This document shows, piece by piece, positions 1 to 64,000 of a stretch of DNA of 64,000 nt. Origin of the DNA: Candidatus Altimarinota bacterium (GTDB lineage: Bacteria > Patescibacteriota > Gracilibacteria > BD1-5 > UBA6164); the NCBI GenBank assembly GCA_943356435.1, contig CALREY010000004.1, positions 62,001-126,000 of the forward strand. The letters are read 5' to 3'. Position numbers and translations under genes: made by a program. Positions within the stretch are counted from its first letter, which is position 1, and every line of letters begins with the position of its first letter. The notes under the pieces are model-generated. The model saw only the letters and a program-made list of their open reading frames with translations, did not search any database and had not been told where the DNA came from.

Positions 1-3000
1 AAGGATATGGTTCAAATCATTCAAATAATGCATAATCATATTCCCATTGACTACTATTATTTCCATACTCTCTTGTTTCACTAGCATTTCAATCACTTGT
101 TTCTTTTGTTACATTCCATGAATAATTTCATGCTCATGGATATGATACTATTACTTGCTCACTAAACTGACTTGCTCACGTAAATGCTCAGTATATAGTA
201 TCAATTGGAATAATTTCTCATTGTTTATATATTTCAAATTTCAACCTCATTAATTTATTTACTTCATTTATTCACTCTGCACTCAATATTATTCAAGTAC
301 CTGATTGAAATTTACCTATTTTTTCTCATAGATCTATAGGTTGCTTAGCTAATCATGGACTTTGTACATATTGCTGTAAATTCGTTGGAGCTTCAAGTTT
401 TCATTCAGTTAATTCTACACTGTTTATAACGGGTGTTTTTGTAGTATCACTTGTATCTCAAAGAAGCTCTATTTTATAATATAATTTATCTGTAGTTAGT
501 CAAAATAAATTATTTAAATTTATATTTGTTGTTCAATTTAAATCTGATTCATTTATTTCATAAAATGAACTATTATTATTACTTACTGTAAACTTAAAAT
601 TTGTTCATATTGGTATTGTTCTATCTATATTTATTCTAATATAATTCATTCATGTCGGTATTGTTATTTCTGAACTATTATAAATTAAATTATTTTCTAT
701 ATATAAATTTGTATCAGTTCAGTCTTTTTTTACTTTGTAGTATGAAAATTTATTAGTTGTATAATAATCACCCTCAAACCAATATATATATATTGAATCA
801 TTATTAACATATGAGTAATATTTATCAGCTATTTTTGTTTCTCATGTTCAATCTTTTTTAACTTTATATACAGATAAATTTGACCATTCCCCAGAAGTAA
901 AAAATAAATAATCTCACTCTATAAGCATTACGTAGGCAACAATTTTATTACTAAGTTTCATTCATAAAGTATCAACTTCTGATCAATCTTTTTTTACTCT
1001 ATATAATAAATAATTATCAATAGGATTGTTATAATAAATATAAAGGTCATCACTAATCAATAATTGTGCTAATTCAGCATTTATAATTTTTATTCATCAT
1101 GTACTTATTTCACTTCAATCTTTTTTTATTCTATATGGTTTATTATTATCATTTTGATTATTATAATATATATAATCTAAATCAATAAAAGTTCACCAAG
1201 AATAAGGTATGTCAATTACTTTTGTTCATCATGTATATGACTCAGTTCAATCTTTTTTTATTCTATATAATTTATATTCATCAGTTGGATTATTATAATA
1301 AATATATTCTCAATCTGACATACTTGCAGATGAATTTGGCATATCAATTACTTTTGTTCATCATGTATTTGCTTCAGTTCAATCTTTTTTTATTCTATAT
1401 AATTTATATTCATCAGTTGGATCAATATAGTAAATATAATATGAATCAATAAAAATTCACCAAGAATAAGGTATATCAATTACTTTTGTTCATCATGTAT
1501 TATAATCACTTCAATCCTTTTTAATTCTATATAATTTATATTCATCAGTTGGATTATTATAATAAATATAATCTTGTTCTATCCGATTAAACCAAATATA
1601 AGATAAATTCATAAATAAGGTTCACTCAGGATTTGCATCAGTTCAATCAGATTTTATTCTATATAATTTGTATTGATCGTTTGAATTATTGTAATATAGA
1701 TATGTATTATCAGAATAAATTATCCATCAATTCAAATCCATAATTTTCTTTCCTGATATCTTATCAAATTTCAAATTAATGTCATATTTTCATAAAGAAC
1801 TTGCTGTAAATTGATTTGCAACAAATCAATTATTTAAAGCTCATGATAGACTTTTTAATAATTCAGGATTTGGATATTCTGATAATTTTATATAAACTCA
1901 TGAATTAAAATAAAATGGATAAATAGAATCTTTATTTCAAAAAACAATTTTTGGATTTTTTGTATAATACTCTTTTGGGTATCTTATCCATTTATCATTC
2001 AATTTAAGTTTATATATTTTATCTGGAGATTTCATATCACCATAATAAACATAATTTGCATCTATACTTAAATATCTAAAATCATCAAATCTATAATATG
2101 AATCTAGATTTTCTGGTAATACAAAAACTCATGTTGAAAACTCAATTGGTGTTGAATTTGTTACAGTTGTTCATGTATTTTCTATATTTATTTCTCATAC
2201 CAAATTATAATTTTGTCTCAGATTATTTAATACATTATCATAGATTATTCATCAGCTAAAAGCTAATTCTTTTGCTACTATTCATGAAACAAATGGTGCT
2301 GAAAATGATGTACCATTTTTTAATGTATATTTGTTATTTAATGTAGTAGTATATATTTCTTCTCATGGTGCATATACTTTTACATTTGTTCAAAAATTTG
2401 AAAAACTAGATTTTTTATCTAATTTATTTACTGCTCATACTGTTATTGCATCAGCACATCATGCAGGTACCACATTTGATATATTTGTATTTCCATTTCA
2501 TGCCGATACTATTGTATATATTCAATTATTTTTTGCATCTGTTATAGCTTGACAAACAGCACTAGTACTAGGGTCTCAAAATCATCAAAAACTGATATTT
2601 ATTACTTTTATATTATTTGTTTTTGCATAGTCTATTGCTTCTAGTACATCATAATTAGTACCTAGTCCATTTGCATCTAATACTTTTAGTGCTACTAAAT
2701 CAGAATTACTATTTACTCAATATGTTCATGCTCAATTTACTTCTGATCATACTATTCAAGCTACTTGAGTACCATGTCCATTATCATCTAATGCATCTGC
2801 ATCATCATTTATGAAATCATAAGATAGACTTGAATTATAATTATTATTTAAATCATTATGATTATAATCTATTCATGTATCTAGTATTGCTACTTTTATT
2901 TTATTTTTTGTTTGTAAATCTTCTTGAAATGTATCTACTCATATCTTTGTTTGTCACCATAGTTTTGTTATTTCTTCTCCATTTAGATAACTTCATGTTC

Positions 3001-3412
3001 AAAATCCTTCAAATATTTCTAGTTGTATTGTTTTGTATCATCATATTGTAATTGGTACTACTCAATTACTTATTAGTAATAATTCGTCCGATAAAAAAGT
3101 ACTATTTAATGGTAATTTAACCATAAATTTATTTTTTGATACTTTTTTTACTTTTGCTTTTTTATCTCAAGTTTTAAAATAACTAGATATATTATTCAAA
3201 GAATCAGTAGATTCTATCAAAAATCTATACTCTTTTTTTGATTTGAGAGAGTTTTTTGCTCTTTCTAACTTCTTTCAAGTATACTTCTCTGATAATACAA
3301 CATTTTTCTTATTAACACTGTTTTTTGCATATATATTATCAACTCAGTTTATGAGTCATATGCACGATAAAAACAACATAAAAACAACCATTTTCCTAAA
3401 GAATTTCTTCAT
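1..3412 (-). CDS. Secreted subtilisin-like (S8) serine protease with C-terminal repeats, 3' end outside window
   Basis: The protein starts MKKFFRKMVVFMLFLSC, a signal peptide, and reads through many TGA (Gly) codons to the window edge, so its C-terminus is missing. The S8 catalytic triad is visible: Asp178 in AILDTGIDYNH, His213 in NGHGTQVAG and Ser369 in NGTSFSAPFVSG. Before the catalytic domain there is a stretch that resembles an inhibitor propeptide. After about residue 560 come tandem repeats of 44 residues (132 bp period, near 1000-1700) with the pattern DxYIYYNNPTDEYKLYRIKK followed by DGT, resembling DUF5050-type beta repeats. The product is probably exported and perhaps surface-bound. 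No SD precedes the start. It is transcribed after pbpC on the same strand. Family assignment is firm; substrate unknown. Confidence 0.9.
1000..1700 (-). repeat. 132-bp coding tandem repeats in the S8 protease
   Basis: Copies of a unit encoding YKLYRIKKDGT recur every 132 bp, for example near 1243, 1375 and 1507, with more diverged copies on both sides. Each unit encodes 44 residues rich in Tyr, Asp and Asn. High nucleotide identity between neighbouring copies suggests recent expansion or gene conversion. Confidence 0.85.
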
Positions 3413-3430
3413 AAAAGAATAGTTATCAAA

Positions 3431-3470
3431 ATAAAAATAGTTAAATTAAATTTAACTATTTTTATTATAT
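3431..3470 (-). terminator. Hairpin terminator after pbpC
   Basis: AAAATAGTTAAATT pairs with its complement across a very short loop, with A/T runs on both sides. It lies between the pbpC stop and the protease start, so it could act in either direction. Confidence 0.6.
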
Positions 3471-3581
3471 TAGAAAAAATTTAAAAACAAAAAGAAATAG
3501 CTAAAAATAGCCATTTATTTTCTGTAGTTAGAGTTTAATTATATCACTTTTTTTAGGATTTCAAAATTTTTTTTTATTTTT

Positions 3582-5618
3582 TTACTCCTCCAAATACATC
3601 TGAAAATCCTTCAATCTATCTACTTCATCACTGTTCAATTTCTCATATAAATCTTTGCTTGAAAATCTTGCATCCAGTATTCTAGAATAATATTTTTTTC
3701 ATGTTTTTTTGTATACCAATTTCTTTCTAAAGCATTGTTCATCCAAACAATACTCTGATTGTTCTATTCATTTTGGTAGCTCTATTTTTCTATTTTTTAT
3801 ATATCACAATTCTATAGCTTTTTCTATTGTGTTGTGCCATATATATCATGCTCCAGTTATTCATGTAACTCCTATCATTGAGCTATTATCATTATTCCCT
3901 ACCCATATTCCAATCACGAAATCTGGATGATATGATACTATTACATTATCACGAAAATCGCTACTTGTTCCTGTTTTCACAGCTTGTGCTATAGATGTAT
4001 TCATGATAGAATTCACTCAAAAACTCAAATCCCTGTTATCAGAATCACTCAATATATCATAAAGCAAAAACTTAGCCTGCTCTGTCTCCAAGTCATCCTG
4101 TTCTACTTGCTCTTGTTCCCCCGCCTTACCAAGGAGGGGGTTAGGGGGTGGTCAATTGGGATTAGGAATCAATTTACTATAACTCCGTACTAAATCTGAT
4201 AATTTAATAGATGGATTTCATAATACTAGTGAGTATCAATAATAATCAGCTGATTCTGGTAGCTGAAATCAATATTCTTTATAAAAATCAAATACTTTAT
4301 TTAATCACAATTCGCTTGCTAATCTAACACTTGCATTATTTAGACTATTTCACAGAGCTTTTTTGAGTCTGATTAATCAATATTCATTTAGTGAATAATT
4401 GTTCGAAATATATGTTTTTCATTCTTGAAAACTATTTAATTTATTATTCAAATCCAATAATAAATCATCGGGATTTGCGCCATTTTGTAATGCCATTAAA
4501 TATAAAAATGGCTTCATAGTACTACCTGGTTGTCTAAGTGATTGTATCACATCTACTTGTCAGTCTATTTCTTTACTATAAAAATCACGACTTGCTTGGT
4601 AAATAAGTACTTGTTTTGTTTTTGGATTTATGGCGAAAATAGCTCAGTTAGTTACATTTTTTCATTTCAAACTTGCAAGAGTTTTATTCAATGTTTCTTG
4701 TGCATATTCTTGAAGTTTTGCATCAATAGAGACTTTCAAATCTTCAACTATATTATTAATAGAATTATTGTTTTGTAAACTTGTAGCCTCCTTCCCTAAT
4801 ATTAGGGAAGGAATTCAAGGATGGGTTAATTCTTCAATTACTTTTTTTGTTACTATTGGGAATTTATCTATATTTACTTTTTTGTTCAACTTATAAATTG
4901 TTCTATCGAAAGTGTATCATAGTTTATTTTGAGTTTTTGTGAGATATTGCCTAAAATCCTTATCTTCTAGTGTTTCTATACCTGGATTATGTATTAGAGA
5001 GATAAGTAGTGTGATTTCTTCCTCACTCAAATCATTTAAATCAGCCTTTCAAAAATATACTTTCATAGCTGATCATACTCAGTAAAGATTGTTTCATAAA
5101 TATACATTGTTTAGATAATTGCTAAGAATTATTTCCTTACTTTCTAATCCCTCCCCCTCATACTTCGGGGACTCCCTTTGAAAAAGGGAGAAATATACAG
5201 AAAGGAATGCTTCTCTAGATTTTTGTAAATATGTTCTTTTACTGTCTTTAAAATATTTATTTTTTATATATTGCTCTGTAATTGTACTTCATCCTGCTAC
5301 TACTTTTCCATATAATACATTTGATTTGATTGCTCATAGTTTGGAAAACAAATCTATTCAAAAATGATGATAATAGTTTTTGTCTTCTATTTTGATTAAA
5401 TCGGATACAAATCTACTTTTGAAGTCTATTTTTATAGATTTTTTGTAACCATATTCATTTGCTTTGTCTGTAATAATTATTCAGTTTCTATCTTTTATAA
5501 ATATTCTTGCAGGCTCTTTTGAAGCATTATAGCTAAGTAACGGAAAAAAGCAGTAAGATAAAAAACTTACTACCAAAAATAATAAAGCATATAAAGAATA
5601 TAATAAATTCTTTTTCAT
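3582..5618 (-). CDS. pbpC: Bifunctional class A penicillin-binding protein (PBP1C type)
   Basis: 678 residues. An N-terminal membrane anchor (MKKNLLYSLYALLFLVVSF) is followed by a GT51 glycosyltransferase domain with GSTITEQYIKNKYF, then a transpeptidase domain with the SxxK box STMK (Ser366, Lys369) and a later KTGTSSDF motif. It should polymerise and crosslink peptidoglycan outside the membrane. The usual PBP1C C-terminal domain is absent or very short. A same-strand alpha-2-macroglobulin gene lies nearby, matching the known pbpC-A2M partnership. Oddity: three GC-rich palindromic elements lie in frame in this one gene (near 4114, 4785 and 5146), adding short peptides such as GPPPNPLLGKAGEQ. 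All three keep the frame, so the gene looks functional. Confidence 0.9.
4114..4153. repeat. Palindromic element, in frame inside pbpC (copy 1)
   Basis: GC-rich inverted repeat of the CCCCCTCCTTGGTAAGGCGG type. On the minus strand it encodes GPPPNPLLGKAGEQ between two conserved parts of the transpeptidase domain. Confidence 0.85.
4785..4829. repeat. Palindromic element, in frame inside pbpC (copy 2)
   Basis: Core TTCCCTAATATTAGGGAA with flank AACCCATCCTTGAATTCC on the minus strand. It encodes THPGIPSLILGKEAT between the glycosyltransferase and transpeptidase domains. Confidence 0.85.
5146..5190. repeat. Palindromic element, in frame inside pbpC (copy 3)
   Basis: Diverged copy (CTCCCTTTTTCAAAGGGAG, then a second GC-rich arm). 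It adds about 13 residues, FQRESPKYEGEGL, to the GT51 domain just before the conserved helix KEIILSNYLNN. Confidence 0.75.
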
Positions 5619-5670
5619 TTATTTTTATAATATTATTAATACTAGAAAAGTATAAATAATAATGCAAAAA

Positions 5671-5705
5671 AAACAAAATATTAAAATTTAATATTTTGTT
5701 TTTGT
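5671..5705 (-). terminator. Terminator of the FISUMP pilin-like gene
   Basis: AACAAAATATTAAA pairs with its complement, with a T run on the minus strand just after the TAG at 5710. Confidence 0.65.
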
Positions 5706-5709
5706 TTAA

Positions 5710-8211
5710 CTAATCTTTGAAACAACGAACTGGTAATCATTGAGCCATAAATGAATTCTGAGCTACACTTATTGAAGAATTAGAATTTATATAAGAAGTT
5801 CCAATTCAATTAGGAGTATAAACAGCATCATTTGACCAATAATATCATACACTAGTGGCTTGAACATTTCAATACTGATAGCTTAAATATCATTGATTTG
5901 GTATTTTTAAACCATTTATAATTGAAGCAGGAACATTTGAGAATCATGTTGATAATACTCCAGTCCATTCTGCTGTACTAGGTACATGATAACCAGATGC
6001 ACAAGGTCATGAATTGCTTTTCCAGTTATTTTGTGTATTACATGTAGACCAATTGTATGGGGCATTTATTTGTCCTGGTTTTGCAGTCCAAACGAATCAA
6101 TCAGGGTCTGAGCTAGCTACTGTTCAACAATGTTGAGCTTTTGGCATAGTACATGTACAGTTGTTATAAAGTGGACAAAAACATCTATCTTGCCGACCAC
6201 TACTATATATAAATCACTTATTTCTTCAGAATTGGTACCAATATCATTTACTTGTAGAACCAGTTCATGAAATTCATGTTCATATATTACAAGCTGATAC
6301 TACATATCAAGTAGCATTTCAAGTACATACAATAATATCATTACTATTACATGATGGATGTGCAAATTGTGTTCAAGTAGTTGCAACTCATGGATATGTA
6401 GAAGTAGAATTAAGTATTTGTCATGCTGTACTACAATTTGAAACTGTATATGTAGCTATAACACAAGATCATGATATTCCAGATACATTATCAGTCAGAC
6501 TTGCTGGTCAATTAGTAGTAATACTACAAGTAGCCCCTGCTTTAGTCGCAGATATTGCACTACAATTTGAACCATAATTTACATAAGCACTAAATCATCC
6601 ACTTGTATTTGCAGTAGTATTTACTCAACAAACATTTACTGTTGCTCAATTTCAAAGTGTTCAAATATTTCAAGCAACTAAAAAATTCTTTATAACACAA
6701 TTTCATGATACATTTGAAATATTTCATGACAAGTTTAATGGACCATTAGTAATAGTAGCACAATTGTATCAAGTCCTTGTAGCTGTTATGTTATTACAAG
6801 AACTTCCATGTGTTCTAGTACTAGTGAAATTTCAGCTTCAATCAGCTGTAATAGCAGTTCAACATACATCTATAGTAGCTCAAGCGGCTCATGCTCAAAA
6901 ACTTCAACTAACAGTATAATTATTTATCACACAATTAGTTCCATTCCAACTATATCATACTGGATTACATATGTAAGTTGCTACTCCAGGAGTTACACTA
7001 TAATGCCAAGTTCAACCTATTACACTTGTAGCATTTGATATAGTACTTGTTCAGTTTGGTGGTGTACCACTAGCTGTTGTACTCAAACAATCATTTCATT
7101 GTAATATATTTCCAGAACCACAAGTCCAATAACATGGTGCATTAGAATCTATTGATTGCCATAATTGATTTTCTTGTGTTGCCAAACCATCATTATAAGT
7201 AGCATTTGTATAGTTTGGTCTAGATGAACAATAATTACTAGTAATATCATTTACCGGTGGTAAACCTCATCACATAGTCACATTTACGAAATTATTTGCA
7301 AACTTTTTAACTGTTTTACTAGGATTATTTGTTGATATATTTAGGCTCAATATATCATTTAGATTGTTTTGATTATTCAAAACCGTTCAGAAATATGAGT
7401 CTTGGATTCATTTTAATAATCTTGCTCTAGAACCATCATTTGTAGCATCATATAAATCAGCACAACTACCAGTATCAGTATAAGCAACTAATTTATTTAC
7501 TTGAAATGGAAATCATCAATTATGTTTGAATTTAGATGATTTAAATGAGCTTGGTAAGTTGTTATATCATCCATATACAAATGCATTCATATCAACAATA
7601 CTTTCCAAGTCTACCAACATATCATCATTTGATATTATAGAAGGCACTGAAAGTATTTCACAAGTTGTTCATGAATTTACTTTTGACATCAATCAATTAT
7701 AGTTTCAAGCCACATATGCATTTGCTTCTACTTCTCATGCATTTGTATGTGAAACTACATTATTCATTATTCATTGTTCACTATTCATTACTATCTCATC
7801 TCATTCCATTATTCATCATAGTTGGAATTCATTTCATTTTGCAGTTACTGAATATGTATATTCTTTCTCTACTAATGGATCAACTGGAATTTTGTCCAAT
7901 TTATTAGTATTTGCAAATGCAGTTTCTCAAAATGTTCATTGTTTCCATACTACTATAGATCAACTATAAAATACATCATGAGCTTCTGTAGGAATTGGAT
8001 ATTTTCATGCATCTAAATGAAATAATTCTATACTAGTTCTGATACTTGAAATATCTGATATTCTAGCACTATCTCTAGCTTGTGTACTATATCAACTCAG
8101 AGAAATAAATGCAATAGCTCATAATATAGCCAATATAACTATTACTATCACTAATTCTACTAGTGTGAAGGCTTGATTACTAAATTTGGCTTTTGTTTTT
8201 AGTTTATCCAT
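5710..8211 (-). CDS. Pilin-like surface protein with C-terminal FISUMP domain
   Basis: 833 residues. The N-terminus, a basic leader then AFTLVELVIVIVILAILGA, is a type IV prepilin signal; position -1 is Ala rather than Gly. The next ~250 residues form a module shared with the proteins at 21934-24252 and 24424-26598 (GKYPIPT, KLDKIPVDPL, NYNGLM, NLPSSFKSSKF, YTDTGSC, LLKGIQDSY). A Ser/Thr/Cys-rich middle follows. The C-terminal ~140 residues match the Fibrobacter succinogenes paralogous (FISUMP) domain: CASGYHVPSTAEW, YYWSN and terminal GLPVRCFKD. It is probably a pilus- or surface-displayed binding protein; a pseudopilin tip adhesin is an inference. No SD. Confidence 0.85.
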
Positions 8212-8277
8212 ATTTTTTTAATAAATTAATAATTTATGTAACATTTTTATTATAATTAAATTTATTAATTTACAATA

Positions 8278-8316
8278 AAAAAAGCAATAAATTATTAAAT
8301 AATTTACTGCTTTAAA
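8278..8316 (-). terminator. Terminator after the small helical gene
   Basis: AAAGCA(A/G)TAAATTA stem with its complement, imperfect, followed by T-rich sequence on the minus strand. Confidence 0.5.
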
Positions 8317-8350
8317 ATATATATCTGTAAACAAAAAATTTTCTTTTAGT

Positions 8351-8392
8351 AGCCTCCCTCCCTAATATTAGGGAGGGAATTTAGGGTGGGTT
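8351..8392. repeat. Palindromic element at the end of a small gene
   Basis: Near-consensus copy. On the minus strand it reads AACCCACCCTAAATTCCC, then TCCCTAATATTAGGGA, then GGGAGGC. It abuts the gene ending at 8391, whose TAA stop lies at the element's edge. Confidence 0.85.
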
Positions 8393-8858
8393 ACAAATTA
8401 ATTTTTTCCAATTGTTCTGAAATATCTTCATATCACATTCATTTACAATAATCCAATATATCACTTATATCTTCTAAATAATAGTCATTATATCATGCTT
8501 GTAAATATATAGATGCTTTGAGTAAATTTAATGCAATTTGAGCTTTAGCAAATTTTTCTCACTTATATTTATCTATTATTCATAATGCCAATTCTTCGTA
8601 TTCAATATTTTTGTGTTTATATGATTCTCATTTAGTTATCAAATCAAGTATTTCTTCTCTCAATTCAAGCATTTGTGAAGACTCAGTTAATCAAAGTGAA
8701 ATAGATAAATCAATTAATCATTTAATTTTTGGATTATTTGAAGTCTCTAATATATCAGAGACTTCATTTTTTATACCTTTTCACTCTAATTCTCATAATG
8801 ATTTTACTTGTGCATCACCTATATATTGTTCAGGTGAATTATTCTCTCTTAATGTCAT
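8391..8858 (-). CDS. Hypothetical helical protein
   Basis: 155 residues starting MTLRENNSPEQYIGDAQVK; eight or more glycines are TGA. It is predicted to be mostly alpha-helical and acidic, with no signal peptide or membrane segment, and contains a TPR-like stretch (KFAKAQIALNLLKASIYLQ). It lies 26 bp after the alpha-2-macroglobulin gene on the same strand, so the two may be cotranscribed. I do not recognise a family. Codon use and the clean TAA end support a real gene. Confidence 0.7.
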
Positions 8859-8884
8859 AATATTTTTATTAGTAAATATAATAA

Positions 8885-11800
8885 TTATTTAACACTAATA
8901 GTTCTGAACTCTGTATTTGCTCTTATTTTTGGATTGTACATAAAATAAGCAACAACTGGTGGATGTGTAAATTTTCACTCAAATTCTGGTCTAAAGAAAT
9001 ATTCAAAACTAGATGATCAAGACCATACATATGAAGCATTTGCCATTACCACATTTGGTTTGAATTCAGTATGATTCCATGTCCAATCAGTTTGATTTTG
9101 TCTAATAGATATTTGTTCTGTATTAAATTTAGAATTGATTACTATAAAGCAACCAGCTAAATAATCCTCTATCACTAAATTTGTCCTGTTTTTTGTATCT
9201 TTGAAATCAACTGTTATTTTTGATTTGTACAATACTCATTTTTTGAATTCATTTCAATCAACTAATTTGAATCATTTTGGTTTAACACAAACATATTCTT
9301 CATTTACCCAATCACATTTATCAGCAATATCATTTTCATCTATTACCTCATATATTTCTCTTTTTACTGTCATTCAATTACTATATGCACTTATCTTTGT
9401 TTTATCTTCAGGAAATACATCTATAGTCACATCAGTATACAATCTATCTCATCAATTATTAGTTAGTTTGAATGATAAATCTGTTTTATTTACTAGTAAA
9501 TCTGATAATTTAAAAGATTGTTTATAAACATTTGATTTTGTTTTTCATACTTCTAATTCTTTTTCAGATGAGTATTTTCATAAAGTGTATGAAAACTTAG
9601 CATTTGATTCTTTACCATATTTTGATACATATTTTGCAAATGCCATAAATGCATTATTTTTTGACTGAGTAGAATAATAATAACTAGACCAATCATAATC
9701 ATATAGTTGTCAAATAAGTGCATCTATATATTCTCTAGAATAATTGTAATCCATCAGCATAGATGCAAATGTAGATTTATCTGACATATCATCCCAATAC
9801 CAATTGTATTCATCAGTTTTGTTTACTTGTTGTTTCAATTTTTCTATATTTTGGTCTACGAATTTATTTTGTTGTCATTTAGTATTTAGTACTAATCAAT
9901 AAGTATATGCTAACAGTGTATGTCTATCTGCATTTTTTAGATTTATATTTACTTGAGTTATTTTTCCAGATTTTGCAAGAGTCCAATATATTTCAGCTTT
10001 TTCTAAATCTCATATATCTGTTCTTTGAAAATTTGTTTCTAAATATTTAAGTGCATTTTCTAATACTTGGTCTGGTAATTTCACTCATGCATCTCTAATA
10101 TCTATTAGACTTCTAACAACATAAGGTGTTACATGTAAATCTGCCTCACTAGATCATTCCCAATAAGCAAATCATCAATCAATAGTTTGCATAGATTTGA
10201 TTCTCTCCAATCAATAGTTTATATTTGTATCTATTGTATTTTTATCAGATATTACTCCTGATAATAAGTTATCAAATTTTTTCAATATTGCATTTGGTAG
10301 TGTAGAAGATGTAGTTTGTTCTATACAACCATATGGATACTGAGCTAAACTACTAACTATTTTTTCTATTCATACTAATTTATTATTTGATACTGTTACT
10401 ACTACTTTAGATTTATCTAGACTAGTATTTTCTGGTATCTTTATAGGTATTTCTACTGTATTTCAAGATTCTATAGTTTGATTTTTTATTACATGACTTG
10501 TTAATTCTGGAGTTTGTTTAATTGAAATAGTGTTTTCTATCTTATCACTATTATCCAAACTATCTCATAGTGCTGAAATCTTGTAAGTTATTTTTTCTTG
10601 ATTGTTATCTGCTAGTATTTCCCATATAGTATTTACACTTTTTCATGCTGGAACAATAATATTTTTTTCTGCTTCTTTTACTAGTACATTTGCATTCAAT
10701 TCTAGCTTGAATCAGATGTCTTTATCAGTGTTATTAAATACATTTGCTCAGATACTAGATATATCTCAGTCCATCAATATAAGTGGTGTTCTATCCTCTA
10801 TTATTACATTTTTTCTCACTTCTAATTGTCCATCAGCATATCAAAACATATTATCTTTTGAGTTTGATACAACCATTATTCTGAAATTCGTCAGATTATC
10901 TGGTAAATCAAAACTTACTTTAGCATTTCAATTATCATCAGTTATCACACTAGGATTGTAATAAGCAGTGTTTTTGAAAATATTTCTAGTACTTACTGCA
11001 CTATCTCATCATTTGAAATTACCAAATCAACTTCATCATACTATACCTGGTCTAGAGAAATAATAATTTCTAAGCATAGCTATATTTGTAATGCTTGTTT
11101 GTATTTGAAATGGTAGTTTTTTATAAAATTTTTCTAAAGTATTTAAGTCTACATTTCACATCAGACTAATAAGTGAATCATCTACTACCATAACTGTTAG
11201 TTCTGATTTTTTCCCTTTTTTGTTTATATCTGCTACTTTTAAATCTAGAGTTACTTTATCTCTTGGTTTATATGTTTTTTTATCTGTTTCTATAGTTACA
11301 TAAGTCTTTTTATCGGTTTTATCTACTACTATTTCAGAATATCATACTTTGTATTCAGGTACTTTTACTCCAGTTGAAGTATCTATAGCAACTACTCAGA
11401 TATATGCATTTGGTACAAATGTATCATCTACATCTATTTCTTTGAAAAACACATTTGATTTAACATCTATATATTGACTCTTTAATACTCATTGTTTTTC
11501 TACTGTCCAAAGTATTTTTCATTTACTAAATGGTAATCTCACCATAACTCTAGCTTTTTCTCATAAATGGTAGCTTATTTTTTCTGGTATTACTTTTACT
11601 TTGTTATCATCTTCTATCGGATTTGAACCATCAGTATCTCAATAAGTCAATACTGTAAAATATTTTTTACTACTATATAAATCACTCAATTTAATTATCT
11701 CATTTGTTGGTCTAGTAATAATATGACAATCAATTAATGATGAATTTATCTTATTTTTTAGTAAATAATTAGTTATAGGTCTCTCACATACTTCAACTTG

Positions 11801-14665
11801 ATTATCTACTCTTACCAATAATTCTGACTTCTTAGCTATATTGAATTGTTTTACTACTTCTGCTATATTTATATTTTTACTTATATCTATTTTTCAGTAT
11901 TCAAATACATATTCTCAAACATCTTTTAGTTTATAACTCAATCTAAGTTTTCAATCTAGTGTTGGTTTCAGATTTTTATCATTTACTAGCATCACTTTTT
12001 CTATTTTTTCTGACACTTTTGTAAGAGGTCTGCTATATCATTTTACATCAGCTACATCTGTAGTTTTGTATTCTTTTTTCTTTATTACTAATACATATTT
12101 ATCATCATATCAACTAGTCCATTTTCATACATTCAATCATCATTTTATATCCAAATTAGCTCATGCCTGGATAAATTTATTTTCAGCACTAAATTCTACT
12201 GTTGATGTATTATCATACAATTTATAATCACTTGGCAACTTTGCAATAATAGAATTCGCTCCTGAAATAGTATCTCATACACTGTCAGTTACTGTTACTT
12301 CAGCTATATACTTGTAATCACTATAATTAGAGCTAAAATCTACATTTGCTTCAAAACTTCATATACCATTAGCATCTAATACTCATGATCATTCACTATA
12401 GAATTCTTTCTCAGGTTCCCAGTAACATCCATAATAACAATCATTGAAATAAGATTCATCATAATAATATTGTTTATAAATCTTGTACGTAAAATTAGCA
12501 TTTGCTAAACTAGATCAATTATAATATTTTGATATTACTTTTGCTTTTATTTTAAATTTTCAACTATACAATGTTTCATTCCAATAATCATGATTTTTTT
12601 CTTCTGTTTTATCTATTGTTACCAATCCATCGTTTAATCACTGCGTACTTAGTACCACTTCATTTTTAAATTTCGGATTTTTAAATACTTCTACATTATA
12701 TCATCACCATCAAATAATATTTCAATCTACATATAATCAAATAGTATAAAATCATAATGCAGATGCTTCAGGAATATCTAAATGGTCAGATATACTACCA
12801 TATTCAGAGATTTTTATGTCTTTGTTTACTATTTCTTTTCACAATCAATCTGTGATTTTTATATTTGCTAGTTTTCCATTTGGGATAGATAAATCTTTTG
12901 AATTTCTAAGTACTCATTTAATATTTACTGTTTCTCCAGGTAAATAAAGCATTCTATCTGTATATATATGAGAATACATCTCTGGCTCAGCCATACTATA
13001 TTTATCCAATTGAATTGCATCTTGGTCTAGGTTTTGGTCTGCTTGCCAATATCAACTCGGAACTGTATATCAAAAATTCCAAGGTGCAATTCCAGAATTC
13101 CAAGTAGAATTAACATAAGATAAATTATTAGCTCAAGTAGATACAACTAAAAATGTCTTGTACAATCATTCCCAATCAAAATCCCAATCTTCACTATATG
13201 TCCTCATAAAAACATCTGATACTTTTTGTTTTAAGTCTACTTTTAATATTCATCATGTATTTGTAGTTCATAACTCTACTTGTTCTCCATACACATTTCT
13301 ATCTAGAACTGATAAATAAGTCACATCAAAATCTCATTTATCATTATTCCATATTTTTTCTTTTTCTTTGAAATCATTTACTAATACAGTTATTTTTTGA
13401 TTTGCTAGAGGTTTTCCATCAAAGTCATTTACAAAGAAAAATGCTTCTCAATTTTTACTGACCTTCATAGTAATATGAGAATCAATTATTCAGAAAAATG
13501 TAGGATAATTGAATTTTCAATTAAATTGTCTATCTGCTGGATCTGAAAATTCTACTAGGTACAACCCTGTTTTAACATTTTCTCCTACAATATCTTTTAG
13601 ATTGAAATCTTTTTTTGTTAATGTTATTCATTTATTAGTATTATTATTCGAAGGTGTTAAAGCTAAGTCTTTTTCACTACACTCGAAATTTTTCAGTTTA
13701 TCTATTTCTTTCAAGAAAAAATCTTTCACATTCATTGTTTCAGCTTTTTTCCTATATACTTCTATTTTTGCATATGTTTCATTTGATATTCTACATGCTT
13801 TTACTTTTGTTGTTGTTTTTGATGAATTGTATTGTAATACTTGAAATTTAGGAAGATTATTATTTTGATATAGTGATACTTTATCAAGTAGTTTGATTCA
13901 GAAATACTTGTTTTCTGGAGTAGTAAATACAAATTTATCATTTTGTGTTTTCTCTCCTAGACTTGTATCATAGTTTTTTAATGAAACTGTATATTTAGTC
14001 AGTGGTACTAGTGGTAATCTAAGAATAGCTTTATTTGGAGTTAAATATATATCATCTATAGTGAATTCTACTTTTGGCTCTATTACTACCAAATTTTTCA
14101 ATCTCTTTTTTGCTTCTATTCTATTATTCATGTATTCTTGACTATTTTCATCTCATTTATCAGTGAAATACTCTAGAGAAAAATCCATCTTTACTTCAGA
14201 TTTGAAATCATTTTCCACATCAAACAATGCTCAAGTAGAAAATTTTACTTTTAAGTATTTAGATGTACATAGTGCTCTTTTTTTATCAAAATCATCTAAT
14301 ATAATATAGTCAGTAGAAAAGAAATCTTTGTTTTCTTTTATCAGATTTCTACAATTATCTTCAGTTAATTCTATGTGAGAAATATTATATAAATCATCAC
14401 ATTTTTTCTTCATGGTTTCAAATTTATTTTCATTGAAAAATTCATTGTCCATAAAAGAGCTTTTATCAAAGCCTAATATAATACTACAATTATCTCTATT
14501 TATTTTTTCATTATTCAAAACTATATTTATTTCTCATACTTGTTTTTCAGCTCTATAGTCGAAAAAAGCCTTAGTTCATAAGAACAATCACATAAAAAGT
14601 GCAATACCAGAAAGTACATAGATAAAAAGCATCATATGTCTTTTTGTCAGATTGAAATTAGCCAT
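8885..14665 (-). CDS. Bacterial alpha-2-macroglobulin with thioester
   Basis: 1926 residues. An N-terminal membrane anchor (MMLFIYVLSGIALFMGLFLG) precedes a long array of MG-like beta domains, then the thioester motif PYGCIEQTTSS (Cys1447, Gln1450), an alpha-alpha toroid with INYGLERIKSMQ, and a terminal receptor-binding-like domain ending PPVVAYFMYNPKIRANTEF. In other bacteria such proteins trap attacking proteases in the periplasm and pair with PBP1C, which is encoded nearby here. The length is normal or slightly long for the family. Many TGA codons are read as Gly. Whether the protein is periplasmic or surface-exposed depends on the envelope, which the sequence does not settle. Confidence 0.92.
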
Positions 14666-14711
14666 AGTAATATTATTAGATAATAATACTTATATTATAT
14701 ATAATATAAAA

Positions 14712-14745
14712 AAAATACCAGAGAAATATATTTTCTGGTATTTTA
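14712..14745. other. Inverted repeat in divergent intergenic region
   Basis: AATACCAGA and TCTGGTATT are separated by a loop of about 12 bases, with A and T runs outside. It lies between the start of the alpha-2-macroglobulin gene and the divergent VanZ-like gene, so it ends neither. It may be an operator or a terminator for antisense transcription. Confidence 0.5.
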
Positions 14746-14813
14746 AACACAATATATTTGATATAAAAATAAAAATATTGTATTATTTATACAATATTAA
14801 TTTATACAAAAAA

Positions 14814-15455
14814 ATGGAACTATACTCTTTTATATTTGAATATGATAAATTCAGACATTTTACAATTAGTCTGATACTTTTTGTGCTTATTTTCTGTATA
14901 AGAAAGTATAAATTAAAAAACAGATGATTATTAAAATTGATTTCATACACAATAAGAGATGTATTCATTATTTGAATATTAAAAGAAATAATAGATTTGA
15001 TGTGATTTTGAGAACCAAGTATTAGAGACCTAATAGCTGATACTATTTGAATAATATTCCCTATTTATGTTTATTATATCATTAGAGAAAGTGAGCAAAT
15101 AGAAAAATCTAGATTTTTTATTTATGAAATAGAAGTATTTAAAGAATTAAAAGAAAAAATAAAAAATACTTACAAAAGAACAAACAGTATTATAAAAATA
15201 AAGCACAAACAGTTATTTTATAAAAAAAGAATATTTAATGCTCTAGAAAATAGAATTGTTAATCATTATTTCGATAAATCAGTAAAAGAATTAATAAAAA
15301 TAATAAAAACAACTATTATTCTAAGCATAGTTTGGATTATAAATATGATATTTCTGTTATTCAAAATTCCTTACTTAGCTTTTATAGATACATATAATCT
15401 AGTATTAAAATCATTAAATTATTGAATTAATAGAATGAATAGAATAAAAGTATAA
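14814..15455 (+). CDS. VanZ-like membrane protein
   Basis: 213 residues starting MELYSFIFEYDKFRHF. The pattern DKxxHF at the start, KEIIDLMGFGEPSIRDL in the middle and ADTIGIIFPIYVYY matches VanZ-like proteins. Two to three membrane helices lie in the first 110 residues, followed by a basic region and another helix. In-frame codons continue upstream to an ATG at 14652, but that stretch overlaps the inverted repeat at 14712, so the start at 14814 is preferred. VanZ homologues are linked to glycopeptide tolerance, but most have no known function. Confidence 0.65.
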
Positions 15456-15467
15456 AAAAAAGACATA

Positions 15468-15511
15468 ACTCTATCCTGAATCCTTTCTCTTACTTAAGAG
15501 AAAGGGGCTAC
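15468..15511. repeat. Palindromic element (pair, left)
   Basis: Core TTTCTCTTACTTAAGAGAAA preceded by ACTCTATCCTGAATCC. It is an inverted copy of the neighbour at 15522. Confidence 0.85.
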
Positions 15512-15521
15512 AATATTATTT

Positions 15522-15567
15522 GAGCCTCCCTCTCTTAAGTAAGAGAGGGAATTCAAGGGTGAGTTAT
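15522..15567. repeat. Palindromic element (pair, right)
   Basis: GCCTCCCTCTCTTAAGTAAG core followed by GAATTCAAGGGTGAGTTA. Its reverse complement nearly equals the copy at 44336. Confidence 0.85.
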
Positions 15568-15595
15568 ATTATTTTATATTAGTTATGTCTTTTGT

Positions 15596-17572
15596 TTACC
15601 CAATATATTCGCTTGCAAATTTATTTGTTAAGTTTACGAATTCTGCAGGATTTTCTAATTCTCATCATTCTAATAATATAGCTTGCATATAAGCATAGTT
15701 TATAATATCTGTTAATTTAGTAGATTTCAAATCAGCATCAAACTCATTTTTCATTGATTCTACTAGTTTATTTTTACTATTCAGTTCTAATATTCTTTTT
15801 TGAGTTGGTACTTCTTGTCACATTGCTCTCATCATTTTTTCTAATTGTGGATCTATTCAATTTTTTGGAGTCTTTAATGCTCAAAGTGAATTTCATAAAT
15901 TATCATTCAATACTACTTCTTCTATTTTTTCTTCTCATATAGTATTTTTTATCAATTCAAATAATCATTTCATATTTTTTTGTTTTTCTTCTTTTTCTTT
16001 CTTTTGTTCTTCTGTTTTTTCTTCTAATTCTATATCATTTGAAGTAATTGATACCAATTTTGCATCTTTATATTCAGTAAATCATTGCACTAAAAATGAA
16101 TCAATAGGATCAGTCAAAACTAATACATCTATATTTTTTTCTCTAAATTGAGCTAAATATGGACTAGCTAATGCTTCTGATTCTGACTTAGCTATTATAT
16201 AATATATACTTTTTTCTTTTTTATTCTCATCATTATCTACACTTTCTGTAGCTTCTTCTCTCCCTTTGGGAGAGACTGAGTGAGGGCTGTTAGGTGCTTT
16301 TTCTAAATATTCATCTAATGTGATCAATTCACCAGTATTTATTCATTTAAATAATGAAACTCCTGCTATTTCTGTTTTTAAATCATATTCATAATGAATT
16401 CATTCTTTTATTACTTTACCATAGTTTGACCAAAATTTCACATAATCATCTCTATTATTTTTAAGAGTATTTCATAATTCACTTATTACTTTTTTAGTTA
16501 TTCATTTCTTTATTTTATCTAGAGTACTATTATCCTGCAACATTTCTCTAGAAATATTAAGTGGCAAATCATTAGTTTCAATTACACCAGAAACAAATCT
16601 AAGCCAAATCGGTAATAATTCTTTTGCATTTTCTAGAATTAGTACATTTTGTACATACAATTTAGGACCATATTCTAGATGTGGATCTGATAAATTTTTA
16701 TACATATTTACTTCTTTAGGAGCAAAAAGTATAGATTTGTAACTCACCATTCATTCTACATTATTATGAATAGTGAAAAGTGGATCATTCCAATCAAATG
16801 TTATAGATTGATAAAACGCTTTATATTCTTCTGGAGTTATATCATTTTTAGTTTTTTTCCATATTGGTTTAGTTTCATTTATTTGTTCAAATGGCATTAC
16901 TTTTTCTTCTTTTTGTTTTTCTTCTGCTGTTCTACTATCATATTCTCTCATCATAATAGGTACTCAAACATAATTTGAGTATTTTTTTATCAATTCTTTC
17001 AATTTCCAATCATGAGCTAATTCTTTATTTGCTTCATCTATATATAACACAACTCTAGTTCATCTAGGAAAATTTTCACCTTGCATTTCCTCTACTGAAT
17101 ACTGAGATTTACCATCACTTGACCATTTATATGCTTTAGTATCTAATGGTGATTTACTAAATACCTCTACTTTATCAGCTACCATGAAACTAGAATAAAA
17201 TCATACTCAAAATTGACCTATCAAATTGTGATCTCAGTCTTCTTTTGCTTTTTGTAATTTTTCTACAAATTCTTTAGTTCCAGATTTAGCTATAATTCAT
17301 AGATGAGATACTAATTCATCTTTTGTCATACCTATACCATTATCACTTATCGTAACAATATTTTTTTCTTCATCTGCTTCAACAATTATCTTGAAATCTA
17401 TATCATCTCACAAAAATGTTGTATCAGTTAAAGCTTTCAATCTAGCTTTATCTATTGCATCTGATGCATTAGATACTAATTCTCTCAAAAATATTTCTTT
17501 ATTAGAATATATACTATGAGTTAACAACTCTAATATTCTACCAGTTTCTGCTTCAAAATTGTGTTTTGACAT
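15596..17572 (-). CDS. htpG: Hsp90 family chaperone HtpG
   Basis: 658 residues, close to the family length. The N-terminal GHKL ATPase domain shows [19 protein letters not shown]-like residues, DNGIGMT and GQFGVGFYSSFMV; the middle domain has [18 protein letters not shown]-like sequence and TDPIDSF. It should be an ATP-dependent cytosolic chaperone. I chose the start [17 protein letters not shown] over an upstream in-frame ATG because the family begins there. An in-frame palindromic element near 16256 adds a charged loop of roughly 25-30 residues just after SLDEYL-like sequence in the middle domain. Confidence 0.95.
16256..16295. repeat. Palindromic element, in frame inside htpG
   Basis: Reads CCCTCACTCAGTCTCTCCC then AAAGGGAGAG on the minus strand, encoding [14 protein letters not shown]. 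It sits in a surface loop position in the HtpG middle domain. Confidence 0.75.
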
Positions 17573-17602
17573 ATATATATTATTATTAAATTTTAAATTT
17601 AA

Positions 17603-17640
17603 AAATAGCACTTAAATAATTTAAGTGCTAATATTTTATT
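17603..17640. terminator. Terminator between the kinase gene and htpG
   Basis: TAGCACTTAAAT pairs with ATTTAAGTGCTA, with A/T runs on each side. It lies just after the minus-strand kinase gene. Confidence 0.7.
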
Positions 17641-17669
17641 TTTTTTTTAGATTTTGTAAAGAGGAAATA

Positions 17670-18536
17670 TTACATTTTTTTCAAGAACTTAGTACTCATA
17701 TAATCTTCATTAGTTAAACAACTAAGTCAAGAATTAGAATTTGCTATTATACTTTCTCTAGCTCATTTAGATAATACTTGAAATGCACAATCCACTTTTG
17801 ATCACATTCATCAAGTACCATTATCACTTTTTCATTTCTCAATATATGCTAAATATCTATCTATAGAATAATTATCACTTATATCTATTTCTCATCATTT
17901 TACTGTTTCTCATCTCTCATCTAATAATCAGTTAGTATTAGTTAGAAATATCACTCTTTTTACTTTGATTCATATTTCTTGGCTATAATTATTTATTACT
18001 TGTGTTATATGTATTGTATTTTTATCATTATCTGTCTTACTACTCAGATTTTTTAGCTCGTCATTACTAGTTGCATCGTTATGATTTATTATTACTAGTA
18101 CATTATTTTTGACTAAATCTGCTATTGTATTTGCTAAATGCTTGTCTTTTTGCTCACTTACCAATCATAATACTTTAGTTGCTAGATTTTTTAATACTGC
18201 TTTATCTCTTACTTTTTCTATAAAAGTATTTACATAATCAGAATTTATATAATCATCCAATAAGACTTGAGAAACTATTTTTCATTTTGCTAATCTATCA
18301 TACATTTGCATCAAATATTGTTGTCATATTGAAGCCAAAGATGAGCTAGAAATATAATCTATGTTTCATCATTTTTCTAAAATTTTTAATTTTCATAATT
18401 TTACTGCTCCTGAAGATATAATTATAAATTTTTCATCATTTACATCTTCATACAATGCCATATCTATTAATAATTTTTCTATATTTTCTTCGTGTATAGA
18501 ATCACTTCATATTTTTACTAAATTTATATTTTTCAT
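17670..18536 (-). CDS. Amino acid kinase family protein, resembles glutamate 5-kinase
   Basis: 288 residues starting MKNINLVKIGSDSIHEENI. The fold signature is clear: an N-terminal KIGSDS loop, IIISSGAVKLG, VLVIINHNDA, RVIFLTNTNGLLD and GTGGMGSKVDCA. The last motif resembles the GTGGM(x)TK substrate loop of glutamate 5-kinase (ProB). The PUA domain of long ProB forms is absent, and no proA is nearby, so a role in proline synthesis is uncertain; it could act on another carboxylate or carbamate. It follows the CDF transporter gene with a 6-bp gap, so the two are likely cotranscribed. Confidence 0.75.
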
Positions 18537-18542
18537 TTTTTA

Positions 18543-19436
18543 CTATTTATCAAATTTTATCGAATCTTGTGGAGAATCATCGTATGGATCCAAATGTATC
18601 ATCACCATCCATTCACATTTCTCATCTATTTTTGGAATACTATATTCTATATGATCCCCTATTCTATGTGCATCTATTAGCAATATTTCTGGAGTAAAAA
18701 CCAAATGTACTTCTACATATTTTATATTTCATATTTGTCTAGTTCTCAGCTCATGAAAAGCATTTACTTGTTTTTGAGAATTAATTATTTCTATTATTTT
18801 TTGCACTTCTGCTTCTTCTAATGCTCAGTCTAAAAGTAATACATATCATTTATGAATAAGTTCCCAAGCGGAATAAATAATATAAATTGATATTCATATT
18901 CAAATTATTGCATCAATAATATAAAACTTCGTAAAATATATAACAGCTAATCAAAATAATATTCAAGCATTTGAATATAAATCAGTTCTATAATGCAATG
19001 CATCTGATTTGATTACTATATTATTTGTTTTTTTAGCAACAGAGCTCAAAAAATATACAAGTCATCCAGTAATAACTACAGAAACAATCATTATTCATAC
19101 AGATTCTCATATATAAGCTACTTCTTCTTTATTTATTATTTTCATAACAGCTTCATAGAATATATATATTCCAGAACCAGTAATAACTAATCATTCAAAA
19201 AGTGCTGCTAATGCTTCTACTTTTCATCTACCATAATTGAATTTCACATCTGCATCTTTTTCAGAATTATGAATAGCAAAATAATTAAAAAGAGAAACAA
19301 ATAAATCAAGTGAAGAATCAATAGCACTAGATAATACCGCTATAGAACCACTCATTATTCATACAACAAATTTGATAACTAATAACAAAAAAGCTGTTCC
19401 AGATGATACTATAGTAGCTGTTCTTTGTAACGACAT
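18543..19436 (-). CDS. Cation diffusion facilitator (CDF) metal transporter
   Basis: 297 residues. Six transmembrane segments are followed by a cytoplasmic ferredoxin-like domain. Helix 2 carries SSAIDSSLDLFVS (metal-site Asp pair) and helix 5 SDALHYRTDLYSN (HxxxD). The C-terminal domain has DAHRIGDHIE and MVMIHLDPYD, which fits the FieF/ZitB type. It should export Zn(II), Fe(II) or a similar ion in exchange for protons. Conserved residues are intact; metal specificity cannot be read from the sequence. Confidence 0.9.
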
Positions 19437-19493
19437 ATTTATTTTTTATATAATTAATTTATTATAATATACTACTTATTTCTGAAATGTAAA

Positions 19494-19531
19494 ACAAAAA
19501 CTAGCTAAATATATTTAGCTAGTTTTTTAAA
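19494..19531 (+). terminator. Hairpin with T run
   Basis: AAAACTAGCTAAATATATTT pairs with its complement in the same palindrome, followed by TTTTTT. It lies upstream of the CDF gene start, so it may end an unseen transcript or be bidirectional. No gene was seen between it and 19662. Confidence 0.6.
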
Positions 19532-19661
19532 AGACGTATATGAAAATTATTCGTTCCTAATCAAATAATTTTTATAATTTAATGGTATTTATTTTATCTA
19601 AAAATTTATAATATCTAGATAATACCTGTATATTATGCATGAATATTAAGAATTGTGTAAG

Positions 19662-19704
19662 AAAAAAAGAAATTTATTATTTTATAATAAATTTCTTTAA
19701 AAAA
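19662..19704 (-). terminator. Terminator of the DUF2202-like gene
   Basis: AAAGAAATTTATTA pairs with TAATAAATTTCTTT, directly after the TAA at 19723 on the minus strand. Confidence 0.7.
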
Positions 19705-19722
19705 ATGTAATTATTATAGTTT

Positions 19723-20778
19723 TTAATCAAATAATCATTGAAATAAACCTTGTTCATCTAAATTATCTGATGCAATTTCTTTTAATACTAATAACATTGT
19801 ATTATATTTTTGTTTTATTACATCTGTATAATCTCATGTATTTATCTTATTTATTAATTCATCTATTCTGTTCATAAATTCTTCTAATTTTGTATCATCC
19901 ATTTTAGAGATTACATCTCAATATTTATTTTCATAATTTGATTTATATCTCATTCTCATATTTGAATTATTATTCATTCATCATTTTCAATATGAATTAT
20001 TCATCATATTACCAGTTCAACTCATTGATCAGCTTCAAGTTCATTTATATCATCATTGATTTACATAATCAGTCAAATCAATTCATTGAGATTTCAGTAA
20101 ATCAACTAATTTATAACTTAATGATCATTTAGTATTCAAATCATCTTGTGTTAAATAAGCAGAATAATCAATACTAGTAGTTAAATTATTATTATTTAAT
20201 CATTTTATAAATCATCTCATATGATTATATGATGCTCATCATATATTTACTAACACATTTTTTATATCTGCATTGTCAGTTGATTTAATAGCTGTTACTA
20301 TATCATTTATATCTACTATTTCTATTTTAATTCATACTTCCAATGCATCTTTTAGAGACAGATTTCATTTTGTTTTCAATTCATCATATAATGATTGTAT
20401 ATGTGTATAAGTAGTAGGTACTGATAATTCATATCTATCTAGTAATGTTTTTACTGCTTCCATATGAGTTTTTTCTGAATCTGCAATATTTTTAAATGTT
20501 AATACATCATATTTTTCATAAAATAATGTATACAATTGATTTGCCATCATTTCTTCTTCATATTGTTTAAATAATAAATCAGTTTCTGTTGCATTTAAAT
20601 CAGATTTCGCAATATTTGAAATATTATATGAATAATTTGATCACATTCATCACATATTTCACTTATTTCAATTCCCTCAATTATTTCATTGACCATACAT
20701 AGCAAATGTTGAATTAAAACTCAAAAGTACCAAAGCACTTGTAGCAATTGTTGCCACCATAAATTTACTTGTTTTCAT
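19723..20778 (-). CDS. Secreted ferritin-like DUF2202 protein
   Basis: 351 residues. A signal peptide (MKTSKFMVATIATSALVLLS) is followed by a Gly/Asn/Met-rich linker and then a helical domain with DLLFKQYEEEMMANQLYTLF, DSEKTHMEAVKTLLDRY and YNHMRGFIKGL, typical of the ferritin-like DUF2202 family. The C-terminal ~60 residues (KYGDVISKMDDTKLEEFMNR) resemble the C-terminus of the secreted protein at 37491-38294. It may bind metal outside the membrane; this is inferred from the Glu/His pattern. No SD; TGA Gly is frequent in the linker. Confidence 0.75.
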
Positions 20779-20857
20779 AATGAGTTAGTTAAATTTTAAA
20801 GTATCTTTTGTTAAAGATATTTATATAATAATTAAATCATTTAAGAAACGTTTAAGA

Positions 20858-20893
20858 ACAAAAAAATTTATCATAAATTGATAAATTTTTTTT
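20858..20893 (-). terminator. Terminator of the small membrane-protein gene
   Basis: AAAAAATTTATCA pairs with TGATAAATTTTTT, just after the TAA at 20912. Confidence 0.65.
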
Positions 20894-20911
20894 GTAAATA
20901 ATTAAATATAA

Positions 20912-21292
20912 TTATGAAAAATAGCCAAAATATGTGAAAATTAATCACAAAATTATTACTAAATATGCTGAAAACTCTATATTATTTTTATTAATTAATC
21001 TAATAGACATCTTGATAGTCTTTTTAGGAAACAATAATACAGATACTCACTTAAATAAAGCTATCCATGATAAAACTGCTACAACTCATTCTTTTGAATA
21101 TGAAATATCATTAAAATACTTCAATAGTACAAATCATAAGATAAATGATACAATTCCAGAAAGTAACATCAATCATTTGGAATCCATATAGTCTCATATT
21201 ATATCTCTATAATAATGTTTATTGAACAACAAGGAAAAACCAAAAACTAAATATAACACACCAACTAATTGAATAATATCATTAGCATTCAT
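20912..21292 (-). CDS. Small integral membrane protein
   Basis: 126 residues starting MNANDIIQLVGVLYLVFGFS. Four predicted transmembrane helices are separated by short basic loops (NKHYYRDII, FPKKTIKMS). The layout resembles DUF2065-like small membrane proteins but I cannot assign it. Five glycines are TGA, consistent with a native gene. A plus-strand reading frame over the same bases lacks membrane or motif structure and was judged a shadow. Confidence 0.65.
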
Positions 21293-21364
21293 AATTAAGT
21301 AGTTATAATAATAATATGTATCTATTATTATAAGGTTTCATAGAATAAATCAAATTTATTATTT

Positions 21365-21829
21365 TTAGCTTATATATTCATGATGTCTGATTTTTCAATT
21401 CTCTTTATCAAAATAAAAATTATACTCCATATTTCTTTCACCGGCTAACAATCTAGGTAACCAATAAGTATCATCTTCCCACATATTCTCATATGGAATC
21501 TTATCCAAGTCGAACCAAAGTGGCTTAATCTCATCTGTCTCAATAATCTCACCTGAATATTCATTTATTTTATAGATATATACATCCATATTCCATTCTG
21601 GATTTGCATCGAAGTAAAAATGTAATACAGCAGCAATTTCTAAATTCACTTTATCAATAATTATCCCTATTTCTTCATTTGCTTCTCTTATCATACACTC
21701 TTCCATAGTTTCTGTTCATTCTTGTTTACCACCTATCCCATTATATACTCACATACCAAATCATCTTTTCTTCTCTCATAAAAATATTTGTCATTCTTTA
21801 ACCATTATTCACAATGTTGCTTGTATCAT
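21365..21829 (-). CDS. MTH1-like Nudix hydrolase
   Basis: 154 residues. The Nudix box is complete: GGKQEGTETMEE followed by REANEEIGI, matching GX5EX7REUXEEXGU. The residues before it (EKKRGFGMGVYNGIGG) closely resemble the substrate pocket of MTH1-type 8-oxo-dGTP diphosphatases, so cleaning oxidised purine nucleotides is the likely role. Two of the box glycines are TGA. It is monocistronic, or leads into the 20912-21292 gene 72 bp downstream. Confidence 0.88.
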
Positions 21830-21933
21830 ATATTTGAAGTAATAATTTAAATTAATTTAATCAAAAAAATATAATAATAGTTATGAATAAAATGTCAATA
21901 ATTAACATAGTTTTATATATTATTCATCATTTT

Positions 21934-24252
21934 TTAATAAGGTGAACTAGGAGGTGTAAAATTTGAAGAATACCTAGCTAATCATCTAGTAAATTTTACT
22001 TCATCTATATAAGCTACTTTATTATCTAACCAAGATCAATCATATTTTCATAAAACTATTGTACTATTGCTTAAAAAAGTTCAGCTACTAGGAAGATATC
22101 ATGCATTTATTCAATTAATAAACATACGAACACCTCAATTTGGATTATCTCTTTGTACTACAATATGATGCCATTGTGAAATATTAATATTACTAAGTCA
22201 TATCATTTGTGAATATCAGTTTCTTAGAATCATTTGATTTTGAACTGGTGAACTTCTATAGAAATATTCTAATGCAAATCAATTATTTCATTCTACACCA
22301 TTTCAGAAATTTAGTATTGGTATTCCATATCAAGATGAAGGTAATGAATTAATGTAAACCCAACATTCAAAAGTAAATGGCTGAGTTCATATTAAAAAGT
22401 CTTTATGTGTAGAACTAATATATCAAGCACTACCATTAGAATATAAACTACCTCATCAAAATTTACTTTGTAAATTAGTATTTTTAGCAGTTCAATAATT
22501 AGAAAAATTATGTCAATATTGATCTACATATGTAGTAGTTCAATTTAATCAGTCAAAATGCATTAACAAGGCTTCATTTGATCAAGTTGCAAATGAATTA
22601 ACAGGAACAGGAAAATTTGAATTGTATCTTGATATTCAATTGGTAAAACGCAATTCATCAACATATCAATGATAATCTTCAGTTGGTGAACTTCATGAAA
22701 TTCACATAAATATCTGTAAATTTCTATTCCTTATATTTTCAGTTATAGAATTTGTATTTACCAAGTTTCAATTGACAAATAATCTAATATTACTTCATTG
22801 CCTACTTACTGCTACATGATACCAAGTATTTAATTGTATTGAATTATTAGCTGAACTCAGATATACTATTGGTGTACTTGTAGTACCATATGCAAATGTA
22901 ACATTTTTATTATTTCAATTTACATATAATGAATAATCAAAATCACTTCAAGACTGTTTTTTACTTATAATACTTCAATATATAGATCTTCAAGTATAAG
23001 AACTAACATTTATCCATCACTCTATAGTAAAATCTTGTGTAGATAAATCATAAAAACTATTGTTATATTGGAAATACATACTATCACTAGATCATGAAAA
23101 AGACATACTACTTGAACCAAATTTACTTTTTGATGTACTAATTACTCATAAATCTCATCATGTTTGTAACGAATTTGATCATTTTTCATCTTTTATAATA
23201 GTACTATTATTTGATCATTCAAATTTTAACAATATTCATACATTATTCCAATTAGCATCAATACATGTTCAACTTTGAACTAATTCTCAATAATTACATT
23301 GATTTTGTGTATTTGTATCATTATTAATTCATGGAAGAATTTCTACATGTCATCAGAAATGATTATTTACTAAATTTCAACAATTATTTAATGCTGCTTT
23401 ACTAGGATTATTTAAATCAACTGGTGAATCTATTGCTTTTTTTATTTTATCATTGTCTTTTAATGTAGTTCAAGTATATGAATCTTGTAATCATTTACAT
23501 AACTGTAATCTAGGTAAAGGATCACTTCTATCTAATAAATCTTGACAACTACCAGTATCAGAATATGCAACTAAATTATTTGGTTTGAAATTGAATCATC
23601 AATTTACAGTAAATTTAGAGCTTCTAAAAGTAGCAGGTAGATTTTTAAATCAATTAAATACCAATCTCTCATTATTTACTATTTCCAATAAATCCCTACT
23701 CGTTTCTACATCATTTGAAATAATTGTAGGTATACTAATAACATTACAAGTAGTTCAAGTAGTTGTTTTAGTCATCAATCAATTATAATTTCCAGTTACT
23801 ATAGCAGTAGCATCTTCAACTCAAGCATTTACTTTTCAGTATTCATTTAATACTAATATATCGCTTTCTACTACTCATCATAGTTCATACTGATCTCTGT
23901 TTTGTGTTGTAGAATATGTATATTCTTTACCGCTTGATGGATCAAAGGGTATTTTATCTAATTTTGACAGATTTTTAAATACAGAATCTCAAAAACTTCA
24001 TTGATTCCATACATTTGATCAACTATAAGTTATATCAACACCATTTGTTGCTATAGGATATTTTCATGCTTCTAGTTGAAATAATTCTAGACTTGTCTTC
24101 ATACTAGATAAATCTGATACTCTAGCACTATCTCTAGCATTTGCACTATATCATTGTAATGAAATGAAAGCAATTGTACCTAAAATAGCTAGAATTAATA
24201 TAACTACTATTAACTCTACTAATGTGAATCATCTAATATTTATTTTTTGCAT
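21934..24252 (-). CDS. Pilin-like surface protein with two LamG-type domains
   Basis: 772 residues. Prepilin signal MQKINIRG/FTLVELIVVILILA; the Gly at the cleavage site is TGA. The shared pilin-adhesin module follows (GKYPIATNG, KLDKIPFDP, NYNGLM, NLPATFRSSKF, YSDTGSC, GLQDSY). The C-terminal half holds two concanavalin-like LamG/pentraxin domains with FTIEGWI, WYHVAVSR, IRLFVNG and YVDELRFTNG-type endings. It should be a surface lectin or adhesin assembled by, or anchored through, the type IV pilus machinery. It is adjacent to a third paralogue with leucine-rich repeats. Confidence 0.85.
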
Positions 24253-24374
24253 AATTTTATAATAATAATTAACATTTATAGTTTAACTATAAAATTTTAA
24301 ATATAAACTTTTTATTTTCTTTTCATTTTACTATTAATACAATAATAGTTTTTATAATTAGATTATGTAATTAA

Positions 24375-24413
24375 ATAAAAATGGAATGTAAATAATACAT
24401 TCCATTTTTATGC
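24375..24413 (-). terminator. Terminator of the LRR pilin-like gene
   Basis: AAAAATGGAATGTA pairs with TACATTCCATTTTT, directly after the TAG at 24424. Confidence 0.75.
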
Positions 24414-24423
24414 TTGTGATTAA

Positions 24424-26598
24424 CTAAAATGTTCAAGTTACTACTATATTAGTACCATTTCACTGAATAGTCATTCATCCTTGAGTAAGAGTGGAACTAT
24501 TTTCATCAAAATAGTTATTCAAATTTCATAAAGAAGTATTTCACTCTAATCATAGATTTATTAATTGGTTTAAATTTGATAATTCGCTTGGTAAGGTATT
24601 TAAATTATTATCATTTAAATATAAATATACTAAATTAGTTAGGTTTCAAATTGTTGTTGGTATTGATGTAATGTTTGGATTATTTCTAATGTTTAAAGTA
24701 TCCATATTTACTAAATTTCAAATTTCTGTAGGGATAGTAACTAAAGAATTATTGTTATCTATCATCAATGATGTTAGATTTATCAAATTTCATATTGTTG
24801 ATGGTAAATTAGAAATTCAAGTATCTGATATTGATAAAAATTCTAGTTTTGTTAAATTTCAAATTTCTGATGGTATAGAAGTCAAATTTAGGCAAGAATT
24901 TATTTCTAGATTAACTAGATTTGTTAAATTTCATATACTTGAAGGTATTGAAGTAAAATTATTTGTAGATATGTTTAAATCAGTTAATCAAACTAGATTT
25001 CCAATTCATATAGGAAATGTATTTAATAATGTGTTTTGTATATTTAATGTTTTTAATTTAGTTAAATTTCATAATTCATTTGTAATCAAACTTAAATCAT
25101 TTTGTTTTAAATCTAAGTATTCTAAATTGGTCAATGTTGATATAGAAGTAGGAATTTGTACTCAACATCCTCAGATTAACAATCATTTTATTTTTGTAAA
25201 AGACCATATTTCATTAGGTACTCATCATGAACAACTTCTATTAACAGTATAAAAATAATTATTCAAATTTGATAATAATGTAGAATTAGCAGACACATCT
25301 CATGAAAAATTTACTGAATACAAATTTGTAATTGAATTATATGTACTTACTAAATCATTTGTTAGAGCAGAATTATTATTTATAACTACTACTTTTACAT
25401 CATTACACCATTGTGTTTTTGTATATCATGTTGCAAAATCATCAGCATTTATATTATAATTTTTTTCTATATCAGAGTATATGTCAATATCATAATTTTT
25501 CCATACATTGTTTATAAGAGCTAATTGAGAGTCTGAAATACATGAGACATTAGTACTTACTGAGCTTGAATTTATTAATAATTTTCCTCCCAAATTATTA
25601 TTTACCAAATCCCCTACCAATTTCAATACTTCATTACTTGGACTATTAGTATCTATTACTACATCTACTACTCTCTTTATTTCTGGGTCACTTTGTACTA
25701 TTGTTCCACTATAACTATCTTGTAATCATTTCAATAATGTCACTCTTGATTCTGTTCATGATGCTGTGTTTTCTGTTATCTTTGCACAACTTCATGTATC
25801 ACTATATGACAGCAATTGATTTGGTACAAATGCAAATCATCCATCATTTTTGAATTTACTTTCTTTTAATGAACTTGGTAAATTTTTATATGATCTATAT
25901 ACTAGTCTTTGTTCTGTTACCAATTGTTGTAAGTCTGTTACACTTGTATCATTTGTTATTATACTTGGTAGACTAAATATTCTACATGTTACTCATGTTA
26001 AACTCTTAGCCATCATTCCATTATAATTTCATGTAGTATAGGCTTGAGCTTCTACTGTTCAGGCTGAAACCCCTCTCAATTCTCCCCTTATCAGGGGCGA
26101 TGAGGCTACTGCTGCTTGTTCCCCGCCTTGATAAGGAGGGGTTAGGGGTGGTCTGTAGCTAACTATATCACCTTCAGTCATTCATCATAGTTCATACTCA
26201 TTTCCATTACTTATTACTGAATATGTATATTCCTTTTCTGTTAATGGATCTACTGGTATTTTATCTAGTTTTGCTAGATTTGCATGTACTGTCTCTCAGA
26301 TTGTTCATTGTGTCCATACTACCGCTCAACTATATGTTATTTCTATTCCATTTGTTGGTTTTGGATATTTACCTGCATCTAGTTCAAATAATTCTAGACT
26401 TGTTTTTATAGCTGATAAATCTGATATTCTTGTACTATCTCTTGCATCTTCACTATATCAACTCAGTGATATAAATGCTATTGTTCATAATATGGCTAGT
26501 ATAGTTATTACTACTATTAACTCTACTAGGGTGAAAGCTGTTCTACCTCTCCCCTGACAAGGGGTGAATTGAGAGGGGTTTATTTTTTGTCTATGCAT
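24424..26598 (-). CDS. Pilin-like surface protein with C-terminal leucine-rich repeats
   Basis: 724 residues. The prepilin helix TAFTLVELIVVITILAILG follows a leader of about 23 residues, most of it encoded by a palindromic element (26545-26580). The shared pilin-adhesin module (GKYPKPTNG, KLDKIPVDPL, NLPSSLKESKF, SYSDTGSC) is interrupted in frame by two more elements (26068-26155). The C-terminal ~270 residues form about eleven leucine-rich repeats with pattern IPxxIGNLTNLxxLxLxxN, close to the NLxxLPxxIGNL type. Likely a surface protein-binding adhesin. The LRR repeats use TGA for the conserved Gly. Confidence 0.87.
26068..26103. repeat. Palindromic element in pilin gene (a)
   Basis: On the minus strand it reads CGCCCCTGATAAGGGGAG, encoding SPLIRGELRGVSA in frame. 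It faces copy b in the same gene. Confidence 0.8.
26118..26155. repeat. Palindromic element in pilin gene (b)
   Basis: On the minus strand it reads ACCACCCCTAACCCCTCCTT then ATCAAGGCGGGG, encoding RPPLTPPYQGGEQ in frame. It matches the copies at 46184 and 62990. Confidence 0.85.
26545..26580. repeat. Palindromic element forming a prepilin leader
   Basis: AACCCCTCTCAATTCACCC then CTTGTCAGGGGAGAGG on the minus strand. It encodes NPSQFTPCQGRG between the start codon and FTLVEL, so the element lies in the cleaved leader peptide. Confidence 0.85.
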
Positions 26599-26702
26599 AA
26601 TTTTTATTATTTGTAATTAATATTTAGTATAAAAAATAAATAAAAAAAACAAAATTTTATTTTTGTTTCATACTTGACTATATATTTATGATAATGTATA
26701 TG

Positions 26703-26730
26703 TCAAAAGCCAACATAAGTTGGCTTTTAA
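26703..26730 (-). terminator. Terminator after the small gene at 26748
   Basis: AAAAGCCAAC pairs with GTTGGCTTTT. It follows the TGA at 26748-26750 by about 20 bases. The first in-frame TAA (26727-26729) lies inside the stem. Confidence 0.75.
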
Positions 26731-26747
26731 AAAATCAGAAATCAAAA

Positions 26748-26954
26748 TCAGAGAGGAACTTTGTTATCCAAAATAAATTGATTTTGCAATTCATTTATAG
26801 GTATCTGCAAATGTTCAGATAACTGACTCCAAGCTCTTTCTAAAATCTTAGACCAAGTATAACTATCTTTGATTGTAATATATACTTTATTAACAGATCC
26901 TTTTTTAGAAAAAGCTACAGTTCTTTTCCTTATTTCTTCACCATTTTCGTACAT
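26748..26954 (-). CDS. Small orphan protein, possibly standard-code origin (TGA stop)
   Basis: 68 residues if TGA is stop (MYENGEEIRKRTVAFSKKGS ... ILDNKVPL). If TGA is Gly it adds GFGFLIF and ends at TAA 26727, inside the terminator stem. Unlike neighbours it has a strong SD (AAAAAGGAGAAAATATG), a TTGACA/TATAAT promoter just upstream, and its internal glycines are GGN. These traits suggest import from a standard-code bacterium. No family recognised; the protein is basic with a helical C-terminal half. Which stop is used in this host is open. Confidence 0.6.
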   Translation of the reverse strand: MYENGEEIRKRTVAFSKKGSVNKVYITIKDSYTWSKILERAWSQLSEHLQIPINELQNQFILDNKVPL

Positions 26955-27025
26955 ATTTTCTCCTTTTTTGTTGTTGTAGAATTTTGGTAGGATGAATTAT
27001 ATAAATATTTTTTTATTGTCAAATA

Positions 27026-27052
27026 ATAAAATAGTAATTTATTACTATTTTA
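27026..27052 (-). terminator. Terminator of der
   Basis: AAAATAGTAA pairs with TTACTATTTT; it overlaps the der stop codon. Confidence 0.65.
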
Positions 27053-28426
27053 TTTACTTATATCCTTAGTTTTACCTCTTCATTTGTACTCTATTACTAT
27101 TGGTGTTCCAAAAAATCAGAAATTATCTCTTATTCTATTTTCTAGATATCTCTTGTATGAGAAGTGAAAATGTCATGGATTATTTACTGTTAATACAAAT
27201 TTTGGTGGATTTACATCTACTTGTGATCAATAATATATTTTAGGTGAATGAGCTTTTCTAGTACCAGTTGGTGGATGTTTATAAACTACTTGTTCCATGA
27301 AATTATTAAATATTCATGTTTTTACTCTTTTAAATCTTTCATTTTTTATATTTGCTGCTGATTCTAGTATTTCATCAACTCTTTTTCTATCTGTTGCTGA
27401 AGTAAATATTACAGATACCCAAGGTAAAAATTCTACTTTTGATTTCAGATATTCTATATATCTGTTCATCATTTTTTCTTTATCTACACCTGGTTTAGCT
27501 AATACTTTGTCCCATTTATTTACTACTATTACCAATCATTTATTTTCTTCTAAAGCTCTATTGATAATAGTCAAATCTCAGTGTACAATTCAATCATAAC
27601 CATCTATAACAACAGCAACTACATCAGCTCTAGTAATAGATCTCTCAGTTCTCATAACTGACCAATCTTCTATATTTCTCACTCATACTTTTGATATTCT
27701 TCTGATTCATGCAGTATCAATTAATACGAAATTAGTATCATTGAAATGAAATTTAGTATCTATACTATCCCTAGTTGTACCAGACATATCTTTTACCATT
27801 ACTCTATTTTCACCAGTAATAGCATTGATTAGACTAGATTTACCTACATTTGGTCTACCTACCATTGCCAATTTTACATAAGTATCATCTACTTCTTCAT
27901 GTTCGAAATTCAATCATCTAGAAGTCAAAAATTTCGCTACATAATCCTTTAATTCTCTTATTCAGTCATTATGTGATACAGAAACAGGGAAAAAATCTAG
28001 AGCTTCACAAAATCAAGCAAGCGAATATGCTTCCATCTTTTTAGCTTCATTATCTGCTTTATTTGCTACTACGATAATATCTTTTATCTTGTTTTCTCTT
28101 AATACTCTTAGTACTTGTTCATCCAATTCTGTTACTCTATCATACTCAATAAGCCAGATTAAAAGATCACTTTCTTTTATAGCTTTTTGAGTTCTATTTG
28201 CTATATCTATAGCTATTTCATCAGTTTTACTAGAAAAATCTAATCATCCAGAATCAGACACAATATAAGTCATATTGTGTTCTGCATCTTTGTATTCATA
28301 CTCTGAAATATCCCTAGTAGTACCTTCCTCATCGGCTACTATGGCTATTTTATGACCAGTATACATGTTGAAAAAACTAGATTTTCATACATTTGGTCTA
28401 CCTATAATTGTTACTTTTGCTAACAT
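27050..28426 (-). CDS. der: GTPase Der (EngA), ribosome assembly
   Basis: 458 residues with two tandem G domains, the hallmark of Der. The first starts [15 protein letters not shown] with DSGGLD and NKAD; the second has [34 protein letters not shown] and NKWD. A C-terminal KH-like domain ([36 protein letters not shown]) completes the family architecture. It acts in maturation of the 50S ribosomal subunit. All G motifs are intact. No SD precedes the ATG. Confidence 0.96.
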
Positions 28427-28596
28427 TTTTTTGATAATATTTAGATAATAATTTTTTTATAAAGGAAGTATATTGATTTTTTCAAAAAAACAAGTTTAAA
28501 TAAAAATTAATTATATATTATTTATATTTTTTATAATTCTCTTGACATTATATTATTTTATTGTATTATATCAGATATTATATTTAACTTTAATAT

Positions 28597-29103
28597 ATGA
28601 GCAACATTTCAAGATTATCAAAAATAATGGATAAAAAAATAGTTCAAATAGATACAATCAATAATAATCAACATCATCTAGAAATAAAATGAGAATGAGT
28701 AAGTTATTTTTCTAATAACTGAGAAACTTTAATATTAGACTGAGAATTAGAAATAAAATCAAGAAATGTAACTACTAATATTGAAAAATTCTCGACTAGA
28801 GTTACAGATATAGTATGTTGAAGAAATGATAGTTACATGGTAATATGTAAACATATAGAATCTGAATGAAAAAGGATTATTAATCATATAAATCTAATAT
28901 TATCAGTTGAACATGGTATAAATCAAGATGTGCTAAATAAAGTAGATAGATTGAGAGCTAAAAGAAAACTTAATCATGATGAAGAAATAGAGCTAGAAAA
29001 ATTGGAACAAGAATTATCTGCAGACAACATAGAAATCAAAGAAAAATATTTATTACAAAGAAATTTGAATAGAAATCATGAATGAGAAATAGTATTATTC
29101 TAA
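28597..29103 (+). CDS. Hypothetical protein
   Basis: 168 residues starting MSNISRLSKIMDKKIVQIDT. The N-terminal ~100 residues look like beta strands (HHLEIKGEGVSYF, LILDGELEIK); the C-terminal third is a charged helix (VDRLRAKRKLNHDEEIEL). No signal peptide or membrane segment. It is divergent from der, and about 170 bp of AT-rich sequence between them should hold both promoters. Six TGA Gly codons mark it as native. Family not recognised. Confidence 0.7.
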
Positions 29104-29107
29104 ATAA

Positions 29108-29150
29108 TGGAGAAACCCCCTAAGCATGCTTAGGGGGTTTCTTGATTTTT
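29108..29150 (+). terminator. Strong rho-independent terminator
   Basis: GAAACCCCCTAAG and CTTAGGGGGTTTC around a CATG loop, then TTGATTTTT. It ends the gene at 28597-29103. Confidence 0.9.
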
Positions 29151-29154
29151 GTCA

Positions 29155-29258
29155 GGATACACACAGTGATGGCATAAATATACTCTTTTCGAATAAATTT
29201 ATGTAATCACTGACATAATCTAACTGGATACATTTTTTTCAATTTGCTGTAAGTATCC
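29155..29258. other. Nested inverted repeats downstream of a small orphan gene
   Basis: CAGTGAT-GG-CATAAAT (29164-29179) is complementary to ATTTATG-TA-ATCACTG (29197-29212), a long stem with one symmetric mismatch bubble. GGATAC occurs at 29155 and 29226, and GTATCC at 29253. It lies in the 3' region of the minus-strand gene at 29271. It could be an RNA structure, an operator or a mobile-element end; nothing decides. Confidence 0.5.
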
Positions 29259-29270
29259 AAGTGGTGTTAC

Positions 29271-29480
29271 TTATCTTTCTACTGGATCATCTGCTTCATC
29301 AGCATCAGGTCCATAATCAACTTTATAAATATCGTGGAAATGACCTAATTTTTTAAATTCACCTGTTTCTTCTTCAAATTCATCAATTTGAACATGATGA
29401 AGCTTAAGGAATTCAATTGTTTGGTCATCGTAGAAATTTTCTATACCATTTGTTTTTGTTTCTATTTCGTCATCATACAT
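29271..29480 (-). CDS. Small acidic orphan protein, possibly standard-code origin
   Basis: 69 residues starting MYDDEIETKTNGIENFYDDQ and ending DEADDPVER, stop TAA. It is very acidic, with no signal or membrane segment. It has a strong SD (AAAAGGAGAATATCTATG), and its four glycines are all GGN, unlike native neighbours. With the genes at 26748 and 41546 it forms a set of tiny SD-bearing genes. No family recognised. Confidence 0.6.
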   Translation of the reverse strand: MYDDEIETKTNGIENFYDDQTIEFLKLHHVQIDEFEEETGEFKKLGHFHDIYKVDYGPDADEADDPVER

Positions 29481-29617
29481 AGATATTCTCCTTTTAAAAT
29501 GATGATTTTGTTTATGTTTCTATACTTACATATTATTATATATTTCCATATAGATGCAACAACACCCGCTGTTACACAAACAGATTTATATACTTTTTTA
29601 TTTAAAAGTCAAGAAAA

Positions 29618-31087
29618 TTATAATTTTTTGATGTAATTCAATATCTCTATTACTTTTCTTTTTGTATCTGTTGTTAGATTATCTACTATCTCAAATCTAT
29701 TATCTTCTTGCTTTAGTTTATCTAATATTACTTTTTTTCAATTTAATTTTTTGTACAAAATCTTTCATATCCAAATAGGATATTTTAATTGTGAATTATC
29801 AATACTTAATTCTTTCTTAAATCATTCTACAAATTGTAAATCATTTGCGGATAATTTCGCAAAATAAAAATCTGTTAAAAATTGCTTTATATCAATATTA
29901 CTCTGTAATATTGATATAATATTTTTATTTCATCTACTATATGTTACTTCTTTTCTATTTGCTCATTTTTCATACAAACTTACAAATCTTTTGTATCTCA
30001 GTGCTGTATCCAAAGATTTAACATCTATGTTTTTTTCCTGACTTGATCAGTCTTTTGTTGATAATCTATTATACACTTTTAATATTTCAAGCATATCAAA
30101 AAAATCATAATTTTCTGCTATCCATGAATTTATCATTGAAGGAGTTACCTTTGAGTCTGTTTTTAATTTTCACAAAGCTACTTGTCTTTCAGAAACAGAT
30201 GCTAGTCATTCTTCTGATTCTAAATATCATTCTCAAAAAATATTTAATGTTTTCAAATTATTATCTCATCTAAGCATATGCACAGATATTTCATGATCTA
30301 TAAGCTTTAATAATCTTGATAATTTTATTTGTTTGTATTTTGATGGTACAATCAATGCTTTTTCTTCATTAGACACTTTGAAATTACCAGCATCTCTATA
30401 AATTATTTGCCAATCATTTAATCAATACAAGTCCAGTATCATTTGAAATATTTTTATTGCATCATTTATATTTATTTCTTTATCTGTTTCTTTATCAATT
30501 TTTTCTTTTTTATCCAGTTTTTTATCTGCTTCAAAATTTGGATTATGTTTTTTTAAAATATCGACGAAAAGTGTTTTTTCTTCATCAGTTAATTTATCTG
30601 AAAATTTATAATACAATTCAGAAAGATGATTGATAATATTATTTTCAATAGTTTTATCTGATGATATCTCAGGTCAATAAATAACATCTTGTAGAATATT
30701 TACTCTTCTTAGATATTTTTTTCTATCATTTTCCTCCAAATCATATCATGCTTTTTCTGCTTCTAAATAAATAGAATTTTTTAATAGTATAAATTTCAAT
30801 CACTTAAAATTTATATTATTCAGTAAAAAATTCTTTTCAGTATTACTTATATTTTTATCATGAATTAATAGTTTTTTTTGTTTTTTTAGTTCTTCTAATC
30901 TAGTGTTAAATTCATTTATTATTTCTTCTATATCTAGCTTTGTTATTTTTTGTTTTTGACTAAAAAATTTTTTATTAGTAAATGTGTTATCATCATTTTT
31001 TACATATTCTATTTCTCATATGAATTCTTTTGAATAATCTCTTACTATTGATTGTACAATATCTATATTTGTTTTTATTAGTGACAT
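29618..31087 (-). CDS. DUF1704 family (MATCAP-like) metallopeptidase
   Basis: 489 residues. After an N-terminal helical region of ~200 residues, the core has NFKVSNEEKALIVPS, then LIDHEISVHMLRG (HExxxH, His265, Glu266, His270) and, downstream, GYLESEEGLASVSE. The HExxxH plus (Q/E)EGLA pair defines the DUF1704/QEGLA family, whose animal members MATCAP1/2 are tubulin carboxypeptidases and whose bacterial members have no firm substrate. Metal-binding residues look intact, so a peptidase activity is likely. No signal peptide. It is on its own strand with aspS upstream, separated by a terminator. Confidence 0.8.
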
Positions 31088-31145
31088 ACTAGAAATATTA
31101 ATATTAAATTTTATAAATTATATCATAAATATAATTTTATATCAA

Positions 31146-31183
31146 AAAAAGTTAGATAATTTATATTATCTAACTTTTTTGTT
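31146..31183 (-). terminator. Terminator of aspS
   Basis: AAAAAAGTTAGATAA pairs with TTATCTAACTTTTTT, directly after the aspS TAA. Confidence 0.8.
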
Positions 31184-31185
31184 TA

Positions 31186-32970
31186 TTAATCTTTGTCTTC
31201 TTCTACTACAGCTATATGTAATTCATCTAATTGTTCTTGTTCTATGAAACTTGGTGCATTCATCATCAAATCTTGTGCTTTTCATGATTTAGGGAAAGCA
31301 TATACTTCTCTGATATTGTTTTCATCTTTTAATATCATCATAAATCTATCCATACCTATCGCAAATCATCCATGTGGAGGTACTCAGTATTGAAATGCTT
31401 CGTACATAGCTCCAAATTTATCTATTACTTCTTGTTTGCTTCTTCATACTTTTTCAAATGCCATTACTAGTGATTCTACATCATGATTACGTATTGAACC
31501 AGATAGTATTTCAAAACCATTACAAGCTAAATCGTATTGTACTGATTTAATAGATAGTAAATCTTCATTATTAAATGCTTCTACTCACCCTTTTGGCATA
31601 GAAAATGGATTGTGACCGAAATCTATTTTTCCTGTGATTTCATTTTCTTCAAACATTGGGAAGTCAGTAATAAAGCAAAATGATAATAGATTTTTATCTG
31701 CTAAGTTGAATTTATCTCTCAGTTCAAGTCTGACTACATTTAATACTTTTACTGCTTTTTCGAAATCATTAGCTGAGAAAAATATTACATCTCCATTTTT
31801 TGGTTGCAATCTAGCTTCCATTTCTGATATTTCAGCTTCTCACATAAATTTCAGTATAGGTGATCTTTTCCCTGTTTCTTCTTTATCATCATATATTATG
31901 TATGCTAAACCTTTAGCTCATGCATTTTGTGCAGTTTTAGTAAGTTCATCTATTTGTTTTCTAGATATTTCTTGTCATTCTAATTTGATTGCTTTTACTA
32001 CTCATCCTGATTCTACCACTGATTTAAATACTGCAAATTCACTATTAGAATAAATATCAGTCAAATCAACAAATCTCAAATCAAATCTCAAATCAGGTTT
32101 ATCTGTACCATAGTTTTCCATAGCTTCTTCATAACTCATGCTATAAAAAGTATTGTTATATATAGTTTTTTCTGATAAGTTTTTAACTGCATCTCTCAAA
32201 TAGCTTTCAACTACTCAGAATATATCATCTTGTTCTACAAAAGACATTTCACAATCGATTTGATAAAATTCACATGCATGTCTATCAGCTCTAGGATCTT
32301 CATCTCTGAAACATGGTGCAATTTGGAAATATTTATCTATTCAACCAACCATTAATAATTGTTTGTATTGTTGAGGTGCTTGAGGTAAAGCATAAAATTT
32401 ACCTGGATGAAGTCTAGAAGGCACAACGAAATCTCTAGCTCATTCAGGACTAGATACTGTAAATATTGGAGTTTGTACATCTAGGAAATCATTATCAGTA
32501 AACCAATTTCTAGTAAAATTTAAAAATCTAGATCTAAATTTTACATTTTCTAAAGCTTTTTTTCTTCTTAAATCTATATATCTATGTTTGTATCTGATTT
32601 CTTCATTTGATAATTCTCCATGTTCATCCAACTCAAAAGGAGGTGTTTTAGACTTAGATAATAATATTACATTTTTTACTATTATTTCTATCTCACCTGT
32701 TTGTAAATTTTTATTACTTTGTCATTCTGGTCTATTTCTAACTATTCATTCTACAGTTATTACATATTCAGATCTAAATGTATTTGCAGTTTCCCATGAT
32801 GTTTTGTCATCCTCTGGATCGAAAACAACTTGAGTAATACCATATCTATCTCTCAAATCAATAAATATTATTCAACCATGATCTCTTCTATTTGATACCC
32901 AACCAGATAATTTAACTTTTTCACCTACATTTTCATTATTTAAATCGTTACAAGTATGTGTTCTTAACAT
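31186..32970 (-). CDS. aspS: Aspartyl-tRNA synthetase, bacterial type
   Basis: 594 residues, the normal bacterial length. The N-terminal OB-fold anticodon domain ([21 protein letters not shown]) is followed by class II motif 2 ([14 protein letters not shown]), the bacterial GAD insertion, and motif 3 ([18 protein letters not shown]). It charges tRNA-Asp. Most glycines in the conserved motifs are GGN, with a few TGA. Short native leader, no SD. Confidence 0.97.
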
Positions 32971-33142
32971 TTTTCTATTATAATTAAATTAAAAATCTAC
33001 TTTAGTATATTAAAAATGTGTAAAAATCAAGAAAATATGATTATTTTTAAAAAACTCAAAACTAAATTGCAATATTTTTGACTTAATAAATTTTTTATAG
33101 TAATATTTATAAATAAACAATTATTTAATAACTTATAAAAAT

Positions 33143-34303
33143 ATGCCTACTCTTTCTTACCAAATATTTAACAAACATACTAAATTAACAGACAATGTAA
33201 TAGTACAATTTATAGAAGAAATAGAAAAATTATCTAAGAAATTTAAAGAAGATAAAGATATTGATAATTTAAAAGTATTAAAAAATAAACTTATCAATTT
33301 AATAGAAGAAAGTTCAAAAAAATTATCTAAAACATCAAAAAAAGAATTCAAAATAATTAACGAATTAATAGAAGATTTCGATAACTTTTTAGAAGAAGAA
33401 GAAGAAAAAAAAGAAAAACTTAAATTAATAGATGTAGTAAAAGAAGTAGAAAAAGAATACAAAAAATGTGAAAATGTACCTAATAATAAAAAAAATGAAT
33501 ATCGTACTTTTTGTGTAAAAAAGAAAAAAGTAAAATATGAAAAAGAACTAATTAAATTACAAGTAGAATTATTAAAATTACAAAAACATATAAAAGATTC
33601 TGGAGAAAAATTATTAATAATTTTTGAATGAAGAGATGCTGCTGGAAAATGAGGTACAATCAAAAGATTTACTGAATACTTAAATCCTAGATGAGCTAGA
33701 GTTGTTGCCCTAGAAAAACCATCAGATGTAGAAAAAACTCAATGGTATTTCCAAAGATATATCAATCACCTACCTTCTGGATGAGAAATGACATTTTTCG
33801 ATAGATCATGGTACAATAGAGCAGGAGTAGAACCTGTTATGGGTTTCGTTTCAGAAGAAAAATATATAAATTTCTTAAAAGATACTCCCTTATTTGAAAA
33901 AATGCTTGTTGATTCATGAATAAAAATTATTAAATTTTACTTTTCAGTATCAAAAGATGAACAAGCAAAAAGATTTGAAGGTAGAAGATATAATCCTCTA
34001 AAACAATTCAAATTATCACCAATAGACCAATTTTCTCAACAATTATGGAAAAAATATACTCTAGCTGAATACAAAAACTTTAGTTATACTCATTCAAAAG
34101 ATGCTCCTTGGATAGTAGTAAATAGCGATGATAAAAAACAAGCTAGAATAAATGCAATAAAATATGTACTTAATCAATTTGAATATCCAGAAAAAATAAA
34201 AGACAAAGAATTAAAAATAGATAAAGATATAGTTATGTCAGGTAAAGAAAAAATAAAAATTCTTGAAAAAGAAATAAATGTAAAAGATGATCTATTTGAA
34301 TAA
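33143..34303 (+). CDS. ppk2: Polyphosphate kinase 2 family protein
   Basis: 386 residues. The first ~130 residues are a Lys/Glu-rich coiled coil not found in short PPK2 enzymes. The catalytic domain has Walker A GRDAAGKGG (163-171), lid residues NPRGARVVAL and [15 protein letters not shown], and Walker [19 protein letters not shown]. Two Walker A glycines are TGA, which directly supports the UGA=Gly reading. It should transfer phosphate between polyphosphate and nucleotides. It is followed 6 bp later by a GGDEF-like gene in the same operon. Confidence 0.93.
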
Positions 34304-34309
34304 TATAAT

Positions 34310-36220
34310 ATGAATACAATTAATCAAACATTTTATGATGATTCAAAAAATACTTCTGAAAACATTTCAGGAAGTATTTTTTGAGGTAATGATGAATTGT
34401 TAAATGATAATTCTAATTCTAACAATTCAAATGTTACATTATCAATAGAAAATAATGAAATTATTAGCCAAATGAAACAATCAGAGCTAAATAATTTCAT
34501 TATAAATGTATTAATAAATAATGAAAATGTTACACATTTAAATTTATCAGACTTAGCATCTGATAGAAAAATATTTAATCGTATTTTTAAAATAATTTGA
34601 AAGAATTTTCCACTTTTAGAAATTTCAAGATTGGTAGAAAAACAAAAAGCAATAAATATAACTTTCTTATGAATTAAAGCAATAAATGATAGTATATCTA
34701 AAGAATTTGTTGATTACATTCTATCAAGAATCAAAAAAAATATAGTTCAAAATGTTAAAATAAAAAATAAAAAAAATTATGTCAGAGTTATTAGAAATAA
34801 TTATAAACATCTAACATTTTCTACTGATGATATATGATCAGTAATTAAAGATATATTTGCTTGAGAAAATGATAAATCAAAATATATAGATAATATATTA
34901 TCGAGTATAGATGATAGCGAATTAGAATTAATATTAAATGAATCATGAAACAATAAATTATCATTAAATGATGCAAAAAAAATAGTTAAAGATAATCTAG
35001 ATATATCAATAGGTGTTAATAAAATAGAATGAAATAGATTAAAAGACAGACTACTATCATTTTACAAAGCGGAAATTTCATGAAGATTAGATGAAAATAA
35101 GAAAAAATTTACTGAAAATACATATTCATTTGAAAAAATAAAAAGTTTAGCTGCTAGAGCAATCACAATAGAAAATACTATTATTAGAATGTATAATTGA
35201 GAAAAATTTATTTATGATTGAATAAAATATGATATTGTTATCAATAATATATTGAATCCTATTTTGATAAAACATGTAAGAAAATGAAACAATATTCAAT
35301 TAGAAAATTGAGATTTAGAGCTAATTAACAAAATAAAAGAATACATAAAAAACTTAATAAATTGATTTGATTTTATATGACCATTTACAAAAGATAGTCA
35401 ATTAGATGAAATAGAACATATAGAAAAACAAATGTTAAGTTGATTATTCGATAAAAATCTATTCCTAAATAATTATAAAAGTACTCTAAATTTTCAATGA
35501 TTAAATACTTTAACAAATTCAAAAAAATGACTAAGAATTTTTATTGATATCATAGATATGTGAATAATGAATCTTGCAGATTTTAGAAATATTGCATTTA
35601 AAGTAATAAATTGAGAGATTAATTATAATAATATTGATAAATTATTAAAAAGTTGAGATAGTGTCACTCAAAAATTTCTATTTTTAGTTAAAAAAATTTT
35701 AGAATGCTATCCTGAATGTAAAATTAGTTTATGAGGTGATGAAATTTTTATATTTATTCCAAATGTAGATGAAAAAAATAAAGGAAATGTAATTGATGAA
35801 ATCTCAAATAAAGTTGAAAATTTATGATTTAGATGAAGATTAACTTCTAGTACAAATACTAATGTAAAAATATTTAATCAATTAGATAGTTTAAGCAATA
35901 TAAATAAAATTTTTGAAAATATTATTGAAAAATATTTCAATTCTGATTTAGATTTATCAAAAACATTTTTTTTAAATCCTTATATTACAAATCTAGATAT
36001 AGATAAGTCATTAATATTATTAATAAATAATAATATCTCAAATATATGAGATAATATAAAAAAATTTATTTGAATCAATGATATAAACGAAGTATTTTTA
36101 TATGGAAATACTAGTAAAAAATTAAAAATAAAAAAATCATTAGATTGAATAGATGAAATTATAGATATTGAAATTGAATTATCTTATAAAAAGTGAATTT
36201 TTACAATTAATATAAAATAA
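34310..36220 (+). CDS. GGDEF-like (nucleotidyl cyclase palm) domain protein
   Basis: 636 residues starting MNTINQTFYDDSKNTSENIS. The first ~370 residues are Asn/Ile/Lys-rich and not recognised. From ~residue 410 the sequence fits a cyclase palm domain: LRIFIDIIDMGIMNLADFRN, a helix ending KFLFLVKKILECYPECKI, then SLGGDEIFIFIP with Gly475 as TGA. The GGDE metal/substrate loop is intact, with Ile for the usual Phe. A diguanylate cyclase or related cyclase is plausible, but no I-site is obvious and the upstream D-x-D context is divergent. It sits between ppk2 and a small gene (1-bp gap), one operon. Confidence 0.6.
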
Positions 36221-36221
36221 A

Positions 36222-36728
36222 ATGAGCTTAGAAACAATAAACCATGAAGAAAAAATTGTAGAAAATTTCTTCAAAATATGGATTACAAAAGAAATACTAC
36301 ATGAAGATTTCTTTGAAAATTATTACATAACTTTTTTGGATAAAGAGGATAATTTTGATTACCAAATATTTGAAAAAATAATAGAAAATATATATAAATT
36401 TATTACGTTAAATGATGCTACTAGTATTAGACCAAATAATTCTAATTTATTAGATGAAAATACAATTAAAAATATAATAATTGAATTATGAGAAAATTAT
36501 GATGTTAATTATAAATTTTTTAAAGATTTAATGTATTATATTGAAGCATGAATTATAGAAATGAATAAGGATTACAATTTATCTTATGATAAAATTTTAA
36601 CAGTTAAAAACTGAATAAAAAAATACTTATTTTCATTTTATAACAATTGAGTTTACTCTATAAAAACAAATGAAACCATTGATGATATAGTAGAAAAAAC
36701 TATAAAAATATTAAAAAAAGAAAAATAA
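36222..36728 (+). CDS. Hypothetical protein, last gene of the ppk2 operon
   Basis: 168 residues starting MSLETINHEEKIVENFFKIW. Acidic and all-helical in appearance, cytosolic, with no recognised motif. Its ATG follows the upstream TAA after one base, so it is surely cotranscribed and possibly translationally coupled to the GGDEF-like protein; a partner role is an inference. A terminator follows at once. Confidence 0.7.
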
Positions 36729-36752
36729 CCCTATATAGGGTTATTTTTTAGA
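36726..36752. terminator. Bidirectional terminator between the ppk2 operon and lexA
   Basis: AAAATAACCCTA pairs with TAGGGTTATTTT; it serves convergent genes and overlaps both stop codons. Confidence 0.85.
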
Positions 36753-37377
36753 AATTAAATACATCTACTATTTTACCATTTATCATCAAATTATCTTCTT
36801 CTGATAAGATAATTGGTTTATGATACTCATCCATTGATTCTGGTAATAGATAAATAGTTTCTCAATCTTTTTTGAATTTCTTTAAAGTAGCTGATCAATT
36901 AACAATAAATAAAAATGCATCTTTAGGATTAAGAGAAACCTCGTCTTTTTTGATAAGAACATAGCTTCAATTATCTATTTTTTTACCATTAACATCGAAA
37001 TTATTCATCGATGTTCATTCTACTTTTAATATAAAATAATTTTGTTCACTTCATGAAATTATTTTTTTAGAAATTGGTAATACTCAATAACTTGATTCAG
37101 TTGCATCAACCAATGGAGTACCAGCATTAGCATATCACAAAATAGGTACATTTAAAGTAGTTTGAAATCAAACACTATTACCTAAGCTAATAGATCTATA
37201 TCATCTACCTCTAGTTAAAAATCACTTTTTTTCAAGTGCTTCTAAATATTGAACTACTCATCTTTTAGATTTCTGATCAAGTAATACTGTAAGTTCCTCA
37301 ATAGTAGGAGATTTAGCATTTTCACCAATGAACTTAGTAATTATATCCAATACCTTTTGTTGTTTGTCTGTTAGCAT
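36748..37377 (-). CDS. lexA: LexA-type SOS repressor
   Basis: 209 residues. The N-terminal winged helix (MLTDKQQKVLDIITKFIGEN, SPTIEELTVLL) is followed by the self-cleavage site ANAG (Ala85-Gly86) in ILGYANAGTPLVDATE. The S24 peptidase dyad is Ser123 (EGTSMNNFDV) and Lys166 (SATLKKF). It should repress DNA-damage genes and cleave itself when RecA is activated. A perfect 17-bp palindrome overlaps its own -10 box, which suggests autoregulation. A Y-family polymerase gene lies 6 kb away. Confidence 0.9.
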
Positions 37378-37399
37378 TTTATTTTAATTAAAAAAATAA

Positions 37400-37436
37400 T
37401 ATATACTGAGTATATACCATAAAATCATTATGTCAA
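37400..37436 (-). promoter_or_regulatory. lexA promoter with candidate LexA operator
   Basis: On the minus strand TTGACA (37431-37436) and TATACT (37409-37414) are 16 bp apart. The -10 box lies within the perfect palindrome TATATACTCAGTATATA (37400-37416). Position and symmetry fit an autoregulatory operator; binding is inferred. Confidence 0.65.
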
Positions 37437-37455
37437 ACTTTTTTTACAAAAAAAT

Positions 37456-37487
37456 ATACAATAATTAATTATTGTATATTTTTTATT
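37456..37487 (-). terminator. Terminator of the repeat-rich secreted protein gene
   Basis: ATATACAATAAT pairs with ATTATTGTATAT then T run on the minus strand, just after the TAA at 37491. Confidence 0.7.
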
Positions 37488-37490
37488 TTA

Positions 37491-38294
37491 TTATTGAAAT
37501 AAAGCATCTAGATTTAATTCTGTTTCTATTTTTAATTCTTCTAATCTTTTGTTAGCTATTTCTTTTAATGATTCTAACATTGCTATTAATTTAGCTTTTG
37601 TTTCATCTGCTTTATCAGAATTATTTACAGTAGTAATTAATGCATCAATTTTAGTAATTAAAGTATTTACTTTAGTTTCATCCAATTTAGCAATCATATC
37701 TCCATACTTTTTTGAATATGTCATAGCATATTTTTGTTTTATATCTTGTCTTTTTTCTTGCAATTTAGTTCTCAATTCTTCTTTTTTTTCTTTGAAATTT
37801 ATTTTAATTTCTTCTATTTTTGCTGTAGCACCAGAATGAGTTTCAGCAACTTGTTCTTTGTATTGTTTAAATAATTCATTTTTCTTGTTTAAATACTCTT
37901 TATTTCCATTTCTATCTTTAAATTTTTCTTTTAAATCATTGAATTCTTTTGCGAATTTTTTTTGAACCTCTTTACCATTATCATCAGTTGATCAAGTATT
38001 TGAATCATTTTTTCTGTCTTCTCTTCTATCTTCTCTTCTGTCTTCTCTTCTATCTTCTCTGTCTTCTCTTTTTAAATCATCATTCATCATAGATCAAGTA
38101 GATGTAGTTCAAGTAGAAGAAGTAGTAGTAGTGTCAGTTGTTCCAGTACTAGATGTTGTAGTAGTATCAGTAGTTCCTGTTGAAACTACAGTTCATGTAC
38201 TTGTTGTATCAGTAGTACCAGTAGAAGTATCTGCACTAGCATTTGATAATCCTAATAAAATTGCAACAACGATTAACGATATAATTTTTTTCAT
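37491..38294 (-). CDS. Secreted repeat-rich helical protein
   Basis: 267 residues. Signal peptide MKKIISLIVVAILLGLSNASA, then a Thr/Ser/Gly repeat region (STGTTDTTTTSSTG), a short REDRREDR repeat, and a long charged helical domain. The end (KKYGDMIAKLDETKVNTLI) resembles the C-terminus of the DUF2202-like protein at 19723-20778 and, less closely, the protein at 38373-38876. Possibly a cell-surface or periplasmic scaffold. Function unknown. Confidence 0.72.
38018..38072 (-). repeat. Short tandem repeat encoding RREDR
   Basis: A unit close to TCTTCTCTTCTGTCT repeats about four times with small changes and encodes alternating Arg/Glu/Asp. It is a length-variable candidate (slippage). Confidence 0.8.
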
Positions 38295-38372
38295 AAAAAC
38301 AATTGTTATAAATATAAATTGTATTCACACTTTACTATGTATATGTAAGAGATATGTAAGAATTTATAATAT

Positions 38373-38876
38373 TTATTTATATAATTTTTCCATAAATATT
38401 TCTCTTAAAATACTGTATAAAAGCTTTTGTTTATCAGTAGTTTCTGATGAATTTAGCCTAGCATTTATTTTTTTTATCATACTATTATACAATTTTAGTT
38501 TACTTGTTTCTGACAATTTATCAAACTTTTTTAATTTTAAATCTATTTTATTTTTTATGTTATTTTTTAATTTTTCTTTTTTTTCTGAGATTTTTACTTG
38601 CTTATTTTCTGTATTTTTTTGTTGCTTATTTTCTGTATTTTGATTATTTGATTCTTTAGAAACTTTAGATTTATTACTATCATCTTCTGATTTTGTTTGA
38701 GATTTTTTTATAGAATCATCATTTTTTTTACTTTTTTGATATTCTCTAATTTTATCCTTTATTTCATTTTTATCTTCTATTTCATTTTTGTCTTCTATTT
38801 CATTTTCATGCGAACTTGCATATGAAAACTGTAAACTTGATAGAAGTAATAATAAAACTATTACTATTTTCTTCAT
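38373..38876 (-). CDS. Secreted Lys/Glu-rich helical protein
   Basis: 167 residues. Signal peptide MKKIVIVLLLLLSSLQFSYA, three NEIEDK-type repeats, an Asn/Lys/Ser-rich linker, and a C-terminal helical region KFDKLSETSKLKLYNSMIKK. No TGA codon is present, but it also contains no Gly at all, so this says nothing about code. It is placed between a lipoprotein gene and a related secreted protein on the same strand. Function unknown. Confidence 0.65.
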   Translation of the reverse strand: MKKIVIVLLLLLSSLQFSYASSHENEIEDKNEIEDKNEIKDKIREYQKSKKNDDSIKKSQTKSEDDSNKSKVSKESNNQNTENKQQKNTENKQVKISEKKEKLKNNIKNKIDLKLKKFDKLSETSKLKLYNSMIKKINARLNSSETTDKQKLLYSILREIFMEKLYK

Positions 38877-38941
38877 ATATGTATTTTGATTATAAATTAT
38901 TATTTAAATATATTTACAAATTGTAAGAAATATGTATGAAA

Positions 38942-39145
38942 CTAATTATTGGTTTCAAATAATATATCTATCAATTCATCTATGTCCTCATCTGTAGTTT
39001 GTTCTATTAATTGTTCTTCTTTTGCAGAATCCATTGAAATAGTTTCAGTTTCATTATTTAAATTTATTTCTTGTTCCTTGGAGTTACATGAAACTAAAAA
39101 TATTATTAATATGTAAAAGATATATTTATGTAAATGTCTTATCAT
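38942..39145 (-). CDS. Small lipoprotein
   Basis: 67 residues. A short basic N-terminus and hydrophobic stretch end in the lipobox LVSC, then a Glu/Asp-rich tail. The mature protein would be about 47 acidic residues anchored on the outer face of the membrane. It starts 18 bp after the histidine kinase gene, so it probably belongs to the same transcript. Confidence 0.65.
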   Translation of the reverse strand: MIRHLHKYIFYILIIFLVSCNSKEQEINLNNETETISMDSAKEEQLIEQTTDEDIDELIDILFETNN

Positions 39146-39163
39146 GCTTTTGTTATATAAATA

Positions 39164-40393
39164 TTATAAAAATGAAATTTTTACCTTTGTTCATTTTTCT
39201 GAGTTTATTGTCTTTTTCTTTCTACTAGTTATATATATTTTCCAAGAATGAATATCTACTATCTTTTTTACAATTGATAATCATATTCCATATCATTCTT
39301 CTTTTGAATAATTTTCTCTAAAATATCTGTCAAATATATTTTTTAGATTATTTTTACTTATTCATATTCAATTATCTATTATTTCTAATACACCATTATT
39401 AAATACTATTTTTATTGTTCAATTATGTTCTGAGTATTTAATAGCATTTTTCAAAATATTTCAAACACAAATATCAAAATGTTCTTTATTAATATTTAAA
39501 AAATAGTTATTATTTCCATATTTTTTCTCTATTTTAATATCTTTTTTTTCTATTTCTTTAAAATGATATTTTATAATACTATTTAATTGTTTTATTAAAT
39601 CAATTTTTTCTTTCTTGTAACTAGAATCCAAAATATTTACTATTCATAGCATAGAATCTAATATCTTACTCAATTTTTTTGTTGAAATCAAGCTCTGATT
39701 TATAGCATCATCATAATTTTTTATTTTTTTTGCTAATGATAATGTAGTTATTATTTCTGATAATGGAGTCTTCATCTCATGGTTTATATTTGATGTGAAA
39801 TCTTCTAGACCAGAAATAGTTTCATTTATTGGTTTAAAGTTTTTTCAAACAAAAAAGTATCATATGAAATAAAAAGCAATAGAAAATGGAATTGAAAAAA
39901 GTATAAAATAAACATAAGACTTCAACATATTTATAATTGAGTGATCGTTTGCAATCTTAATTATCACATTGTAATTATTATTATTAATCACTATATCTTT
40001 TTTCAAATACTTATATTCTCCATAATTGAAATATTGCTCTGTTATATAATTTATTAAATTATCTTGTTCCTGAATATTATCAATCATTATTTTTATGCAT
40101 TCTCAATCTTTGTATTCACTACATATTCTTGTATTTTCTAATGTTTTATCCATTATTTTTCACAATGTAGTATCACTATTATTTATCTTTTCTATGTATT
40201 TATCATAATTTTGAATAATATTTACTACTCATTCAAATTTTTTATCAAGTGTTTTTTCTAATTCCCAATTTTCTGGAATATAATCAGCAAACAAAAAAAT
40301 AATTTGAGTTACCCAAAATGAAAATAATACAAACAAAGTAAAATAAACACTTAATTTTTTTCTATATTTTTCTAATAATTGATAATTATCCAT
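39164..40393 (-). CDS. Two-component sensor histidine kinase
   Basis: 409 residues. Two membrane segments (about 15-35 and 163-182) flank an extracytoplasmic sensor of ~125 residues. The H-box FTSNINHEMKTPLSE has His205; the ATP-binding domain shows NILKNAIKYS, IIDNGIGIS, FDRYFRE and GIGLSIVKKI. It should phosphorylate the response regulator encoded 9 bp upstream. The signal is unknown. Confidence 0.92.
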
Positions 40394-40402
40394 CTCTAAT
40401 TA

Positions 40403-41062
40403 TTAATTTATAATATATCATATTCACCTAACTGTTTCTACAATATCCTTTCATAACTTTTTTCTCAAATATCATATATATACATCTATTGTTCTAGACA
40501 TAGAAAAATCATCATATTCTCACCATACTTTTTCTAGTAACTCTTTTTTTGATACTACTTTTGTTTTATTTTGTATCAGGTATAATAACAATTCTATTTC
40601 TAAATTACTCAAATGTAAATCAGCTCAATTCTGAGTAACTTTTTTTGTATCTAGGTTTATTTCTATATCTCATAATACTATATTGCTACTTTTTACTGTG
40701 AAATTTCTCCTAATCAAAGCATTTATTCTAAGTAAAAGCTCTTCATAATCAAAAGGTTTTGTCAAATAATCATCTGCTCCATTTTTGAATCCTGTTTTTT
40801 TATCATCTATATTATTTCTAGCAGTAAGCATCAAAATAGGTATATTTTTTCATATATCTCTTATTTTTTTACATAAATCAAGTCAATTTTGTTCTCACAA
40901 TCATATATCAAGTATTACCAAATCATACTGATCCGAAACCACTTCAAAAACAACTTTTTCTCAATTAAAAAGTTGTTTTGTTTTTATTCATTCTAGTTCT
41001 AAATATTTAGAAATATTATTTGAGATTATAACATTATCTTCTACTAGTAATATGTTTAACAT
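40403..41062 (-). CDS. OmpR-family response regulator
   Basis: 219 residues. Receiver domain with LLVEDN acidic pair, phospho-Asp52 in VILDIGLG, and Lys in [11 protein letters not shown]; the C-terminal winged helix ends [16 protein letters not shown] and RGIGYII. It binds DNA when phosphorylated. The order of transcription is membrane protein, regulator, kinase, with gaps of 1 and 9 bp. Confidence 0.94.
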
Positions 41063-41063
41063 T

Positions 41064-41402
41064 TTATTTTTTATTATTTATATTTACTCTTTCATCAAGT
41101 ATATCTCTAATATGCATTTTTATATCCCTGATTTTGTAAGCAATTGTATCTTTTCTATGAAAATTTGTAGTCAAATAATATAATGATTTTCTCAGTTTAA
41201 CTACATGTTTTACTTTATGACCAGGTACTATTAACATAAGTCAAATAACCAATAATACTAATCCTGGAAATATAGATCATGGAAAAATAGGTAAAACAAT
41301 AGGAAATATAGCTATAAAAATTAATAAAACAGCGAAAATAAACCTTATAAAATAAGGTATTTTTATATGATGCCTCGTAAATCTAAATATCTTATACTCC
41401 AT
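41064..41402 (-). CDS. Small membrane protein, first gene of the two-component operon
   Basis: 112 residues. Two hydrophobic segments, IPYFIRFIFAVLLIFIAIFP and FPGLVLLVIGLMLIVPG, resemble PGPGW-type small membrane proteins, with basic ends on both sides. It ends 1 bp before the response regulator start, so coupling is likely. A role in signal perception is an inference. Confidence 0.65.
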
Positions 41403-41488
41403 AATTATAATCTTTTATGTATATATTTATATTATACATAATTTTTTGAAAAAATAAAATTATATTTTTTGTAGAACGCTTTTGCAAA

Positions 41489-41528
41489 TTAAAGAGCTAA
41501 GAATTATTAATAATCCTTAGCTCTTTTT
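41489..41528 (-). terminator. Terminator after the basic micro-ORF
   Basis: AAAGAGCTAAG pairs with CTTAGCTCTTT. On the minus strand it follows the gene at 41546. If TGA were read through, translation would run into this stem and stop at TAA 41507. Confidence 0.75.
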
Positions 41529-41545
41529 ATGATGCCTCCTACACA

Positions 41546-41617
41546 TCATTTATTTTTTTTCTTTGGCCCTTTGTTAGGCATTGGTGCTTTTTGTGGTTTC
41601 TTTTTTTTATTCGCCAT
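41546..41617 (-). CDS. Basic micro-protein with strong SD and TGA end
   Basis: 23 residues, MANKKKKPQKAPMPNKGPKK then KNK, if TGA is stop. It has the strongest SD in the window (ATAGGAGGCAAAAATG) and a terminator directly behind. Read with UGA=Gly it would extend by 13 residues into the terminator stem. Half its residues are Lys, suggesting nucleic-acid or ribosome contact, but it is not recognised. The gene call rests on the SD, terminator and clean start. Confidence 0.55.
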   Translation of the reverse strand: MANKKKKPQKAPMPNKGPKKKNK

Positions 41618-41721
41618 TTTTGCCTCCTATGAGAATGGTAATTGATTGAGAAATTTATAAAGCTGCTTACTTAAATTAAGCAATTTAAATTATAAACAAT
41701 TATTATATTAAGTCAAAATAT

Positions 41722-42201
41722 TTATATTTTTTGGCTATAAGTATATATTCTATTTCTTTGTAAATCTAGAGCACTTTTGAAGGATATATTTTTTGTTTTT
41801 TGTTCTTGGTCTTGTAATGATTCTGTTAGATTTTCTAGCTCATTTTTATGGAACTCCAACCAATTATTCAATCATTCATTAAATAATTTCAGTACTTCTA
41901 ATAAGTATCTTTTTTCTTCTTCATTTTCATCGAAATCATTATTCATTTTTTTATTATAAAAATACAGTTTTTGCATTTTTAATAATCTTTTAGAAAAATA
42001 CAATATATTATTTTTTGTATTTTCTAAATTTATCGGATTTATACTTTTGTCTGTTTTATCTACTTTTACATCAGATAAAAAAGAACTAAGTATTCTCATA
42101 ATATTTACTTTTTCTTTGAAATAATCTCATTGCAAAGAAGATATTTTTATAATAAGCCAAAAAATAACAATAAGCACAATTACAGATACAAATATAAACA
42201 T
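41722..42201 (-). CDS. Membrane-anchored helical protein
   Basis: 159 residues. One N-terminal membrane helix (MFIFVSVIVLIVIFWLII) and a long charged helical body. Its place right behind a TPM-domain gene recalls the common LemA-TPM pairing, and the topology fits, but LemA sequence motifs are not clear. Two glycines are TGA. Gap to the TPM gene is 16 bp. Confidence 0.6.
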
Positions 42202-42217
42202 AATTTTTTATTAAATA

Positions 42218-42967
42218 TTAATCTCCTGCTCATCAAGCATTTGAACTACCACCACCCCAATCTGAAGATGAACTTCACCAGTCGGATGAAGAATCTCCCC
42301 AATCTGAAGTAGAATTTGAACCTCAATCATAACTAGAATCTCAATAATTATTAGAAGAACTACATCCACCTATATTTATTAAAGAAAAAAATATAAGTAT
42401 AAAAAATATTATTATTACTGTAACTACAAGATTATTCAAAAAATTATTATGCTTCTCATTATTATTTTGAGTTATATTATTTGAATTATTATTTCATATG
42501 TTATTATTTGTATTTCAAATAATACTTGTTTCATTTTTCTTTATTTCTCTTTTTTTTGTACTTATTTCATACCATGCTTGTACTAATTTCTCGTATTCTC
42601 CATCATTTAATAATGCTCTAAGTTCTAGCTCTATTATATCACTACAATATGCATCACTGAACTCTAGTTCCATTCATTTACCTGTCATTATTCTGATTTT
42701 TTTCTCACTTGTAGAAACTATCAGTAACAATCAATTATTTGTTTCTTTTTCTCATATACCATTTTCATTGAATAGTTTCAATGCTATATCTTTTAGCTCA
42801 TTTCAATCTCTATGTTCTATAAATACTGTTGCTATTTGTTCTCATGATTTATTTTGATGCTCACTAAACAAATTATTATATTTATCTCTAAAACTATCAG
42901 ATAATATTCCTGAAAAATCATTTATATAATAATCTAATTTTGGCAAATTCATTGGATTATATTTCAT
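42218..42967 (-). CDS. TPM (YgcG-type) domain membrane protein
   Basis: 249 residues. The TPM domain is seen in VNDFSGILSD-like sequence (YINDFSGILSDSFRDKY), QIATVFIEHRDG, NGLLLIVSTSEKKIRIMTGKG and ELEFSDAYC. It is followed by an Asn-rich linker, one membrane helix (VVTVIIIFFILIFF) and a Ser/Gly/Trp-rich tail ending GGGSSNAGGAGD, typical of this family. Function in the family is loosely tied to envelope stress and photosystem repair; here unknown. Confidence 0.8.
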
Positions 42968-43037
42968 ATATATTTTTTTAATTAATATTTGTTTTATTAT
43001 AATAATTATTGTAGAAAATAAAATAGATTTTACTTTT

Positions 43038-43065
43038 TTGAAATTAAGTATATATTTTGTATATA
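43038..43065 (+). promoter_or_regulatory. dinB promoter with LexA-box-like half site
   Basis: TTGAAA (43038-43043) and TATATA (43060-43065) are 16 bp apart. The spacer holds AGTATATA, identical to one arm of the lexA palindrome. A regulatory link is inferred only. Confidence 0.4.
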
Positions 43066-43086
43066 TTTATTTTTTAAATATATATT

Positions 43087-44298
43087 ATGAAATTTAATAA
43101 ATCAAAAAAGATTTTTGCACATATAGATTGTGATAGTTTTTTTGCTGAGTGCGAGATTCTCAAAAATCCAAAACTAAAAAATAAATATGTACTAGTATGA
43201 GGTGATATAATAATAGCCTGCAATTACAAAACAAAAGCACTATGAATAAAGACTGGTACACCTATATGGACAGCCAAACAAATATTAAAAGATAAGTGAG
43301 TATTTTTATGAGTAGATCATGATTATTATACTTTTATTTCTGATAAATTGATGTTGTATCTAAAAGAAAATACTATATGAATAGAGCCATTTTCTATTGA
43401 TGAAGCTTTTTGTGAAATCACTTGATTAGCAGAATTGTACCGTATGACTATAGAAGATTTCGTAAAAAAACTACAAAAAGATATACTCAAAATAATATGA
43501 GTTCCTGTTTCTATATGAGTAAGTAACACCAGAATAAAGGCAAAAATATTTTCCAAATTGAACAAACCGTTTGGAACTTATATTTCATTAACACAAGTAC
43601 AAGACAAAGAAATATTTAGTAAATTACCATTATCAATAGTCCCCTTTATATGAAGAAAAACACAAGAAAAATTCAAATATTCCTGTGATAATGTCTATGA
43701 TTTCATCAAATTGTGATACTGGAAACTCAAAGAAAAAATATGAAAAAATGCTACAGATTTACGGCTAGAACTCACATGAGTAAATGCTTTTGTAGTCAAA
43801 AAAAGTCCTGAAGCCAAATCCATGAGTAGATGAAGGAGTTTCAATCATCGTATCACTAATAATAAATCATTTTTAAAAACTCAATTAATTACAAATTTCA
43901 ATTTACTTTACGAAGAATTTATAGGAAAAGAAATAGAACTCAAAAGTGTATCAATATTTATGAGAGACAAATCTATGTACACACATATGTACACTATAAA
44001 ACTAAATGATTTCACATATATCAGAAATGATATATTAAAAATAGTATTATTTCTATTTGAGAATAATTATGATGAAAATATACTATACAGAAGTACAGGA
44101 GTAGTATTTGGTAATTTCAGAACATACAAACCTCATCAAACAAGTATATTTGATAAGCCCCTTCGTGATAAATGAAATAATCTACAACTAGTAAAAACAG
44201 TAAATATTCTCAATCAAAAATACTGAAATCACAAGCTTAGTTTTTGAAATGAGTTATTAGGGAAAGGTTTTTGAGCAAAAGTTGGGATAAGGAAATAA
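43087..44298 (+). CDS. dinB: Y-family DNA polymerase (DinB/UmuC type)
   Basis: 403 residues. Catalytic residues are present: HIDCDSFFAECE (Asp14), and EPFSIDEAFCEIT (Asp and Glu near 108). VSIGVSNTRIKAKIFSKLNK matches the fingers/palm region, followed by a little-finger domain. It copies past damaged bases. An insertion or Gly-to-TGA sites do not disturb motifs. UmuC and DinB are hard to separate here; no umuD was seen apart from lexA. Confidence 0.88.
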
Positions 44299-44335
44299 TT
44301 TTTTGACTATTATTTATATATTTTTAGAATAATCA

Positions 44336-44380
44336 TAACTCACCCTTGAATTCCCTCTCTTACTTAAGAGAGGGAGGAAC
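44336..44380. repeat. Palindromic element between dinB and fhs
   Basis: ACTCACCCTTGAATTCCC then TCTCTTACTTAAGAGAGGG. Nearly identical to the reverse complement of the copy at 15522. Confidence 0.9.
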
Positions 44381-44460
44381 ATAATTAGTTTAAAATTAAA
44401 ATATTATATTTTAAACTATATTCAAGATGAAGTTAAAATTACCATATAATCTCAAAAATT

Positions 44461-46158
44461 ATGTTAACAGATATAGAAATCTCTCAGAAATGTGATATGA
44501 AACACATAAGTGAAATAGTGAAAAAAATAGGAATAGAATCAAATGATTTGGAATTTTATGGTGATTATAAAGCCAAGATAAAAAATTCTCTATTAGAAAA
44601 AATAAAAGATAATAAATATGGTAAGCTAATACTAGTGACAGCAGTAAGTCCGACTCCGATGTGAGAATGAAAAACTACTACAACTATATGATTGTGAGAC
44701 GCTTTGTGCAAAATAGGCAAAAAATCTATGATAGCACTGAGAGAACCATCTCTATGACCAGTAATGTGAATGAAATGATGAGCTACAGGTGGTGGTTATT
44801 CTCAGGTAGTACCTATGGAAGATATAAACTTGCATTTTACATGAGATTTCCATGCTATCACTTCTGCTCACTTGCTTTTATCTGCTTGTATAGATAATCA
44901 CATATATTATTGAAATGAATTAAATATAGATGAGAATAATATTATCTGGAAAAGAGCAATAGATGTAAATGATAGAGCTCTTAGAAGTTTCGACTATTCT
45001 TTTGATTGAAAACAAGAACATATCAATCATAATTCATGATTTACAATCACAACAGCATCAGAAATAATGGCTATTTTTTGTCTTGCTTCAGATATTTTTG
45101 ACTTGAAATACAGATTATGAGAAATAATATTTGCATATGATAAATCAGGGAAAGTCCTAAAAGTATCAGATTTAAATATACAATGAGCAATGACAGCATT
45201 GTTAAAAGATGCTATAAAACCAAATATAGTACAAACATTGGAGTGAAATCCATGTATAATCCACGGATGACCTTTTGCAAATATAGCTCACGGTTGTAAT
45301 AGTATAATAGCTACAAAAACAGCTATGAAATTAGCTGATTATACAGTAACAGAAGCTTGATTTGGTTCTGATTTATGAGCTGAAAAATTCCTAGATATCA
45401 AGTGTAGAATATGAGATATAAAACCAGATTTGATAGTAATAGTAGCAACTATAAAATCAATAAAATATAATTCAGGAATAAGAATCCCACCAGAACCACA
45501 TATAAATCCAGAACTAAATGAACAAGAAAATCTAAATGCATTAGAAATTGGTTTTTGTAACCTAGAAAAGCATATAGAAAATATGAAAAAATACTGACTA
45601 CCAATAGTAGTATGACTAAATAGATTTAATACTGATACTGTGAAAGAAATAGAATTCGTAAAAAATAAATGTGAGAAATTATGAGCAGAATTTGAGTTAT
45701 GAGAATGATTTATGAAATGATGAGAATGAATGGTATCTCTTGCTAATAAAGTAGTAAAACTATTAGATGAAAATACTGAAAATAATTTCAATTATTTATA
45801 TGAATCTAATATAAATATCAAATCAAAAATAGAAAAAATAGTCACAGAAATATATGGATGAGCATGAGTGAAGTATTCAGAAGAATCAGAAAAACAAATA
45901 GAAAAATTAACCAGTTTATGATACTCTAATCTACCAGTATGTATAGCAAAAACTCCATTATCTTTTTCTGACAATCCAGAATTATTATGAAGTCCTAGAT
46001 GATTTACACTAGAAGTAAAAGAAGTAAAAATATCATCTGGTGCAGGATTTATCGTCATAATAGCTTGAAATATCATGACTATGCCATGATTATCAAGAGT
46101 ACCAAATGCTACGAAAATAGATATAGATAGTGAGGGGAAGATTTTTGGACTTAGTTAG
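44461..46158 (+). CDS. fhs: Formate-tetrahydrofolate ligase
   Basis: 565 residues, the family length. The P-loop TPMGEGKTTTTIGLGDAL uses TGA for four glycines. Further marks are [47 protein letters not shown]-like sequence (GGPFANIAHGCNS) and TEAGFGSDLGAEKF. It makes 10-formyl-THF from formate, THF and ATP, for purine and initiator-tRNA formylation. Formate may come from the PflB encoded 6.6 kb away. The stop is TAG at 46156. Confidence 0.96.
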
Positions 46159-46183
46159 GAGAAATCCAGCCAACCATAACAGG

Positions 46184-46224
46184 CTACAGACCACCCCCTA
46201 CCCCCTCCTTAGTAAGGAGGGGGA
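46184..46224. repeat. Palindromic element after fhs (first)
   Basis: ACAGACCACCCCCTACCCCC then TCCTTAGTAAGGAGGGGG. Same subtype as the copies at 26118 and 62990. Confidence 0.9.
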
Positions 46225-46245
46225 GAAAATTAAGTTTAAAATATT

Positions 46246-46289
46246 TCTTCCCTTATGCTTAAGGGAAGTACCCGAAGGGGGATGGGATA
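46246..46289. repeat. Palindromic element after fhs (second)
   Basis: CTTCCCTTATGCTTAAGGGA then GTACCCGAAGGGGGATGGG; diverged member. Confidence 0.75.
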
Positions 46290-46302
46290 GAATTATAGTC
46301 TA

Positions 46303-46338
46303 CAAAAAATCCAGTATATTTTTATACTGGATTTTTTC
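46303..46338. terminator. Terminator between convergent fhs and lipase genes
   Basis: AAAAAATCCAGTATA pairs with TATACTGGATTTTTT. The two palindromic elements lie between the fhs stop and this hairpin. Confidence 0.85.
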
Positions 46339-48770
46339 TATTTCACATACTCTATTATACTATCTATCAAAAAATTTACTTTTTCATTGTTTTTATATTT
46401 TGGATTTTTTGATTGTTTGAACTTCAGCAGATTTTGTTTCAATTTTTGCTTTTTCTTTTGAGTATATTTAGTCTCTAGTATTTTGTATAATTTTTCTAAT
46501 ATATCTTTGTACTTATCTTTTAATTCTACTTTTTTAGGTTCATTTATAGTTGAAATAGGTCAAGCATTTCATGAAATAGAGTTTGATTTATCTGATTTTT
46601 TAGGAATTTCCTTTTCATTACTTTTTGTTTCAGTTTGATTATTTTTTTGTTCTATCTCTTTTGTATCTATTTTTTTGAAACTTGCATCTGATTCTTCTAT
46701 TTTGGATACATAATTCTCTACTACTCATTTTTTAGCTGTTCATGCTATTACGAAACTAGCTGTTTCATCTTGTCATCAAGTACTAGTTTGTTCATCCAAT
46801 TTTATCTCATTCATTACTATGTGATATTCTCAGTCCCCTGTACCATAGCTATGTATTTTGTGCTCAGTTTTTCATATGCCAGTCTTTGGGATTAGGAAAA
46901 ACTCAGGCTCACCACTTCACTCGGTGTTACCACTAGTCCAAGCTCATGGTATTTCATTGATTATCTTACCAGTATCAGGATCTATTCATATCTTTCTTCA
47001 CTGTTCATCTTCGATTATTAAGTTGATTGGAGAGAGGATTTCGTAGCGATATATTTCATTTATTCATAATGTATAATCCAAACTCAATCTCTCATATTCA
47101 TATTTTTTTCTATTATCTATGAATTCATTTATTTTACTTTCACTTTCATCAAACAAATAATTATAATAACGCTGTATTAGATAACTTGTATCATAAGTAG
47201 TAAGTGATCAATGAAAAAACGTACGATTAGCATATCAAAGTGATTTATATAATAATTTTATTTCTGTTTCAATATTTTTTTGAGTCTCTTTTGAATTTAG
47301 TATCTCATTTCATAATATATCATCTAATACTTGTATAGAAGTTAAAGTTGGCATTTTACTATGAGCACATAGTTCCATATGAGTTTCTCATAATTTGTAG
47401 ACTAAATCTGATTCTGTAAAATATGGCTTACTTTCATCATAACATTTGATTAATTTTCTTTCAAATTTGGGATTTTTTTCTTCATATGGATCATATCAAT
47501 CATTAGCTATCAATTTCAGATTATTACTAGGAACTGTTCCATCTCATCATAATCATCACTGATTTCTAATATTCTCAGATATATTATATTTGAAATCTAT
47601 TGGAGATTGTGGATATTTAGAATATATATCATTTCAATCAACTATATCTGTTAAATCATCTGATTTTACTCAAGTATCATTCCAATATGTATCCGATATT
47701 TTATATCATATTACATTATTTTTATCCTTATTTCAAGTTACTTCTGAATAATACAAACTATATTTTCATGATATATTAGAAAACATTTTATCTACATTTG
47801 TTCTACTATTTAATTCATCTAAGAATGAATTTTGTGTATATTTATTTGCACTTACTTTTTTTCATCATTTTTCTAAATATAATAAGTCACTGTTATATGT
47901 TCCATTTTTTGAAATATTTGGTAATAATTGTCATATAGTTACTATTCAATTTGCTAATTTGTTATTATATCAATGAATTAACTCATACAGTCACTGATTT
48001 GTATTTATTCATAATTGATTTTTTAATATAGATCATTTCACATATGTTTCAGTTTGTCATATATCTCATTTTTCCCATATAGCTAAACTTCATGGTGAAC
48101 CTCTCTGAGGTGTAGCTATAGTAATGAATTTATTTACTCTAGTAAAATTTCCACATGAACTACTTACGAAATCCTTTAGCTCTCATTTAACTAATCCATC
48201 TCTATTATGATAATATTTTATAGCCTTATCACTAGCACACATATCTGACAACATAGTTCTAGCAACTAGTCATCACATAGAGTGTCATATTATATTTACT
48301 GTTCATATATCACAAGCATTATCATGCTCATATTTTTCCCTGATTTGCATTACTAAATTGCTTAGCAATTTCGCTGTAACTTTATTATCTTTTTTCCAAT
48401 CGTATCAAAACAAATATAATGATTGTTTAGGATTTCATTCTATATAATTAGTAAATTCGTCTTTGTAATAAACATCTCTAATAGTATATCAATTATCTTG
48501 GAATACTTTGAATAATGTATCATAAGCATGAGTTACAGGATCTGGAGTCCATTTTTTTATCTTATTATCTTCATATCATTCTTCACTGTACCAGGAAGCA
48601 AGTATTCATGGAATAAATATAGTAGGAATATCTGATTGTTTGATATTCTGACATTTCCTAGTTTCTCACAAACTTAATACAAATTTTTCTGATTCACCCA
48701 ACTCATCAATTGCATATGTTTGAGTAATTATAAATATAATTAATAATATTATAGAAACTATTCTTTTCAT
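46338..48770 (-). CDS. Secreted alpha/beta hydrolase, lipase-like
   Basis: 810 residues. Signal peptide MKRIVSIILLIIFIITQTYA. The hydrolase domain has IPTIFIPGILASW (oxyanion region), GYDWKKD, and the nucleophile elbow NIIGHSMGGLVART with Ser164; Gly codons of the elbow are TGA. VNKFITIATPQRGSPGS is typical of lipases and PGAP1-like esterases. A beta-rich middle and a Lys-rich helical C-terminus (residues ~700-810) follow. It is likely exported to attack host or community lipids; substrate is inferred. The C-terminal helix might share features with other secreted helical proteins here. Confidence 0.85.
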
Positions 48771-48870
48771 ATTTTATAGTCATTATTTAATAAATATGAC
48801 TTATTATATTTATATGACCTTAATACAACCTTAAAATTTGAGTGTAATTTTTTAATTAAAAATAAAAAAA

Positions 48871-48910
48871 GTCCCCCTTATTAAGGGGGATGTCCGAAGG
48901 ACGAGGGATT
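48871..48910. repeat. Palindromic element near 48.9 kb
   Basis: GTCCCCCTTATTAAGGGGGA followed by TGTCCGAAGGACGAGGGAT. It lies between two minus-strand genes and could also act as a terminator. Confidence 0.8.
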
Positions 48911-48931
48911 TTTATTGTGTAAAATATTTTA

Positions 48932-49807
48932 TTAAAATATTTTATAATTTATTTCTTTTATTTCTTTTATTTTATTAAATATGTTTGTATCAAGAGTTTC
49001 CCAATATTTGTATTCTTCTTCTTTATCTTTAAAATAATTTTTCTTTCAATATAAAAGTTTATCCATTATATACTCTATCAAATCATTAATTTTTCTATTA
49101 TCTGTTTTTGATGAAATCATATAAATCAAACCAATATTACTCCAATTTCAAATAATAACTTTTCAATAAAACGTATCATCATTATAAACATCAATAATCT
49201 TTTCTAATCAGAATTTTTCTGCTCATCTATATGTTAGTTTGTACATATACCACATATTTTTTTTATTAGCATAATCTAGTGCTTTGGAATACTCTTCTGC
49301 TGTTTTGAACTCTGTTATGTATTGTCATCCACACATATCTCTTCTGTAAACTTTTTTGAATTTGAAATCATCTATACTATCATCACAATATTTTCACATA
49401 CTTTCCAAATACAAATCCATATTTGTTAGATTTCACTCTTTGTCTGTATACTGAGAACTTCAATTATGAAAAAATTTGAAATCATCTGATAATTCATAAA
49501 ATATAGGTTTTCATATTACTCATAATAATAATACAAATATAGAAATATATATTTTTGATAATTTATTATTTGTAGATTTTATTAAATATATTCACACTAT
49601 CGATAATATTAAAAACAATATAGATATATATCAAGCATATGTCCAAGAATATTCTATATGTGGTACAATACACAAACTGATATATCATCCTCATCAAGAA
49701 CAAATAGTATTTGCTCAAAACCAAAACAACTTAATTATCAAATATAATCAAATCAATACAAATAAACTAGATATCCATTTACAATTCTTTTCTAAAAATT
49801 TTTTCAT
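48932..49807 (-). CDS. Hypothetical membrane protein
   Basis: 291 residues. Three or four transmembrane helices in the first ~110 residues with a Gly-rich, Cys-containing loop (CSGGGGYISLC), then a soluble domain of ~180 residues with scattered Cys (YCDDS, RDMCGG). Many TGA codons. Topology may be similar to DUF-type sensors, but I do not recognise it. It is upstream of the lipase gene on the same strand, about 160 bp apart with a palindromic element between. Confidence 0.65.
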
Positions 49808-49958
49808 GAGCTTGTTTTTTTAGTTTTTAAAATTCTTTTTTAGTATATTTATTTTTTAAATATTGGTAAATATTTTTTTTAAAATTCACATGAAATTAAT
49901 TTAACATTAATATTTGGATATAATTTTATTTTTTCTAATATTTTTATATAAGTAAAAA

Positions 49959-50846
49959 CTAACAAAGCTTATGATACCAATTATTATTATAATAATCTTT
50001 TTTATTAAATACCTCTTCTACAGTACTATTTCATATACTAAAATCAATACTTTTTCAGGTAGACATTGCAATTAATTTTACAACCGTACTGTAACTATTA
50101 GTTGTTCATAAAAGAGGAATTTTTCTATATTCAACAGTAACATCACCAAGATGATTTTTAACAATTTTTAAAAATTCATCCATTACATTTATAGAAGTTT
50201 TATTAACAACTATAATATCAATATCTCAATAACTACTTAAAAATCATTTTTCTATTAATAACTGAGTAGCTCCTCATCTTCAAGAAGCTCATCATGTTAA
50301 ATACAGCTCTATTCACCTTTTTTTTGCAAAATTGATTAAATCAATTACAAGAGCAATATCTCATTGTGATAAATTAGTTTTTAATATCATATCATCTCAA
50401 GGTAAATCTTGACTAATTATTGATAGAGATCTTTTTCAATAAGAAGCAATTAATTCAGAAAAATCCATAGAAATTACTCTTATAAAATCTACATCATCTT
50501 TTTCAGGTTCTCAGATATATACTTTTGTGCCAGAGTGAGTATGAGGTTCTAATAATTTACAACAATTAAAACAAGGAACTACATGTTTTAGTTTTTTTGC
50601 TTTTCAATTTCAAGTAGTAAGAATAACATCCACTTTATTTCTTCATCATTCTTTTAATATTTGTAATGCTACTTCTTCAGCATGAATAAAATGTATTGGA
50701 TTTAATGTCTCAATATTATGACCATTAAAACTATTTCAATCAGAATACAATGTACATGCTACATTTTTTGATGTTACTGGAGTTAGAGACTTTTCTAACT
50801 CAACTATGATAGGTTCTTGAACTCTTCTAAAATCTGTTAAACTCAT
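49959..50846 (-). CDS. Cytidine deaminase-like domain fused to a nucleotidyltransferase-like domain
   Basis: 295 residues. The first ~120 residues have the cytidine deaminase zinc motif: HAEE (His55, Glu57) and PCFNC (Cys92, Cys95), preceded by LYSDGNSFNGHNIET. The C-terminal ~140 residues have LYLTGGASG, then YGDIDIIVVNKT and KSIDFSIG, which fits a Pol beta-type nucleotidyltransferase core (GG...DxD...D), though the spacing between GG and DxD is long. The fusion is unusual; salvage, tRNA or defence roles are possible. An in-frame upstream ATG at 50918 exists; I chose MSLTDFRRV because the extension is not deaminase-like. Confidence 0.6.
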
Positions 50847-50993
50847 AAGATTTTTAAAATAATAAATATTCAATATTTTTATTATTTTAACATAATTTAG
50901 CCATAAGTCAAAATACATTTTGAATTTATAATATTAAAAAGATGTATATATATAAAACTTACTTTTTAAAATTATTATCATAAAATCACTTTA

Positions 50994-51440
50994 TTAAACA
51001 CTTTCCACAAATTTTTCAGAAAAATTATCTCAATTAAATATATTTTCCAAAGTTTCTACTTCATATTTAAATGCTGGATTGTCCTTTATCTCTTCATAAT
51101 TTTTAAATACCAATTCACTGCATTTTTCTATTTCATTATTATTTAATACTCAAGTATATTTTAAGACTTTGATATATATATTAAAATAAACTCTATCTGG
51201 ACAAATGACATGTGAAATATTTAAGATTTCTAAATCATCTTCTGTGGCTTTAATATTAAGCTCTTCTTCTAATTCTCTAATAAGAGAATCCTTCATAGTT
51301 TCTCTTCATTCAAGATGTCAACTTGGTAATTGATATAATCAATCTCTAAAACCTGTATTTTGTCTCTTTTGAAAAAGAATTTCTCATTTTTCGTTTTTAA
51401 TTATTCAGAAAACAGCTGAATAAAACTCTGGTTTTCTCAT
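50994..51440 (-). CDS. Nudix hydrolase
   Basis: 148 residues starting MRKPEFYSAVFGIIKNEKGE. The Nudix box reads GHLEGRETMKDSL then IRELEEELNI, with metal-binding Glu residues present and Asn in place of the final Gly. The N-terminal ILFQKRQNTGFRDGLYQLPSG is typical of ADP-ribose or (d)NTP-type members. Substrate unknown. It precedes the deaminase-fusion gene by ~150 bp on the same strand. Confidence 0.85.
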
Positions 51441-51670
51441 AGATTTTTTAGGTTAAAATTTTAATCAGTAACTCACAAAATATATTAAATATACTTATAT
51501 GATATTACATTCTAAACTCCAACATCATAACAAAAAAACAACTTTTTCAAAAATAATTTAAAAATATGATTAACAAATATTAACATTAATTCCTAAATTT
51601 ATACAATAATCTTGATTTATTAAATTAATTATATATACTAAATATATACTATTATTGATAATTATATAAT

Positions 51671-52016
51671 ATGAAGCAAATAATCCTTTATCAAAAAGAA
51701 AATTGAGAAATACCTATAAAATTATTTTTAGATAATTTAGAAAAAAATAATCCAAAACTTTACTCAAAAACTTAGTTAAAAATAAAACTATTACTAGTTG
51801 ATTCATTATGAAATGATGATATAAAAAATATTTGAGATAAAATATTTGAACTAAGAATAAAACAATCCTCAAATATTTCTAGAATATTTTACAATCCAGA
51901 ATAAAAAAATCATTTTACTTGATTGAATTTTAAAAAAATCTCAAAAACTTGATAATTCAATTATTGAAAGAGTGAAAAAATATAAAAACAATTATTTAAA
52001 AAATAATTTGATTTAA
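51671..52016 (+). pseudogene. Broken HigB/RelE-like toxin gene
   Basis: Reads MKQIILYQKENGEIPIKLFL then DNLEKNNPKLYSKT, hits TAG near 51775, continues in frame through KIFELRIKQSSNISRIFYNPE to a TAA near 51903, and then needs a frameshift to continue KIILLDGILKKSQKLDNSII. The order matches the HigB (phage Gp49-like) toxin family: ELR motif, RIFY and the ILLxGxxKKxQK end. At least two lesions make it inactive. The antitoxin gene just downstream is intact. Confidence 0.75.
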
Positions 52017-52073
52017 TTCAAAATTGTACTAATATATATCATATATGCTATATTATTTATTAAAAATAAAATT

Positions 52074-52358
52074 ATGACTTATACTTTTGATGAATATGAA
52101 AAAGAAGTATTTAAAAGAAATCCAAAAATAAAGGAACTTTGTGATCAAGAAATGATTAATTACTTAGTAGCTCAAAGAATTAAAAAAACTCGTGAATTTA
52201 AATGAATATCACAATTAGAACTTGCTAAAATGGCTAATACTACTCAATCAGTTGTAGCAAGAATAGAGGCTTGAAATCAAAATCTATCACTTAATACATT
52301 ACATAAATTTTTAAAAATTCTTGGTCTAGAATTAAAAATAGAAGAGTCAAAAAAGTAG
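52074..52358 (+). CDS. HigA-like antitoxin, XRE helix-turn-helix protein
   Basis: 94 residues starting MTYTFDEYEKEVFKRNPKIK. The HTH is REFKGISQLELAKMANTTQS then VVARIEAGNQNLSLNTLHKF, standard for HigA antitoxins of the HigB-first arrangement. It would bind its own promoter and block the toxin. With the toxin broken, it may persist as a plain repressor or be decaying. Stop is TAG at 52356. Confidence 0.85.
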
Positions 52359-52369
52359 TATTCAAAAAT

Positions 52370-52397
52370 TTGACACAAAATAAAAAATAAATATAAA
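52370..52397 (+). promoter_or_regulatory. Promoter of the structured RNA
   Basis: TTGACA (52370-52375) and TATAAA (52392-52397), 16 bp apart. Transcription would start near 52404, at the foot of the 5' hairpin of the RNA. Confidence 0.7.
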
Positions 52398-52403
52398 TTA
52401 TAT

Positions 52404-52645
52404 TGTTCCAGATGTAGTATATATTATACATCTAGTGAACAAAAGAACCATTCCTATTCCACCGGTTGACTTGGAGAAAAACCAATGAAGACGATTATGA
52501 CAGTAGTAGCTGTAGGCTAACGCGATCCGGCCGATTTTTCGCTCGTAGATTATTAGCGAACTAAGAGCGACCTACTTAATACAGCTGGTAGGCATGAGCT
52601 AAAAACAATCCCCTCTATTGCAATGATAGAGGGGATAAAATTTTT
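52404..52645 (+). ncRNA. Unclassified structured RNA of about 240 nt
   Basis: Flanked by its own promoter and a strong terminator (52608-52645), with GC content well above the surroundings and no sensible reading frame. The 5' hairpin pairs TTGTTC-AGATGTA with TACATCT-GAACAA (52403-52442). The core has competing pairings: AGCTGTAGG (52508) with CCTAC...ACAGCT (52571-52586), against CCTAC with GTAGG (52588); and TCGCTC (52539) with GAGCGA (52565). That is typical of switch-like or compact functional RNA. I checked it by eye against RNase P, tmRNA, SRP RNA and common riboswitch cores and saw no match. It could be a free small RNA or the leader of pflB, 80 nt downstream. Confidence 0.75.
52608..52645 (+). 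terminator. Terminator of the structured RNA
   Basis: ATCCCCTCTAT (52608-52618) pairs with ATAGAGGGGAT (52626-52636), then TTTTT at 52641-52645. Confidence 0.9.
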
Positions 52646-52727
52646 CCTAGAAAATAAATTAGACAAAAATAAATTAAAGAGTATTATGAACACTTGGTGA
52701 ATTTGTATTATTTCTTAATGAGAAATT

Positions 52728-54920
52728 ATGAAAATAGATGTAAGGAATTTTGTGTATGAGAATATTACACCATTTACTTGAGACAGTAGTTTTCTAGTTT
52801 GACCAACGCCAAAAACTAAAAAACTATGGGAAAAATGCATGGAGTTATTGAAAAAAGAGAGGTTGAATAATGGTTTACTAGATGTAGATAATGAAACTAT
52901 TTCTACTATTACAAGCCATAAACCTGGATATATTATAGAAGACTTGGAAGAAATAGTAGGTCTTCAAACTGATGCAGCTCTCAAGAGATCTATTAAACCT
53001 TTTGGTTGAGTTAGAGTGGTGGAATGAGCATTAAAAGAAAAATGATTTGAATTACCAGCAAGAGTTAATGATATTTTTAACTATGCTCAAAATCATAATG
53101 ATGCGGTTTTTAGTGTTTACGATGATGAATCTAGATTGTATAGATCAAATCATATAATTACTGGTTTACCAGATAATTATGCTAGATGAAGAATTATCTG
53201 AGATTATAGAAGATTGGCTTTATATTGAGTAGATGCTTTAATAGAAGCAAAAAAAGAAGATTATAAAACTATTAGCGATCCACTAGACGATGAAAAAATC
53301 AGAAAAAGAGAAGAAATAAGCAAACAAATATGAGCATTAAATGAAATCAAAAAAATGGCAAGCAGTTATGGATATGATGTATCACTTCCAGCAAATAATG
53401 CAAAAGAAGCTGTACAATGGGTGTATTTCGCATACCTATCAGCTATAAAAGAACAAGATTGAGCAGCTATGAGTCTATGAAATGTATCTAGTTTCCTAGA
53501 TATTTATATAGAAGCAGACTTGAAATCAGGATTAATAACAGAAGAAAAAGCTCAAGAATATATAGACCATTTCGTTATGAAATTGAGATTGGTTAGACAT
53601 TTGAGACCTGGAGCATATGATGATATATTTGGTTGAGACCCTACTTGGGTAACCGAATCTATCTGAGGTATGTGGAAAGACGGAAAAACAAAAGTAACTA
53701 AAACATCGTTTAGATTTTTACAAACATTGTACAATCTATGACCTAGTCCAGAACCAAACTTAACAGTATTATGGTCAGAAAATTTACCAGAATGATTCAA
53801 AGAATTTTGTGCAAAAGTATCAATAGATACATCAAGTGTACAATATGAAAATGATGATGTAATGGTACCTTGTAGATGAAGTGATGATTATGGAATAGCT
53901 TGTTGTGTATCTTATCAAGAAATATGAAAGAGAATTCAACATTTTGGTGCTAGATGTAATTGACCAAAAGCTCTACTTTTAGCTATAAATGAATGAAGAG
54001 AAGAAGCACACGGAAAACAAATAATTAATAAAGATTCAATAAAAAATATTAGTTCAGATATTCTTAGCTACGATGAAGTTTATAAGAATTTCAAAACAGC
54101 ATTAAGTGAAGTAGCTAGAGTATATGCTAAAACTATGTATTGTATTCACTACATGCATGATAAATACTATTATGAAAGAGCACAAATGGCTTTTGTAGAC
54201 AGTGATTATGGTGTAGATATTGCTTATGGATTAGCTTGAATTGCTATCATAGCTGATAGTTTATCTGCTATAAAATACGCTAAAGTGCAAGCTATTAGAA
54301 ATGAATTATGAATAGCAACAGATTTCAAGATAGAATGAGAGTACCCTAAATATGGTAATGATGATGATAGAGTAGATAATATAGCAAAAGAAGTAACAGA
54401 ATATTTCTTCAATGAATTAGTAAAATACAAAGCATATAAAAATGCAAATCCAACTCTTTCACTACTTACAATTACTTCAAATGTAATGTACTGAAGCAAT
54501 ACATGAGCAACTCCAGATGGTAGAAAATCAGGTGAAGCATTTGCTCCATGAGCAAATCCAATGCATGGAAGAGACCACAACTGAGCTATAGCATCGCTAA
54601 ATTCAGTATCAAAACTAGATTATAAATATGCTCAAGACGGTATTAGTAATACCTTTTCAATTGTGCCTACAGCATTATGAATAGATGAAACAGAAAGAGT
54701 AGAAAACCTAGTATGATTGATGCAATGATATTTCAAAAAAAGAGCACATCATTTGAATGTAAATGTAATGAACAGAGAAATGTTAATAGATGCATACAAT
54801 AATCCTGAAAAATACCCTCAATTAACTATAAGAGTTTCAGGATATGCAGTAATATTTAACAGATTATCAAAAGCACATCAAAAAGAAGTAATAGAAAGAA
54901 CATTTCATGAGAAAATGTAA
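52728..54920 (+). CDS. pflB: Pyruvate formate-lyase (formate C-acetyltransferase)
   Basis: 730 residues, slightly shorter than E. coli PflB (760). The active-site pair Cys392-Cys393 lies in GIACCVSY and the glycyl-radical site Gly705 in [12 protein letters not shown] near the C-terminus. It splits pyruvate with CoA into acetyl-CoA and formate without oxygen. The radical Gly is GGA, not TGA. First gene of an operon with focA, pflA and an acetyl-CoA synthetase. An ATG at 52685 opens only a 10-codon frame (MNTWGICIIS), perhaps chance. I ruled out anaerobic ribonucleotide reductase because of the CC pair and PFL-specific ends. Confidence 0.96.
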
Positions 54921-54946
54921 AAAATTTAAAACAATAAAAACAAACT

Positions 54947-55765
54947 ATGGATAATTTTTATTCACAAAAAGAAACTTTTGAGAAATTGGTAGATATATGA
55001 GAAAGAAAAGCAAATAAAAAATTGATTGATGTATTAATACTTGGTTTTTTAGCCGGAGCTTATATATGATTTGGATGACAAGTAGCTACAGTAGTAGCAA
55101 CTGGAACTAGTGATCTAATGTGATTCTGAGTAACAAAGATGCTTATGTGATGAGTATTTAGTATAGCTTTGATGTTGGTTATTATAGATTGAGCAGAATT
55201 ATTTACTGGTAATCATTTGATGATTAAGGCTAAAATGAAATGAAGAATTTCATGGAATAGTATGTTCAAAAACTGGTGAATTGTGTATGTTACAAATTTT
55301 ATCTGAGCATTATTTGTAGCTATATTGATTTATTATGCTTGACTTTGGACTCTGTCAGGTGACCATTTATGAATAACAGCATTAAAAATAGCAAATGATA
55401 AAGTAAATATTGATTTCACTGCTGCATTTATTAGATGAATACTATGTAACTGGCTTGTGTGTTTAGCAATATATATTGCTATTTCATCTAAAGATATAGT
55501 ATGAAAAATATTTGGTATATTCTTCCCTATTATGACATTTGTAGCTTGTTCATTTGAGCATAGTATTGCAAATATGTTTTTTATACCAATGGGATTATTA
55601 TTAAAAAATCAGACAGCATTAGTAGCTAGTAGCTGACTTGATCTAACAAATCTGACTTGGTATCATTTCTTTTATTCGAACTTATTACCAGTAACATTGT
55701 GAAATATAATATGATGAGCTGTATTTGTATGATTCTTGTATTACTTAGTAAATAGAAAAAATTAG
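54947..55765 (+). CDS. focA: Formate channel FocA
   Basis: 272 residues, six predicted membrane helices. FNT-family marks are visible: [24 protein letters not shown] and [14 protein letters not shown] (the central His). It releases the formate made by PflB or imports it as pH falls. It lies 26 bp after pflB and 20 bp before pflA. Many membrane-helix glycines are TGA. Stop TAG. Confidence 0.94.
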
Positions 55766-55785
55766 TAGATAAAAATATATATTTT

Positions 55786-56514
55786 ATGTTAAAAATCCAT
55801 TCAATAGAAACATTTTGAGCACACGAATGACCTGGAATCAGGACTGTGTTCTTTTTGCAATGATGTCAATTCAAATGTTTGTATTGTCATAATCCTGATA
55901 CTATTTCAATGAAATGATGAACTGAAATGTCTGATGAAGAGTTACTAAAAATAGTAGAAAACAACAAAATATATTTCGGAAAAAAGGGTTGAGTAACAGC
56001 TTCCGGATGAGAACCAACTCTTCAAGCAAAATGACTAACTTCACTATTTAAAAAATTGAAAAATAGTTGAATAAATACTACTCTAGATACAAATTGATTT
56101 GTATTAAATGAAGATGTAGCAGAATTATTGAAATATACAGATTTAGTACTTCTGGATATCAAGCATATTGATGATAAAAAACATAAAACATTAACATGAC
56201 AAAGTAATAAAAAAACTCTTATTTTCCTAGATTATTTAGAAAAAAATAATATTAAATTTTGGATTAGACATGTGCTGGTTCCTGAATATACTGACAATGA
56301 GGAAGATATAGAAAAATTATGAAAATATTTACAAAAATATAAAAATCTAGAAAGATTAGAGATTCTACCATACCATACTCTGTGAGTATTCAAGTGGAAA
56401 GAATTAAAAATGAAATATGGATTAGAAGGAATAGAACAACCAAATAGAGAAAGTATAGAAAAAACTGTGAATATTTTGAAAAAATATATAAAAAATGTGT
56501 ATGTAAGGGGCTAA
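55786..56514 (+). CDS. pflA: Pyruvate formate-lyase activating enzyme
   Basis: 242 residues. Radical SAM motif CxxxCxxC as Cys27, Cys31, Cys34 in GCQFKCLYCHNPDT, preceded by HSIETFGAHEGPGIRTVFF, nearly the family consensus. GGVTASGGEPTLQ and LDIKHID follow. It uses S-adenosylmethionine and a 4Fe-4S cluster to install the glycyl radical on PflB. Length and motifs are standard. Confidence 0.96.
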
Positions 56515-56560
56515 AAAATCCCCCAATCCCCAGCCTTTCCCCCCAAGGTGGAAAGGAGTA
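56515..56560. repeat. Palindromic element in the pfl operon (left of pair)
   Basis: ATCCCCCAATCCCCAGCC then TTTCCCCCCAAGGTGGAAAGG. Begins right at the pflA stop codon. Confidence 0.8.
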
Positions 56561-56600
56561 GAACAATATTTAATTAAATATTGTTAATATATATTTTGAG

Positions 56601-56645
56601 CTATCCCCTTTCTCCCCTGGGAGGAAAGGGGTAGGGATAGGGGGA
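56601..56645. repeat. Palindromic element in the pfl operon (right of pair)
   Basis: CCCCTTTCTCCCCTGGGAGG then AAAGGGGTAGGGATAGGGGG. It is an inverted relative of the element at 56515, so the pair can form a larger hairpin between pflA and the next gene. Confidence 0.8.
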
Positions 56646-56668
56646 TAAATTAATTCTAAAAACAATAA

Positions 56669-58744
56669 ATGAAAAACAACTTTTTTGATATAAATTCTGT
56701 TGCAATAATATGAGCATCAGAGGCAGCGTGAAAAATATGAAATGATTTACTTAAAAATCTAAAAAATTTCAAATGAAAAAAAATGTGAGTCAATCCTAAA
56801 TGATGACATTTCGAGGATATTACATTTTATGAAAGTATAGAAAAACTACCTTTTATTCCAGATATAGCTGTAATAACTATTCCTGCTAAATTGGTATTAG
56901 ATTCTCTAGAAGAGTGTGGTAAAAAATGAATAAAAAGAGTGATAATTATCTCTGCAGGATTCAAAGAAACTGGAAATGTAGAGTGAGAAGAAGCTATTAT
57001 ATCAATAGCTAAAAAATATGATATGAGAGTATTAGGACCTAACTGTTTAGGTTATATAGATGCACATAAAAATCTAAATCTATCATTTGGTTGAAAAGAA
57101 ATAAATCCATGAAACATAGCCATGATATCTCAGAGTGGAGCCATGGCAGTAGCTCTAACAGATTGGGCAAGTACTATGAATCTGTGATTTTCAAAGATTA
57201 TTTCTATGTGAAATAAATCTGATTTAAATGAAAATGATTTGCTAGAAAACTTGATAGATGATGACAAAACTGATGTGATAGTCGTATATCTAGAAAGTTT
57301 AGAAAATGGTAGAGAATTCTACAATATTACAAAAAAACTTACAAAGAAAAAACCAATTATCCTAGTAAAATCAGGTTTATCTAGTAGAGGTCAAGCAGCA
57401 GCTAGTAGTCATACTGGTGCATTATCATGAGAAAACAAAGTACTAGAAACTGCATTTCGTGATGCAGGAATACATACTACAACGGCACTAGAAGATTTCT
57501 TTTTATGGGCACAAGCATTTTCAAAAAGTGTATGAAAAGATATTCCAGAAAGTTTAGCAATAATCACAAATGCAGGTGGTCCATGAGTGATGGCAACTGA
57601 TCATTGTGAATACAATAATGTAATATTAAAAGATTTTTCAGTAGAACAACAAGCAATATTGAAAACAAATATGCCTGATGCATCAAGTATGAAAAATCCT
57701 ATAGATATTATAGGAGATGCGACTTCAGTGAGATACAAAGATATATTGGAAAATATAGTTAAATTGGATGAAAATGTAGGTATATTATTGTTATTGACAC
57801 CTCAAACTACTACAGATGTAGAAAATATAGCTGGAACTATAATAGATTTCGAAAAACAATATCCAGAATATTATCTAATGGCATCATTTATGTGAGCTAA
57901 ATCAGTCGATTGAGCTAGAAGATTTTTGAGACAAAATGATGTAATAGAATATGATTATCCAAAAAAATGAATCAGAGCATTTTGAGACCTAGTTAAACAA
58001 AAAAAATGGCAAAAAATACCAGTACAGCAAGAAGTAGAAATAATAAAAATAGATGAAAATAAAAAACTAGAAATAGAAACAGAATTACAAAAACAAGAAA
58101 AATTATGTAACTACGAAATAGTTTCAAAGATATTCAAAGCTTATGATGTAGCATTTTTAGAAGATAAATTAGCAAATAGTATAGAAGATGTAGAAAAGAT
58201 ATTTGATGATGCTAAAAACAAATTAGTAGCAAAAATAGCTAGTAAAGATATAGCTCACAAGACTGATTGTGGTTGAGTAGTAGTATGATTGGCTACGAAA
58301 AAAGATGCTATCGATGCTTTTGAATGAATATTAAAAAGTGTGAAATCATTTCATCCAGATGCTCAAATAGACGGAGTAACTTTTCAAGAAATGTTACCTA
58401 AATCAAAAGAAATATTTATATGAATGAAAAGAGATTCTAGTTTCTGAGATTTACTTATTATAGGTATGTGATGAATATTTGTAAATATCTATGAAGATGT
58501 ATACATGAAACTTTCTCCAGTTGGCAAAACTGAAATCAGAGAAATGTTTAGTCACCTGAAATGATATCCAATATTAAATTGAGCTAGATGAGATACTCCT
58601 ATTGATTTCGATAGTTTAGTAGATATTATATTCAAGATTATGTCTATTTTTAGTACATTTAAAGATATTAAAGAAATAGATATAAATCCCGTATTTTCAA
58701 ATGAAAGTGATAGTATAATAGTAGATGCAAAATTTTATTTATAA
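56669..58744 (+). CDS. Acetyl-CoA synthetase (ADP-forming), fused alpha-beta
   Basis: 691 residues. The N-terminal CoA-binding domain starts VAIIGASEAAGKIGNDLL; SQSGAMAVALTDWA and the phospho-His loop SSHTGALSG (His248) follow. The C-terminal ATP-grasp half has KIASKDIAHKTDCGGVVVGL and EIDINPVF. It turns acetyl-CoA, ADP and phosphate into acetate, CoA and ATP. Together with PflB it gives one ATP per pyruvate without acetate kinase, which fits a reduced fermentative metabolism. Several conserved glycines are TGA. A pair of palindromic elements separates it from pflA. Confidence 0.93.
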
Positions 58745-58745
58745 T

Positions 58746-58785
58746 AAAAAAGGAATGTTTTCTTCAAAACATTCCTTTTATTTTT
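58746..58785. terminator. Terminator after the acetyl-CoA synthetase gene
   Basis: AAAAGGAATGTTTT pairs with AAAACATTCCTTTT, followed by ATTTTT. It separates the native operon from the foreign-looking block. Confidence 0.9.
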
Positions 58786-58806
58786 CTCCTTTTTTGAATT
58801 TTGTTT

Positions 58807-59520
58807 TTATTTAAAAAGTGAAAATGTAGAGAAATCTACATCATCACCATAAGGTGGTTGACCAAAAGCTTCCACCCACATTTTTCCTTTGCCTAGTACG
58901 GTGTTTATTTGCCTACCAGAATTTAGTAAACTAGGATTTACTCTTGGGTCAAACTGTTCCATTTCTACACTTAAGAATGGGTAAAAATTATTTATTCCCA
59001 AATCTTTAGCAACATTGTTTCCTCTATCTGCCAAGCAAATTACACTATTGACAAGATCAGGAAGCAAAGCTACTACTTCATGTATGGTAGTTCCTTGATT
59101 TACAATATCTTCAACGATGATGAACTCATCAGCCATAACAAAAAGTGGATTCAATTTTTCAGGTATGAAATGTTTACCATTAGAATTCAACTCTGTCCTA
59201 GCGGTAATAAACTTGATTTTTGGAAACAAAGCATGTAAATAAAATGCTACGGTAGGTGGATACGAAATCGCACCATATGCTGGTCCAATAATCAGAACAT
59301 TTTTAGTATCAGATTTGAAACTCAAACCATTATCCAAAGCATTTTGAGTCATACCACATAAACAATTACTTACTACATTAGCACCTAATGGTGCCAAAGC
59401 CTCTTTGTTTATGTAAGCATTACCTATAAAGCCAGACTTATAGACATAAATATCGTCAGTGGCAATTACAGCATTATCTGCCAATATTTGCTTAAATGTT
59501 TTTAAATTATATACTTCCAC
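58807..59520 (-). CDS. pyrE: Orotate phosphoribosyltransferase
   Basis: 237 residues, somewhat longer than the family norm (~210). The PRPP loop is VEDIVNQGTTIHEV; earlier, VLIIGPAYGAISYPPTVAFY fits the orotate-binding region of type I phosphoribosyltransferases. It starts with GTG behind a strong SD (GGGAGGTATTAAGTG). No in-frame TGA, all glycines GGN, stop TAA. It would make OMP from orotate, and pyrF follows the reaction; 15 bp separate the genes. Assignment leans on that context. Looks imported from a standard-code donor. Confidence 0.82.
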   Translation of the reverse strand: MEVYNLKTFKQILADNAVIATDDIYVYKSGFIGNAYINKEALAPLGANVVSNCLCGMTQNALDNGLSFKSDTKNVLIIGPAYGAISYPPTVAFYLHALFPKIKFITARTELNSNGKHFIPEKLNPLFVMADEFIIVEDIVNQGTTIHEVVALLPDLVNSVICLADRGNNVAKDLGINNFYPFLSVEMEQFDPRVNPSLLNSGRQINTVLGKGKMWVEAFGQPPYGDDVDFSTFSLFK

Positions 59521-59535
59521 TTAATACCTCCCAAA

Positions 59536-60273
59536 TTACATTACAGATTGAATTAAATCATTAATTTTTCTAACAGCATGCAATTGCCCCGTTGCATCCA
59601 ATCCTTCATAAATCGGACGACCAATGACTTGCAGTGTAGATCCAGCTTTGTAGGCAAAATCTGGAGTAGCAATTCGTTTTTGATCACCTGCATCACCGCC
59701 AGGTAAACGTATACCAGGTGTAACATAGATGAAATTTTCAGGTAAATTTGGTTTCAAATATTCCAAATCTAATGCACTACATACAATACCATCCATCCCT
59801 GCGTTTACTGCATCTAAAGCCAATTTCAAAACTTGTCCTTTTTCAGCATTCATACTTGTCAGTATAGTAACCGCTATTATTTTAGGTCTTGGTATTCCCA
59901 ATTTCTGAGATGTTTCTTCGGCACCTTGCAGTGCAGCTTTCATCATCTCAATTTGCCCGGTAGCATGTACATTAAAAATGTTTACACCTGGTTTACTCGC
60001 TAATACCCTTGAAGCATTTTTGATTGTTTCAGGAATATCAAAAATCTTTAAATCCAAAAATATCTTGAGACCATAACTATTTAACAGCTTGAAAACATCA
60101 AAATGACCATAGCTAGAAAAAAACAACTCCATACCAAATTTGGCATAACCAATATTAGTAAATATAGTGTTCAACCTAGTCCTTAATTCCAACTCCAATT
60201 TAGCAGGATCTGTAGCTAAGTCAAATCCATCCAAAGCAGCACAAACATAATCTTTTGCCAATTTTTCACTCAT
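59536..60273 (-). CDS. pyrF: Orotidine 5'-phosphate decarboxylase
   Basis: 245 residues. AALDGFDLATD, then KIFLDLKIFDIPETIKNA (the DxKxxDI catalytic motif), VNIFNVHATG, and FIYVTPGIRLPGGDAGDQKR with QVIGRPIYEG near the end. It turns OMP into UMP. Start: MSEKLAKDY has a clear SD (GGGAGTGTTAAAATG); upstream in-frame codons overlap a terminator and were rejected. No TGA in frame, unlike native genes. It is transcribed before pyrE, 15 bp apart. Confidence 0.93.
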   Translation of the reverse strand: MSEKLAKDYVCAALDGFDLATDPAKLELELRTRLNTIFTNIGYAKFGMELFFSSYGHFDVFKLLNSYGLKIFLDLKIFDIPETIKNASRVLASKPGVNIFNVHATGQIEMMKAALQGAEETSQKLGIPRPKIIAVTILTSMNAEKGQVLKLALDAVNAGMDGIVCSALDLEYLKPNLPENFIYVTPGIRLPGGDAGDQKRIATPDFAYKAGSTLQVIGRPIYEGLDATGQLHAVRKINDLIQSVM

Positions 60274-60373
60274 TTTAACACTCCCATTATAACAAAAAAA
60301 ATATATAAAAAATTTGCAAATACAATATAAAAGAAAAATAGTAATTGTCAATTGAAGTTTTTTGATAAAATTT

Positions 60374-60401
60374 AAGGACCCATTTTTTAAATGGGTCCTT
60401 T
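60374..60401 (-). terminator. Terminator between the His-rich gene and pyrF
   Basis: AAGGACCCATTT pairs with AAATGGGTCCTT, just after the TAA at 60404 on the minus strand. Confidence 0.85.
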
Positions 60402-60403
60402 GT

Positions 60404-60961
60404 TTAATGCTTATCCTTCTCATGCATAAAGTCTTTTAGACTAGTATTAGAAGGATCTACTACTGTTTCTGGCTTAACATCTACATGTTCTGCTTCAGAT
60501 TGTTTATCTCCATGTTCAGTTTTATTATCTGTATCATGTGATGTACCGTGATCTGAAGAATGTTCAGTACCATGTTCTGCACCATGTCCTGCAGCATGAG
60601 AAGTATGACCTCCATGCCCTATGATATTCTCTACAATCTCATAAGCTACATGCACTGAAATTATCGAGCTATTTAATCCAAGGAAAATAAAAACAACCTT
60701 GAGAAAAGTTTTTTTGCTTTTGTATTCATCATACTCTATAAAATTCATATGATACTTGAACTTGTACAAAGCATACATAAAAACAATTATGCCCATTGCA
60801 GGCAAAGATAGAATCAGGAACAATTCTATGTATGCATCTTGGTGGAACTCCATTAGAGTAATTTCCATTGCGAGAAATAACAAGTAAATCAGAGTAATTT
60901 TTGTATGATTTTTGAATAAATCACTAAACACCATTAGCAAAAATTTTAATATTTGAATCAT
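60404..60961 (-). CDS. Membrane protein with histidine-rich tail
   Basis: 185 residues. Three to four membrane helices in the first ~120 residues, then a tail with about 15 His in 60 residues (GHGGHTSHAAGHGAEHGTEH), ending DFMHEKDKH. The tail may bind Zn, Ni or Cu. Strong SD (GGAGGATCTAAATG). No in-frame TGA. It is in the same block as pyrE-pyrF. Family not recognised. Confidence 0.72.
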   Translation of the reverse strand: MIQILKFLLMVFSDLFKNHTKITLIYLLFLAMEITLMEFHQDAYIELFLILSLPAMGIIVFMYALYKFKYHMNFIEYDEYKSKKTFLKVVFIFLGLNSSIISVHVAYEIVENIIGHGGHTSHAAGHGAEHGTEHSSDHGTSHDTDNKTEHGDKQSEAEHVDVKPETVVDPSNTSLKDFMHEKDKH

Positions 60962-61067
60962 TTAGATCCTCCATTTTGTTTTTGTTTCAGTTGCGGGATT
61001 ATAAAATTAAATATCAATAAGTCAATTTAATTAATAATTTATTTGCAATTTTGTCTGTTTTCAATAT

Positions 61068-61736
61068 TTAAAATCCTAATAATCCTAATTGCCAAATAAG
61101 CAATAAAAATACTGAAGAAACAGAAATAACTAATATTTTTTGAGTTTTCCAATAATGTGCTATCTGTTTGTATTTCCATATAAATAGTACAATAGGAATA
61201 GAAATATAAAGAAGAACATCATAACCTATAGAATCAATCAAATGAAAGATAGGTTCTATTAAAAAATTCATCACAAATGCAATAAGGATAAATATAGCTT
61301 CATAACGAAAAAAATCTTTCCACTCAATCGAAAATTCTCTTTTATATTTCAAAGTCATATAAATAAGAGAATAAATTGAATTAATTAATAAAAACAATAT
61401 CAATCCATGTAAAAAATGAATTTCTTCTTCAAGCATTTCAAACAATTCTGCAAATACCAATACAATTGCTACAAGCAAATTTGAAAAAGTGCCAATTGTG
61501 AGAAAGATTTGAAAAAATCTTTTGTACTTATCCATTACAACTATTGGTTTAAAATAATCCCAAATAGATAAAAATACGGACAAGGTTAAAACCAATTCAA
61601 GTTCTACTTGATCATGGAAATAATGTTGCAATCCAATTAAATCAAATATATTGTGCATAAATTGTGTGATTAAACCTAACATTACGAATAATTTACACAT
61701 TCCAAAACACATTACTCTAAAATTTCTAAATAACAT
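61068..61736 (-). CDS. Multi-pass membrane protein
   Basis: 222 residues with six or seven predicted membrane helices (VELELVLTLSVFLSIW, FLTIGTFSNLLVAIVLVFAE, FLHGLILFLLINSIYSLIYM) and few charged loops. SD CCGGAGATTATTTTATG. No in-frame TGA; three or more Trp are TGG. First gene of the foreign-looking block in transcription order, 106 bp before the His-rich gene. No family recognised. Confidence 0.7.
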   Translation of the reverse strand: MLFRNFRVMCFGMCKLFVMLGLITQFMHNIFDLIGLQHYFHDQVELELVLTLSVFLSIWDYFKPIVVMDKYKRFFQIFLTIGTFSNLLVAIVLVFAELFEMLEEEIHFLHGLILFLLINSIYSLIYMTLKYKREFSIEWKDFFRYEAIFILIAFVMNFLIEPIFHLIDSIGYDVLLYISIPIVLFIWKYKQIAHYWKTQKILVISVSSVFLLLIWQLGLLGF

Positions 61737-62055
61737 AAAATAATCTCCGGAAATTGTTTATAAAAATTATTTATATCTATTCTAGTAATAAAATATATAT
61801 AAATAATTTCCTATTGTTTGTTTTTGTTTTTCATTTTCATCTATAGATAAAAACTAAACTATATATTCTATGATTTTATAAAAAATGTCAAGTCGGATTT
61901 TAATGTATTTTTTAAGTACTTTTTAAATAGTTTTTATAAAAAAAAATAATAATTTAAAACTTAATTTTGACATTTTAAAATATAATTTGATTATTTTCAC
62001 TAAAAGATTAAAATTCACCAGTATTTTTAAATACTCTTATTCTTTAATTAAAGAA
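61737..62055. other. Intergenic region between divergent genes
   Basis: AT-rich stretch with no gene, repeat element or clear hairpin. TTGACA at 61967-61972 and GATTAT at 61989-61994 (16 bp apart) could drive the plus-strand ATP-grasp gene. It marks the right edge of the TGA-free block. Confidence 0.5.
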
Positions 62056-62958
62056 ATGATGAAAATTTGGATATTAGATAAAGAAAAAAGCAAAGAATCA
62101 AACTGAATAAAAAAACTGCTAGAAGAATGATTGAATAAATGATTAAATATAGAGTTTGTAGCAGTTGAAGACATAGAATTGGTTATCAATGCTGAATTAG
62201 ATGAAAAACTATTTATAAAAAATCAAAAAGTAAAACTTCCTGATATAGTAATACCTAGAATGGATAATTCATATCAAATAAAATCTATAATAGATTTTAT
62301 GGAAAATCAAGGTATAAATATAATCAACTCAAATAAATCTAGATTACTTGCTAATGATAAATTTTTATCACTACAAAAACTAGCAGCAAATAGAATCCCA
62401 GTACCGAAAACAATGCTATTAAAATGAATACCAAGTATAGAATTCGTAGAAAAACAATTAAGTTATCCAATAATAATTAAAAAACTTGATTGACATGCTG
62501 GTAAATGAATAATAAAAGTAAACAATAATCAAGAATTGGAAGATATTCTAGAAATGCTTGAAGAAAGTTTATCTAGACTAAATAACAATCTAATAGTTCA
62601 AGAATATATCTGAGAAAAAGCAGGTCAAGATTTGAGAATATTTTTAGTATGAGGTAGAATAGTGTGATCTATGCTAAGAAAAGGTAAAGAATGAGATTTC
62701 AAAGCAAATTTTTCATGAGGATGATCTGTATATGCTCACGAATTGAATGAAACAGAAGAGATTTTGGCAGTAGAAGCTGCAAATATTATATGACTAGACA
62801 TAGCATGAGTAGACTTACTATTTGATAAAGATAGTGGTTACAAAATATGTGAAGTAAATGCATCTCCAGGCTGGAAAGGTTTAGAACAAGCAACAGGAGT
62901 GAATATAGCAGGTGAAATCATCAATTATATAGTGAGAAGATATAATATAAATGTGTAG
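62056..62958 (+). CDS. RimK-like ATP-grasp ligase
   Basis: 300 residues starting MMKIWILDKEKSKESN. ATP-grasp signs: NDKFLSLQKLAANRIPVPKT, PIIIKKLDGHAGKGI, VQEYIGEKAGQDLRIFLVGG, FSGGGSVYAHEL and ICEVNASPGWKGLEQATG. This is the RimK/glutathione-synthetase-like group that adds glutamate or a related amino acid to a protein or cofactor (for example ribosomal protein S6 or F420). Substrate unknown. A second ATG follows at once; either can start. Confidence 0.88.
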
Positions 62959-62961
62959 AAC

Positions 62962-63035
62962 AACAGACCACCCCCTTAAATATTAACAAGGCAACAGACC
63001 ACCCCCTAGCCCCCTCCTTACTAAGGAGGGGGGAA
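62962..63035. repeat. Palindromic element, partly duplicated
   Basis: ACAGACCACCCCCT occurs at 62963 and again at 62993; the second copy continues AGCCCCCTCCTTACTAAGG then AGGGGGG. The first is a truncated unit. Confidence 0.9.
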
Positions 63036-63070
63036 TACTACAAAAATAATAATTAATTAATTTAAAAAAT

Positions 63071-63322
63071 ATGGCAAAAAAAGCTAAAGATATGAGTTGG
63101 TTAAATGATGATGAAGATGGTTCATCAATCATAGTAAAAGATTGTAATGGAAATATATTAAATGACTGAGATACAGTAATTGCAATCAAGGATTTAAAAG
63201 TTTCAGGAGCATCTGATATTAAAAGATGAGACAAGTTTCCAAAGATTAGATTAACAGATGATCCAGAGCTAATAGAATCAGGGAAAATGGTGCTTAGAAC
63301 AGAGTTTTTTAAGAAAGCGTAA
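63071..63322 (+). CDS. PhnA/YjdM-like domain protein
   Basis: 83 residues. The SSIIVKDCNGNILNDGDTVI stretch followed by KDLKVSGASDIKRGDKF and MVLRTEFFKKA match the C-terminal SH3-like domain of PhnA/YjdM proteins. The zinc-ribbon N-terminus of full-length YjdM is missing. Function in the family is unclear despite the old phosphonate label. Confidence 0.8.
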
Positions 63323-63323
63323 G

Positions 63324-63362
63324 CAAAAAAAGAATTAATTTTACAATTAATTCTTTTTTTTA
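63324..63362. terminator. Bidirectional terminator at 63.3 kb
   Basis: AAAAAAGAATTAATT pairs with AATTAATTCTTTTTT, between two convergent genes. Confidence 0.85.
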
Positions 63363-64000
63363 TATCTCAGTTATTCTATATACATTAAATCAGTTATAAA
63401 ATCTTCAATCTGTAATGTTTGAGCTATCGTATGAGTAGATGAATTTCCCTAGTCCGTTTTTTATGAATTCTTGTGTATTTTTGTATACATATCATAGTAT
63501 CATTCTAGTTACTCTATCACTGTGTGGGATATCTCATAGATTTGATTTTTTGCAGTGGTAAACTACCCCACTTATTACTTCTTGAAAATGTGATAGAAAA
63601 TATGCTTCAATGATAGAAATAGCTCTATCGTATGAACCTTTAGGTACTCACATACTTTTTAGGATTTGCTTGTATTTTTCTCTTCTTATTTCTATTCAGC
63701 TTGATTCCCTTACCATAAGTGCAGCAGCAGTAGAACTATCTCAGCAACCTGTAGTATCTGTTACATTTAGATCTATTTGTCACTCACTTATTTTGTTTAG
63801 TACTTCAAACAATCTCTTTTCATATTCTCAGATATTCCATATAGAATTGGTGAAAAATACTTCGTGATTATAAGCTTCTAGAGATCATACTGAACCATCA
63901 GATCAGTCTGTAATTAGAACTACTCTTCATAATCATTTTTCTACATCTACATCATGTTTTTCGTTTTCTGTTCTTTTAGTTACTTGTACTAATGAAACCA
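63360..64000 (-). CDS. PfkB-type carbohydrate kinase-like protein, 5' end outside window
   Basis: At least 213 residues; the start lies beyond 64000. GRVVLITDGSDGSVG followed ~65 residues later by NVTDTTGCGDSSTAAALM resembles the C-terminal half of ribokinase/PfkB enzymes, where the DTxGxGD Asp is the catalytic base. About 120 residues follow this motif, more than usual, so a variant or different family is possible. Stop TAA at 63360-63362. Confidence 0.55.

Follow-up and report, generated by a model that had tools for sequence, protein, structure and literature searches.

A TGA-free pyrF-pyrE cassette of standard-code origin at a shared site in three species of a genus that reads UGA as glycine

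Results and Discussion

In a bacterium in which TGA is the main glycine codon we found pyrF and pyrE genes that stem from a standard-code bacterium, occupy the same chromosomal site in three species of the genus and contain no in-frame TGA in any of the three carriers (G000, G072 and G170). We consider it moderately probable that a single old insertion from a standard-code donor was followed by vertical inheritance, during which UGA was kept out of the genes. The window that we analysed is a stretch of 64,000 nucleotides (positions 62001-126000 of contig C4) of the 1.55 Mb draft genome G000. It was compared with four further members of the genus (G072, G170, G222 and G288; n = 5 in total) and with more distant relatives, all of them draft assemblies, G072 and G170 being read in part.

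The genetic code of G000

The code-25 background of the genome was confirmed. Outside the block described below, 71% of the glycine codons in the window are TGA (869 TGA vs 356 GGN), and the share is 70% over 1.39 Mb of the genome. A tRNA-Gly(UCA) is encoded at L107:6364-6442 and has all the glycine identity bases (G1:C72, C2:G71, G3:C70 and U73) given as criteria for the code-25 tRNA-Gly(UCA) in PMC8629427, while the search for release factor 2 gave in each of eight genomes (G000 and seven relatives) a single release-factor match, below the prfB cut-off. UGA is therefore taken to encode glycine in G000.

The TGA-free genes in the window and their signals

Four adjacent genes on the minus strand (58807-61736; 889 codons) have no TGA and write all 54 glycines as GGN, as had been claimed in the original prediction, and each of the four ends in TAA (TGA against GGN, block vs rest of the window: Fisher p = 1.7e-28). 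The native genes on either side, both on the plus strand, carry 30 in-frame TGA codons (acs, encoding an ADP-forming acyl-CoA synthetase-like protein, 56669-58744) and 14 (encoding a RimK-like ATP-grasp ligase, 61987-62958). The first gene from the acs side, pyrE (58807-59520, minus strand, encoding a PyrE-like orotate phosphoribosyltransferase of 237 aa), has a GTG start, 0 of 16 glycine codons as TGA and TGA-free orthologs in G072 and G170. A bidirectional terminator hairpin lies at its 3' end (58748-58779), with a homologous hairpin in G072 and an equivalent one in G170. The next gene of the block is pyrF (59536-60273, minus strand, encoding OMP decarboxylase, 245 aa; 0 of 20 glycine codons TGA), whose true ATG is at 60273; a longer open reading frame extends to 60423 but has no support upstream of 60273.

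The strong SD sequences that had been noted before all four genes can be read directly on the minus strand: GGGAGG for pyrE (59527-59532), GGGAG for pyrF (60281-60285), and GGAGG (60968-60972) and GGAG (61745-61748) for the two remaining genes. The SD sites of pyrFE persist in diverged leaders; that of pyrF, for instance, is kept as AAGGAG in G072 and as GGAGG in G170. A candidate promoter of pyrFE (TTGACA-16-TATATT, 11 of 12 consensus positions; 60324-60351, minus strand) has counterparts at the equivalent place in G072 and G170 (TTGACT-16-TATGCT/TATACT).

The other two genes of the block encode M1, a membrane protein of 185 aa with a His-rich C-terminal tail (60404-60961, minus strand; 0 of 10 glycine codons TGA), and M2, a polytopic, all-helical membrane protein of 222 aa (61068-61736, minus strand; 0 of 8 glycine codons TGA). 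M1 has its own candidate promoter (60998-61025) and 3' terminator hairpin (60374-60400), both on the minus strand. No Pfam family scored over the cut-off for M1 and no homolog of M2 was found in 47 other family genomes; the predicted structure of M2 (pLDDT 53) was too uncertain for use. The earlier description of both as membrane proteins, one His-tailed and one polytopic, thus stands, but they do not form a unit with pyrF and pyrE, which make up a transcription unit of their own, common to three species, whereas M1 and M2 were found in G000 only, missing from between pyrF and rimK in G072 and G170, and are a later or separate addition. They may have arrived separately in the lineage of G000, or may have been lost in the others.

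Conservation of the insertion site

In G000, G072 (contig JAUXPL010000024.1) and G170 the pyrF-pyrE genes lie between the same two native genes, the acyl-CoA synthetase-like and the RimK-like gene, with homologous flanks, and the 3' junction, the promoter region and the SD sites of pyrFE are alignable or equivalent. The acs ortholog adjoins the site also in G222, where the site is empty and both flanking genes are adjacent with nothing between them; in G288, an incomplete genome, RimK gave no match. PyrF of the other two carriers is 85% and 57% identical to the copy in the window. Since diverged copies share one site and homologous flanks, the insertion is older than the splits between the three species, and the view that the genes were acquired recently did not hold. 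The cassette, which brings a candidate promoter, SD sites and a terminator of its own, would have entered once between acs and rimK, in an ancestor common to three out of the four species sampled in which the acs-rimK site is present, and would have been passed on vertically since.

An assembly chimera had been named beforehand as a possible source of the block, and all genomes used are indeed draft assemblies. Nevertheless, the same junctions recur with diverged sequence in three separately assembled genomes and a fourth has the empty site, which makes a chimera or a binning error extremely improbable, and we rejected both. Because pyrFE is common to the three species, M1 and M2 are absent from the site in two of them and M2 has no relatives, the block is better described as an old cassette with a local addition than as an assembly join.

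Foreign origin of the cassette

The TGA-free genes came from a standard-code bacterium. A tree of 25 PyrF sequences unites the family's 12 TGA-rich copies in a single clade (100/100), while all five TGA-free family copies group with standard-code bacteria, apart from their TGA-rich counterparts. Those of G000, G072 and G170 form one clade, in species order. The PyrF gene tree thus conflicts with descent within the family, as is expected of horizontal transfer. Vertical descent in code-25 lineages, which would have spoken against a transfer, is found within the genus but not at the level of the family. The origin in a standard-code bacterium that had been proposed is further supported by the foreign codon usage, the SD sites and old TGA stops in the frames of sister genes.

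The TGA-free PyrF copies of two other family members, G273 and G102, are placed near Proteobacteria. Each of these genomes has a TGA-free pyrE-pyrF pair of its own, with the two genes side by side at a different site; AGGAGG precedes pyrE in both, and pyrF as well in G273. Given these sites and the position elsewhere in the PyrF tree, code-25 cells have captured pyrE-pyrF more than once.

The phylogeny did not reveal a close donor, and viral contigs, phages, plasmids, a pattern scan covering 84,980 genomes and 380 members of the phylum yielded no donor lineage. For instance, no close relatives of PyrE, PyrF, IlvC and M2 appeared in the viral contigs, and none of the PyrE, PyrF and IlvC proteins or of the block DNA in plasmids or phages. 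The donor would have been a bacterium that used the standard code, had a moderately AT-rich codon usage and relied on SD sites for translation.

A genome-wide class of TGA-free genes

About 30 genes of G000 share the signature of no internal TGA, SD sites and foreign codon usage, among them pyrC, pyrD, pyrE, pyrF, ilvC, thrC, asd, purC, purM, a DapD-like gene and an 18 kb stretch on contig C3. The IlvC protein belongs to the plant/Streptomyces type. Among the genes with at least 6 glycines, 27 of 1011 are TGA-free (1.39 Mb of G000). An SD sequence precedes 21 of 30 TGA-free genes but only 4 of 869 native genes with at least 2 TGA codons, which agrees with the original observation that native genes lack them; upstream of native genes the SD frequency is no higher than in shuffled sequence, and the same was seen in the relatives examined. 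A search of four genomes for 16S rRNA, which would carry the anti-SD, found none, and a functional anti-SD is therefore putative.

The genes with few TGA codons fall into two classes. Native, highly expressed genes (encoding EF-Tu, EF-G, ribosomal proteins and an S-layer-like protein) have native codons and no SD. The foreign class uses CGN for 37% of its arginine codons vs 4%, and the codon shifts of its core match those of the other TGA-free genes (r = 0.96). The few TGAs in foreign reading frames sit at old stop positions or upstream of the true start; in the gene C3:51867, for instance, G000 and G072 both have the TGA directly before a terminator hairpin.

Turnover of glycine codons without gain of TGA

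Two or three species have not only pyrFE but also pyrCD, ilvC, thrC and a gene for a 904-aa protein, each at one shared site between homologous flanks, so that the fate of their glycine codons could be compared with that in native genes. For 267 native gene pairs of G000 and G072 we determined, at conserved glycines, the probability of TGA in one gene given GGN in the other, which was 25-34%. In the foreign genes of the same two genomes 0 of 145 conserved glycines had changed to TGA, although 50 of the 145 differed among GGN codons, and between G000 and G170 the count was 0 of 71 vs 42-46% TGA exchange in native genes. For the foreign genes the TGA exchange has an upper 95% bound of 2%. Sites are not wholly independent, as these counts assume, but all shared genes and species show the same direction. 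A turnover of 50 of 145 codons within GGN with none to TGA, against a native exchange of about 30%, means that UGA was excluded or repeatedly purged from the foreign genes. Native genes do gain TGA commonly (63 single-gain patterns in 47 gene triples), and we therefore rejected a one-way, genome-wide loss of TGA. Similarly, the idea that Pyr enzymes as such must avoid UGA was rejected, since other family members have TGA-rich pyr genes without SD.

One reading, in line with the recent acquisition of the original prediction, is a recent single transfer that has left the genes too little time to gain TGA. Donor-like codon usage and SD sites fit this, and it is probably right for genes found in G000 only, such as M1/M2 and the C3 island. 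As an explanation of the class as a whole it is very improbable, as pyrFE, pyrCD, ilvC and thrC each have one site and homologous flanks in different species, and the turnover of their glycine codons has already taken place without TGA. The absence of UGA would then not reflect a lack of time; glycine codons appear free to move among GGN but never to TGA.

High expression might also keep UGA out by translational selection, as in EF-Tu, EF-G and the S-layer-like protein. In native genes, high expression does go with few TGA and many GGT codons (TGA in 5 of 40 glycine codons for EF-Tu and 4 of 89 for the S-layer-like protein), and pyrFE has a near-consensus candidate promoter and SD sites. However, there is a negative correlation (r = -0.38) between the codon shifts of the foreign class and those of native genes with high expression, and these native genes have no SD. 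Moreover, an exchange of 5.8% of glycines is seen even in the native genes poorest in TGA, a rate at which 0 of 145 has p = 2e-4. From the codon correlation and the SD sites we regard high expression as unlikely to be the sole cause, and as a general explanation it is marginally less probable even than a recent transfer.

A more serious alternative, though still rather unlikely in our view, is recurrent replacement in place, in which, once the cassette had been inserted, resident copies are overwritten time and again by homologous recombination with DNA from a standard-code host or prey that has these genes too. It would account jointly for the absence of TGA, the SD sites and the foreign codon usage, and Gracilibacteria express type IV pili, a possible aid to DNA uptake (PMC11452946). 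The foreign proteins are also more diverged than most native ones, including their neighbours (56-85% identity vs a native median of 87%); thrC, for instance, is 63% identical inside flanks of 83-95%, and ilvC has patchy synonymous divergence, although the same is seen in 11% of native genes. We did not accept excess synonymous divergence as proof of replacement, since less biased codon usage alone raises divergence. Replacement would, moreover, require recent overwriting of at least 5 loci in two or three species across 20-40% DNA divergence, yet PyrF of the three species is still in species order and no donor turned up among the phages, plasmids, scanned genomes and sampled phylum members. 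In addition, pyrD and thrC of G072 have nearly native codon usage (lambda 0.17-0.18), indicating long residence, and yet 0 of 54 of their glycine codons are TGA.

The exclusion of UGA may thus be caused either by selection in situ or by recurrent replacement from a standard-code pool. Purifying selection that acts in place on an SD-led, UGA-free class seems somewhat more likely than repeated replacement, given the species order in the tree, the conserved flanks, the SD sites that persist where leaders have diverged, and the G072 genes with ameliorated codons. To our knowledge there is no mechanism by which UGA is tolerated in native genes but not in these; candidate causes would be that UGA is poorly decoded when the cell needs these enzymes, or that the genes keep passing through standard-code cells. 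A stronger claim, that the genus keeps a distinct, vertically inherited, standard-code-compatible and SD-led class in which UGA is selected against almost like a nonsense codon, is put forward tentatively, as possible rather than probable. If it is true, recoding would have created a lasting gene-level divide inside one genome, even though UGA is the main glycine codon elsewhere and the search for release factor 2 gave no match above the cut-off.

Pyrimidine synthesis

The identity of PyrF is secure: it scores 134.7 bits against PF00215 (E=6e-39; cut-off 27) and 125.6 against TIGR01740 (cut-off 92.3), the model for OMP decarboxylase, and the relatives of solved structure that a search found are OMP decarboxylases. 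PyrE scores 22.0 bits against TIGR00336, far below the equivalog cut-off of 106.8; it has a type I PRTase core with the motif IIVEDIVNQGTT, and a fold search with its structure model, which is modest, returned generic PRTases. We therefore call the product PyrE-like; its orotate phosphoribosyltransferase activity is suggested by the pairing with pyrF and by pyrC and pyrD. For the same reasons orotate is its likely substrate.

The formation of UMP from orotate that had been proposed is an incomplete account: TGA-free pyrC and pyrD are present in G000 as well, at another locus, and aspartate carbamoyltransferase (PyrB) was not found in the four genus members searched, whereas two more distant members of the family, G174 and G024, have it. 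PyrE (orotate to OMP) and PyrF (OMP to UMP), together with pyrC-pyrD, would allow UMP to be made from scavenged orotate, dihydroorotate or carbamoyl-aspartate, with import as the presumed source of the substrate; both the enzymology and this source are inferred. In the family relatives examined the pyr genes are TGA-rich, often encode a PyrF-PyrE fusion, and occur with PyrB in both genomes tested.

Relation to known systems

The code-25 CPR bacterium Vampirococcus lugosii has 126 HGT genes, and recoding was proposed as a shield against foreign DNA (PMC8080830). Like G000 it is a code-25 bacterium with genes gained from distant bacteria, but UGA-free, SD-led genes that persist across species, as in the genus of G000, are not reported for it in the available text of that paper. 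Code-11-compatible phages are targeted by Gracilibacteria and Absconditabacteria (PMC10746230); their DNA, like that of the cassette, has no in-frame TGA, can be read under both codes and is tied to code-25 cells, but here chromosomal metabolic genes at fixed sites are concerned and the block contains no phage gene. A Gracilibacterium with most genes for de novo pyrimidine and purine synthesis (PMC6851277) resembles G000 in having nucleotide synthesis genes, while the accessible part of its description mentions no TGA-free set. The literature searched, which covered few subscription journals, does not describe a class of chromosomal genes that persists without TGA and with SD sites. PyrF of the window belongs to the common bacterial type of OMP decarboxylase (PF00215; 40-45% identical to that of E. 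coli, Listeria and Proteus), but the clade of the genus is a deep branch on its own without a known close donor.

A reassigned codon offers a clean marker of foreign genes, free of the usual arguments from composition, and a clock for the pace at which such genes become native; here some genes take on native third positions, but the recoded codon stays out altogether. It thereby becomes testable whether a changed genetic code goes on acting as a barrier to genes that crossed over long ago. A reduced, probably host-dependent lineage has in this way patched its nucleotide and amino-acid synthesis, and two other genera of the family (G273 and G102) acquired pyrE-pyrF pairs on separate occasions.

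pyrE and pyrF in related genera

TGA-free pyrE-pyrF pairs were also found, as separate pairs at other sites, in genomes of two further genera of the family, G273 (L028:2605-4011) and G102 (L029:5656-7042), with AGGAGG preceding pyrE in both and also pyrF in G273. TGA-rich members of the family often carry a PyrF-PyrE fusion of about 470 aa with PyrF in front (e.g. L030:7436-8854, L032, L033 and others), which is similar to UMP synthase but has the reverse domain order.

Foreign and native genes in the source genome

Another TGA-free stretch of genes with foreign codon usage (18 kb) was found on contig C3 of the source genome (G000:C3:51867-70448, i.e. from L122 position 11867 to L123 position 10448), encoding secreted proteins, a lipoprotein, an ABC transporter-like protein and a radical SAM protein. 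A TGA at C3:55496 stands between a radical SAM gene and a second ORF, and reading it by code 25 would join the two into one. The foreign ilvC (L176:1498-2985 and L177:1498-2985), without TGA in both G000 and its congener G072, encodes a class II enzyme of the plant/Streptomyces type; it matches a Streptomyces plasmid copy at 58%, its best PDB matches are plant enzymes, and its synonymous divergence is patchy.

CGA and CGG make up several percent of the arginines in foreign genes, and native genes almost never use CGN despite the presence of a tRNA-Arg(GCG) (L145:1303-1380). The meaning of CGA/CGG differs among related lineages (PMC8629427). No Shine-Dalgarno signal was found in native genes across the whole G000 genome, and no 16S rRNA in four genomes of the genus.

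Some native genes are strongly TGA-poor and GGT-rich, namely those encoding an S-layer-like protein (G000:C5:64266-67673), EF-Tu (G000:C5:41412-42608) and EF-G (G000:C17:3533-5677); these are highly expressed, with apparent translational selection against UGA. The native run at window 52728-58744 (pyruvate formate-lyase, formate channel, PFL activase and an ADP-forming acyl-CoA synthetase-like gene) is a fermentative, ATP-yielding set and is conserved in the genus.
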